Assembly (NCBI GenBank): GCA_024635755.1
Contig: JAGXIF010000018.1
Span: forward strand, 1-49,617
DNA length: 49,617 bases
Origin: Halothiobacillus sp.
GTDB taxonomy: Bacteria; Pseudomonadota; Gammaproteobacteria; Halothiobacillales; Halothiobacillaceae
Direction of reading: 5' to 3'
A program made the translations under genes and the position numbers. Positions within the stretch are counted from its first letter, which is position 1. The number at the start of each line of letters is the position of its first letter. Below the pieces are notes generated by a model. The model was not told where the DNA came from. It did not search any database and worked only from the letters and a program-made list of their open reading frames with translations. Of this stretch, positions 1 to 49,617 are shown one piece after another.

Positions 1-629
1 CCGAATCGAACGGCGACTTGCGCACCAGGCGGTGCACGCCGGTCTCGCTGCGCAGCCAGCCGAAGGCGAACTCGCCCTCGAAGCGGATGGTGACCGACTT
101 GATGCCGGCGACCTCGCCGTCGGAAATTTCGGTGATCTCGGCCGTAAAGCCGTGCTTTTCCGCCCAGCGCAGGTACATGCGCAGCAGGATGGAGGCCCAG
201 TCCTGCGCTTCGGTGCCGCCCGCGCCGGCCTGGATGTCCATGTAGGCGTTGGACTCGTCCATCTCGCCGGAGAACATGCGGCGGAACTCGAGATCCTCGA
301 TCTGCTTCTCGAACTTGGCCACGTCGGCCTCGATCGAGGCGATAGTGTCCTCGTCGTCTTCCTCCCCGGCCATCTCCAGCAGATCACGGGCGTCGGTCAG
401 CCCGTCGCGCATGGTGGCGAGCGTCTCGACGATACGCACCAGCGAGGCCCGCTCCTTGTTGAGCGCCTGGGCACGGTCCGGGTCGTTCCAGACGTCGGGA
501 ACCTCGAGCTCGCGATCTACCTCTTCCAGGCGTTCCTGCTTCTGATCGAAGTCAAAGGTACCCCCGGAGCGACTCGGAGCGCTCGATGAGGTTGTCGATA
601 CGATTCAGGATCGGGTTGATTTCGGCCAT
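1..629 (-). CDS. prfB: Peptide chain release factor 2 (5' part, programmed +1 frameshift)
   Basis: RF2 reads UAA and UGA stop codons and triggers release of the finished peptide on the ribosome. The gene reads leftward from ATG at 629 and runs off the window, leaving about 209 codons; the GGQ catalytic motif lies outside. The first 25 codons ([12 protein letters not shown]...) reach an in-frame TGA at 554-552. RF2 sequence resumes one base later ([16 protein letters not shown]), so a +1 shift is needed, as in E. coli where the stop is also codon 26. The RF2 signature [12 protein letters not shown] follows further left. RF2 autoregulates by this mechanism: low RF2 gives more frameshifting. In many gammaproteobacteria lysS follows prfB; that part is not visible here. 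Confidence 0.96.
551..567 (-). promoter_or_regulatory. prfB programmed +1 frameshift signal
   Basis: On the minus strand the site reads CGGGGGTACCTTTGAC: a Shine-Dalgarno-like GGGGG, a three-base spacer and CTT TGA C. This is the conserved RF2 recoding site, in which the internal SD pulls the ribosome while the slow UGA at codon 26 lets the CUU-decoding tRNA slip +1. The zero-frame stop is at 554-552 and the new frame begins with GAC at 553-551. Assignment rests on the match to the well-known family signal plus the change of reading frame seen in the translation. Confidence 0.95.
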
Positions 630-835
630 GTAATGCGGTTTCGCGTTGAGTTTAAAGACCGGCTAGTTTACTCAATGGGCGCGGTTACCTCAAAGCGCAT
701 CGCCGCGGGCAGACGGCCGAGACAGTTCACCGCCAAAACAGCCATGCCCCACACTTTTTGCTGTGGCATGATGATCATGCCTCGGCATCCGCCGGGCTGC
801 CGAAACACCGTCTTACACGGGGACATCACGCGATC
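630..835. other. Divergent intergenic region between prfB and dacB, with an imperfect hairpin
   Basis: About 206 bp with no convincing gene; it must hold the promoters of the divergent prfB and dacB, but no clear -35/-10 pair stands out. The one visible structure is an imperfect inverted repeat: 743-753 (CATGCCCCACA) pairs with 762-770 (TGTGGCATG) around a loop containing five T. It could be a transcript stem-loop or an operator; nothing favours one over the other. Confidence 0.3.
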
Positions 836-2296
836 ATGTTGATGCACGCCCAATCCCAACGGCTGCTGCGCCGACTGGTACTGCTCCTGCTCTTCACGGG
901 CATCGCGCCCACCAGCCACGTGGCCATGGCCGATACGCCGCTGCCGGGCGCGGTCAAGGCCCAGCTCGACAAGCAGGAACTGAACGCCAGCGGACTGGGC
1001 CTCTGGGTACAGGCTGTCGACAGCGACAAGCCGCTGATCGCCCACCAGGCCGAGCGTCTTTTCAACCCGGCCTCGGTGATGAAGCTGGTCACCAGCGTGG
1101 CCGCGCTGGACATCCTCGGCCCCACGTATAAATGGAAGACCGAGTTCTACGCCGACCGGATGCCGGTCAATGGCGTAATCGAGGGCAATCTCTACATCAA
1201 GGGGTATGGCGATCCGTGGTTCCGCAGCGAGGACCTCTGGGACAGCGTGCGCCGCCTCCGGGAACTGGGCGTGCGCGAGATCCGTGGCGACGTGATACTC
1301 GATGACAGCTACTTTGCGCCGATCACCGCCGATCCGGGCGATTTCGACAATCGGCCCGACCGCGTCTACAACGCCCTGCCCAACGCGCTGCTGCTGGACA
1401 ATCGCGCGGTGCGCATCGCCATCACCCCGCACGGCACCGATGAGTCGGCGGTCAGTACCTGGCCGCCCAACCCGCGCGTGTCGCTGAGCAACAGCCTCAA
1501 CCTAGTCAACCAGCCCTGCCGCAACGACACCAACCAGCCGGTGATCGATATCCGCGACTCCGCCGAGCCGAGCGCCGAGATCAAGGTGGGCGGCACGGTC
1601 TCGCGTCAGTGCTCGCCACACCTGTACTACCGGGTGGCCGGCGACCCGCACGAGGCATTCTTCCACGCCTTCGAGTCGCTGCTCGAGTCGGCCGGCGGGG
1701 ACATTTCCGGCACTTGGCGCAAGGGCCTGCTGCAGTCGGGCGCCAAGAAAATGCTCACCCACGACTCGCGGCCGCTATCGAACTACCTGTGGCTGCAGAA
1801 CAAGTGGTCGAACAACGTCATGGCCCGGCAGATCATGCTGACCATGGGCGCGGAGATAGAGGGCACGCCCGCCACCGAACTCAAGGCCGCGCGGGTGGTC
1901 GACCGCTGGGCCCGCGAGCGCGGGCTGAACTGGGACGGCGCGGTGGTCGAAAACGGCTCGGGGCTCTCGCGGGTTTCGCGATTGTCGCCCCGGCAGCTCG
2001 GCGACATGCTCCAGTCAGTCTGGCGCAGTCCTTACATGGCCGAGGTGATGGGCACCCTGCCGATCGCCGGCGTCGACGGCACCATGCGCAAGCGGCTGGC
2101 CGACGGCTCCATCCGTGGCCATGCCCACATCAAGACCGGCACGCTGCGCGACGTGCGCGCCGGGGCCGGTTTCCTGCTGGCAAAGTCCGGCCGGCGTTAC
2201 GTGGTGGTCATGCTGCACAACGAGCAGGGCGTGCAGTACGGCGGCGGGACGCGGGTACAGGATGCCCTGCTCAAGTGGTTGTACGAGAACGGCTGA
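836..2296 (+). CDS. dacB: D-alanyl-D-alanine carboxypeptidase/endopeptidase (PBP4, peptidase family S13)
   Basis: Periplasmic penicillin-binding protein that trims and cleaves peptidoglycan cross-links. From ATG 836 it has 486 residues, normal for DacB/PBP4. A signal peptide occupies residues 1-32 (LLRRLVLLLLF, then HVAMA before the mature DTPLPG). All three serine acyl-enzyme motifs are present: S80-V-M-K83 in NPASVMKL, S325-N-N in NKWSNNVM, and K433-T-G in HIKTGTLRD. The long insert between the first two motifs is typical of class C PBPs. The frame stays open upstream to 758, but the signal peptide favours 836 (a weak GGGGA lies at 819-823); ATG 842 is an alternative. Followed directly by a strong hairpin, so probably monocistronic. 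Confidence 0.93.
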   Translation: MLMHAQSQRLLRRLVLLLLFTGIAPTSHVAMADTPLPGAVKAQLDKQELNASGLGLWVQAVDSDKPLIAHQAERLFNPASVMKLVTSVAALDILGPTYKWKTEFYADRMPVNGVIEGNLYIKGYGDPWFRSEDLWDSVRRLRELGVREIRGDVILDDSYFAPITADPGDFDNRPDRVYNALPNALLLDNRAVRIAITPHGTDESAVSTWPPNPRVSLSNSLNLVNQPCRNDTNQPVIDIRDSAEPSAEIKVGGTVSRQCSPHLYYRVAGDPHEAFFHAFESLLESAGGDISGTWRKGLLQSGAKKMLTHDSRPLSNYLWLQNKWSNNVMARQIMLTMGAEIEGTPATELKAARVVDRWARERGLNWDGAVVENGSGLSRVSRLSPRQLGDMLQSVWRSPYMAEVMGTLPIAGVDGTMRKRLADGSIRGHAHIKTGTLRDVRAGAGFLLAKSGRRYVVVMLHNEQGVQYGGGTRVQDALLKWLYENG

Positions 2297-2306
2297 CCGG
2301 GCGGGC

Positions 2307-2326
2307 GGCCCGGTTTAGGCCGGGCC
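2307..2326 (+). terminator. Hairpin after dacB, probable terminator
   Basis: Perfect 7-bp GC stem (GGCCCGG 2307-2313 with CCGGGCC 2320-2326) around a six-base loop, starting 11 bases after the dacB stop. The position suits a transcription terminator. A proper T-run is missing (only scattered T follow), so it may be a weak or Rho-assisted terminator, or an mRNA-stabilising stem. Confidence 0.5.
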
Positions 2327-2452
2327 ATCGCTGCCCTGTTTCGCAGCCACGCCCCGCCCGCCTTCTCGCCCCATCGGCTGTGCTGCGCCCAGGGCGGCCC
2401 GTCCCGAAGGACCGTCACTGCGCACACCGTGGGGCCTTGAATCCCGACCACT

Positions 2453-2487
2453 CCGTTGGATGCTTTCCGTAGGCAATCATCCAACGG
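2453..2487 (+). other. 10-bp perfect inverted repeat ending at the ATG of the Hsp20-like remnant
   Basis: CCGTTGGATG (2453-2462) is perfectly complementary to CATCCAACGG (2478-2487), with a 15-base loop. The right arm ends immediately before an ATG at 2488, twelve bases ahead of the more likely ATG at 2500. In RNA this would sequester the start region of the small reading frame that follows. Because that frame looks like a small heat-shock gene remnant, an RNA thermometer is conceivable, but the stem lacks a visible SD and the idea is inference only. Confidence 0.4.
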
Positions 2488-2499
2488 ATGGGTTCCAAC

Positions 2500-2735
2500 A
2501 TGGCCGCCATCGACCGACTGCGTGACCGTTTTCAACAGACCTGGACCTCGATCAACGAGGGCTGGCACCGGCTGACGGATGCCGCCGGCCAAGCGATCAC
2601 ACGCTTCACTCCCGGCAAGCGGCAAGCGGCAAGCGGCAAGCCGAAGAGGGAGGCCAGGACCTGGCCGAACGCAATGTCGGCTGGGGCCTGCTGGCCGCCG
2701 ACAGCCGTCGAGGCACCCAGGTCGAGCCGGGTTAA
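2500..2735 (+). pseudogene. Truncated, frameshifted Hsp20/alpha-crystallin-like gene remnant
   Basis: The frame from ATG 2500 (also open from ATG 2488) begins MAAIDRLRDRFQQTW and continues EGWHRLTDAAGQAIT RFTPGK, which resembles the N-terminal arm of gammaproteobacterial Hsp20-type chaperones. It enters a run of four 7-bp repeats at 2614-2641. After the run the family-like sequence continues in another frame (DLAERNVGWGLLAAD from 2658), then ends at TAA 2733-2735 before any alpha-crystallin domain. Adding one 7-bp unit or removing two would rejoin the frames. The combination of frame change plus missing core domain indicates a decayed gene. Family assignment is by memory of Hsp20 N-termini and is moderate; the frame break is directly visible. 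Confidence 0.5.
2614..2641 (+). repeat. Four tandem copies of a 7-bp repeat (GGCAAGC)
   Basis: GGCAAGC occurs perfectly at 2614-2620, 2621-2627, 2628-2634 and 2635-2641. A unit of seven is not a multiple of three, so each slippage event moves the frame. It lies exactly where the Hsp20-like sequence changes frame, making slipped-strand mispairing the likely cause of that break. Confidence 0.9.
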
Positions 2736-2740
2736 TGCGG

Positions 2741-4195
2741 CTAATGCCGCCCGGTAGCACCGGTCGGGGTTTCCAGTATCAGCGACCAGGTCGCCTCCTG
2801 ATCATCGCCTGACTGATCGCCTGACTGGAAGTCGGCATCGACCCACCAACTCCCCGCCACAGCCACGGCGGCCAAGCGGCCATCGATCTCCAGACCGATG
2901 GCCGTTTCGCGTTCCCAAGGCGGGATGCCCGCCTCCTGGAAACGGTTTTTCAAGGTGCGCGAGGGCGCACCCGGCCGGGGCCGCAACCGCTCGCTGCCCT
3001 GCACCGAGCGCAGCTGCCAGTCGCCCTCGCCGGCCACGATGCAGCAGGCGCCCGCCCGGTCCTCGGCCATTGCCGCCACGTCGCGCCGCCGACACAGGCA
3101 CCGATCCCCCACGTCGATGCAATCGCGACCCGCCGGCCAGCACTGCGGCGTGATGGCCTGCCCTGCCTGTGCCAGCCAGTGGATCCGGCCACGATAGCGG
3201 CGCAATTCGCCACCCGGCCATTCCAGCCGCGGAGCACGGTCGGATGGTGCCTCGGCCACCTGGGCCAGCCAGTCGGCCAGCCGCTCGGGCGGGGGCGGCA
3301 GACACCCCAGGGAAAACAGCCACTGGCGCAGCAGGTTGAGCTGCCGCGAGGCAGACAGATCCACCAGCGGCGCCCAGTCCAGCGCGGTTTGCTTCAGGGA
3401 TTGATTGGCATCCGTGGCGGCCAGTTCGGCCAGCAACGCCTGCTCCCCGGCCAACCGCGCGGCACTGCGATTGATGCGTTGGATGGCATCCGGCCAGAAG
3501 CGCTCCAGCGCCGGCATGACGCGATGGCGCAGGGCATTGCGGGCAAAGCCCGGGTCATCGTTGCTGGGGTCGTCCACCCAGAGGCAACCCGAGCCGACCG
3601 CGAGAGCCATCAGTCGCTCGCGCGGCCAGTCGAGAAACGGTCGCCAGTGCGGAAAACCGCCCCGCTCCCGCCAGCCGGCCATGCCGGACAGGCCGCGACT
3701 GCCCGAGCCGCGCATCAGTGCGAGCAACACAGTTTCGGCCTGGTCGTTGGCGTGGTGGGCGGTTACCAGTACCGGCGGGTGGGCCGGGTCGTCGCGCCTG
3801 GCGGCCTGGAGGGCCTGGTCCAGCGCCGCGTAGCGCGCCTGGCGGGCGGCGGCCTCAAGCGAGCCACGTCCCTTGCCACGCGGCGAACGCGCCACCGCCA
3901 CGCCGGTGGCAGAAAACGGCACATCGAAGGCCGCCGCCTGCTGGCGGGCGGTCTGCTGCCACTGGGGGGATTCGGGATGCAGGCCGTGATCGACGTGGAT
4001 CACCGACAAGGCGGCGAAACGCCCCTCGTCACGCCATTGCGCCAGGGCGGTGAGGGCCGCCAGTGAGTCGCGTCCGCCGGAACTGGCCAACAGAACGTGT
4101 GCGTCGGCGGTCGAGACGGCAGGAAGGGCCGACCAGACATCCGGGCCGAGCCGGTGGTGCCGGTGGCCCTCGTGACCCTGGTGCCCCTGCGCCAT
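2741..4195 (-). CDS. tilS: tRNA(Ile)-lysidine synthetase
   Basis: Attaches lysine to C34 of tRNA-Ile(CAU), converting its decoding from AUG to AUA and its charging from Met to Ile; essential and cytoplasmic. The 484 residues fit a three-domain TilS. The ATP pyrophosphatase P-loop is SSGGRDS near residues 39-45 (family SGGxDS), followed by HVDHGL and TAHHANDQAETVLLALMRG, both strong TilS signatures; RNALRH near residue 225 is also characteristic. The ATG lies four bases after the accA stop with no SD, so translation is probably coupled. The same pairing of accA and tilS is seen in many gammaproteobacteria. An N-terminal His-rich stretch (HQGHEGHRHHR) is unusual, and the true start could be further in. 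Confidence 0.95.
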   Translation of the reverse strand: MAQGHQGHEGHRHHRLGPDVWSALPAVSTADAHVLLASSGGRDSLAALTALAQWRDEGRFAALSVIHVDHGLHPESPQWQQTARQQAAAFDVPFSATGVAVARSPRGKGRGSLEAAARQARYAALDQALQAARRDDPAHPPVLVTAHHANDQAETVLLALMRGSGSRGLSGMAGWRERGGFPHWRPFLDWPRERLMALAVGSGCLWVDDPSNDDPGFARNALRHRVMPALERFWPDAIQRINRSAARLAGEQALLAELAATDANQSLKQTALDWAPLVDLSASRQLNLLRQWLFSLGCLPPPPERLADWLAQVAEAPSDRAPRLEWPGGELRRYRGRIHWLAQAGQAITPQCWPAGRDCIDVGDRCLCRRRDVAAMAEDRAGACCIVAGEGDWQLRSVQGSERLRPRPGAPSRTLKNRFQEAGIPPWERETAIGLEIDGRLAAVAVAGSWWVDADFQSGDQSGDDQEATWSLILETPTGATGRH

Positions 4196-4199
4196 GGGG

Positions 4200-5165
<966 letters not shown>

Positions 5166-5293
5166 AAGTGGCTGCGCTTTTTAGGGTATTCAGGTATGCA
5201 TCCGCTGGCCGCGTTCTGCGCCAGACGGCCGCCTATTGTGCCGAAAATGCGGGGATATCGTAAGTCCGCCCCCGCGGCCCGCAGGAATGCCTG

Positions 5294-6187
5294 TCAGCTT
5301 ACCGCGGCATCGACCCGCTGTGCCTTCGGGCCAAGTGCCTGAGGCATGTGCACGGCGATATTGTCGATCAGGCGCACGGCGCCCAGCCGAGCGGCCACCA
5401 GCAGGCGACCATGGGGGACCAGGCGAGACTGTTCCTCGAAGCGCTCGTCGTCGCAGTAGACAAGGTAGTCGACCTCGAACCCCTGCTGGCTGAGCCAGTG
5501 ACGCGCGCCGGCGAGGGTGGCGGGCACACTGTGCCCCCCGGCAAGCGATTCGGCGGCCCGCTTGAGCGCACGGTGGACGGCCGGTGCCTGGCGGCGTTGC
5601 TCGTCCGACAGAAAGCGGTTGCGCGAGCTGATCGCCAGCCCGTCGGGTTCCCGGTGCGTGGGCTCGATGACCAGTTCGACATCAAAATTGAGATCGCTGA
5701 CCAGCCGACGGATCACGGCGACCTGCTGCGCATCCTTCTCGCCGAACACCGCCACGTCGGGACCAGCCAGGTTGAACAGTTTGGCCACCACGGTGGCCAC
5801 GCCGGTGAAGTGACCGGGACGGGCCGCCCCTTCCATGCGATTGCCTAGCGGGCCTGCATTCACCCGTACCATGCCTTCCTGGCCGTGCGGGTAGAGGGTG
5901 GTCTCGGTGGGCAGGAACACCGCGTCCACCCCGGCGCGCTCGAGCATATCGATGTCGGCCTGCTCGGTGCGCGGATAACGCGCCAGGTCATCGGCATCCT
6001 CGAACTGCAGCGGGTTGACGAACACGCTGACGATCACCGCGTCGGCGTGGTGACGGGCGGTCTCGATCAGGCCCATGTGGCCGGTGTGCAGATTGCCCAT
6101 GGTGGGCACGAAGCCCACGCGCCGGGCATCGAAGGCCATGTCCCGGCGCCAGGCGCGCAGCGAGGGAATGTCGCGCAGGATCTGCAT
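5294..6187 (-). CDS. panC: Pantothenate synthetase
   Basis: ATP-dependent condensation of pantoate with beta-alanine to pantothenate, the last step of vitamin B5 synthesis. The protein has 297 residues; family members are usually about 280. PTMGNLHTGH near residue 29 carries the HxGH nucleotide-binding motif, FGEKDAQQ and ISSRNRFLS (KMSKS-like loop) are further PanC signatures, and GHFTGVATVVAKLFN is the pantoate site. The ATG shares one base with the panB stop (TGATG at 6189-6185), indicating translational coupling. Last gene of pcnB-folK-panB-panC. Confidence 0.97.
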   Translation of the reverse strand: MQILRDIPSLRAWRRDMAFDARRVGFVPTMGNLHTGHMGLIETARHHADAVIVSVFVNPLQFEDADDLARYPRTEQADIDMLERAGVDAVFLPTETTLYPHGQEGMVRVNAGPLGNRMEGAARPGHFTGVATVVAKLFNLAGPDVAVFGEKDAQQVAVIRRLVSDLNFDVELVIEPTHREPDGLAISSRNRFLSDEQRRQAPAVHRALKRAAESLAGGHSVPATLAGARHWLSQQGFEVDYLVYCDDERFEEQSRLVPHGRLLVAARLGAVRLIDNIAVHMPQALGPKAQRVDAAVS

Positions 6188-6969
6188 CAGAAGCTCTCTT
6201 CCTGGGTGGGGAAGGTTCTCTGCTTGACCGCATCCACGTAGGCGGCGAAGGCGGCCGGGATCGAGCCCGCCCCCTGCATGAAATCGCGCACGAAACGCGG
6301 CGGCTTTTCATTGAGGCCCAGCATGTCGTGCATCACCAGCACCTGGCCGTCGGTGTCCGCGCCGGCACCGATGCCGATCACCGGCACGTCGACCGCATGC
6401 GCCAGGGCACGCCCCAACTCACGCGGCACACACTCGACCACCAGCATGTCCACGCCGGCCTCGACCAGGGCACGGGCATCATCGAGGATCCGGCGCGCCT
6501 CGTCCTCGCCCCGGCCCTGAATGCGATAACCGCCCAGCTTGCGCACGCGCTGCGGCAACAGGCCGACGTGGCCGCAAACGGGCACGCCGGCCGCGGTCAG
6601 GGCGGCGACGGTGGATGCCTTCTCGGCCCCGCCCTCGAGCTTGACCATGTCCGCGCCGCCCCGCTGCATCAGGGTGGCCGCACCGGCCAGGGCGTGCTCG
6701 ATGCTGGTGTCACTAAGGAACGGCATGTCAGCGATTACCAGCGCCGAGGGCACGCCGCGGCGGACCATCGCCGTGTGGTAGGCCATGTCGTCGACCGTGA
6801 CCGCGAGCGTGTCACGCTGCCCCTGGACCACCATGCCGAGCGAATCGCCCACCAGGAAGGCATCCACCCCGGCGGCGAATGCCGCCCGCGCCATGCCCGC
6901 CTCATAGGCGGTCAGGACGGCGATCGGCTCGCGGTCGGCCTTGGCGGCCCGAATCTTCGCGATGTTCAT
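6187..6969 (-). CDS. panB: 3-methyl-2-oxobutanoate hydroxymethyltransferase
   Basis: Transfers a hydroxymethyl group from methylene-THF to alpha-ketoisovalerate, giving ketopantoate, the first committed step of pantothenate synthesis. From ATG 6969 it has 260 residues. That start is chosen because GGAGG lies seven bases upstream and the family N-terminus MNIAKIRAAK begins there; the frame is open further up but overlaps folK. Family signatures: LTAYEAGMA, VGDSLGMV (metal ligand D), KLEGGAE, GHVGLLPQ and IGIGAGADTDGQVLV. The ATG overlaps the folK stop (ATGA). Coupled to panC downstream. Confidence 0.97.
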   Translation of the reverse strand: MNIAKIRAAKADREPIAVLTAYEAGMARAAFAAGVDAFLVGDSLGMVVQGQRDTLAVTVDDMAYHTAMVRRGVPSALVIADMPFLSDTSIEHALAGAATLMQRGGADMVKLEGGAEKASTVAALTAAGVPVCGHVGLLPQRVRKLGGYRIQGRGEDEARRILDDARALVEAGVDMLVVECVPRELGRALAHAVDVPVIGIGAGADTDGQVLVMHDMLGLNEKPPRFVRDFMQGAGSIPAAFAAYVDAVKQRTFPTQEESF

Positions 6970-7571
6970 GACGGCCTCCGGGGGGCTGATGAGGTCTGAT
7001 CCGATGGGGACGGGGAATCGCCGCACGGGCGATGACCGCCGGTTTCACGCGATGACTCCGCGTTGTCGGCCTCGCGGCGGTCAATGGCGCGAATGAAGCG
7101 TAGCGGGTGGCCGCTGGTATCGGCCAGCAGCCCGGCGAGTCGGCGCCCGTCCGGCAGCACGGCATCGGGACGAATCTCGAGCCAGGGCGCCAGCACGAAA
7201 TGCCGGTGGGCGATCTCCGGGTGCGGGATCCGCAACTCGGGGATCTGCATCTGGCGGTCGCCGAAGGCGAGGATGTCCAGGTCGATCAGGCGCTCGCCCC
7301 AGTGACGGGTAAACGACCGACCGGCGGCGCGCTCCAGCCCCTTGAGTGCCCGCAGCAACGCCTCGGGCGACAGCGCGGTCTCGATCTCGGCGACTGCATT
7401 GACGTAGTCGGGCTGGTCCTGCGGGCCGATGGGCGGATTGGCGTACAGGCCGGAGACGGCCCGCACGCGGCACAGCGGCAGGCTGTCGATGGCCTCGACC
7501 GCGCGCTCGATCTGGTCGATCGGATTGCCCAAGTTCGCACCCAGGCCGATGGTGGCGATTTCCCGGAGCAT
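6966..7571 (-). CDS. folK: 2-amino-4-hydroxy-6-hydroxymethyldihydropteridine pyrophosphokinase
   Basis: Pyrophosphorylates 6-hydroxymethyl-7,8-dihydropterin before DHPS in folate synthesis. GLGANLGNP near the N-terminus, then RHWGERLIDLDILAFG with the Mg-binding DLD, and PHPEIAHRHFVLAPW are diagnostic HPPK motifs. The 201 residues exceed the usual ~160; the extra 35 or so at the C-terminus (Ser/Pro rich, ending SSAPRRPS) look unstructured and overlap the panB ribosome-binding region. The stop overlaps the panB start by four bases (ATGA), so the two are translationally coupled. It follows pcnB after 20 bases, the same order as in E. coli. Confidence 0.96.
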   Translation of the reverse strand: MLREIATIGLGANLGNPIDQIERAVEAIDSLPLCRVRAVSGLYANPPIGPQDQPDYVNAVAEIETALSPEALLRALKGLERAAGRSFTRHWGERLIDLDILAFGDRQMQIPELRIPHPEIAHRHFVLAPWLEIRPDAVLPDGRRLAGLLADTSGHPLRFIRAIDRREADNAESSRETGGHRPCGDSPSPSDQTSSAPRRPS

Positions 7572-7591
7572 GGGTGCCTCCTACGCCGGCA

Positions 7592-8968
7592 TCACTCGCC
7601 GGACGGCTGCCGGTTGCCGCCGCCGGGCTTGCGCCGACGCGGGCGACGCCGGCGGCGCTTCTTGCCGAAGTCCGACGGTTGCAGGGCCTCGATGGGTGCC
7701 TCCTCGTGCCCGCTCCGCTCGGGGGCATACTGGCGCCAGAAGGCGCAGACCGATTCGTCGACCTCCGAGGTGGCCGAGCGCAGGCAGAGGAAGTCCACCG
7801 CCGCCCGGAACCAGGGGGCATCCAGCAGCGCGCGCTGCTCGTCGCCGAGCTCGTCGGCCTTTCCCTCGGCGCCCGGTTCGGCACGGCCCGCTGCGGGCGC
7901 AAGGCGCTCGAGGTCGGGCTGCAGCATCCAGATCGCCCGGATGATCTCGGACAGGCGCCGCGGGATCATCAAGGGTCGGGCCATGTTTGCCATCACCTCG
8001 TCGGCGGCCAGCACCATGGCATCCTCGGCTGACACGCGCTGGTGCAGCCACTTGATGCGATGGCGACTCAGCATCCGCCAGAACAGCCCGGCGAACAGGA
8101 AGGCGGGATTGACCGGCAGGCCCTGCTCTACCCGGCGGTCGGTGGCCTCGAGCACCTTCTCGATCAGTCCCCAGTCGCTGACCGGGTCGTCGGGATCGAT
8201 CCAGTGGACCAGGCCGTCGAAAAGGTATTCGATCAGGCCGAGACGGCGCAACTCGAGGAAGGTCTGGCGGCCGGCGCCGCCCTGCATCAGCTTGACCGTC
8301 TCGTCGAACAGCCGCGCCGGGGAAATGTCGGCGAGCGTGGCGCGACAATGGGCGATCGCCGCCTCGCTGTCATCGGTGAGGTGAAAACCGAGCTTGGCGG
8401 CAAAACGCGCCGCACGCAGCATGCGCACCGGGTCCTCGCGGTAGCGGTCTTCCGGCTCGCCGATCACGCGCAACCGGCCGCTGCGAATGTCGGTCAGCCC
8501 TTCGACGTAGTCGACCAGGTCGCCGGAGGCATAATCGAGGTAGAGGGCGTTGCAGGCAAAGTCGCGCCGCCACACATCCTCGTGAATGCTGCCGAAGACA
8601 TTGTCGCGAGTAATCATGCCGCCATCGGCGCGCTTGACCTGGCCGGTGTCGCCGCCGCGGAAGGTGGTCACCTCGATCATGTCGTCGCGGAAGACCACGT
8701 GGACGATCTTGAAGCGTCGGCCGATGATCCGGGCCCGCCGGAAGAGGCGCTTGACCTCTTCGGGGCGGGCATTGGTGACGACGTCGAAGTCCTTGGGGCT
8801 GCGTCCCCGCAGCAAGTCGCGGACGCAGCCGCCGACGGCGTAGGCCTCGAAGCCGGCCTCGTGGAGCTTTTCCAGGACGAAACGGGCGTTGTCGCTCAGG
8901 TCGGACAGCGAAAGGCCGTGCGTCTCAGCGGGTATGCGGGTGTGGTTTGATGTCACGTTTTCTGACAA
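7592..8968 (-). CDS. pcnB: Poly(A) polymerase I
   Basis: Adds 3' poly(A) tails that mark RNA for decay. Class II nucleotidyltransferase features are clear: GGCVRDLLRGRSPKDFDVVT near residue 47 (GG plus DxD), FRRARIIGRRFKIVHV, the RRDFACNALYLD motif and EDPVRMLRAARFAAKLG. The long Arg-rich C-terminus (KKRRRRRPRRRK near residue 440) is typical of PAP rather than CCA-adding enzymes. No ATG is available near the family N-terminus: the choice is TTG 8968 or GTG 8956, neither with a strong SD. A poor start codon is notable because E. coli pcnB also uses a rare start to keep the protein scarce. First gene of the folK-panB-panC operon. Confidence 0.94.
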   Translation of the reverse strand: MSENVTSNHTRIPAETHGLSLSDLSDNARFVLEKLHEAGFEAYAVGGCVRDLLRGRSPKDFDVVTNARPEEVKRLFRRARIIGRRFKIVHVVFRDDMIEVTTFRGGDTGQVKRADGGMITRDNVFGSIHEDVWRRDFACNALYLDYASGDLVDYVEGLTDIRSGRLRVIGEPEDRYREDPVRMLRAARFAAKLGFHLTDDSEAAIAHCRATLADISPARLFDETVKLMQGGAGRQTFLELRRLGLIEYLFDGLVHWIDPDDPVSDWGLIEKVLEATDRRVEQGLPVNPAFLFAGLFWRMLSRHRIKWLHQRVSAEDAMVLAADEVMANMARPLMIPRRLSEIIRAIWMLQPDLERLAPAAGRAEPGAEGKADELGDEQRALLDAPWFRAAVDFLCLRSATSEVDESVCAFWRQYAPERSGHEEAPIEALQPSDFGKKRRRRRPRRRKPGGGNRQPSGE

Positions 8969-9479
8969 AACAGTCTGCCGTTAAAAGCCGCGGCGAGGCA
9001 CATTGACGGGTGTCAGGCCGTCTTCCGATTCGGACCGCCCACATGACGCCGGGCGTCCAAGCGGACTGTGTTCAGGCCTGCAAAGCCACGGGTGGTTTGG
9101 GTAAAGGCGCCAAGTCTACCATCTTGACGCAGCTGGCGAGTCAATACCCGTTTTCGGGCCCTTTGGTTTTCGGGGCCTTTAATTGAATCCACATGCCGTG
9201 CCGGTCACCGTGATCCGGGCACAGACCATGCGACCGTCCACCACGACATGGGAACCCGCCTCGCCCGGCATGCGCTCTCCTTCGAGCCCTAGGCGCGCGC
9301 CCTTCGCGCGGCTCGCGCGAATTCACATGTATGCCGCCCGCTCCCCTGCGCTTGGAGGGCGTCCCCGCGCGCCGCATGCATCGCATCTATGCTAGGATTT
9401 CCGGCTGGTTGCGTCGTGTCCCGAACCCATCTTGTACGGAGCGGCGCGGCGGTTCATTCCTGCTTGAAGGACGGTATTC
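8969..9479. other. 511-bp divergent intergenic region between pcnB and the mrp operon
   Basis: No ordinary gene. On the minus strand a possible promoter for pcnB has TTGACT at 9144-9139 and TAGACT at 9118-9113, but the 20-bp spacer is long, so it is weak or needs an activator. Two short inverted repeats sit together at 9148-9177: CCCG-TTTT-CGGG, and GGCCC paired with GGGCC followed on the plus strand by TTT. A 30-codon frame on the minus strand precedes them. The stretch 9288-9320 is extremely CG-rich (CGCGCG runs). The mrp promoter should lie near 9400-9450 but no good box is seen. Confidence 0.4.
9179..9271 (-). CDS. Possible 30-aa small protein of unknown function
   Basis: ATG 9271 is preceded by AAGGAGAG, a near-perfect ribosome-binding site at good spacing, and opens a 30-codon frame (MPGEAGSHVVVDGRM, then VCARITVTGTACGFN) ending TAA at 9181-9179. 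Two short hairpins follow the stop. Two cysteines and a beta-strand-like alternating pattern are visible; there is no signal peptide or membrane segment. I do not recognise a family. It lies upstream of pcnB in the same direction, about 210 bp away, so it could also be a leader peptide. The strong SD is the main support; the length alone proves nothing. Confidence 0.3.
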   Translation of the reverse strand: MPGEAGSHVVVDGRMVCARITVTGTACGFN

Positions 9480-12359
9480 GTGAAAGCCATCGAGCTCCTG
9501 GCCGTAGTCGTCTTGCTGCCGTTCCTGGCCGCGCCGCTGGCCGCCTGGAGTGCCCGCTACAATCGTTTCGCCGCGGCCTGGGTGGCAGGCGGGGCCACGC
9601 TGCTGGCACTGGCCCTGTTTGTGTGGATCTGCTTCGTACAGGGCGGGGCCATGCCGGTGGCCACCCATCACGCCTGGATCGAGTCGATCGGTCTGTCATT
9701 CGGTTTCCGCCTCGACGGACTGTCATTGCTGTTCACCGGACTGATCCTGGTCATCGGCCTGTTGATCGTCATCTACGCCCGCTACTACCTCTCGCCCGGC
9801 GACTCGATGGGCCGCTTCTTCGCCTACATGATGATGTTCATGGGCTCGATGCTGGGCGTGGTGCTCTCCGAGAACATGATCAACCTGGTGATCTTCTGGG
9901 AGCTGACCTCGCTGGCCTCCTTCCTGCTGATCAGCTACTGGCAGCATCGTAAGGAGGCCCGCTACGGCGCGCGGCTGGCACTGGCGATCACCGGTTCCGG
10001 CGGGCTGGCCCTGCTCGGTGGCGTGCTGATCCTCGGCCACATCGTCGGCTCCTACGAGTTGACGGACGTGCTGGCCTCGGGCGAGCTGATCAAGAACCAC
10101 GAGCTCTACGCCCCGGCGCTGATCCTGATCCTGCTGGGCGTGTTCACGAAATCCGCCCAGTTCCCGTTCCACTTCTGGTTGCCCAACGCCATGGCCGCGC
10201 CGACGCCGGTGTCGGCCTATCTGCACTCGGCGACGATGGTGAAGGCCGGCATCTTCCTGCTGGCGCGCTTCTTCCCGGCACTGGCCGGCACCGAAATGTG
10301 GGTGATCATCGTCTCCACCGCCGGGCTGATCACCTTCATGCTGGGAGCCTACACCGCCCTGTTCCGCCACGACCTCAAGGGGCTGCTGGCCTACTCGACC
10401 ATCAGTCACCTGGGGCTGATCACGCTGCTGTTCGGCTTCGGCACGCCGCTGGCCGCGGTGGCGGGCATCTTCCACATCATCAACCACGCCACCTTCAAGG
10501 CGAGTCTGTTCATGGTCGCCGGCATCGTCGACCACGAGACCGGCACCCGCGACATGCGTCGCCTGGGCGGGCTGATCAAGTACATGCCGCACACCGCCGC
10601 GCTGGGCATGATCGCGGCGATGGCGATGGCCGGTGTGCCGTTGTTCAACGGCTTTCTCTCCAAGGAAATGTTCTTCACCGAGTCGGTGCGCGTCGCCGGC
10701 GATCTGGGCCCGGTCTGGTTGCTGCCGATCCTGGTCTCCCTGGGCGGGCTGCTCTCGGTGGCCTATTCCCTGCGCTTCGTGCACGACACCTTCTTCGGCA
10801 AGCCGGACGGTGACCTGCCGAAAAAACCCCACGAGCCACCCGGCATGATGAAGCGCCCGGTCGACCTGCTGGTGGTGCTGTGTCTCGCCGTAGGCATCCT
10901 CCCGGCCCTGGTGGTCGGCCCGCTGCTGCACGTGGCCGTGACCGGTGTGCTACAGGACACGCCCCCGGATTACAGCCTGGCGCTGTGGCACGGCTTTAAC
11001 CTGCCGCTGCTGATGAGCGCCGTCGCACTGGTCGGCGGCCTGCTGATCTACCTGTTCCGGGCGCCGATCTTCCGCTGGCATGCCCACTCCCTGGCGCATC
11101 TTGACGCACGCGTCGTCTACAACCGCTTGATGGAGCTGCTGATGCGCGGCGGCGCCGGCGTAACGGCCATGGTGGACAACGGGCGGCTGGGGCGCATCGT
11201 GATCATGACCCTGGTGTTCTCGCTGTTGGCCGGCCTGGTCGGCTATTTCCATGCCGCCGGGCTTCCGGGTGTGCAGGCGGCAATGAACCGCGGCGGCGTG
11301 GAGGACAGCGGCGACTGGGTCACCTGGCTGGGCATCCTGCTGATCATCGTCGCCACGGTGGTCACCGTGGTGGGCCATCGCCAGCGCCTGTTCGCCCTGA
11401 TCACCATGAGCGTGGTGGGGCTGGGCGTGGCCATGATCTTCGCCCGCTTCTCGGCGCCGGACCTGGCCATGACGCAGCTGTCGGTCGAGGTGGTCACCAT
11501 GATCCTGCTGCTTCTCGCCCTGTTCTACCTGCCGCAACAGAGCCGCAAGCTCTCCTCGCCCGGCCGTCGCTGGCGTGATGCGGGCATCGCCACGTTGGTC
11601 GGTGGCGGCATCGCCACGTTGACCTACGCCATCATCAGTCGGCCGTTCGAGTCGATCTCGGGCTACTTCATGGATCATGCGGTGCCGGGCGGTGGCGGCC
11701 ACAACGTGGTCAACGTGATCCTGGTGGACTTCCGCGGCTACGACACCTTCGGCGAGATCACGGTGCTGGCACTGGCCGCGCTGGGCATCTTCGCCATGCT
11801 GCACGACCTGTCGCTGCCATCCTCGCGCCGCGACCCGTTCGGTCGGGCCTGGAGCGACGACCCGCACCCGCTGATGCTGCGGACCTTCGCCCAGATCATC
11901 CTGCCGCTGACGCTGATGTTCGGCATTTACGTGTTCCTGCGCGGGCATAACGAGCCGGGCGGCGGGTTCATCGCCGGGCTGATCGTCGCCAGTGCGTTGG
12001 TGGCCCAGTACATGGCCCACGGCATCGAGACCACCGAGAACAAGTTGCATCTGCCCATCCACGGCATCCTCGGCGCGGGGCTGCTGATCGCACTGATCAC
12101 CGGGCTGGTATCGATGGTCTTCGGCGTGCCGTTCCTGACCTCGGCATTCACGCATCTGGACCTACCGGTGATCGGCGACATCGAGATCGCCTCGGCAATC
12201 GCCTTCGACCTGGGTGTGTTCCTGGTGGTGGTCGGCTCGACCATGCTGATCCTGCTCAACCTCGGTCGCCTGACCGATCACGCGGTCGAACATCCCGACT
12301 ACGCATCCATCGAGGCAAGCCCCGCGAGCACTCAAGGCCGCGGGGGGAGAGACGCATGA
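9480..12359 (+). CDS. mrpA: Mrp Na+/H+ antiporter subunit A fused to MnhB domain
   Basis: Largest subunit of the multisubunit Mrp (Mnh/Pha) cation/proton antiporter in the inner membrane, homologous to NuoL of complex I. The 959 residues contain about 20 membrane segments. The proton-channel signatures are present: FWELTSLASFLLISYW near residue 139 (key Glu) and GVFTKSAQFPFHFWLP with SAYLHSATMVKAG near 220-250 (key Lys residues). From about residue 800 on (LMLRTFAQIILPLTLMFG, RGHNEPGGGFIAGL) the sequence is an MnhB domain, so subunits A and B are one chain, as in the PhaAB-type operons. Start GTG 9480 has AAGGA nine bases upstream. The stop overlaps mrpC by ATGA. Confidence 0.95.
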   Translation: MKAIELLAVVVLLPFLAAPLAAWSARYNRFAAAWVAGGATLLALALFVWICFVQGGAMPVATHHAWIESIGLSFGFRLDGLSLLFTGLILVIGLLIVIYARYYLSPGDSMGRFFAYMMMFMGSMLGVVLSENMINLVIFWELTSLASFLLISYWQHRKEARYGARLALAITGSGGLALLGGVLILGHIVGSYELTDVLASGELIKNHELYAPALILILLGVFTKSAQFPFHFWLPNAMAAPTPVSAYLHSATMVKAGIFLLARFFPALAGTEMWVIIVSTAGLITFMLGAYTALFRHDLKGLLAYSTISHLGLITLLFGFGTPLAAVAGIFHIINHATFKASLFMVAGIVDHETGTRDMRRLGGLIKYMPHTAALGMIAAMAMAGVPLFNGFLSKEMFFTESVRVAGDLGPVWLLPILVSLGGLLSVAYSLRFVHDTFFGKPDGDLPKKPHEPPGMMKRPVDLLVVLCLAVGILPALVVGPLLHVAVTGVLQDTPPDYSLALWHGFNLPLLMSAVALVGGLLIYLFRAPIFRWHAHSLAHLDARVVYNRLMELLMRGGAGVTAMVDNGRLGRIVIMTLVFSLLAGLVGYFHAAGLPGVQAAMNRGGVEDSGDWVTWLGILLIIVATVVTVVGHRQRLFALITMSVVGLGVAMIFARFSAPDLAMTQLSVEVVTMILLLLALFYLPQQSRKLSSPGRRWRDAGIATLVGGGIATLTYAIISRPFESISGYFMDHAVPGGGGHNVVNVILVDFRGYDTFGEITVLALAALGIFAMLHDLSLPSSRRDPFGRAWSDDPHPLMLRTFAQIILPLTLMFGIYVFLRGHNEPGGGFIAGLIVASALVAQYMAHGIETTENKLHLPIHGILGAGLLIALITGLVSMVFGVPFLTSAFTHLDLPVIGDIEIASAIAFDLGVFLVVVGSTMLILLNLGRLTDHAVEHPDYASIEASPASTQGRGGRDA

Positions 12360-12727
12360 CCAATCTGGCCATTTCCCTGCTGATCGGCGTGCTTACCGGG
12401 GCCGGGGTGTACCTGGTGCTCCGCGCCCAGACCTTCCCGGTGGTCCTGGGGCTGACGCTGATGTCCTACGGGGTGAACCTGTTCCTGTTCACCATGGGCC
12501 GGTTGCATACCGCCGCGCCGGCCGTGGTTGGCGCCACCGGACAATCCGCCGACGCCCTGCCCCAGGCGCTGGTGCTCACGGCGATCGTGATTGCATTCGC
12601 CATGACCGCCTTCGTCATCGTGCTGGCCCTCAAGGCCCGCGCCGCACTGGGCAATGATCACGTCGACGGCACGCACATTGCGCAAGCCAACCGGGTGATC
12701 GACCGTCACGAGGAGCCACGCGCATGA
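12356..12727 (+). CDS. mrpC: Mrp antiporter subunit C (NuoK-like)
   Basis: Small membrane subunit of the Mrp antiporter, homologous to NuoK. It has 123 residues and three membrane helices; GLTLMSYGVNLFLF and ALPQALVLTAIVIAFAMTA are the characteristic MnhC stretches, the latter preceded by DALPQ as in the family. Start ATG overlaps the mrpA stop (ATGA at 12356-12359) and its own stop overlaps the mrpD ATG in the same way, so the subunits are translated in a coupled chain. Confidence 0.95.
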   Translation: MTNLAISLLIGVLTGAGVYLVLRAQTFPVVLGLTLMSYGVNLFLFTMGRLHTAAPAVVGATGQSADALPQALVLTAIVIAFAMTAFVIVLALKARAALGNDHVDGTHIAQANRVIDRHEEPRA

Positions 12728-14331
12728 CGGCCCACCTGATTTCCCTGCTAGTGCTGCTGCCAATCGCCCTGGCGGCGATTCTGACCATGACCGGCCAGCG
12801 CGCCCCGACCCTGTCACGCAGGCTGAGCCTGGGCGGGGCGGCCGTGCTGCTGTTGGTCAGTGTCGGCCTGCTGCTGGGTGGGCACGGCGACACCCCTCGG
12901 GTGATCGAGCTGGGCAGCTGGGCCGCGCCGTTCGGCATCGTGTGGGTGTTTGATCGGCTCTCCGGCCTGATGGTGGTACTGACCTCGATCGTCGCCCTGC
13001 TCTCGCTGATCTATGCCATCCGTCGGGACGAGGATTCGGCTGGCCCGCACTTCCATGCCCTGTTCCAGGCGCAGCTGTTCGGTCTCAACGGCGCGTTTCT
13101 CACCGGGGATTTGTTCAACCTGTTCGTGTTCTTCGAGGTCCTGCTACTGGCCTCCTACGGCCTGCTGCTGCACGGCAACGGCCGCAAGCGCACCCGGGCG
13201 GGTTTCCATTACGTGGTGGTCAACCTGATCGGCTCGACGCTGTTCCTGTTCGCCGTCGGGGCGCTCTACGGCACCGTCGGCAGCCTCAACCTGGCCGACA
13301 TCACGCTCAAGCTCCCCGAGGTGGCCCCGGATGCCGTGCCGATCGTCACCACGGCGATCTTCCTGCTGTTCACGGTGTTTTTGATCAAGGGCGCGGCCTT
13401 CCCGCTGTACCTGTGGCTGCCAGGGGCGTATGGCTACGCCTCGATCCCGGTCGCCGCCCTGTTCGCCATCATGACCAAGGTGGGGTTGTACTCGGTGCTG
13501 CGGGTCGACTCGGTGATGCTCTCGGGCAACACCATCGGCGGCCTGGTCGACACCACGGCCCTGATCGCCCCCTGGCTGCTGTGGCTGGGGCTGATCACCC
13601 TGTTGCTGGCCGCGCTGGGCGTGGTCGCCGCGCGTTTCCTGCGCCGCCAGGTGGCCTACCTGATCATCGCCTCGGTGGGCACCATCCTGATCGCGCTGGG
13701 CCTGGTCACCGGGCCGGAGCGCGAGATGGCGATCAGCGGCGCTTTGTTCTACTGGATCCACACCACGGTGCTCAGCGCCGGGTTCTTTCTGCTTGCCGGT
13801 CTGATGATGCGTCATCGACCGCAGGCCGGTGACGAGATCGAGGCGGCGCCCCCCATGCCGCACGCCATCCTGGTGGGTTCGCTGTTCTTTGCCTACGCGA
13901 TTGCCATGGCGGGCCTACCACCGCTGACCGGCTTCTTCGGCAAGGTGATCATCCTCTCCGCCGCCCTGGATCACCCGCTGCTGGCCCCCATCTTCGCGGT
14001 GGTTCTGGTCAGTGGCCTGATCATGGTGATCGCCCTGGCACGTGCGGGCAGCCGGCTGTTCTACCAGTCGCTGGCCACGCCGGGGCACCCCGCCGACCGG
14101 GCGGCGGATGCCAAGGGCCCCATGCCGGGCCTAGCGATGGCGACGTTGCCGCTGGGTCTGGCTGCCCTGATGGTGGTGGGCGCCCAGCCGCTAAGCAGCT
14201 GGCTCGATCAAACGGCCGGGCAGATTGCCCAGCCCGCGGGCTATCTCGACGCGGTGATGCCCCACGGCGTGCTGCAACCGGAAACCGCCCCGGGCAAGTT
14301 CGGCCAGGACGTGGACGGAGGACACCACTAG
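12724..14331 (+). CDS. mrpD: Mrp antiporter subunit D (NuoM/NuoN-like)
   Basis: Second large proton-channel-like subunit of the Mrp complex. It has 535 residues and about 14 membrane helices. The conserved Glu-bearing segment FNLFVFFEVLLLASYGLLL near residue 130 and the Lys-bearing segment FLIKGAAFPLYLWLPGAYG near residue 220 match the MnhD/NuoM pattern, as does AGLPPLTGFFGKVII near residue 400. The start overlaps mrpC by four bases; mrpE begins immediately after its TAG. Confidence 0.96.
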   Translation: MTAHLISLLVLLPIALAAILTMTGQRAPTLSRRLSLGGAAVLLLVSVGLLLGGHGDTPRVIELGSWAAPFGIVWVFDRLSGLMVVLTSIVALLSLIYAIRRDEDSAGPHFHALFQAQLFGLNGAFLTGDLFNLFVFFEVLLLASYGLLLHGNGRKRTRAGFHYVVVNLIGSTLFLFAVGALYGTVGSLNLADITLKLPEVAPDAVPIVTTAIFLLFTVFLIKGAAFPLYLWLPGAYGYASIPVAALFAIMTKVGLYSVLRVDSVMLSGNTIGGLVDTTALIAPWLLWLGLITLLLAALGVVAARFLRRQVAYLIIASVGTILIALGLVTGPEREMAISGALFYWIHTTVLSAGFFLLAGLMMRHRPQAGDEIEAAPPMPHAILVGSLFFAYAIAMAGLPPLTGFFGKVIILSAALDHPLLAPIFAVVLVSGLIMVIALARAGSRLFYQSLATPGHPADRAADAKGPMPGLAMATLPLGLAALMVVGAQPLSSWLDQTAGQIAQPAGYLDAVMPHGVLQPETAPGKFGQDVDGGHH

Positions 14332-14874
14332 ATGAGATTCAAGCGCATCTTGCCGCAACCGTTTCTCAGCCTGGTGCTGTTGGCCAGTTGGCTGGTGATC
14401 AACAACAGCCTGGCTGCCGGGTCGATCGTGATGGGGGCAATCATCGGACTGGTGGTGCCGTGGATCACGCACCGCTTCTGGGACATCCGCGCCCGCGTGG
14501 GCGACCCGTTGGCGCTGCTCGGCTACGCCGGGGTGGTCGTGGCCGATATCATCCGGGCGAACTTCGTGGTGGCGCGCCAGGTCCTGGGTCCCAACCGGGC
14601 ACTGCGCTCGCAGTTGTTCGAACTGGACCTCGACCTGCGCGACAGTTTGCCGATCAGCATTCTGGCAGCCACCATCACCCTGACCCCGGGCACGGTTTCC
14701 TGCCGCATCAGCCCGGACCAGACCCGAATATGGGTCCATGCCCTGCACTCCGATGACATCGCGGAGGACATCGCTGAAATCAAGCAACGTTACGAGTCCC
14801 GCCTGCAGCGCATCTTCGGCCAGACCGCGGCATCGGGCAGGACCGATCAGCCCAATTCGAGGGTCAAGCCATGA
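14332..14874 (+). CDS. mrpE: Mrp antiporter subunit E
   Basis: Small accessory subunit needed for assembly or activity of the Mrp complex. It has 180 residues: two or three N-terminal membrane helices (LSLVLLASWLVINNSLAAG, SIVMGAIIGLVVPW) followed by a cytoplasmic domain with ATITLTPGTVSC and VHALH, the conserved MnhE core. ATG directly abuts the mrpD TAG. The last four bases overlap the mrpF ATG. Confidence 0.94.
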   Translation: MRFKRILPQPFLSLVLLASWLVINNSLAAGSIVMGAIIGLVVPWITHRFWDIRARVGDPLALLGYAGVVVADIIRANFVVARQVLGPNRALRSQLFELDLDLRDSLPISILAATITLTPGTVSCRISPDQTRIWVHALHSDDIAEDIAEIKQRYESRLQRIFGQTAASGRTDQPNSRVKP

Positions 14875-15140
14875 TTCACGTCAGTCTCGGCATCGCACTG
14901 GTTTTGATCGTGCTCGCCATGGGCCTTTCCGCCTACCGATTATTCAAGGGACCGGATCAGGTCGATCGGGTACTCGCCCTGGACACCATGTCCATCAACG
15001 GCATCGCCCTGCTGGTGGCGCTGGGTATCTGGTTCGAGACCTCGATCAATTTCGAGGCTGCCCTGCTCATCGCCGTACTGGGCTTCATCACCACCGTGGC
15101 GCTGAGCAAGTACCTGATCCGCGGCGACATCGTCGAATAG
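14871..15140 (+). CDS. mrpF: Mrp antiporter subunit F
   Basis: 89-residue subunit with three membrane helices. The loop FKGPDQVDRVLALDTMS with its conserved Asp is the MnhF hallmark, and ALLIAVLGFITTVALSKYL is the third helix. ATGA overlap with mrpE; 18 bases separate it from mrpG. In other bacteria MrpF has been linked to bile or cholate efflux, but here it is best read as part of the complex. Confidence 0.94.
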   Translation: MIHVSLGIALVLIVLAMGLSAYRLFKGPDQVDRVLALDTMSINGIALLVALGIWFETSINFEAALLIAVLGFITTVALSKYLIRGDIVE

Positions 15141-15158
15141 ACCCACCGGAGGCCCGTC

Positions 15159-15482
15159 ATGCTTTTCGAACTGATCGTCAGCGCCCTGATCCTGTTTGGT
15201 GCCGCCTTCGTGCTGCTGGGTTCGCTCGGCCTGGCCAAGCTGCCCAACTTTTTCATGCGCCTGCATGGTCCGACCAAGGCATCCACCCTGGGAGTGGGCA
15301 GCATCCTGCTTGCCTCGGCGGTGTTTTTCACCAGCCGTGGCGGGTTGTCGGTGCACGAAATCCTGATCCTGGTATTCCTGTTCCTGACCGCGCCGATCAG
15401 CGCCCTGCTGATGGCGCGCGCAGGCCTGCACCGGCGGTTGTCCGGCGACAACCCGAGTCACAAGGAGAAAGACGACGATTGA
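15159..15482 (+). CDS. mrpG: Mrp antiporter subunit G
   Basis: 107-residue subunit with three membrane helices; GSLGLAKLPNFFMRLHGPTKA is the MnhG signature (shortened here to its key residues LPNFFMRLH). GGAGG lies eight bases before ATG 15159. Last gene of mrpACDEFG; its end is 36 bp from the end of the convergent PAS gene, and no terminator hairpin is evident in that gap. Confidence 0.94.
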   Translation: MLFELIVSALILFGAAFVLLGSLGLAKLPNFFMRLHGPTKASTLGVGSILLASAVFFTSRGGLSVHEILILVFLFLTAPISALLMARAGLHRRLSGDNPSHKEKDDD

Positions 15483-15518
15483 TGGATGCGGGCGCGGGCG
15501 GCCGGCTAAGGAACCTAA

Positions 15519-17705
15519 TCAACCGCAGATAGCATGCAGCCGTTTGATCGCGGCGAGGAGTTTCGGGGTGATTTCCCATTGGTCACGGCCAATGTAGAGA
15601 CGAACGGCCACGGCCTCACCGCCGGCGCGCCGCATCGAGTCTGCCACCTCCGGCAGCACCATCACGCTGCGGCGCTCCGGCAGGACCACCACGCTATGGC
15701 CCACGGCATCGATCACCGTCGGGCTGCCCGGTTCGGCGGATTCGCCCGTCGACGCGGCGGCTGCGTGAGTGTGGACCCACCGCCCTTCGCCGCTCACCAG
15801 CACCCGGCCCAGTTCATCGGCCAATGGACGCAGTAGCGCCTGATGATGACGAACATCCTCTGGCAGGTGCGCCTCGAGGTAGGCGATCAACGCGTCCCGG
15901 TCGCCCACTTCGTCCGGCCGGACGGTGATCGTCAGCACATGCAAAAACGGACTGTTCGGGCTTTCCTGCAGCATCTCCCGCCCGCGCCCCGGCTCGGTGG
16001 CACAAAGCGCACTCATGTGATCGATGGCGGCTATCAGTGCCCGGTCATCGCTGGCGCGCGCCGGCCGAAGCTGACCGACCATGCGTGAAGCCCGCCCTTC
16101 GCTGTCCCGCAACACGCGCAGTTCGAGCCACATGGGACCTGCGGCGGGCCGCCGGGCCACTCGTCCCTCGAGCGAGACGCGGTCGACCGCGCCGCGGGCA
16201 AAGTAGGCCGGCAACTTCGTCTTCGGCGCCCCGGCCAGCGGCGAGGCCGGATCGGTGGGTTCAAACAGGTCGAAGAGCTCCTCCCCCACCAGGCGGTCGC
16301 GGGCTCCGCCCAACTGCTCGGCCGCCTGCCGGTTGGCCGCCCTGACAGTCAGCCCCCAGGGCTCGATCTCCAGCAACCCCAGCGCCGGCATGTCGAGCCA
16401 GGCCTGGTGCCAGAAATCGCGCTCCATGGCCATGTCCCGGGTGCGCTTGCGGTAACGCCCGCGCAGGTACTGCCACAAGAATGCCAGGGCGGCGAACATG
16501 CCCAGCGTGGACACCATGGCCGTCAGACTCAGCCACTTCTCCAGCTGTTCGACCGGCGCGAGTATCGCGCGCCGGTCCTGCAACACCAGTAGCTGGGCGC
16601 CAAGGCGCTCCAGGTGGACGGTGGCATAGACCCGGTCGATCCCTTCGATTTGCGTGCCCCCTTCACCCAGTGCCGACCGGCCGCCACCGGCAGTCTGAGC
16701 CGACAAACCCGACTGCAGGCGGCTGACGATCGGCGCGGGGGTATCGGTCACCACGCTGGATTGTTCCTGGGGGTCGATGGTGACCATCGGCCAGAAGGCC
16801 GAGGCGGTGTGCATCGATTGTGGCCGGTCGATCAGCAGCGTGCTCAGCCCATCGCCGGCCCGAACGCGAAAACCCTCTTCCGAGTCATCGAGCAACTGCT
16901 GGGTACTCAGGCGGGACCAGAACAGCAGGAACCAGGGGCCGCGGCTGACTTCGGTCTGATCGGCGTATAACGGCAAGATCCAGAACAGGTCCACGCCGCC
17001 GCGCCCACGCGTGAAGCGGGTCACGGTGGTCACCTCGGTGGTCACTGCCGCCTGGTCGAAATGATCCATGTCGGGCGGGACCACGGCCGCCGACCCTGCC
17101 TGCAGGCGAGGGCCGCGATCCGGGTCGAGCAGGGTGATGGTCTGGAATTGCGTGGCGACGCCGCCGCGGCGCAGGGCATCGGGAAAGCCGCTCTCCTCGC
17201 CGGCGTCGATCTCGGCGATCCACTCGGCCAGCCAGCCGTCACGCTGGGCCATTGCCTCGACCTGCTGGTCACGCTCCTCGACCCAGTTGCTGATTTCGAT
17301 GGCACGAATGGAGGCAAGATTGCTGACTTCCCGCTGGGCCTTGTCCAGCAACAGGGGGGCGTACTGACGGGCGGCGAAGGCCACGATGAGTATCTGCATC
17401 ACGGCGATCACCACCACTGCCAGCAACATGGCTGTCAGCCAGAAGCGGCCGGCGAGCGGCGGGCCCTGGTCGAAATCGATGGCGGCCTGGCGGCGCGAGC
17501 CCATCAGCCGGTCGACCAGCGCATAGAGGATCGCGCCGGTGACCAGCACGAAGATTTCGCCGAACACCAGCCCGGCCGTGGAAATCTCCCAGTGGGCCCC
17601 ACCCAGGCGGCCGAGCAGCCACTGGGTGGCCCATATCCACAGGGATGCAAGCAACAGGTAGGTGAGCGTGATCACCAGGGGCAGTCGCGTCATCCCCGCC
17701 GTCAT
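15519..17705 (-). CDS. Membrane PAS-domain signalling protein with probable degenerate GGDEF C-terminus
   Basis: 728 residues. Three N-terminal membrane helices (about 8-28, 42-66, 88-110) precede a 280-residue extracytoplasmic region, a fourth helix near 395-415 and a PAS-like domain (about 440-550, DMPALGLLEIEPWGL...). After the PAS there is no kinase, EAL or HD output motif. The last 170 residues are laid out like a GGDEF domain, with RPLADELGRVLV where RxGGDEFxVLL would stand and IGRDQWEITPKLLAAI near the end. If so, it cannot make c-di-GMP and would act as a sensor or effector. ATG 17705 is two bases after the gltX stop, so it is co-transcribed with gltX. The degenerate-GGDEF reading is inference. 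Confidence 0.7.
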   Translation of the reverse strand: MTAGMTRLPLVITLTYLLLASLWIWATQWLLGRLGGAHWEISTAGLVFGEIFVLVTGAILYALVDRLMGSRRQAAIDFDQGPPLAGRFWLTAMLLAVVVIAVMQILIVAFAARQYAPLLLDKAQREVSNLASIRAIEISNWVEERDQQVEAMAQRDGWLAEWIAEIDAGEESGFPDALRRGGVATQFQTITLLDPDRGPRLQAGSAAVVPPDMDHFDQAAVTTEVTTVTRFTRGRGGVDLFWILPLYADQTEVSRGPWFLLFWSRLSTQQLLDDSEEGFRVRAGDGLSTLLIDRPQSMHTASAFWPMVTIDPQEQSSVVTDTPAPIVSRLQSGLSAQTAGGGRSALGEGGTQIEGIDRVYATVHLERLGAQLLVLQDRRAILAPVEQLEKWLSLTAMVSTLGMFAALAFLWQYLRGRYRKRTRDMAMERDFWHQAWLDMPALGLLEIEPWGLTVRAANRQAAEQLGGARDRLVGEELFDLFEPTDPASPLAGAPKTKLPAYFARGAVDRVSLEGRVARRPAAGPMWLELRVLRDSEGRASRMVGQLRPARASDDRALIAAIDHMSALCATEPGRGREMLQESPNSPFLHVLTITVRPDEVGDRDALIAYLEAHLPEDVRHHQALLRPLADELGRVLVSGEGRWVHTHAAAASTGESAEPGSPTVIDAVGHSVVVLPERRSVMVLPEVADSMRRAGGEAVAVRLYIGRDQWEITPKLLAAIKRLHAICG

Positions 17706-17707
17706 GA

Positions 17708-19111
17708 TCAGGCGCCGATCTTGTCTTTAAAGGCATTGAGGCGCTGCATGCTGCGGAATCGTCCCATCAGTTGCAGGATCACGCCGAAGCCGGGCGACGA
17801 GGTGTGCCCCAGCAACGCCAATCGTAGCACCGGCCCCACCTTGCCCAGCTTGAGCTCCAGGTTCTTGGCCACGCCCTTGACGGCGGCCTCTAGTGTCTCT
17901 GCACTGTCCCAGACGTCGTCATCGTCCAGGGCGACCTGCAGGGCATCGACCACCATCGCCGCCGAGGCGTCCTGTTTCTGCATGGCTGCCGGATCGGGTT
18001 CCACCGCGTCCAGGTAGAAGGGGCGGGCCTGCTCGGCCATCTCCACCAGCGTATGCACCCGGTCGACATAGGCCGGCACGATATCTTTCGGCGCCGGGCC
18101 TTCCGCGTCCGGGTCGATGCCCAGGTGGCCGAGATGCCAGCGCAATTCGGCAGCGACATCGGCCACCGGCAATTCGCGCATGTAGTGCTGGTTGAGCCAA
18201 CGCAGTTTGTCGGGATTGATGCTGGAGGCGGAATGGTTGACGTCGACCAGGTCGAACAGGGATACCATCTCGGCGCGTGAGAAGATCTCCTCGTCACCGT
18301 GCGACCAACCCAGGCGCACCAGGTAGTTGAGCAAGGCCTCCGGCAAGAAACCGTCCTGCCGATACTGCACCACGCTGACGGCACCGTGGCGCTTGGAGAG
18401 CTTGGCCCCGTCCGGCCCGTGGATCATGGGCAGGTGGGCGAACTGCGGCGGCTCGGCGTCCAGGGCGTGATAGAGGTTGACCTGCCGGGGCGTGTTGTTG
18501 AGATGGTCGTCGCCGCGCACCACGTGGGTGATCGCCATGTCTATGTCGTCGACCACCACCGTGAGGTTGTAGGTCGGCGAGCCGTCGCCCCGGGCGATGA
18601 TCAAATCGTCGAGTTCGTCGTTGCGGAAGGTCACCCGGCCGCGGATGGCGTCATCGATCACCACCAACCCGTCGAGCGGGTTCTTGAATCGCACCACCGG
18701 CTTGATGCCCTCGGGCGGCGTGCCGGTAAAATCGCGATACCGACGGTCGTAGCGGGGCTTCTCGCCGCGAGCCATCTGCCGCTCGCGCAAGGCATCCAGT
18801 TCTTCGCGACTGGCATAGCAATAGTAAGCCTTGTCCTCGGCCAGCAGGCGGTCGATCACCTCGCGATAACGAGTCATCCGCTCGGTCTGGTAGAACGGCC
18901 CCGCGTCGTAGTCCAGCCCCAGCCACGTCATGCCCTCGAGAATCGCATTGACCGACTCCGGCGTGGAGCGTTCGCGGTCCGTGTCCTCAATACGCAGCAC
19001 AAACTCGCCACCATGGCGCCGGGCGTACAGGTAACTGAACAAGGCCGTGCGGGCGCCGCCGATGTGCAGATAGCCGGTCGGGGACGGAGCGAAACGGGTG
19101 CGAACGGTCAT
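17708..19111 (-). CDS. gltX: Glutamyl-tRNA synthetase
   Basis: Charges tRNA-Glu with glutamate in the cytoplasm. Class I signatures: RFAPSPTGYLHIGGARTALF at the N-terminus (HIGH-type motif as HIGG) and KLSKRHGA near residue 240 (KMSKS-type), with RIEDTDRERS between. From ATG 19111 it has 467 residues, the family length. That start is chosen for AGAGG five bases upstream and the standard MTVRTRFAPSP N-terminus, although the frame is open for 30 more codons. A PAS-domain signalling gene follows two bases downstream, an uncommon neighbour. Confidence 0.97.
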   Translation of the reverse strand: MTVRTRFAPSPTGYLHIGGARTALFSYLYARRHGGEFVLRIEDTDRERSTPESVNAILEGMTWLGLDYDAGPFYQTERMTRYREVIDRLLAEDKAYYCYASREELDALRERQMARGEKPRYDRRYRDFTGTPPEGIKPVVRFKNPLDGLVVIDDAIRGRVTFRNDELDDLIIARGDGSPTYNLTVVVDDIDMAITHVVRGDDHLNNTPRQVNLYHALDAEPPQFAHLPMIHGPDGAKLSKRHGAVSVVQYRQDGFLPEALLNYLVRLGWSHGDEEIFSRAEMVSLFDLVDVNHSASSINPDKLRWLNQHYMRELPVADVAAELRWHLGHLGIDPDAEGPAPKDIVPAYVDRVHTLVEMAEQARPFYLDAVEPDPAAMQKQDASAAMVVDALQVALDDDDVWDSAETLEAAVKGVAKNLELKLGKVGPVLRLALLGHTSSPGFGVILQLMGRFRSMQRLNAFKDKIGA

Positions 19112-19209
19112 CAAAACCTCTGCTGCAGGGGGAACGTGGGCCGGATTGCCGTGCGCCATTGCTGTGCGCCAGGGCGCCGCCCGGCACGGCAAAGCCGCCA
19201 TTATAGAGG

Positions 19210-20868
19210 TTAAGGGGACGGTTTCGCAGGCCTGCGCTGCCCGCAGGACAGCGCGACATCATGCTTGCTGCGAAAACGGGTCGACGCCAGGGCATCTGCC
19301 GGCGGCTCCCCTTTTCGGCGCTCGATTACGATACCGGCAACCGACTCGCGACAGAAATCCTCCACGGCGGCCCCATCATTGCTCAGCCGGACCACCGGCT
19401 CCGACAGGCGACCATAGAAGTCGTACTCCGCCCGGTACTTGCCGACAAAGCCCAAGGTGTGCCCTGTGGCCTGCCACTGCCCCAGGCGCTCGGCAAACGG
19501 GGCGAAATCGAATGCCGGGCGCAGGGGCATGAACGCCAGGTGCACCAGCAGCAGCGCAGTCACGGTCACCGCCGAGACCATCCCCGCCTGCGCCGTCAGC
19601 GGCCATGCCCACCACAGCACGCCGGCCATCGCCATGATGGCAAGACCCACGCCACTCACCCACCCCGGCAGCAGGGTGACCACCTCACTGCCATCCAACC
19701 AGGGCAATACGGCCAGCGCCAGGCCGAGCACACCCCACATCAACGTGATTGAACGTGCCGTCAGCCAGATACCCCGGCCAGCCAGCCCGGCCAGCCAGAA
19801 GGCGGTCAGCAGGGCCATCGCCGGCAGCATGGGCAGGGCATAGTGAGGCAGCTTCCCCGACATCAGCGAAAGCAGGAGCAGGGGCACGGCCACCCAGGCC
19901 AGCGACAGGACGAGCAACCGCTTGTCGGCGAGCAAACGCTCGACGTGCCACGACCAGCCTGCTCGCCTGCCGGCCGGCAGCGAAGCGATAAGCAGCAATG
20001 TCCACGGCAGGAACATCACCGGGAGCATCATCAGGTAGTAGTAAAACGGCTCGGCATGATCGAATGCCTCTACCGCCCGACCGGCGATCTGTTGCCAGAG
20101 AATCTCCTCGGCGTAGGTCGGACCACCGAGGTGCGCGGCCCAGAGCGCCCAGGCCAGGGCAAGGAATGAGCCGACAAAACCCACCAGGCCGGCGGTAATG
20201 AACCAGCGCCACTGCAAGGAGACACCCGCCCACCAGGGGGCCGAGACCGTCAGCGGCACCAGGTAGACCAAGGCAAACGGCCCCTTCGCCAGCACGCCCA
20301 GCCCGGTCGCCAGAAACAGCCAGACCCAGCCGCGGCGCTTCGCTCGCCCCACCTCGAGGATCCCCCAGACGCCGAGCAGCACGAAGAACAGCACCAGCTG
20401 GTCGAACATCACCATCGTGGCGAAGCCCAGCCAGTAGACCGAGCCCAGCAGAATCCAGGGGGCCAGGGTCGCCGCCACGGGGCGGGTCGGCCACAGGCGG
20501 CCGGCGACCCGGCGAACCAGGAACAGGCTGGCGAGGGAAAACGCCGGCCCGATGAGTCTCGGAGTCAGCTCGTTGACGCCGAAGAGGGCCCAACCGGCAT
20601 GCATCAGCCAGAACAACAACGGTGGCTTGTGGCTGTAGGGCTCGCCGTTGAGCACCGGCACGACCCAGGATCCGGATCGCCACATGTCCCAGGCCACCCC
20701 GAGATAGCGGGTCTCGTCCACGGGCATCAATGGGCGGAACCACAGGGCCGCGGCCACCGTCAGCAAAAAAAGCGGCAGCCAGCCCCATTCAAGCAGCCCC
20801 GCCACCAGCCCGGGTTGTCCGGATTGGCCCCCGGCACGGCCCAATCGTCGTGATGAATGCGCGTCCAT
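19210..20868 (-). CDS. ArnT-like (GT83-family) membrane glycosyltransferase
   Basis: Integral membrane GT-C glycosyltransferase, 552 residues, about 12 membrane helices. The first periplasmic loop carries the PVDETRYLGVAWDMWRSG and YSHKPPLLFWLMH motifs of the ArnT/PMT superfamily, where the DE acidic pair is catalytic and an undecaprenyl-phosphate sugar is the donor. ArnT adds aminoarabinose to lipid A, but no arn biosynthesis genes are nearby, so the acceptor and sugar are unknown. Start ATG 20868 has GGAGA a few bases upstream; the frame extends 54 codons further but without SD or family similarity. Monocistronic, 98 bp upstream of gltX. Confidence 0.85.
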   Translation of the reverse strand: MDAHSSRRLGRAGGQSGQPGLVAGLLEWGWLPLFLLTVAAALWFRPLMPVDETRYLGVAWDMWRSGSWVVPVLNGEPYSHKPPLLFWLMHAGWALFGVNELTPRLIGPAFSLASLFLVRRVAGRLWPTRPVAATLAPWILLGSVYWLGFATMVMFDQLVLFFVLLGVWGILEVGRAKRRGWVWLFLATGLGVLAKGPFALVYLVPLTVSAPWWAGVSLQWRWFITAGLVGFVGSFLALAWALWAAHLGGPTYAEEILWQQIAGRAVEAFDHAEPFYYYLMMLPVMFLPWTLLLIASLPAGRRAGWSWHVERLLADKRLLVLSLAWVAVPLLLLSLMSGKLPHYALPMLPAMALLTAFWLAGLAGRGIWLTARSITLMWGVLGLALAVLPWLDGSEVVTLLPGWVSGVGLAIMAMAGVLWWAWPLTAQAGMVSAVTVTALLLVHLAFMPLRPAFDFAPFAERLGQWQATGHTLGFVGKYRAEYDFYGRLSEPVVRLSNDGAAVEDFCRESVAGIVIERRKGEPPADALASTRFRSKHDVALSCGQRRPAKPSP

Positions 20869-21066
20869 GACGTCTCCGGTTTTCTTTCCGACCGCTCGTT
20901 TGATTGTTTCCGCACGCAAGGATAGCCGGGAAACGCCGCCTGAAGGAAGCGTAACCCCTCGGGGCTTCGCGGGTGTGACTCGCGGGACTCCGCTCCATGG
21001 CACGCCTCGTGCTTCGGTAACCTGAAGCATGAAACGTGGCCTGTCTTAACCAGAGGAACCCCTGAC

Positions 21067-22041
21067 ATGATCCGCAGCATCCGGCGCCAATCCCAGCGTC
21101 AACCAAAGGGCCCGGCCGTCCAGTGCCCCGGCAGAGCGGCGCGGATGCGCCAATACTGGCGCAGACTCCTGTCCGCCATCCTGTTACCGGCCTGCCTGAC
21201 GGGCGCCCCGGTGGCGATGGCCAGTGACGAATCCTGCACGGCCAATCACCGCATCGTGGTCAGTCACGCACTGATTGCCCAAGACCCGGCGGACGTCATT
21301 GGCTTGTCACAGGGCATCGCCGAACGCCTGTCCCGGCGACTCGAAGCCGCCGGTCACCGGGTGGTCAAACAGATCCGACCGACCCGCAGTGTAGGGCTGG
21401 AGCCGGCCATGGATGCATTCTCGCGTCACGCCGCCCCCTGGTTCGTCCGTCTAAGCGCAGACGACCTGGGCACCGAGGGCACCCCCTCGGCGATTGTCCT
21501 GCTACCCGACCGGTATGCCCCCCGCGCCGGGCGCCTGTCCGCCACGCTCGACAACGGCGCCCGCGCCACGCGCCTCAATGATTGGCAGCTGCGGATCGCA
21601 CCCGCCAGCGGCACACCCTACTCGCCACCGGCACGCGTCGCGGCCGAGCGTTTCTGGGAAACCGAGTGGGGCGCATCGCTGGACCAGGGCATCGACCGGC
21701 TGGCCGATGCCATTCTGGGCGAGATCGGCTGCCAACCTCTGATCGGGCGGGTAATTTCGAGCGAGCAACGCGATGGTCAGACCGATCTGCGCATCGATCT
21801 GGGCCGTCGTGACGGGCTGGCGAGCGACGATGCGCTGCTGGTGATCCGGCCGGGCAGGCCAGTCGAGTCCCTTGGCGTCAATTTGTTGACCCGCCCCGAC
21901 CTCGAGACCTCGGTCGGACCGGTGCGCGAGCCGCGTTCACTGGGTCAGGCGCGAGTGGTCTACCTGGGCGAGAATGACAGCACCCTGCGTTACAGCGGGG
22001 ATCATGCCGTCGACCAAGGCGACCTGGTTCAGGTGAGGTAA
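21067..22041 (+). CDS. FlgT-like periplasmic protein
   Basis: 324 residues with an N-terminal signal region (LLSAILLPACLTG, then PVAMA before SDESC). The middle part (HRIVVSHALIAQDPADVIGLSQ and ERLSRRLEAAG) resembles the middle domain of flagellar assembly protein T, and the C-terminus (CQPLIGRVISSE, DLGRRDGLASDDALLVI, QARVVYLGE) resembles its beta-barrel C-terminal domain. FlgT forms a ring around the flagellar basal body in some gammaproteobacteria. No flagellar genes are in the window, so this may be a distant homologue with another envelope role. Start 21067 has AGAGGA ten bases upstream; ATG 21145 would give a more compact signal peptide. Confidence 0.55.
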   Translation: MIRSIRRQSQRQPKGPAVQCPGRAARMRQYWRRLLSAILLPACLTGAPVAMASDESCTANHRIVVSHALIAQDPADVIGLSQGIAERLSRRLEAAGHRVVKQIRPTRSVGLEPAMDAFSRHAAPWFVRLSADDLGTEGTPSAIVLLPDRYAPRAGRLSATLDNGARATRLNDWQLRIAPASGTPYSPPARVAAERFWETEWGASLDQGIDRLADAILGEIGCQPLIGRVISSEQRDGQTDLRIDLGRRDGLASDDALLVIRPGRPVESLGVNLLTRPDLETSVGPVREPRSLGQARVVYLGENDSTLRYSGDHAVDQGDLVQVR

Positions 22042-22202
22042 GCCGGCCACCCTGCCCCGGCTGAGCAGGTCGGCAAGGGCGTCGTGGGCATTACTGACGC
22101 CATGACGACCGGTCGATCCGGATAAACGTCCTCACGCGCACATCCATACCCGCGACGTGACACGAACCGAGGGTCTCGGCGCATCTCAGCTCAATCGATC
22201 CC

Positions 22203-23408
22203 TCACTCGAGCGACTCGCCCAGACCGCGCGCCAGGTCGGCGATGATGTCCTGGGGATCTTCGAGCCCCACCGACAGTCGGATCAATCCCTCGTCGATGC
22301 CGGCCTCGGCCCGGGCCTCGGGCGACAAGCGCCCGTGGGTGGTGCTCGCCGGGTGGGTGATGGTGGTCTTGGTATCGCCCAGGTTGGCGGTAATCGAGAG
22401 CATCTGCGTGCGGTTGATCACTTGCCAGGCGGCCGGACGCCCACCGTCGACCACGAACGAGACGATGGCGCCCGGTCCGCTCTGCTGGGCGGCAATGATG
22501 TCCGCCTGCGGGTGATCGGCCAGCCCCGGGAAATGCACCCGCGCGACCTGTCGGTGGGCGACCAGCCAGTCGGCCACCTCGCGGGCATGACGGCTGTGGG
22601 CCTCCATCCGCAGGGAAAGCGTTTCCAGTCCCTTGGCGAACATCCAGGCATTGAACGGCGCCATGGTCGGCCCGCAGGTACGCAGAAATCCGCGCACCTC
22701 CTTGCCCACCTGCTCGGCATCGCCGACCACGGCCCCACCGACGCCACGCCCCTGCCCATCGAGAAACTTGGTCGCCGAGTGGATGACGATGTCCGCACCC
22801 AGCTCCAGCGGGCGCTGTAGGGCCGGCGTGCAAAAGCAGTTGTCCACCACCAGGCTGGCACCGTTGGCATGGGCCAGCTCGGCCAGGCGACGGATATCGA
22901 CCACCTCGGTCAACGGGTTCGAGGGGGTTTCGACGAACAACAGCTTGCTGCGCTCGGTGACCGCTGCCTCCCACTGCGACCAGTCGGTCAGGTTCACCCA
23001 GTGCACCACTAGGCCGAACTTGGCCAGATACTTGTCGAACAGCACCTTGGTGGTACCGAAGACCTGCCGGGCGACCACTACCTCGTCACCGGCCTCGCAC
23101 AGCGCCATGCAGGTCGACAGGATCGCGGCCATGCCCGAGGCGGTGGCCACGCAGTCATCGCCGCCCTCCATGGCCGCCAGGCGCTCCTCGAAGATGCGGG
23201 TGGTCGGATTGGTAAAGCGGGCGTAGATATTGCCCGGCTCGTCCCCGGCAAAACGCGCCGCCGCTTGCTCGGCGGAATCGAAGGTGAAGCTCGAGGTAGT
23301 GAAGATCGGCTCGCCGTGCTCGTGCTCAGCCGTCTGGTGGTGGCCGACACGTATGGCACAGGTCTCGAGCGACCAGTTCGGGTCGGGGTTGCGGGTCGAA
23401 TCGGTCAT
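22203..23408 (-). CDS. metZ: O-succinylhomoserine sulfhydrylase
   Basis: PLP enzyme making homocysteine directly from O-succinylhomoserine and sulfide in methionine synthesis. Cys/Met-metabolism family signatures are clear: YARFTNPTTRIFEERLAAMEG near residue 60, VETPSNPLTEVVDI, and the Schiff-base lysine in HSATKFLDGQGRGVGG near residue 210; SITANLGDTKTTITHPASTTH follows. The overall style is MetZ rather than MetB or MetC. Start ATG 23408 (MTDSTRN) is preferred; ATG 23423 and ATG 23444 are in frame, but the last overlaps yqcC and lacks an SD. Third gene of thiD-yqcC-metZ. Confidence 0.9.
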   Translation of the reverse strand: MTDSTRNPDPNWSLETCAIRVGHHQTAEHEHGEPIFTTSSFTFDSAEQAAARFAGDEPGNIYARFTNPTTRIFEERLAAMEGGDDCVATASGMAAILSTCMALCEAGDEVVVARQVFGTTKVLFDKYLAKFGLVVHWVNLTDWSQWEAAVTERSKLLFVETPSNPLTEVVDIRRLAELAHANGASLVVDNCFCTPALQRPLELGADIVIHSATKFLDGQGRGVGGAVVGDAEQVGKEVRGFLRTCGPTMAPFNAWMFAKGLETLSLRMEAHSRHAREVADWLVAHRQVARVHFPGLADHPQADIIAAQQSGPGAIVSFVVDGGRPAAWQVINRTQMLSITANLGDTKTTITHPASTTHGRLSPEARAEAGIDEGLIRLSVGLEDPQDIIADLARGLGESLE

Positions 23409-23433
23409 TGCGGTCTTGTCCATCGGCCCGAAG

Positions 23434-23781
23434 CTATCGGGCATTGAAGAAATGCCAGGCCAATGCGTCGAACTCGGCGATCTCGGCTACTAGCCGTTCG
23501 GTGTCCGCCTCCAGCTCGGCAAACTGGTGCTCTGCCAGCGGCGACATCGAGCAGTTCTCTGGTGGGGTGCCGAACTGCTGCAATAGGTCGCGCATCTGCG
23601 GCAGGAATTTCCACTGCAGCCATTCCTCGAACGCCAGCGTGTCGAAGCAGAACGGATGTGGGCTCTCCAGTGCCTCCGCGCTGGGGCGCTGGTCCGTCCA
23701 TAGTCCGGCCTGCTGCATTTCCAGGGCGATGCGATCGAGTTGGCGGAGCATCAAATCCGTGCTGGGGCGAACAGTCTGCAT
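23434..23781 (-). CDS. yqcC: YqcC family protein (DUF446)
   Basis: 115-residue mostly helical cytoplasmic protein. The pattern LDRIALEMQQAGLW, then LAFEEWLQWKFLPQM and ending EFDALAWHF matches the YqcC family, often found beside the tRNA pseudouridine synthase truC in enterobacteria. Its function is not known. Here it lies 16 bases after thiD and 25 bases before metZ, in the same direction, so it is an operon partner rather than a truC neighbour. Confidence 0.85.
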   Translation of the reverse strand: MQTVRPSTDLMLRQLDRIALEMQQAGLWTDQRPSAEALESPHPFCFDTLAFEEWLQWKFLPQMRDLLQQFGTPPENCSMSPLAEHQFAELEADTERLVAEIAEFDALAWHFFNAR

Positions 23782-23797
23782 GGGTCCTCGATTTTTC

Positions 23798-24658
23798 TCA
23801 GTGAACGCGGGACGAACCCGGCGGCTCGTCGCTCATGTCGGTGCCGTTGTCATCATCCGCCCAGAACAACCGGTGAGGGATCAACTGCCCCCGCCCGATC
23901 GCCGCGGCATACATCAGCGTCTGGTGGGTGTATTCGAGCCCCTCGTGGACGGCATTGACCGGCTCGCTGCCTTGCGCGACCAGCCCGGCGATCGCCGAGG
24001 ACAGGGTGCAGCCCGAGCCGTGATAGGTCCCGCTCAAGCGTTCGTAGACGAAGCGGCGCGGCGGATCGACGCCGAACAGCCAGTTCTCGACCTTGTCGCC
24101 CGGCTCGTCACCGCCCTTCATCAATACGTACTCGCTGCCCAGCGAGGACAGGATGGTGCCACGCTCTTGCAGATCACCGGCATCCGGGGCCAGCACCCGC
24201 GCCTCGTGGGCGTTGGGCGTCACGATGGTCGCCCGCGGGAAGAGGTGTTCGACGATGGCGGCCGCCACCGCGTTCCCGGCCAGCGATCCGCCGCCACCGG
24301 CGACCAGAACCGGGTCGAGGATCACCGGGATGTCCGGGTAGCGCGACAAGATGGTCGCGACCGCCTCGACCAGCTCGACGGTGCCGAGCATGCCGATCTT
24401 GATCGCACCGACCGGCATGTCGCGCAGCACCGTCAGCGCCTGCTCGATCACCAATGCCGGCTCGGTGGGCACGAACCGCTTTACGTTGACGGTATCTTGC
24501 ACGGTCAATGCCGTGATGGCGGTCGCCGGGTGCACGCCCTGACTCACGATCGCCTCGATGTCGGCGTGGATTCCGGCCCCTCCGCTGGGGTCATGACCCG
24601 CGATCGCCAGGACCACGGGTACTTCGGCGGGCTCGGTCATCGTCTGTGTGGTTTCCAT
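23798..24658 (-). CDS. thiD: Hydroxymethylpyrimidine/phosphomethylpyrimidine kinase
   Basis: Phosphorylates HMP twice to HMP-PP for thiamine synthesis. 286 residues; ribokinase-fold motifs are visible: AGHDPSGGAGIHADIEAI at the N-terminus, ITALTVQDT, IKIGMLG, ILDPVLVAGGGG, TPNAHEARVL, MKGGDEPGD, and the catalytic GSGCTLSSAIA anion hole near residue 222. Starts at ATG 24658, divergent from the YihY gene with a 149-bp spacer. No TPP riboswitch signature was found in that spacer. First gene of thiD-yqcC-metZ. Confidence 0.95.
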   Translation of the reverse strand: METTQTMTEPAEVPVVLAIAGHDPSGGAGIHADIEAIVSQGVHPATAITALTVQDTVNVKRFVPTEPALVIEQALTVLRDMPVGAIKIGMLGTVELVEAVATILSRYPDIPVILDPVLVAGGGGSLAGNAVAAAIVEHLFPRATIVTPNAHEARVLAPDAGDLQERGTILSSLGSEYVLMKGGDEPGDKVENWLFGVDPPRRFVYERLSGTYHGSGCTLSSAIAGLVAQGSEPVNAVHEGLEYTHQTLMYAAAIGRGQLIPHRLFWADDDNGTDMSDEPPGSSRVH

Positions 24659-24807
24659 CTGGTGCTAAGCTCCCTCGCTAAGGCCGACCGGACAAGCCGG
24701 AAAGATACTCGAACGCGCCCGGCAACACCGGATACGACATGATAACGCAGCAAGCGATTGCCGCGTGACGACTCTCCCGCCCACCCAAGCCTGGAACCGA
24801 CCTGCTC

Positions 24808-26175
24808 ATGCTCCCGATTCGCCCCCAACAATGGTTCCATGCCACCAAGGACTGGATTTGGGGCAGCCAGCCGTCCAGCAAGGCCGGTCAACTGGCCCAG
24901 CGTTTAATCCGCGCCTTTCTCAACGTCTTGTCCTCGGCCTCGCGAGGCGAGCTGCAGATCAATGCCATGAGCCTGTCTTATACCACCCTGCTATCGCTGG
25001 TGCCGCTGTTGGCCGTCACCTTTTCGGTACTCAAGGCGTTCGGCTCGGCGGCGGTGATCGAACCCTTCCTGTTGTCCCTGATGGCGCCGCTGGGAGAGGT
25101 CGCCAACGAACTGACCGAGCGGCTGCTCGAGTTCGTCCAGAACATTCGCGTGGGCGTCTTGGGGGCCGTGGGCGTGGCGCTGCTCTTTTATACCGTAATC
25201 GCCCTGATGCAGAGGATCGAGCGGGTTTTCAATCACATCTGGCAGGTTCACCAGCTACGCAGCCTGCAATCCCGTTTTGCCAACTACCTGTCGGTGCTGA
25301 TGGTCGGACCGGTTCTCGTGATTGCCGCCAGCAGCCTGACCGCCGCCCTGATCGCTGCCCCCGTGATCCGCGATTTCACCGAGTTTTCCCTGATCGGCAC
25401 CGTGTTGAAATGGTTTGGCTACCTGTTGCCCCTGTTGCTCTGGACCGGCGCCTTCGCCTTTCTGTACGTCTTTATCCCCAACACCCGCGTCAAGGTCAGT
25501 GCTGCCTTGGTCGGCGGCCTGGTCGCAGCCATCCTGTGGAACCTGCTCAGCCTTCTCTTCGGTGGCCTGATTGCCGGTTCGACCAATCTGACCGCGATCT
25601 ACTCGGCCTTCGCCTCACTCGTGCTGTTCATGGTGTGGCTGCAGATCGCGTGGATGATTGTGCTGGTAGGCGCGGGGATCAGCTATGCGTGGCAACACAG
25701 CGACCGTCTGACGCTGCAGCGGCCCCACGCCGTCCACCCGGCGGCGCGGCTGGCCGCGGGGATCGTGCTTTTCGACGAGATCGAAACGGCTTTCGAGCGA
25801 GGAGCGCCGCCGCCGGACCGCGACGAGCTGGCCGATCGCGTGCACAAGGAACAGGGGCTGGAGTACGTGTGGATCGACCTTTTGCTGGAAAAACTGGTCG
25901 ACGCCGAACTACTTCGGACCACCGAGAGAGACAGCCTGGTGGGCTTTTTGCCGGGGCGTCCCGCCAGCGCCGTCACGCTTGCCGACATCGATACGGCCAT
26001 CGAGGGAGAGATGCCGACCTTGTCGCCAGCAATGCTTGAGGAAATCCCCGCGCTGGCACGGTTTGCAGAGGCACGCGGTCGACTGGAGGATGACCTGAAA
26101 GCCAGCCACCTGGCTGGGCCAATTCAGCCCCGCGAATCATCTCCGGCGGCATCGACGGACGCGCCCCGCCAATAA
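24808..26175 (+). CDS. YihY/BrkB-family inner membrane protein
   Basis: 455 residues. The first 300 carry about six membrane helices and the family signatures RGELQINAMSLSYTTLLSLVPLLAV near residue 48, RIERVFNHIW near 145 and FIPNTRVKVSAALVGG near 230. This family was once named ribonuclease BN, wrongly; its function is unknown and envelope-related. The C-terminal 150 residues form a soluble extension (EQGLEYVWIDLLLEKL) common in the larger members. The stop lies 52 bases inside the end of the convergent adenosyltransferase gene, so the two 3' ends overlap. Confidence 0.9.
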   Translation: MLPIRPQQWFHATKDWIWGSQPSSKAGQLAQRLIRAFLNVLSSASRGELQINAMSLSYTTLLSLVPLLAVTFSVLKAFGSAAVIEPFLLSLMAPLGEVANELTERLLEFVQNIRVGVLGAVGVALLFYTVIALMQRIERVFNHIWQVHQLRSLQSRFANYLSVLMVGPVLVIAASSLTAALIAAPVIRDFTEFSLIGTVLKWFGYLLPLLLWTGAFAFLYVFIPNTRVKVSAALVGGLVAAILWNLLSLLFGGLIAGSTNLTAIYSAFASLVLFMVWLQIAWMIVLVGAGISYAWQHSDRLTLQRPHAVHPAARLAAGIVLFDEIETAFERGAPPPDRDELADRVHKEQGLEYVWIDLLLEKLVDAELLRTTERDSLVGFLPGRPASAVTLADIDTAIEGEMPTLSPAMLEEIPALARFAEARGRLEDDLKASHLAGPIQPRESSPAASTDAPRQ

Positions 26176-26750
26176 ACGGTATGTTGCCCGGCCGGGTCCA
26201 GCGACCGGGCAAACACGAACCACGCATCGGAGAGGCGGTTGAGGTAGGCGGCAAGCGCCTCGCGCAGTTCGAACGACCCGGACTGCTCATCACCGGCCTG
26301 ACCGCACCAGGCCCAGGCCAACCGCTCGGCACGACGGGTCGCAGTCCGCGCCAGGTGGGCTTGTGCCATGGCAGCCGTCCCGCCCGGCAGGATGAATTCC
26401 TTGAGCGGCGGCAAGCCTGCATTGCCGGTCTCGATCCAGTCTTCCAGGCGCGCCAGGTCGGGCAATTGCGAGGCCTCGGCCATCTCACCCATGGCGACCA
26501 GACCGCCCAGATCGAAGATCGCCTGCTGCTGCTCACGGACAAACGTCAGGGCGGCGTCGTCACCCTCCTCCGCCAGGGTCACCGACAGCAGGCCCAGGCG
26601 GGCATTGATCTCATCGAGCTCGCCCAGCAACTCGACCGCCGGTGACACCTTGGACAGGCGCTGGCCGTCGGCCAGGCCCGTTTGCCCGCGATCCCCGCCG
26701 CGGGTCACCACGCGGCTCAGACGATGCCGTTCACCGTGCCGCTCGGCCAT
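26124..26750 (-). CDS. Cob(I)yrinic acid a,c-diamide adenosyltransferase, PduO type
   Basis: Transfers the adenosyl group of ATP to cob(I)alamin, making coenzyme B12. From ATG 26750 it has 208 residues. RLSRVVTRGGDRGQTGLADG at the N-terminus is the ATP-binding motif (TRxGDxGxT), ELDEINARLGLLS follows, and LNRLSDAWFVFARSL near residue 175 is the conserved C-terminal helix. The start is one base after the stop of the upstream membrane protein, so the two are coupled. No other cobalamin genes are in the window. The 3' end overlaps the convergent YihY gene by 52 bases. Confidence 0.92.
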   Translation of the reverse strand: MAERHGERHRLSRVVTRGGDRGQTGLADGQRLSKVSPAVELLGELDEINARLGLLSVTLAEEGDDAALTFVREQQQAIFDLGGLVAMGEMAEASQLPDLARLEDWIETGNAGLPPLKEFILPGGTAAMAQAHLARTATRRAERLAWAWCGQAGDEQSGSFELREALAAYLNRLSDAWFVFARSLDPAGQHTVYWRGASVDAAGDDSRG

Positions 26751-26751
26751 C

Positions 26752-27282
26752 TCAGCCCGCCTGCCCTTGCCCGATGGGCACGTCGGTGGGCGAATCGATG
26801 GGGCGGCCGCTGATGGCCTGGAAGGCAAAGGCGATGATCGCGACCACGCCGTAGAACAGGCCGGCGACCACGCCGAAATCGACGATACCGTGCCAGGGTT
26901 GCGGCAGCCGGCCGACCAGCAGCACCAGCGCCAATACGCCAGCGGTCACGGAGAAGGAGACGATGCGACGCTTCTTGGTGGCATGGATGAAGCCCATGCA
27001 ATACAGCGGCGCCAGCGCGACATGCCAGCCGACCGGGTGACGCGATAGATGCACCGCCCGCGCCACTACCCGCGGCGAGAAGCCCTTCTGAAAGCCCTTG
27101 TAGCCTTCGCTGTAGACCATGAACACCACCCAGACGGCAAAGAACGCCCAGTGCCACCAGGCCCAGGGCGCGCCCCAGGCCTCCAACGCGTAAAAGGACA
27201 ATCGGTAGATGGCCCAGAGCAGCAGCACGGACAGGCCCAGCACGCCCCAGATCGCGCCGATGATTCCCAGTTGCTTGTTCAC
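26752..27282 (-). CDS. Hypothetical inner membrane protein
   Basis: 176 residues from GTG 27282 (VNKQLGIIGAIWGVLG), chosen because AGAGGA lies eleven bases upstream and the preceding codons look non-protein. About five membrane helices: near 5-25, 40-60 (WWHWAFFAVWVVFMVYSEGYKGFQ), 95-105, 110-130 and 140-160. The cytoplasmic loop contains GYKGFQKGFSPRVVARA and the CMGFIHATKKRR stretch. I do not recognise a named function. Its stop is one base from the PduO-type adenosyltransferase start, so the pair is an operon; a role linked to cobalamin is possible but unsupported. Confidence 0.8.
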   Translation of the reverse strand: MNKQLGIIGAIWGVLGLSVLLLWAIYRLSFYALEAWGAPWAWWHWAFFAVWVVFMVYSEGYKGFQKGFSPRVVARAVHLSRHPVGWHVALAPLYCMGFIHATKKRRIVSFSVTAGVLALVLLVGRLPQPWHGIVDFGVVAGLFYGVVAIIAFAFQAISGRPIDSPTDVPIGQGQAG

Positions 27283-27401
27283 GGTCTCGATATCCTCTGT
27301 TTGGCACCCGGCAAGGGGCGCCCGATTCTTTGGTCGGTTCTTTGACAAGGCCGCGGAGTTTATCATGCGCCATTGACCTGAATTTCGGACCACAGACTGT
27401 C

Positions 27402-28079
27402 ATGAATCCCCGCACGCGACGCGAGATGTTCGCCCGGTTTGCCCGCCAACGACCGGAGCCGACCACCGAACTGGCCTACGAAAGCCCCTTCGAGTTGCTG
27501 GTGGCCGTGGTGCTCTCCGCTCAGGCCACCGATGTGGGGGTAAACAAGGCCACCCGCCCATTGTTCGCGCGGGCCAACACGCCACAGGCGATCCTCGACA
27601 TGGGGCTCGACGACCTGACCGACTCCATCCGCACCATTGGCCTGTACAAGAACAAGGCCAAAAACGTCTACGCGTTGTCTCGGCAGTTGATCGAACAGCA
27701 TGGCGGCGAGGTGCCCGCCGACCGCGAGGCACTCGAGGCTCTGCCCGGCGTGGGTCGCAAGACGGCCAACGTGGTGTTGAACACGGTGTTTCACCAGCCC
27801 ACCATGGCCGTCGACACCCACATCTTCCGTGTGGCCAACCGCACCGGCCTGGCCCGGGGCAAGACGGTGCGCGCCGTGGAGGATCGGCTGCTCAAGGTGA
27901 TACCGCGCGAGTACCGCCTCGACGCGCATCACTGGCTGATCCTGCACGGGCGCTATGTCTGCGAGGCCCGCAAGCCCGACTGCGGCGCCTGCCTCGTCTG
28001 CGACCTCTGCGATTTCCGCGACAAGACCGAGGAATGCAGCCCCGAGCTGATCGCCCGCTACGCCACCGACAACCGTTGA
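27402..28079 (+). CDS. nth: Endonuclease III
   Basis: Bifunctional DNA glycosylase/AP lyase removing oxidised pyrimidines. From ATG 27402 it has 225 residues. The helix-hairpin-helix LPGVGRKTANVVLN near residue 113 contains the catalytic Lys, VDTHIFRVANRTGL holds the catalytic Asp, and CEARKPDCGACLVCDLC at the C-terminus gives the C-X6-C-X2-C-X5-C ligands of the 4Fe-4S cluster. The frame is open 24 codons further upstream, but the family N-terminus MNPRTRREMF starts here. A DUF1841 gene follows 14 bases later. Divergent from the membrane protein/adenosyltransferase pair. Confidence 0.97.
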   Translation: MNPRTRREMFARFARQRPEPTTELAYESPFELLVAVVLSAQATDVGVNKATRPLFARANTPQAILDMGLDDLTDSIRTIGLYKNKAKNVYALSRQLIEQHGGEVPADREALEALPGVGRKTANVVLNTVFHQPTMAVDTHIFRVANRTGLARGKTVRAVEDRLLKVIPREYRLDAHHWLILHGRYVCEARKPDCGACLVCDLCDFRDKTEECSPELIARYATDNR

Positions 28080-28093
28080 CACGAGACCTGCCC

Positions 28094-28525
28094 ATGTACT
28101 CCAGCGACCGCCGCAAAATGCGCCAGCCCTTCATCGACACCTGGACCAAGGGCAAGAAGGGCGAGGCCCTCACCCCGATCGAGCAGATGCTCTTCGACGT
28201 CATCCGCGACCATCCCGAGTATCACTCGATCCTCGACCAGCCCGAGTTTGCCCTGGAGGCCGACTGGCCGCCGGAAATGGGCGTTAGCAACCCGTTCCTG
28301 CACATGAGCATGCACCTGTCGTTGCGTGAAATGGTGCAGACCGATCGCCCGCCGGGCATTCGCCAGGTGTTCGGCGAACTGCAACGGAAAAAGGCCGACC
28401 CGCTGGAGGCCGAGCACGAGATGATCGACTGCCTGGGCGAATCCCTGTGGCAGGCCCAGCAAGACGGCCAGCCACCCGACGAGAACACGTTGATGGAGTG
28501 CCTGAGAGACAAGCTCAAGCGCTGA
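28094..28525 (+). CDS. DUF1841 family protein
   Basis: 143-residue helical cytoplasmic protein. RRKMRQPFIDTWTKGKKGEALTP, HPEYH and NPFLHMSMHLSLREM are the conserved stretches of DUF1841, a family common in beta- and gammaproteobacteria and often placed beside nth. The conserved His residues (HPEYH, HMSMHL) suggest a metal or substrate site, but no function is established. It begins 14 bases after nth and is probably co-transcribed with it. Confidence 0.88.
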   Translation: MYSSDRRKMRQPFIDTWTKGKKGEALTPIEQMLFDVIRDHPEYHSILDQPEFALEADWPPEMGVSNPFLHMSMHLSLREMVQTDRPPGIRQVFGELQRKKADPLEAEHEMIDCLGESLWQAQQDGQPPDENTLMECLRDKLKR

Positions 28526-28557
28526 TCGGTCCGCAACAGCCCGGCGCGGGGTCTACT

Positions 28558-28573
28558 ACCCTCTATAGGGAGT
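28558..28573 (+). promoter_or_regulatory. Dyad sequence upstream of the copper ATPase, possible MerR/CueR-type operator
   Basis: ACCCTCTATAGGGAGT matches its own reverse complement at 12 of 16 positions and is centred about 53 bp before the copA start. Copper ATPases are usually controlled by CueR, which binds such dyads within an over-long promoter spacer. It is not a close match to the E. coli CueR box and resembles the wider MerR/CadR pattern; no regulator gene is nearby. Assignment is inference from position and symmetry. Confidence 0.35.
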
Positions 28574-28618
28574 GACAAGCCATGACCGGCTCGCGCAATC
28601 CTTGAGGGTAATCTCCGA

Positions 28619-30937
<2,319 letters not shown>

Positions 30938-30946
30938 GTTGGTCGG

Positions 30947-31417
30947 CTAGTCGCTCTCGTCCAGCGGCCAGTCGACGACATGGGCCTCCCAGTCGATCAT
31001 CTCGCGCTCGGCGTCCTCGGCGATCACGGCCCGTCCAGCCACCGAGTAGCCACTTTTCACCGTGCTGGCGGCATCACCGGTCAACAGCGGGTGCCACGGC
31101 GGCAGATCCCGCCCCTCGGCAATGCGCCGGTAGGCACAGGTAGGCGGCAGCCAGTCGAACTCCTCGACGTCCTCGGGGCGTAACCAGACGCAGCCGGGCA
31201 CGCGGGTCTGGCGGTTGAGGTAGTCGCTGCACTGGCAGGTACCGGCGTCCAGCAGGTGGCAGGCCACGTCGGTGTAGTAGACATCGCCCTCCTCGTCCTC
31301 GACCTTCTCCAGGCAGCACTTGGCGCAGCCGTCGCAGAGCGATTCCCACTCGGCGGACGTCATTTCGCTCAGCCGCTTGGTTCGCCAGAAGGGAGGGGTG
31401 TCATGGGTCATGGACAT
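30947..31417 (-). CDS. ycgN: YcgN family cysteine cluster protein (UPF0260)
   Basis: 156 residues with a conserved cysteine array: LCDGCAKCCLEKVED near residue 28, DVACHLLD, TCQCSDY and PGCVWLRPE, then LPPTCAYR. The spacing fits the YkgJ/YcgN type, thought to bind zinc or an iron-sulfur cluster. No reaction is established. Convergent with copA, ending ten bases after it; start ATG 31417, with ATG 31411 as an alternative. Confidence 0.92.
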   Translation of the reverse strand: MSMTHDTPPFWRTKRLSEMTSAEWESLCDGCAKCCLEKVEDEEGDVYYTDVACHLLDAGTCQCSDYLNRQTRVPGCVWLRPEDVEEFDWLPPTCAYRRIAEGRDLPPWHPLLTGDAASTVKSGYSVAGRAVIAEDAEREMIDWEAHVVDWPLDESD

Positions 31418-31520
31418 GCTCGATGGTGGCCCGCGGAGCCCAGCAGGTTAGCATGGGGCTCGGTGGCCGGGTGTACGATGATCATGGCATGACGACGAGC
31501 GGCAACGGAGACACACACCG

Positions 31521-33301
31521 ATGACACAAGCGGACCGGGACACGCCGGTAGTGAAGATCGGCGACGAGGCGGACATCAACCAGGCACTGCACCTGGCGCG
31601 CAACGTCCGAATCGAGCGCCTCGGCGAAGTCCTGGTCCGTCAGGGCGTCCTCACACGCGAGGCGCTCGAGCAGGCACTGGAGGCGCTCAAGCACCTTCCC
31701 GCCACGCACCTGGGCGACTTGCTGGTCGAGCAAAAGATCATCTCGCCGGAGCAGCTCGAGGAGGCTCTGTGCGCACAGCTGGGCATCCCGCGCATCAACC
31801 TCGGCGCCTTCACCCCGCCGCCCGACGTCGCCGCCCTGATCCCCTACCAGATGGCCCTGCGGCTGAACGTCCTGCCGCTGGCGCGCCGCAACTCGGTGCT
31901 GGTAGTCGCCTGTGCGAAACCCACCGACCAGGAACTCCTGTCCATCCTGCGCTTCTACTCCGGGCTGGGCATCGAACCGGTCCTCGCCGCCCGTCAGCAG
32001 ATCACCACTGCAATCAACCGCGCCTACCAGGTGGAATCCGGCGGCGAAGACACCGAAGGCTACCTGCGGCCTGAAGCCCCCCCCCCAGGAACCAGGAACA
32101 GGGAATCGAAAACAAGGCCAGCAGCCCGCCGGTGGTCAAGATGGTCAACACCCTCCTGATGCAGGCGATCAGCCGGGGGGCGTCCGACATCCACTTCCTG
32201 CCGCGCCGCGGCAATGTGCTGGTGCGCTTTCGCCTCAACGGGGCGCTGAAGAGCATCCGCTCATTCGACAAGGCCCAGCTGGCCGCGGTCGTCGCGCGAA
32301 TCAAGATACTCGGCCGCATGAACATCGCCGAGCATCGCCTGCCGCAGGATGGCCATGCCCGCGTGCACATGGGCAAGCAGGAGGTGGACCTGCGCATCTC
32401 CGTGATGCCGGCCGTCAACGGCGAGAGCGTAGTCATCCGCATCCTGAACAAGAACATGGGTCTGAAGCCACTCGAGGCGCTCGGCTTCTCCAAGGGCGAC
32501 GAGCGGGTCATCCGCAACCTGATCGCCCGCGCCCAGGGCATGATCCTGGTCACCGGCCCGACCGGTTCGGGCAAGACGACCACGCTCTACTCGCTGCTGC
32601 AGGAAGTGAGGGCCGCCGACCCGCACATCATCACGGTCGAGGACCCGGTCGAGTACGACATGGACGGCATCGACCAGATCCAGGTGCATAGCGGCATCGG
32701 CTATACCTTCGGCCGGGCGCTGCGCAACATCCTGCGCCACGACCCCGACGTGATCATGATCGGTGAGATGCGGGACCTGGAGACCTCCGAGAGCGGTGTC
32801 AAGGCCGCACTCACTGGTCACCTAGTGTTCTCCACCCTGCACACAAACGACGCCGCCAGCGCGGTGACCCGCCTGGTCGACATGGGCGTGGCGCCCTACT
32901 TGGTCAGTTCGACGGTCATGGGCGTGCTCGCCCAGCGACTGGTGCGCATCCTCTGCTCGCATTGCAAGGAGAAGCACCAGCCTGCCCCACTGGTGCGCGA
33001 GATCATGGGCGTCGACAAGGACGCCACCTTCTGGCATTCAAAAGGCTGCGACCAATGCGACCAGACCGGCTACGTCGGCCGAACCATGGCCTACGAGCTG
33101 ATCGCGGTCGACCGTGACATGGCCAACCACATCGCCCGCGGCATCACCACCGAGGAACTGCGCCAGCTTGCCGTCGACAAGGGCATGCGCACCCTGACCA
33201 GTCACGCCCTCGAGATGGCGCAGGCGGGCATCACCTCGCTGGAGGAGGCCTATCGTGTCCGTCTCGAGGATCTCGGCGACCTGGAACACGAGGAGCGCTA
33301 A
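31521..33301 (+). pseudogene. GspE/PilB-type secretion ATPase with MshEN-like N-domain, frameshifted at a C10 tract
   Basis: Assembly ATPase of type II secretion/type IV pilus systems, about 593 residues if the frames are joined. Frame 1 (31521-32159) holds two RLGxxLVxxG-like motifs (RLGEVLVRQGVLTREAL and HLGDLLVEQKIISPEQL), the MshEN fold that binds c-di-GMP in MshE. Frame 2 resumes at the C10 run 32077-32086 (NQEQGIENKASSPPVVKMVN) and carries GASDIHFLP, Walker A GPTGSGKTTT near 32560, DPVEY, HDPDVIMIGEMRD (Walker B), STLHTNDA and the four zinc-binding cysteines. One extra C, two fewer, or a -1 slip restores the protein. It could be a pseudogene, a phase-variable gene or a recoded one. No other pilus genes are adjacent. 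Confidence 0.85.
32077..32086 (+). repeat. Homopolymer of ten C at the frame break of the secretion ATPase
   Basis: Ten consecutive C lie exactly where the ATPase reading frame shifts by -1. Long homopolymers are hot spots for slipped-strand mutation, for polymerase or ribosome slippage, and for sequencing error. The location in the linker between the MshEN-like domain and the ATPase core means either frame keeps at least one whole domain. Confidence 0.9.
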
Positions 33302-33306
33302 TCCTC

Positions 33307-33540
33307 GTGGACCTGCTGCTCGTCGCCCTGGTCGCGCTGGCCATGCTCATCCTTGCCATCCGTCGCCGACAGCGTCGCCGGCCGCCGGCAAACGGCTCGC
33401 GCCCGAGTCACGGCGGTTGGTCGTTTTCCCGCCATCCCCGGGAGGATTGGCGCTACTGGCGGGATCTGGCCATCCTGATCGGGCTCGTTCTGGCCCTGCT
33501 GTTGGTGATCATGCTAATGGCCGGCATCGAGAGAACCTGA
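33307..33540 (+). CDS. Small two-helix membrane protein of unknown function
   Basis: 77 residues from GTG 33307, five bases after the ATPase stop. Helix near 3-18 (LLLVALVALAMLILAI), an Arg-rich loop (RRRQRRRPP, then FSRHPREDWRYWRD) and a second helix near 52-73 (LAILIGLVLALLLVIMLMAG). No family recognised. Tight spacing suggests co-transcription with the ATPase and perhaps a role with it, but this is only positional. The basic loop would face the cytoplasm with both ends periplasmic. Confidence 0.55.
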   Translation: MDLLLVALVALAMLILAIRRRQRRRPPANGSRPSHGGWSFSRHPREDWRYWRDLAILIGLVLALLLVIMLMAGIERT

Positions 33541-33554
33541 GCCGGCGCCACCGA

Positions 33555-33878
33555 TTAGAACGCCACCTCGCCTTCGGCACCGTCCGCGATGCGGACGGTG
33601 CGCGAGAGCTCGGTGACATAAATCCGGCCATCACCGACGTGCCCCGACCCGGTGCGGGCGTGCTCGCGCACGCACTCCACCACGGAATCGGCCATCGCGT
33701 CCGGCACCTCGATTTCCAGTCGCGTCATCTCAACGCGCGCCGGTTGGCCGTCATCGACGACGTGTCCAAAACCGGTCGACGGCGTGACGGCCACGCCGGG
33801 AATCCCCGGCATGGCCTCCAAGGCATCCACCACCCTATCGGTCATCGGTTGGCGAATGTAGGCCTTGATTTCCTTCAT
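33555..33878 (-). CDS. PII-like signal protein linked to heavy-metal RND efflux
   Basis: 107 residues with the PII ferredoxin-like fold: MKEIKAYIRQPMTDRVVDAL at the start, FGHVVDDGQPARVEMTRLEI in place of the T-loop, and HARTGSGHVGDGRIYVTEL, the nucleotide-binding B-loop (TGxxGDGxIxV). The T-loop is short and lacks the Tyr51 that is uridylylated in GlnB/GlnK, so it is not a classical nitrogen sensor. It begins 16 bases after the pump gene in the same direction. A divergent PII group next to CusA/CzcA-type pumps is known in proteobacteria. It probably binds nucleotide and adjusts pump activity; that role is inferred. Confidence 0.85.
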   Translation of the reverse strand: MKEIKAYIRQPMTDRVVDALEAMPGIPGVAVTPSTGFGHVVDDGQPARVEMTRLEIEVPDAMADSVVECVREHARTGSGHVGDGRIYVTELSRTVRIADGAEGEVAF

Positions 33879-33894
33879 GGTCGTTCTCCCCCTC

Positions 33895-36800
33895 TTAGAC
33901 GTCGACGTTACGCCGCGGCACGGCGAACCAGCGATACACGCTCGGCAGTACCAGCAGGGTCAACAGCGTGGAGGTCACCAAACCACCGATCACCACTGCC
34001 GCCAGCGGCCGCTGCACGTTCGAGCCGATCCCATCGGCCAGCAGCAACGGGATCAGGCCCAGAATGGCCACCGAGGCGGTCATCAGCACCGGGCGCAACC
34101 GGTGTTCGGCGCCGGTCCGTACTGCATCGGCAATCTCCATGCCCCGCTCACGCAGCTGGTTGATGTAGGACACCATCACCACGCCGTTGAGCACCGCGAC
34201 ACCGAACACGGCGATAAAGCCCACTGCGCCGGGCACCGACAGGTACAACCCGGATAGCCACAGGGCGAATATCCCGCCGGTGACGGCAAACGGCACATTG
34301 AGGAAGATCAACGTGGCGTAACGCGCGCTGCCGAAGGCCGAGAACAGCATCAGGAAAATCAGTGCCAGGGTGATCGGCACCACCACATAGAGCGTCTTCA
34401 TCGCCCGTTGCTGGTTCTCGAACTGTCCGCCGTACTCGATGTAGTAGCCAGCCGGCAGGTCAACCTCGTCGGCGACGCGCTGCTGGATATCCTGGACGAC
34501 GCCGCCCATGTCACGCCCCCGAACGTTGAGCTGGACATAGACACGACGACTGGCATTCGAGCGCGAGACCTTCTTCGGCCCGACGATGGTCTCGACGTCC
34601 GCCACCCTTGAGAGCGGGATCAGGGCCCCGTCGGCCGTGCGCAACTGCAGATCGGCGATCCGGTCGACCTGGTCACGACTCTGCTCCTTTAAGCGCATGA
34701 AGATGTCGAACCGGCGAACGCCCTCGAACACCTGTCCGGCCGTGGCACCACCAACGCCGGTCTTCAGCGTCGACAGCACGGTATCCAGCGAGATGCCGTA
34801 ACGGGCCAGCTGCTCGCGGTCGGGACGCACCACGACCTGCGGCTTGCCGCCCTGCTGCTGCATCCGCACATCGACCGCGCCGTCAACCTCGCCGGCGATC
34901 GCCTCGATCTCCTTGCCGTACCGGGAAAGCTGGTCGAGATCCTCGCCGTACAGGCTGATCACGACTTCGGCCAGCACCCCGGACAGCAGCTCGTCGGTGC
35001 GCAACTGCAACGGCTGGGAGAAGTTGTTCGCGAGCCCCGGCAGCACATCCTTGATCCGTTTGGACATGGCCGCCTGCAGGTCTTCGTAGTCACGCCCGGT
35101 GCTCCATTTGTCGAGTGGCTTGAGATTGATGATCGTGGCCACCACGTTGACCGGCTCGGGATCCCCACCGACCTCGGCGCGTCCCACCCGGGCGTAGGTG
35201 CCGGTGACCTCCGGGAATTCGGCGAACACCGAGTCAATCCGTTCGGCGTAATCGATCGACGTGGGCAAATTCGCCCCCGGTGGCAGGGTCGAGCGCACCA
35301 TCAGCGTCCCCTCGCGCAAGGTCGGCGAGAATTCGGTGCCCAGCTTGGGAAACAGCGCCAGACTCGAGCCGAACAGGGCCAGGGCAATCAGGAAAACGAC
35401 TTTCGGCCGCGCGATCGCCCGCTTGAGCAACGGCTCGTAGCCGGCGCGCAGCCAGCGAACCAGCCGGGGCTCCCCGGGGGCCGAATCGCTCGAGAAAACC
35501 AACGTGGAAAGTACCGGCACCAATGTCAGCGCCATGACCAGCGCCCCGACCAGAGCAAACGAGATCGTGTAGGCCATCGGCGCGAACATCTTGCCCTCGA
35601 CCCCCTGCAGCGTGAACAGCGGCAGGAAGACGATGATGATGATGCTGATGGCAAAGACGATCGGCCGGGCGACCTCGCGCGCGGCCTCACCCACCAGGCG
35701 GGCCAAGGGCACCTGCTCCTCGCGCCGTTCCTCCATGTGGCGGAAGATGTTCTCCATCATCACCACGGCGCCGTCGACCATCATGCCGATGCCGATGGCA
35801 AGTCCGCCGAGACTCATCAGGTTGGCCGACATGCCGGTGAGCTTCATGGCGATGAAGGCGACCAGCACCGCCAGCGGCAGGGTCGCGATCACGATCAGCG
35901 TCGAGCGCAGATTGCCGAGGAAGAAGTACAACAACACCAGCACGAGAACCACACCCTCGAGCAGGGCCTTTTCCACCGTGCCGACGGCCTTCTCAATCAA
36001 TTGCCCCTGTGAATAGAAGGGCGCGAGGGTCATACCGTCGGGCAATGCGGTCTGGATGGACTCGATCCGTTCCTCGATGGATGCGAGCACCTCCTGGGTA
36101 TTGCTGCCGATCAGCTTGAGTACGTAGCCGCCGACACTCTCCTCGCCGTTGGCCACCAGCGTGCCACGCTGAATCGACGGTCCATAGCCGACCTCGGCAA
36201 TGTCGTCGAGGTAGATCGGCGTGCCGTTGGCATCGCGCTTGATCAGGATCTGACGGATGTCATCAAGGCCCTGCTGACCGGGCTGAATCCAGCCGTAGCC
36301 ACGTACGACGTACTCCTCACCACCGCGGTTGATGAACGACGCACCCACGTTGCGGTTGTTCGCCACGATGGCACGGCGCACGTCCTCGACCGTGATGTCG
36401 CGCGCAGCCAGGGCGTTCTGGTCCAAGCGCACCTGATACTGCTTCTGCTCTCCGCCGATCGACAACAATCCGGTCACGCCGGGAACCGTGCGCAGCATCG
36501 GCTTGGCGATCCAGTCCTGCGCGGTCCGCAGCTCCATCAAGGAATGGTCAGCACCCTCCTCGTTGCGGATCTCGTACAGAAACACCTGGCCAAGGCCCGA
36601 CGTGATCGGGCCAAGCTGCGGATCGCCCAGTCCGTCGGGAATCTCTTCGCGGGCGGCCGCGAGGCGCTCCATCACCAATCGGCGCGCGAAGTAGATGTCG
36701 GTGCCATCCTCGAAATACACGCTCACCCGGGACAGACCGAAGATCGAGGTGCTCTGCACCCGGTCGAGTCCGGGCAGCCCGTACATCGAGATCTCGATCG

Positions 36801-37002
36801 GGTAGCTGACCTGTGTTTCCACGTCCACCGGCGACAGGCCGGGGCTGCTGGTATAGATCTGCACCATCGAGGGCGTGACGTCCGGGAAGGAGTCAATCGG
36901 CACCTTCAGCATCGCATAAACACCGGCTGCGGCCAGTGCCATAACCAGCACCAGCGTCAACAGACGATTGCCGAGGGCTAGCGATATCAATCGGTTAATC
37001 AT
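33895..37002 (-). CDS. Heavy-metal efflux RND pump (CusA/CzcA family)
   Basis: Inner membrane proton-driven transporter of a tripartite pump; 1035 residues, 12 membrane helices and two large periplasmic loops, as expected for HME-RND. Signatures: PIDSFPDVTPSMVQIYT, SPVDVETQVSYPIE, SIFGLSRVSVYFEDGTDIYFAR, LGGLAIGIGMMVDGAVVMMENI (with the proton-relay Asp), and VFGVAVLNGVVMVSYINQ. Whether it carries Cu/Ag or Co/Zn/Cd cannot be decided with certainty here; the copA gene 3 kb away makes either plausible. Start ATG 37002 follows GGAGGG; the frame is open 13 codons upstream into the adaptor gene. Third gene of the efflux operon. Confidence 0.93.
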   Translation of the reverse strand: MINRLISLALGNRLLTLVLVMALAAAGVYAMLKVPIDSFPDVTPSMVQIYTSSPGLSPVDVETQVSYPIEISMYGLPGLDRVQSTSIFGLSRVSVYFEDGTDIYFARRLVMERLAAAREEIPDGLGDPQLGPITSGLGQVFLYEIRNEEGADHSLMELRTAQDWIAKPMLRTVPGVTGLLSIGGEQKQYQVRLDQNALAARDITVEDVRRAIVANNRNVGASFINRGGEEYVVRGYGWIQPGQQGLDDIRQILIKRDANGTPIYLDDIAEVGYGPSIQRGTLVANGEESVGGYVLKLIGSNTQEVLASIEERIESIQTALPDGMTLAPFYSQGQLIEKAVGTVEKALLEGVVLVLVLLYFFLGNLRSTLIVIATLPLAVLVAFIAMKLTGMSANLMSLGGLAIGIGMMVDGAVVMMENIFRHMEERREEQVPLARLVGEAAREVARPIVFAISIIIIVFLPLFTLQGVEGKMFAPMAYTISFALVGALVMALTLVPVLSTLVFSSDSAPGEPRLVRWLRAGYEPLLKRAIARPKVVFLIALALFGSSLALFPKLGTEFSPTLREGTLMVRSTLPPGANLPTSIDYAERIDSVFAEFPEVTGTYARVGRAEVGGDPEPVNVVATIINLKPLDKWSTGRDYEDLQAAMSKRIKDVLPGLANNFSQPLQLRTDELLSGVLAEVVISLYGEDLDQLSRYGKEIEAIAGEVDGAVDVRMQQQGGKPQVVVRPDREQLARYGISLDTVLSTLKTGVGGATAGQVFEGVRRFDIFMRLKEQSRDQVDRIADLQLRTADGALIPLSRVADVETIVGPKKVSRSNASRRVYVQLNVRGRDMGGVVQDIQQRVADEVDLPAGYYIEYGGQFENQQRAMKTLYVVVPITLALIFLMLFSAFGSARYATLIFLNVPFAVTGGIFALWLSGLYLSVPGAVGFIAVFGVAVLNGVVMVSYINQLRERGMEIADAVRTGAEHRLRPVLMTASVAILGLIPLLLADGIGSNVQRPLAAVVIGGLVTSTLLTLLVLPSVYRWFAVPRRNVDV

Positions 37003-37012
37003 GCGGCCCTCC

Positions 37013-38302
37013 TTAGTGGCTGTGAGCGGCGCTACGGCCACCGGCGGTCAGAATGGACATCAGGTCGAATGCGCCTTCGACTACCACCGATTGTTCCGGC
37101 TCGATCCCGGTGCGCACCTCGATCATGCCGTTCGATTCGTGACCGACTGTCACCGGCATGGCGCGGAATGCCCCGGGCTCGTCACCCGGAACGAATACGT
37201 GCGGCTTGTCCTCGAGTCGCTGAACGGCCCCGACGGGGATCATCAGCGTGCCGTCATGCCCCTCAGTCTGGACCGTCGCCGTGCCGAACATGCCCGCTCG
37301 CAGGACACCGTCCGGATTGTCCATGACCGCGCGAACGGTCAACGTGCGTGATTCGGACGCAAGCTCGCGGGATACCCAGTCGACCCGGCCGCTGAACATG
37401 CGTTCGGGGAATGCCGGCAGGTGCAGGCGCACGGTCTGGCCGACGGCCAGATCGGCGATCTGTTTCTCGAAGGCATCCATCTTGAGCCAGACGGTGCGGG
37501 TATCGACCACGTGAATCGGCGTGCGCTCCGGACCCACCGTCTGGCCCGGACTGACATCACGGCGCTGAAGCACGCCGTCGATCGGGCTGGTCAACGAGTA
37601 ACGCGACAGCGGCTGGTCACTGTTGGCATCGATGGCCATGACCGCCTCACGCGACAGCCCGTAGAGACGCAATGTCTCGATCGCGGCATCCCGGTCGGCC
37701 CGGGCTTCGCGGTAGCGCCCTCGCGCCTCGACCAGCGTCGCATCACTTGCGATCTGCTGGGCGTTGAGTGCCTTCTGCCGCTCATACTGGGAACGCGCGG
37801 TCTCGAAACGCGCCCGCGACTTGAGGAAGGCGGCCTTGGCCTGGCCCAGGGCCACGCTGTCCATTTCGGCGATCACCTCGCCGGCGGTTACCGGGTCACC
37901 CAGCCCCTTGGTCATCCGCACCAGTTTGGCGCGCACGCGCGGACCGATCATCGCCACGCGATTGGCGTCGAAGGTGACGGTCGCAGGCAGGCTGAGCAGG
38001 GACTCGGCACTGCCCGGCGCGGCGGGCTCGGTACGGATCGTCAATGGCGCAAGCTGTTCCTTGCTGAGATGGACGGCATCCGCCTCCGACTCCTCATGGC
38101 CCTCGTGGTCGCCTTTCTCATCGTCGGGATTGCCTTTGGCCTCACTGTGGTCGGCCTTGGCGCCTTCATTGCCGTTTTTGGACTCCTCGTGACCCGCGTG
38201 CCCCCCTTCGGACTGGGCCGCGGCGGCGCCCGCCAGGCCCACACAAAGCGCAAGGGCGACGGAAAGCGATAAACGACGAAAATGATGATTGGTCTGGATC
38301 AT
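37013..38302 (-). CDS. RND efflux periplasmic adaptor (CusB/CzcB-like)
   Basis: 429-residue membrane fusion protein joining pump and outer membrane channel. Signal peptide at 1-29 (LSVALALCVGLAGAAAAQ). A His/Glu/Asp-rich segment follows (HAGHEESKNG ... DHEGHEESEADAVHLS, about 33-75), likely binding metal. Adaptor core: MIGPRVRAKLVRMTKGLGDPV, KAAFLKSRARFETARSQYERQK (hairpin coiled coil), TSPIDGVLQRRDVSPGQTV (lipoyl half), and a beta-barrel with NPDGVLRAGMFGTATV. It ends in HSH. The ATG overlaps the stop of the outer membrane factor (ATGA). Confidence 0.92.
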   Translation of the reverse strand: MIQTNHHFRRLSLSVALALCVGLAGAAAAQSEGGHAGHEESKNGNEGAKADHSEAKGNPDDEKGDHEGHEESEADAVHLSKEQLAPLTIRTEPAAPGSAESLLSLPATVTFDANRVAMIGPRVRAKLVRMTKGLGDPVTAGEVIAEMDSVALGQAKAAFLKSRARFETARSQYERQKALNAQQIASDATLVEARGRYREARADRDAAIETLRLYGLSREAVMAIDANSDQPLSRYSLTSPIDGVLQRRDVSPGQTVGPERTPIHVVDTRTVWLKMDAFEKQIADLAVGQTVRLHLPAFPERMFSGRVDWVSRELASESRTLTVRAVMDNPDGVLRAGMFGTATVQTEGHDGTLMIPVGAVQRLEDKPHVFVPGDEPGAFRAMPVTVGHESNGMIEVRTGIEPEQSVVVEGAFDLMSILTAGGRSAAHSH

Positions 38303-39669
38303 GACGGGTTCTCTCGGGATTCGGTGGAGGAAGTCGGCGCGAGGCGAAGCAGGCCACCGGTGCTGCGCTCGAGGGCGGCGCCGGCCGCGATCAGATCATC
38401 GAGCGCGGTGAGGTACTGGCGACGGACTTCCATCAGGTTGTTCTGCGCAGTGGTAATGGCCGGTGCACCCAACTGGCCGGCGTCGACCGAACCGCGAGTC
38501 AGAACGAGGTTCTCTTCCGCGTTGGCAACCATCTGGCTGCCGAACACCTCTACCCGCTCACGGGCCGAGCGGTAGTCGGCCACCGCCATAAGCACCTCGC
38601 GGCGGACCTGCTGGCGCAGGGCATCCTGTTCGATTTGCGCCCGGTCGAGACGGGCCTGTGCCGAACGTTGTTCGCCCTCGAACCGGTGCAACGCGGGAAT
38701 GGGAGCGGACAGGGAGAGACCGACAACGTCGTTGGAATTCTCCCGGTCGTAGAACGCACCGACGGTCACGTTGGGCACCAGTTGACGTTCCGACAGGCGC
38801 AGTTCGTCACGGGCGGCGGCAACCGCCCTCGCGGCTGCGGCAAGATCGGCCCGCCGTTGCATCGCCTGACGCAACAGGATGTCGGTGTCGTCGATCACCA
38901 AGCGTGCCGGTTCAAGCCGGCCACGGATTGCCACGGCTTGCGCTGGGTCGAGCGCCAACTGCTCGGTGAGCGCCAGGCGAGCCGCTGTCAGCCGCTGCTG
39001 GGCCTTCGCCAGTTCGGCCTTGGCCCGGCCCACACTAATGTCGGCGGCATTGACTTCCAGCCGCGTCCCCTCGCCGGCCTGCAGACGACGGCGAGCGAAA
39101 TCGTGCACCTCGCGATTGAGCGTCATCAGGCGCTCTGCCATGTCGAGACGCTTTTGGGCACTCAACACTTGAAGGAAGGCGGACCGTATCCGTGCCGCGA
39201 CCGTGGTGCGCAGAAAATCCAACCGCGACTCGGCCTCGCCCTGGCGGTTGCGAGCGGCGTTTTCCGCTAACTCGCCCTTGCCCCCGGTGAACAGCGACTG
39301 GGAAATGGCGATACCGAAATCGGTGGATTGCCCAGCCGGGCCGTCACGACGGGCGGTGCGCGCCTCGAGCACTGGGTTCGACGGCACGAGTCGGCCGGCG
39401 TGGACAAAATCGCCGTGGCGCATGCGGACCTCCGAGGCGGCCTGCTGCACGGCAAAATTGTTGGCCAGCGCCGCCTCGATGGCCCGGTCGAGCGTGAGCG
39501 GGGCATCGGGCGGCTTGCCGAATGCCGGTGGGGAAAGCAACGCACCGACGAGCAGCAGGCTGCCGACACGCCATCGCCCCGATTGAAAGCGGGATGGTGC
39601 CTCGCGGTCCGAAAAGACACGCTCAGAGCTTGGTCGCCAGGGGCGACCGGGGATAATCGTAGAAGACAT
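38299..39669 (-). CDS. Outer membrane efflux factor (CzcC/TolC family)
   Basis: 456 residues. TolC-type channel for the metal pump. Signal region around residues 30-50 (WRVGSLLLVGALLSPPAFG), preceded by a long Arg-rich stretch. Two OEP repeats: LTLDRAIEAALANNFAVQQA near the N-terminus and a second set from LLRQAMQRRADLAAAARAVAAARDELRLSERQLVPNVTV (long helical hairpins; key part ARDELRLSERQLVPN). Start ATG 39669 has GAGAGG six bases upstream; a GTG at 39675 is in frame. The stop is shared with the adaptor start. Confidence 0.9.
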   Translation of the reverse strand: MSSTIIPGRPWRPSSERVFSDREAPSRFQSGRWRVGSLLLVGALLSPPAFGKPPDAPLTLDRAIEAALANNFAVQQAASEVRMRHGDFVHAGRLVPSNPVLEARTARRDGPAGQSTDFGIAISQSLFTGGKGELAENAARNRQGEAESRLDFLRTTVAARIRSAFLQVLSAQKRLDMAERLMTLNREVHDFARRRLQAGEGTRLEVNAADISVGRAKAELAKAQQRLTAARLALTEQLALDPAQAVAIRGRLEPARLVIDDTDILLRQAMQRRADLAAAARAVAAARDELRLSERQLVPNVTVGAFYDRENSNDVVGLSLSAPIPALHRFEGEQRSAQARLDRAQIEQDALRQQVRREVLMAVADYRSARERVEVFGSQMVANAEENLVLTRGSVDAGQLGAPAITTAQNNLMEVRRQYLTALDDLIAAGAALERSTGGLLRLAPTSSTESRENPS

Positions 39670-39755
39670 GAGCACCCTCTCATCAGGAGGTGAAACGCAG
39701 TACCCCGATCAACCGCAGGATGAGCGGCCGACGGGGCGCTTCGATCAGGAGGTGC

Positions 39756-40076
39756 TCAGACTCTGGGAGGGCGCAGACGCGGTTCGATTTCCCGGGTCTG
39801 CCAGTCCGTCGGCGCGGTGGGCGCCAACGAACCCGACGGACCGCGCTGAATCGCTACCGAGGTGTCGGGAAGTCCGGTGAAGTGGACACTGGCGTGACAG
39901 CAATGGTGGGAGGCGTTGCTCGGGGTGGGATGGTCGCTTGCGTCACTGTTTTCGGCCGCCGAGACGACATCGCCCGGCGCACAGGCACCGCTCACCTCAG
40001 CACCTTGCTCCGCGGCCCAGGTGAGGTTCGAGGAGAGGACGAGCAGTACCAGCAGTTTGACGAGAAAGTCACGCAC
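39756..40076 (-). CDS. Small secreted Cys/His protein leading the metal efflux operon
   Basis: 106 residues from GTG 40076, chosen over TTG 40103 because AGGG lies eight bases upstream and a compact signal peptide results (RDFLVKLLVLLVLSSNLTWA). The mature part contains a SNASHHCCHASVHF motif that could bind a soft or borderline metal, and otherwise is low-complexity. Small His/Cys-rich proteins commonly lead czc/cus-type operons. It is 86 bp upstream of the outer membrane factor, same direction. A periplasmic metal-binding role is inferred from motif and place; I do not know a named family. Confidence 0.65.
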   Translation of the reverse strand: MRDFLVKLLVLLVLSSNLTWAAEQGAEVSGACAPGDVVSAAENSDASDHPTPSNASHHCCHASVHFTGLPDTSVAIQRGPSGSLAPTAPTDWQTREIEPRLRPPRV

Positions 40077-40151
40077 GACGAAGACCCTAACCCGGGCCCT
40101 CAAAGACCGTCAACCGGCGGACACCAAGCACTCCCCGCGACAGCGGCATGC

Positions 40152-41315
40152 TCACTCCGGTCGCCGATAGCCCCCGCGCATCCCGGATGGGGAGAGCACG
40201 AATTGCCACACATGTGTTCGCCGCGCCCGAAATGCGCCCGCACAGGATTGCAGGTAATACGTCCACATGCGCCCGAAGGCGTCGCCGTAATGCTCACGCC
40301 ATCGCGGCCAGGCGCGCTCGAAATTGTCATACCAAGCCATCAGCGTTCGATCGTAGTCGGCACCGAAGTTGTGCACGTCCTCGACGACGAATCGGCCTTC
40401 GGTCACATCCAACACCTGCTGCATGGCCGGCAGTTCACCGTTGGGGAAGATGTACTTGCTGATCCAGGGGTCGGGAGGCGAACCTTCGCGATTGGTGCCG
40501 ATGGTATGCAGCAGGAAGAGCCCACCCGGTTTGAGACAGCGACGGGCGACCTGCATGTACTCCTCATAGTTGTGCCGGCCGACATGTTCGAACATGCCGA
40601 TCGAGACGATGTGATCGAACGGCTCGTCGATGTCGCGGTAGTCCATCAGGCGGAACTCCACCGGCAGGTCGCCGGCGAGTTGCTGACCATAGGCCGTCTG
40701 CTCCTTGGAGATGGTCAGGCCGACGCACTCGACTCCGTATTTTTCGGCTGCGTAGGTCATGAAGCTGCCCCAGCCGCAGCCGATATCCAGCACCCGCTGG
40801 CCCGGCTGAAGATCGAGCTTGCGGCAGACGAGATCCAACTTGTGCTCCTGGGCCTCGGTCAGGGTCTTGGCCCCGTCGCCCCAGAAACCGCAGGTATAGG
40901 TCATGCGCGAGTCGAGCATGTCGCGGTAGAAGGCATTGCCGAGATCGTAATGGCGTTCCCCGACTTCCCAGCAGCGCGACTTGGTCTGGTGGTTGCACAC
41001 CCGGGCCATCAGCGCGTCCCACCAAAGGCGCGGCGAGCGGCCGACATCCTCCTCCAGTCCTGCCTGCAGGACGCGGTCAATGAACTCGTCGACGCGCTCG
41101 ACATCCACCCAGCCGGCCATGAAGGATTCCCCAAGCCCCAAGTTCCCCCAGCCGAGGATCCTGCCGACGGCACGCGAATCACGTATCTGGAGGTCCCAGG
41201 GCCGGTCGCCGTTGATCTCGACATCGGCCCGCGCAAGCAGTCGTCCCAGGGAAGATTCCTTCGACGAAACCGGGGCTTCCGCCAGACTGGCGTCCATGTG
41301 CATCTTCTTGGCCAT
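40152..41315 (-). CDS. cfa: Cyclopropane-fatty-acyl-phospholipid synthase
   Basis: Methylates cis double bonds of membrane phospholipids with SAM, forming cyclopropane acids that stabilise the membrane under acid, osmotic or stationary-phase stress. 387 residues from ATG 41315, preceded by GAGGTG. The N-terminal domain has GLGESFMAGWVDV. The methyltransferase half has SAM motif I VLDIGCGWGSF, then LTISKEQTAYGQQLA, MFEHVGRHNYEEYM and a conserved RRTHVWQFVLSP end. HYDLGNAFYRDMLD with the bicarbonate-site neighbours is also present. A GTG at 41321 is in frame. The metal efflux operon starts 75 bp downstream in the same direction, so read-through is possible. Confidence 0.95.
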   Translation of the reverse strand: MAKKMHMDASLAEAPVSSKESSLGRLLARADVEINGDRPWDLQIRDSRAVGRILGWGNLGLGESFMAGWVDVERVDEFIDRVLQAGLEEDVGRSPRLWWDALMARVCNHQTKSRCWEVGERHYDLGNAFYRDMLDSRMTYTCGFWGDGAKTLTEAQEHKLDLVCRKLDLQPGQRVLDIGCGWGSFMTYAAEKYGVECVGLTISKEQTAYGQQLAGDLPVEFRLMDYRDIDEPFDHIVSIGMFEHVGRHNYEEYMQVARRCLKPGGLFLLHTIGTNREGSPPDPWISKYIFPNGELPAMQQVLDVTEGRFVVEDVHNFGADYDRTLMAWYDNFERAWPRWREHYGDAFGRMWTYYLQSCAGAFRARRTHVWQFVLSPSGMRGGYRRPE

Positions 41316-41438
41316 AATCACCTCGCCCCCAAGTTTCTCTTAAAACCTTGTCGGCCCGGCATGTGCCTGTCTGTCGCTCCCTGGCCCGTTTCCATGGCAG
41401 GGACGACCCGAGGACCACGCCGGACGAGACATGGGAGG

Positions 41439-41467
41439 AACTTAGGCCACAATGCCGGTTTTTTCAA
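41439..41467 (-). promoter_or_regulatory. Putative sigma-70-type promoter of cfa
   Basis: On the minus strand TTGAAA (41467-41462) and TAAGTT (41444-41439) are separated by 17 bp, about 115 bp before the cfa ATG and within the 186-bp gap after the next gene. The -35 matches five of six consensus bases; the -10 is weak, which would fit a stress-induced gene such as cfa. Position and spacing are the only support. Confidence 0.4.
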
Positions 41468-41501
41468 CTTGTTAGCGCGCGACAGGGCAGCGGCGCATGG
41501 G

Positions 41502-44058
41502 TTATCGTAGGAAGGTGGCGGCGAAGTCGGCGGCGGGCAGTGGTCGGCCGAAATAGAACCCCTGGAGCGTGTCAGCCTTCATCTCGCGCAGCAATTGGGC
41601 CTGTTGCGCGGTTTCCACCCCTTCGGCGACCACCCCGAGGCGCAAGCTGTGGGCCATGGCGATGGTGGCCGAGACGATCGAGCGCGCGTCTTCACTCTCC
41701 AGTATTTCGGCGGTGAAGCTGCGATCGATCTTGAGGCAGTCGAGCGGGATGCGCCTGAGATAGGCCAGCGAGGAATAGCCCGTGCCGAAATCGTCGATGG
41801 AAAAGCGCACCCCCTGGTCACGCAGCCGTTCCATTGCCGCCACATGCACGTCGAAATCCGTCATCAGCGCGGTTTCGGTGATCTCCAGCCCCAGCGCCTC
41901 GCCCGAGATGCCGGCCACCCGCGCGCTTTCCATCAGGCGTTCGGCCAGGGTGGGATCGCCGAACTGTCGCGTGGAAAGATTGATCGACAACTTGATCTTC
42001 CCACCCCATTCGGCCGCCTGCTCGACCACCTGCGCGATGATCAGTTCGCCAAGGGGCAGGATCAGGCCGGTCTCCTCGGCGAGCGGAATGAACTCGTCCG
42101 GCGGCATCCGTCCCCACTCGGGATGCTCCCAGCGCAACAGGGCCTCGGCCCCCACCAACGCGCTGGCCTCGGCATCCACCAGGGGCTGGTAGTGCATGCA
42201 GAACTGCTGCTGCTCGATCGCCGTGCGCAACCCGGTTTCCAAGTCCAGGCGACGCTGCGCCGCCCGGTTCATGGCGGGGGTGAACAGGCTGTAGGTATTG
42301 CGCCCCCGCTGCTTGGCACGGTACATGGCGATATCGGCATGCTTGACCAACTGCTCCTCGTCCACGCCGTCCTCCGGGTAGAAGGCGATGCCGATGCTGC
42401 AACCGATCACCAGCTCACGCCCCTGCAGAAAGACCGGTTGACCCAGGCTGTCGATCACGCGCTGGGCGACATCCGCCACCGGCTCAAAGTCCTCCACGTC
42501 GGGCAGCAGTACCAGGAACTCATCCCCGCCGGTCCGTGCCACCGAGTCGTCTTCGCGCAGGCAGGCCTTGAGCTTGCCGGCCACCGCCTCGAGCAACTGG
42601 TCGCCCACCGCATGGCCCAGCGTGTCGTTGATGGTCTTGAAGTGATCCAGATCGACGAACATTACGGCAAGCCTGCCCCGGCCCCGATGGGCATGCGCCA
42701 CCGCCATCGACAGGCGATCGTAGAACAGGCGTCGGTTGGGCAGGCCGGTCAGCGGGTCGTAGTAGGCGAGGTGGCGGATCTGGCGTTCGTTTTCCTTGAG
42801 TTCGGAAATGTCGGAGAACAGCGCCGCGTAGTGACTGATTTCGCCGTTTTCATCGGTGATTGCCGTGATGGTGAGCAGTTCGGGGTAGATCTCACCGTTC
42901 TTGCGCCGGTTCCAGATCTCGCCCCGCCATTGCCCATGGCGCGACAACGTCGACCACATTCGATCGTAGAAGGCCTGGTCGTGACGACCCGATTGCAGCA
43001 CGGAAGGCGATTGGCCGATCACCTCGTCGGGGCTGTAGCCGGTCAGTTCCGTGAAGGCCGGGTTGACCCGCATGATCCACCCCGAGGCATCGGTGACCAT
43101 GATCCCCTCGAGCGAGGTCTGGATCACCTTCTCGGCCAGTTGCAGATTGCGCTGCGAGGATGCCAGGGCGCTGTCGCGCGCTTCGAGCGCCGAGCGCAGC
43201 TCGTCGACATAGGCCAGCTCGATGCCCGAGAGCAGGTCGGCAAAACTCACCAGCCCCTCGACCTCGCCATCGCGTTCCACGCCGATATGGCGCACGCCCC
43301 GATCGTTCATCATGTTGCGTACGTGATAGAGGCTGGCATCCGACGGGGCCGTATAGAGGGCACGGGTGCAGACCCGGCCGACGGCCGTGTCATCCGCCCG
43401 GCATGCGATCAGGCCGATCAGGTCGCGCTCGGTCAGGATGCCGCTGCCCCCGTCGTCCAGCGCGATCAGCGCCGCGTCCGCGCGCGCCTCGCGCATGCGA
43501 TGGCAGACGACGTCGGCAACGCCAACCAGAAGCCGCGTCCGCGCGCGCCTCGCGCATGCGCGTCGCCACCCGGCTGAGCGGCTCGGACTCGTCGGCCCGC
43601 ACGTTGTCGTGCCCCACCAGAGTGCCCACCGTCCGAAAGTGCAGGTAGTGCTCGATCCCTTGGTTCAGCACCACGTCGGTCAGCGAGATGATGCCCAGCG
43701 CCGCCTCGTTTAGCGGGTCGGTCACCAGCAGATGACGAATGTGCTGATCACGGAATCGATGCGCCGCATCGGTGAGATGGGCATCCGCGACAATGCGCTG
43801 CACGGGCGAACTCATCACCTCGGCAACGGGCCGGTCGTGAATGCCCGGCGAGCCCAGATCGATCCCCAAGGCATCATGTTCGGTCCAGATACCCACCGGG
43901 CAGCCGTCGTCGGTGACCACGATGGAGCTCACCGCGGCATCCCGCATGCGCTCGGCCACCTCGTGCAACGGTGTGTGCGGCGCGCAGGTGAGCGCGCCCC
44001 GTCCCGGCGGGATGATCTCGGCGATGCAGGGGTCGAAGTGCAGCTTGCTGGCGTTCAC
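41502..44058 (-). pseudogene. CBS-PAS-GGDEF-EAL c-di-GMP signalling protein, interrupted by a 61-bp insertion
   Basis: Ancestral product about 831 residues: four CBS-like repeats (FDPCIAEIIPPG, SPGIHDRPVAEVMSSP, LSRVATRMREARADAALI...GILTERDLIG, then GVRHIGV), a PAS domain (EGIMVTDASGWIMRVNPAFTELTGYSP), a GGDEF domain with intact I-site REDD and GGDEFLVLL, and an EAL domain with AEALLRWEHP, DDFGTGYSS and VAEGVETAQQ. The frame breaks in CBS repeat 3. A 29-bp coding segment is present twice (43471-43499, 43532-43560) around 32 bp; removing 61 bp rejoins RMREARADAALIALDDG exactly. An ATG at 43496 could still give a PAS-GGDEF-EAL fragment, but it lacks an SD. Start GTG 44058 has GAGGA; ATG 44139 with AAGGGG is an alternative. 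Confidence 0.9.
43471..43560. repeat. 29-bp direct repeat flanking a 32-bp unique segment inside the GGDEF-EAL gene
   Basis: 43471-43499 and 43532-43560 are identical over 29 bases; the next bases on both sides differ, so the repeat is exactly 29. The intervening 43500-43531 is 32 bases and is not part of the host gene's coding sequence. Period 61, which shifts the frame. The repeat contains a GCGCG-CGCCT-CGCGC dyad. This is insertion of new DNA plus duplication of the target, not simple tandem duplication, because the 32 bases occur only once. The geometry equals a type I-E CRISPR repeat-spacer-repeat, but it lies in coding sequence with only two copies. Confidence 0.95.
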
Positions 44059-44078
44059 GAATCCTCGGGGAGACGGGT

Positions 44079-44102
44079 CGACACGGCGTATAGGCCGTGT
44101 CG
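44079..44102 (-). terminator. 9-bp perfect hairpin between acnB and the CBS-PAS-GGDEF-EAL gene
   Basis: CGACACGGC (44079-44087) pairs perfectly with GCCGTGTCG (44094-44102) around a six-base loop. It lies 118 bp after the acnB stop in the direction of transcription and 21 bp before the GTG of the next gene. No T-run follows on the minus strand, so it is either a weak terminator of acnB or a 5' leader structure of the signalling gene. Its presence argues that the signalling gene starts at 44058 and not upstream of the hairpin. Confidence 0.45.
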
Positions 44103-44219
44103 GCAAAAACGAGGCCGGGCAAGGGGTGACCGCAACCATGCGCCCCTTACCCGGCAGGATGTCGGGCCTCCCTGCCCTCGCCGGCCGAGCGCTCCGCGTC
44201 CGACCCGGTCCCAGGGGGA

Positions 44220-46802
44220 TCAGGCGGTGGCCACGGGGATGTCCTTGAGCATCTGCAGGCCCTGGGTGGCCCCCTTCTGGTATTCCTCGATCTCGTTGAA
44301 GTTGAGATAACGATAGATATCGGCCGACATGGTCGCCAGGTGGGCCACCTGCTGCTGGTACTCCTCGACCGTCGGCAGCTTGCCCATGATCGCCGTCACC
44401 GCCGACAGCTCGGCCGAGCCCAGGTAGACGCGCGCGTCCTTGCCCATGCGATTGGGGAAGTTGCGCGTCGAGGTAGACATTACGGTGGCTCCATCGGCAA
44501 CCCGTGCCTGGTTGCCCATGCACAGCGAGCAGCCGGCCATCTCAATGCGGGCGCCCGCCCGGCCGAAGATGTTGTAGTAACCCTCCTCGGAGAGCTGGTG
44601 CTGGTCCATGCGGGTCGGCGGGGCGATCCACAGGCGCGTGGGCACCGAAGCGCCACTGGATTCGAGCACCTTGCCCGCGGCGCGGTAGTGGCCGATGTTG
44701 GTCATGCACGAGCCGATGAAGACCTCCTGGACCGGGTCACCGGCCACCTCGGAGAGTGGCTTGATGTCGTCCGGGTCGTTGGGGCAGGCCAGCAGCGGTT
44801 CGGTGATCTCGTTGAGATCAATCTCGATCACCTCGGCGTACTCGGCGTCCGCGTCCGGCTGGAGCAGCTCGGGGTTCTCCAGCCACTTCTCCATCTCCTC
44901 GATGCGGCGACCCAGCGTGCGCTTGTCCTCGTAACCCTGGCTGATCATCCACTCGAGCAGCGTGATGTTGCTCTTGAGGAACTCCTTGATCGGCTCGGGG
45001 CCGAGGTGCACGGTGCAGCCGTTGGCCGACCGCTCGGCCGAGGCGTCGGCGAACTCGAAGGCCTGCTCGACCTTGAGATCCGGCAAGCCCTCGATCTCGA
45101 GCACTCGGCCGTTGAAGACGTTCATCTTGCCCTTCTTCTCCACGGTCAGCTGACCGCTCTGGATTGCCTGGTAGGGAATCGCGTTGACCAGATCACGCAG
45201 GGTGATGCCCGGCTGCATCTCGCCCTTGAAGCGCACCAACACCGATTCCGGCATGTCCAGCGGCATCACGCCCAGCGCGGCGGCGAAGGCCACCAGGCCC
45301 GAACCGGCCGGGAAAGAGATACCCAGCGGAAAGCGGGTGTGCGAGTCGCCACCGGTACCGACGGTATCCGGCAGGATCATGCGGTTGAGCCAGGAGTGGA
45401 TCACCCCGTCACCGGCGCGCAGGGAGACCCCGCCACGGTTGGAGATGAATTCCGGCAGTTCGTGCTGCAGGGCGATGTCCACCGGGCGCGGATAGGCGGC
45501 AGTATGGCAGAACGACTGCATCACCAAATCGGCGGAGAAACCCAGGCAGGCCAGTTCCTTGAGCTCGTCGCGGGTCATCGCGCCGGTGGTGTCCTGACTG
45601 CCCACCGTGGCCATCTTCGGCTCGCAGTAGGTCCCGGGGCGCACGCCCTCGACACCACAGGCACGCCCGACCATCTTTTGCGCCAGGGTAAAGCCCTTGC
45701 CGGTGTCTTCCGGCTGCTCGGCGCGCAGGAACTGGTCGGACGGTCCCATGCCCAGCGACTCGCGGGCCTTGCCCGTCAGGCCGCGCCCGACGATCAGAGG
45801 AATCCGCCCCCCGGCACGCACCTCGTCGGAGAGCGTGCTCGGACGCATGTTGAAGGTGGTGATCACCTCGCCGTTCTTGAGGATTTCGCCGGCGAACGGC
45901 CGGATGGTGAGCACGTCGCCGGTGTCCATCTGATCGACGTCGCACTCGATCGGGAAGGCCCCGGAATCCTCGGCGGTATTGAAGAAGATCGGCGCGATCT
46001 TGCCGCCGAGCACCACACCGCCGGTGCGCTTGTTGGGCACATGCGGGATGTCGCGGCCGATGTACCACTGCACCGAGTTGATCGCTGACTTGCGCGAGGA
46101 ACCGGTACCCACCACGTCGCCCACATAGGCGATCTTGTGGCCGGTTTCCTTGAGTGTCTTGATGGTCTCGAAGGCATCGGGCATCTTCGACTGGAGCATC
46201 GAAAGGCCGTGCAGCGGGATATCCGGCCGGCTCCAGGCCTCCTGGGCGGGGGAAAGGTCGTCGGTGTTGGTCTCGCCCGGGACCTTGAACACCACTACCT
46301 CGATTTCCTCTTCCAGTGCCGGCTTGGCCTCGAACCACTCGGCGTTCGCCCAGGATTCGAGCACGCGCCCGGCGTTGGCACTGCCCTCGCGGTGCCTATC
46401 TTCGACGTCGCGGAAGGCGTCGTAGACCATCACCAGCTTGGACAGCGCCTTGACGGCATCCTCGCCGACTTCTTCGTCGTCGAGCAGCTCGATCAGGGGG
46501 TCGACGTTGTAGCCGCCCATCATCGTGCCCAGCAGCTCGACCGCATCGGCGCGGCCCAGCAGCGGCGAGGTGACGGTGCCCTTGGCCAGATCGGCGAGGA
46601 AGGCGGCCTTGACGTAGGCGGCCTTGTCCACGCCCGGCGGGACGCGCTGGGAGAGCAGGTAGCGCAGCTCGTCGCCATCCGTGTCGGCAGGCGGATTCTT
46701 GATCAGCTCGATCAGATCGGCGGTCTGCTCGGCATTCAGTGCCAGCGGCGGAATGTCCTGCTCGGCGCGTTCGGCCTTGTGTTCACGGTAGGCTTCAAGC
46801 AT
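44220..46802 (-). CDS. acnB: Aconitate hydratase B
   Basis: TCA-cycle enzyme interconverting citrate and isocitrate; the apo form can bind mRNA. 860 residues, the usual AcnB length. The N-terminal HEAT-like region is followed by the swivelling domain ([17 protein letters not shown]) and catalytic domains. The 4Fe-4S ligands are visible: [10 protein letters not shown], then [11 protein letters not shown] and [13 protein letters not shown] near the C-terminus. [19 protein letters not shown] and the SR of [11 protein letters not shown] are substrate-site motifs. ATG 46802 has GAGGG at good spacing. The 173-bp upstream gap contains a small hairpin (46876-46891, CGGTGC/GCACCG) of unknown meaning. 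Confidence 0.98.
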
Positions 46803-46975
46803 GGGTAACCCTCAACGGCTTGTAATTGTAATCATGGATTCGTTTCTGTTGCGGGCCGACTGCCCGCCGCCCCCGGTGCCTTTGCACCGCGGCGATGGTT
46901 AAATTGAAGTAGCGGGATTCTATCAAATCCCCGCGGTCGGGCCGCGCCTGCCTCCCCGACGCGTCAGGGTGGGCA

Positions 46976-47581
46976 TCAAAGCTTGCCCTGCAGGCGCAAT
47001 CGATCGAGCCACAGCAGGGCGATGACCGGGGCGGCGGCCACGATGCGCCCGGCCTCCACGTCAGCGACCGCCTGCTCGATCGGCACCACCCGCACACGAA
47101 TGTCCTCGTGCTCGTGGTCCAGTCCGAAGCTGCCTTCGACCAGCCCGTCGGCATCCCGCTCGATGCCGGCGGTATCCAGCCGGGCGAGAAACAGGTAGAT
47201 GCTCTCGGTGCTTCCGCCGGGACTGACCCAGTAGCGGGTCAGCGGGTAGAGCTGGTCGAAGGCCAGCCCGGCCTCCTCCTGAGATTCGCGCCGGGCCACG
47301 TCCTCGGCGGCCTCGCCAGGCTCGATCATCCCGGCGACGATCTCGGCTAGCCAGGGGCCACTGGGCGCATCCAGCGCGCCGGGGCGGAATTGCTCGATCA
47401 ATACCACCTCGCCACGATCGGGATCGAACGGCAGCACGGCAACGGCATGCCCCCGCTCGAAGATCTCGCGCTCAATCGGTTCCGACCAGCTGCCGTCGAA
47501 ATGCTCGAAGCGCAGCCGATAACGCTGCAGGGAGAAAAACCCCCGGTAAAGTGTCTCATTGGCCAATAGGTCGAAACGCAT
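46976..47581 (-). CDS. nudF: ADP-ribose diphosphatase (NUDIX)
   Basis: Hydrolyses ADP-ribose to AMP and ribose-5-phosphate, clearing a reactive metabolite. 201 residues, matching NudF/TrgB. The Nudix box is complete: GMIEPGEAAEDVARRESQEEAGL (pattern Gx5Ex7REUxEExGU), preceded by LIEQFRPGALDAP and followed by YWVSPGGSTESIYLFLARL, the ADP-ribose-specific region with its Pro-Gly pair. Start ATG 47581. Same direction as acnB, ending 173 bp upstream of it. Confidence 0.94.
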   Translation of the reverse strand: MRFDLLANETLYRGFFSLQRYRLRFEHFDGSWSEPIEREIFERGHAVAVLPFDPDRGEVVLIEQFRPGALDAPSGPWLAEIVAGMIEPGEAAEDVARRESQEEAGLAFDQLYPLTRYWVSPGGSTESIYLFLARLDTAGIERDADGLVEGSFGLDHEHEDIRVRVVPIEQAVADVEAGRIVAAAPVIALLWLDRLRLQGKL

Positions 47582-47658
47582 CGGGCATTGCTCCTGCTAC
47601 CATCATCTAATTCTGCTGAACCACCGGCGGCCCGCCGGCCACCACCGGATTTCAGAGC

Positions 47659-47841
47659 CTAGGGAAGGTCTGCACGGATCGCCAATGCCTCTGGCTTATC
47701 GGCTCGTGTGCCATCAAGGCGTCGATTCGAGGGCGGGCTGGTTGCCCATCGAGAATCGGCAACACCGAGGGCGGGCGAGCCGGTAAGCCTCGCAGGGCGA
47801 CTCGCAGGGGTCGTTGGCGATCCGTGCAAACCTTCCCCTAG
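47659..47841. mobile_element. MITE-like element with 27-bp terminal inverted repeats
   Basis: The left end (47659-47685, CTAGGGAAGGTCTGCACGG...) and right end (47814-47841) are inverted copies of each other with one C/T mismatch and one extra G. Both ends abut CTAG, consistent with a 4-bp target duplication as made by IS5-family transposases. The element proper is about 175 bp (47663-47837). A second inner pair (CTTATCGGCTCG near 47694-47705 and CGAGCCGGTAAG near 47776-47787) makes the whole a long imperfect hairpin. No ORF of its own encodes a transposase. It sits in the divergent spacer between nudF and the 99-aa gene, and its right arm is 45 bp before that gene's ATG. Confidence 0.75.
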
Positions 47842-47885
47842 CTTACATTTCGGCGAGCCTTCTCGCCCTGCCCTTTGGGAATCGC

Positions 47886-48185
47886 ATGAACACCATCCTC
47901 CATCTGCTCGAACCCCTGATCGGTCGAGAAATCTGGATCGGCGACAACCGGGGGACGGTGATCGAGATCCACGATGATCCGCCGGCCCTGATCCTGCGCG
48001 CCGAGAACAGCCCGGATGCATTCCAGGTGGACCATCTGGGACGGCCGCGCTCAATGACCCAGCCCACCTGGACGCAATCGATCACCTCCGACTCGGGCCG
48101 TCACCTGCATCCGGACCTGCAGCGCCAAGTGCCGCCGGAGACCGCCCGCGCACTCGAGGATGTCATCAGCGCACAGCAGACCTGA
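47886..48185 (+). CDS. Hypothetical 99-aa protein
   Basis: Starts MNTILHLLEPLIGREIWI, then GTVIEIHDDPPALILRAE, and ends in a helical EDVISAQQT. GGGA lies seven bases before ATG 47886. Predicted to be soluble, beta-rich in the first half; no signal peptide or membrane segment, no catalytic motif recognised. The frame is open upstream into the MITE-like element, but those codons are not taken as coding. The next gene, a META/MliC-type secreted protein, starts 56 bp downstream in the same direction. Confidence 0.65.
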   Translation: MNTILHLLEPLIGREIWIGDNRGTVIEIHDDPPALILRAENSPDAFQVDHLGRPRSMTQPTWTQSITSDSGRHLHPDLQRQVPPETARALEDVISAQQT

Positions 48186-48241
48186 AGGCTGCCGCATGCC
48201 CCACATCACACGAATCGCCAAACACAGGGAGCATTAAACCA

Positions 48242-48928
48242 ATGGACAACCCGATGACCACGAAGACCCCGCCCTTTCGCCGCGTCGCGGCCACCTGCCT
48301 GGCTGCCGGACTAATGTTCGGCCTGGCCTCGCCGGCCGCCCTGGCCGCCGACACGCCCCCGGCAGACAGCCATTGGCGGCTGGCGAATATCGCCACCTTG
48401 AAGTCCATCGACCCCACCATCACCGATCTGGTCGTCGATCCCGAGGGCAATCTCAGCGGCCTGGCCGGTTGCAACACCTACCGTCGACCGCTCGGTCCGG
48501 ATGGCTACCAGGAGACCGCCCTCACGCGCAAGACCTGCTCGGAGAACAAAATGAAGCAGGAGGCGGCCTTCGTGGAGGTCCTGCGACACACCGCCGACTG
48601 GCAACGGGACGGCAAGCGGCTGCTGCTCAAGGGGCCGGATGGACGCAACCTCGCCGTCATGCTCAAGCCCATCACCCGCCGCTATCACTTCGACTGCGGC
48701 GGCGAGACCATCGCCTTCGACGTCCTGCGCCGCGGCCAGATCCGCCTGAGCCATGGCGACCAGACCGTGCTGATGCACAAGACCGCGTCGGCCTCGGGTT
48801 CACGCTACGAGGACGAAGGCGGCAAGGTCATCTTCTGGGGCAAGGGGCAGCAAGGCACCTTCGAGGTGGACGGCGACAAACGCGACTGCCGCCAGGTGCC
48901 CGATCCGAACGCCCAGGTCGTCGAATAA
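48242..48928 (+). CDS. Periplasmic protein with META (HslJ-like) and MliC (lysozyme-inhibitor-like) domains
   Basis: 228 residues. Signal peptide about 1-36 (CLAAGLMFGLASPAALA, then ADTPP). The first mature domain (SHWRLANIATLKS, LSGLAGCNTYRRPL, TRKTCSENKMKQEAAFVEVL) is a META/HslJ domain. The second (RRYHFDCGGETIAFDVLRRG, YEDEGGKVIFWGKGQQGTFEV, DCRQ) matches the MliC family, which inhibits C-type lysozyme, with its paired cysteines FDC and RDC. No lipobox is clear: CLAAG lies too early and no LxxC precedes the mature start, so it is probably soluble. AGGGAG sits ten bases before ATG 48242; ATG 48254 is possible. Followed by a hairpin. Confidence 0.85.
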   Translation: MDNPMTTKTPPFRRVAATCLAAGLMFGLASPAALAADTPPADSHWRLANIATLKSIDPTITDLVVDPEGNLSGLAGCNTYRRPLGPDGYQETALTRKTCSENKMKQEAAFVEVLRHTADWQRDGKRLLLKGPDGRNLAVMLKPITRRYHFDCGGETIAFDVLRRGQIRLSHGDQTVLMHKTASASGSRYEDEGGKVIFWGKGQQGTFEVDGDKRDCRQVPDPNAQVVE

Positions 48929-48962
48929 CCGCCAGAACGCCCCGCACAACCCGCGCTGGCGG
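48929..48962 (+). terminator. Hairpin directly after the META/MliC gene, possible terminator
   Basis: CCGCCAG (48929-48935) begins right after the stop codon and pairs perfectly with CTGGCGG (48956-48962), with a 20-base loop. There is no T-run, so termination strength is uncertain. Confidence 0.4.
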
Positions 48963-49171
48963 CGCTAGCTGCGCTTTCGCCACCGCGGGCGTCAACACCG
49001 GGATGGTCGATTCGATGCGCACTCCCGACAATTGCCTCACGTTGAGTCACGGCGGCACCGGCTCGGCCAAACCCAAATCTTCCTGACGGAGCTATTGTTT
49101 TATCTTATATGCCACAGGGTGCAGTTCGGCCGATCCGCCGGGCCTTATCGACAAAAAAGCGAGGTTTCGCC

Positions 49172-49480
49172 ATGCGATCAATCACCCTTTCTTCGGCACT
49201 GCTTGCCCTTCTCGTCAGCGGCGCCGCCCATGCCGGACACGCCAACCCCTGAGCCACCCCGGAAGATGACCTGCTGATGCAGTACCACCAAGAGAATCTG
49301 GAACAGAGCGTGGACACCCCGGGCGAAAACGAAATGCTGGGCCTGATGGACCGGGGCGCCTACGGCAAGCTCGGAGGCTCACCAACGACCGGTGGCCCGG
49401 AGGCCGGGGCCGCCCCCCAGGGTCGGCGACGGACGCTGAACCGACCTGCAGAAAACGAAAAAGCCCGCGCAGATCATTGA
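49172..49480 (+). pseudogene. Small secreted-protein gene with in-frame TGA between signal peptide and mature part
   Basis: ATG 49172 (GAGG eight bases upstream) encodes a perfect signal peptide (RSITLSSALLALLVSGAAHA) then GHANP and TGA at 49250-49252. The same frame continues without further stop: ATPEDDLLMQYHQENLEQSV, DTPGENEMLGLMDRGAYGKLGGS and on to 49480. Continuity across the stop indicates a single gene with one nonsense change; TGG (Trp) to TGA would fit NPWATPEDD. The present stop at 49478-49480 comes from the first bases of the adjoining IS end, so the original 3' end may also be altered. Mature function unknown; it looks like a small acidic periplasmic protein. A selenocysteine reading has no support. 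Confidence 0.7.
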
Positions 49481-49617
49481 ACTGACCCCCAAAAGTTGGA
49501 CGGTTGGTTAGCCGGGCACCAAGGCCTGAGTCCTGTATTCCACGGGGCTCAGGCCTTTTAGTTTCTCTTTGATCCGGTCGTGATTGTAATAGCGGATGTA
49601 GCGCTTGATCTCGAGAA
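49478..49617 (-). mobile_element. IS3-family insertion sequence, transposase-3' end only
   Basis: The tip TGAACTGACCCCCAAAAGTTGGAC beginning at 49478 (key part TGACCCCCAAAAGTTGG) has the shape of IS3/IS150-group terminal repeats, which start with TG. The inner 110 bp encode the C-terminus of an OrfB transposase on the minus strand. The element runs off the right edge. AAAAAGCCCGCGC just outside (49459-49471) looks like the left arm of a terminator, so the IS may have split the terminator of the gene to its left. Confidence 0.85.
49508..49617 (-). CDS. IS3-family transposase OrfB, C-terminal fragment
   Basis: Partial frame entering from the right edge and ending TAA at 49510-49508. The 36 visible residues ([20 protein letters not shown], then [14 protein letters not shown]) are the standard C-terminus of DDE integrase-type OrfB of the IS150 group: YYNxxRxxxxLxxxSPxxYR. 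The catalytic DDE residues lie outside the window. Confidence 0.92.

Follow-up and report, generated by a model that had tools for sequence, protein, structure and literature searches.

The stretch of DNA analysed here, below called the window, is 49,617 nucleotides long and corresponds to contig C30; the draft genome to which it belongs comprises 2,226,020 bases in 51 contigs and is estimated to be 87.86% complete. A gene encoding a protein with CBS, PAS, GGDEF, and EAL domains is found on its minus strand, and this gene is split in two where a short target sequence is present twice, with single-copy DNA between the copies. The features of the locus are:

41502-43496, minus strand: downstream half of the gene, a CBS-PAS-GGDEF-EAL ORF of 664 amino acids, assigned from the ORF and its Pfam domains; the first ATG lies inside copy 1
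43390-44058, minus strand: upstream half of the gene, containing CBS domains and frame-shifted at the insert, assigned from the ORF and Pfam CBS; the start was placed by eye
43471-43499, no strand: copy 1 of the 29-bp duplicated target, an exact match to 43532-43560; single copy in the relatives G008, G003, and G005
43500-43531, no strand: insert of 32 bp (33 bp if read as 28+33); source not found in the sets searched
43532-43560, no strand: copy 2 of the 29-bp duplicated target, identical to copy 1; single copy in the relatives
43551-43562, no strand: perfect palindrome of 12 bp that belonged to the ancestral site and extends across the right-hand end of the duplication

Comparison of the sequences confirmed that, as the initial annotation had claimed, identical copies of 29 bases flank 32 single-copy bases. 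The identity stops at exactly 29 bases, the left flanks being C versus A and the right flanks A versus C. The period of the lesion is 61 bp, which can be read either as 28+33 or as 29+32. The insert is present a single time in the window and, with up to three mismatches allowed, a single time in the assembly. Reading on the minus strand from about 44058, the CBS ORF enters copy 2 and the insert, and the frame is lost. The 61-bp insertion thus shifts the frame, and the CBS-PAS-GGDEF-EAL gene becomes two ORFs. It had been suggested that a c-di-GMP enzyme was knocked out by this event. The gene is indeed split, but the catalytic PAS-GGDEF-EAL part is still one open frame with an ATG within copy 1, and a knockout goes beyond what the sequence shows.

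A 971-base query gave matches in eight of 40 genomes, own included. Three of these, G008, G003, and G005, belong to the same genus and match on both sides, and these were the members of the genus that were aligned across the site. All three carry a single copy without the insert and have a reading frame that is open through the site, and in G003 and G005 the whole gene is found in one frame. It follows that 61 bp were inserted and that the target was duplicated. The single-copy ancestor, which had originally been deduced from the reading frame, is hence backed by homologues as well, and the proposed insertion with target duplication agrees with the empty single copy at the aligned site in these relatives. 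In the window, copy 1 and copy 2 have one and the same sequence, which differs from that of all three relatives; this fits an event in this lineage that is probably recent. The sister gene of G008 (L014:762-2666) displays an independent single-base frameshift of its own near the EAL motif, which points either to a dispensable gene or to errors in both drafts.

Other genes in the window may be split as well. A first list of candidates had nine entries, including ones near 2628 and 27350; the position of another, near 827, is apparently upstream of where its gene is likely to start. At 2613-2641 a 7-bp unit is repeated in tandem about four times, and G008 is 14 bases shorter here. A gene for a PilB/MshE-type ATPase (31521-33301) is found as two ORFs, encoding first MshEN and then the T2SSE ATPase, and is broken at a run of ten Cs (32077-32086); in G008 and G003 it forms a single ORF. 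The split could reflect phase variation, real decay, or an error in the sequence. MshEN domains bind c-di-GMP, and two genes tied to c-di-GMP are thus broken in one window.

An assembly or library artefact, in which a chimeric read or a mixture of strains was written into a contig of the 51-contig draft, is an unlikely origin of the 61-bp lesion. The estimated completeness of 87.86% speaks for such an error, as does the presence of another split gene, the one at the C run, in the same window. However, the 90-bp structure should fit within one ordinary read, a graph error would not arise unless genuine reads connected the 32 bp, at each end, with the target, and the insert is without an exact or near-exact match in the sets searched. 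The lesion is probably a real insertion of a rare kind.

Its rarity was assessed by scanning 751,436 bases of the own genome, 34% of the assembly in 41 stretches that include the window, for exact direct-repeat pairs of at least 18 bp whose copies leave a gap of 5 bp or more and have a distance of no more than 200 bp. Only one other pair was found, with 21-bp copies 27 bp apart, and the lesion is therefore beyond what is expected by chance. When approximate pairs (24 of 28) at distances of 50-72 were included, three were recovered, at 51, 61 (the lesion), and 72. No second 61-bp lesion was present in the scanned third of the genome.

The same criteria were applied to 800,000 bases of the family, in 40 stretches of G003, G006, G008, G009, G013, and G015. 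Paired tRNA-Glu genes were found in three stretches, and there was one hexamer repeat. One G013 stretch contained array-like 37-base repeats as well as a 19-base pair, while two G015 stretches contained clusters of longer repeats, some with gaps of 61-71 bases. With the G015 clusters left out, no second isolated duplication with single-copy filler of similar size was seen in the family scan. The G015 clusters, on C1 (L134:13740-16137 and L135:15455-15807), are composed of longer direct repeats with spacings of about 91-185 bases. The 37-bp direct repeats of G013 (C1, L129:3099-3483 and 13819-13978) have a spacing of 70-71 bp and opposite orientations; they share their stretch with a Cas1 match and are probably arrays of another CRISPR type.

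The source of the insert was searched for in several ways. With up to three mismatches, the whole insert found only itself, both in a set of 40 genomes and in one of 369 that contain the own genome, and the 18-base halves, with at most one mismatch, found only themselves in the 11 genomes of the genus. The exact 32-mer was absent from viral contigs and genome contigs, and three exact 22-mers, the last of which includes one base of copy 2, were absent from the viral contigs. The plus-strand frame of the insert opens with an ATG and resembles the start of a gene, and codon-degenerate patterns were therefore scanned as well. They gave no match in viral contigs and genome contigs, and in 27 genomes of the order they found, with at most one mismatch, only the copy in the window. 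The collections searched may omit records of the own genome or of very near ones. The best phage match of the insert had an E-value of 0.3 (among the best 20 of 50 records) and the best plasmid match one of 0.06 (among the best 20 of 116 records), both of chance quality. At least six plasmid records span 80% or more of the insert with 83-89% identity, but with E-values of 3-9 these are also of chance quality. A 90-bp query against phages and a 52-bp query against plasmids gave no place with 80% coverage. The comparison with phages, plasmids, and the own genome proposed in the initial annotation thus returned the copy in the window and partial matches that are no better than chance.

The longest word in common with the 751 kb of the own genome was 14 bases when the flanks were included and 12 bases for the insert alone. 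The right junction is spanned by a 14-nt word that is also present in G000 (L114); this is no evidence for a source, since words of at least 14 turn up with 148 of 500 shuffled queries. Nor does the insert correspond to a G003 spacer, the best ungapped overlap with 33 such spacers being 16 bases, which is not meaningful. It had been pointed out that a native or template source elsewhere would speak against spacer integration; none was found in the assembly, at up to three mismatches, or in the genomes of the genus. These searches argue against a template from the same genome, though part of this genome is unassembled. Most spacers are without a known source, and an absent source therefore neither supports nor refutes that the insert is a spacer.

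A duplication around unique DNA might also arise without any CRISPR system. Break repair or template switching during replication might have captured 32 nt of filler and re-synthesised 29 nt, the CRISPR-like size then being coincidental, and this is a possible but quite uncertain origin. The site is GC-rich, and a break or a stalled fork might be promoted there by the 12-bp palindrome that covers the right end of the duplication. Copy 2 with its right flank folds slightly better than shuffled sequences (z -1.69; equalled or surpassed by 11 of 200 shuffles). However, the stretch of copy 1 (z 0.54) and the whole stretch of 110 bases (z -0.57) fold no better than shuffles, and the comparison with shuffles gave no convincing hairpin at the lesion. 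Neither the assembly nor the genomes of the genus yielded a template for the insert or for its halves, which further speaks against repair or template switching, and no other such lesion was met with in 751 kb of the own genome. Ku-type end joining is not indicated either, as Ku was found in none of the 27 family genomes, own included. Finally, repair would have to produce the exact 28/29+32/33 size by coincidence.

This size was the starting point for the claim that the lesion has the geometry of a type I-E CRISPR unit, and the period does equal that of I-E arrays, including those found in the family. Arrays with a period of 61 are present in G003, which is of the same genus, and in G013 and G016, while no array was seen in the stretch read of G011, which has Cse1. 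In G003 (C1, L078:6098-15573) the genes cas3, cse1, cse2, cas6e, cas7e, and cas5e form an effector operon, beyond which lies an array made up of 34 variable repeats. The array starts about 160 bases beyond cas5e, which leaves no room for cas1-cas2 in their usual place, and Cas1 was not found elsewhere in this genome. The array also contains a repeated block of several units. The presence of operon and array in G003 shows that a type I-E system has entered the genus.

A type I-E cas operon with an array in the own genome had been proposed as a check of the CRISPR origin. The own assembly, estimated to be 88% complete, yielded no Cas1, Cas2e, or Cse1, and no repeat within three mismatches of the G003 repeat. 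Using the model PF01867, Cas1 was found in ten of 27 genomes of the family and in none of the 11 of the genus, and this distribution, together with the missing machinery in the own assembly, favours repair or template switching. The sensitivity is limited: PF01867 gives the Cas1 near Cse1 in G013 only 33.9 bits and could therefore overlook a Cas1e that has diverged, and of 14 controls the models for Cas2e and Cse1 matched 2. Such an oversight is nevertheless made less likely by these two models.

Within 60 bases of the site, the best match to the IHF consensus has four mismatches on the left and three on the right. Since 1,446 of 2,000 random 60-mers from the window reach three mismatches or fewer, no IHF site stands out. 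No leader-like DNA was seen beside the lesion. The target is identical to four I-E repeats at 12-14 of 29 positions, which is equalled by 5-16% of GC-matched 29-mers. Among all 29-mers of the window, 1.8% reach 14/29 with the G003 repeat and 3.6% reach 13/29 with the E. coli repeat, but this mild excess vanishes against GC-matched 29-mers, and the idea that the target resembles I-E repeats was dropped.

A G at the start of the insert had been taken as a sign of a type I-E spacer. The first spacer base is G in all 23 repeats counted in G013 and in 51 of 52 in G016, while it is C or T in all 32 counted of the 34 repeats in G003. The three aligned relatives also have a G at position 29 of the site, so that a 28-bp duplication with a 33-mer starting with G is possible. 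The 29-base identity reads as G-starting on one strand and as C-starting on the other, however, and is thus not discriminating. Given this and the spacers of G003, the G start must be considered a weak sign.

If the lesion was made by off-target integration, about 32-33 bp of non-native DNA would have been joined into the GGDEF-EAL gene across a staggered cut of about 28-29 bp, and repair of the gap would then have duplicated the target. The duplication is observed, while the staggered joining is deduced from it. The agent would be a type I-E adaptation complex acting off target, which may have been transient, may since have been lost, or may be encoded in the unassembled part of the genome. 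The outcome would be the frameshift that splits the gene in two. Judged by size alone, such a complex would seem to be the most economical agent. A Cas1-Cas2 integrase works in this way, and the lesion resembles an integrase product, but its fit to a CRISPR event is post hoc, because the lesion was picked for its geometry.

That off-target type I-E integration produced the lesion is accordingly put forward as a plausible but quite uncertain explanation. Equal caution applies to the fuller account, in which the lesion might be the scar left by a lost or passing I-E Cas1-Cas2 that split a c-di-GMP gene in a genome where cas1 is now not found. The orphan spacer event named as the cause in the initial annotation did not gain support, as neither Cas1, Cas2e, Cse1, nor a G003-like repeat was found in the assembly, the site showed neither an IHF-like motif nor repeat likeness beyond GC-matched chance, and the searches gave no protospacer. 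The event is not filed as CRISPR because the machinery and site features that were tested for were not found. The degrees of confidence expressed for the various origins are judgements and not computed values, and the remainder is assigned to other causes.

One further origin is highly improbable, namely that the lesion is the remnant of a larger element that was flanked by 29-bp att-like cores and later deleted down to 32 bp. Direct repeats of 29 bp would also have a plausible size for a recombinase core. However, two events would be required, the target is an ordinary protein-coding stretch, and 32 bp is too short for recognisable element sequence, none of which was recognised.

If off-target integration by a CRISPR system did occur, the lesion would be a fossil that makes adaptation activity readable in genomes without cas1. 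It would also mean that immune integrases mutate their own host in the wild and that their footprints outlast them. Otherwise the lesion merely adds to the duplication-with-filler mutations and warns that chance can produce CRISPR geometry.

Off-target, or non-canonical, spacer integration by the type I-E Cas1-Cas2 of E. coli was reportedly described by Nivala et al. in 2018, who are said to have found a CRISPR-sized duplication of the target and also to have included a small number of putative natural cases from other species. Cas1-Cas2 was overexpressed in E. coli when such integration took place (PMC11788318), and integration was favoured near IHF-like motifs (PMC9456107). The lesion in the window shares with these events the insertion of short DNA outside an array, but differs in that neither machinery nor an IHF-like site was found. 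The E. coli I-E repeat is 29 bp and the spacers 32 bp, the last repeat base originating from an incoming spacer of 33 bp (PMC10011333). The lesion has the same 61-bp period, and by the older convention the same 29+32 division, as such a repeat-spacer unit. It is, however, a single unit inside a coding gene where no leader-like DNA was seen, and its target is no more similar to the four I-E repeats than GC-matched chance. Compared with tandem duplications that contain filler DNA from break repair or template switching, it differs in that a template was not found in the assembly, while it shares with them both the duplication around unique DNA and the palindromic, GC-rich site.
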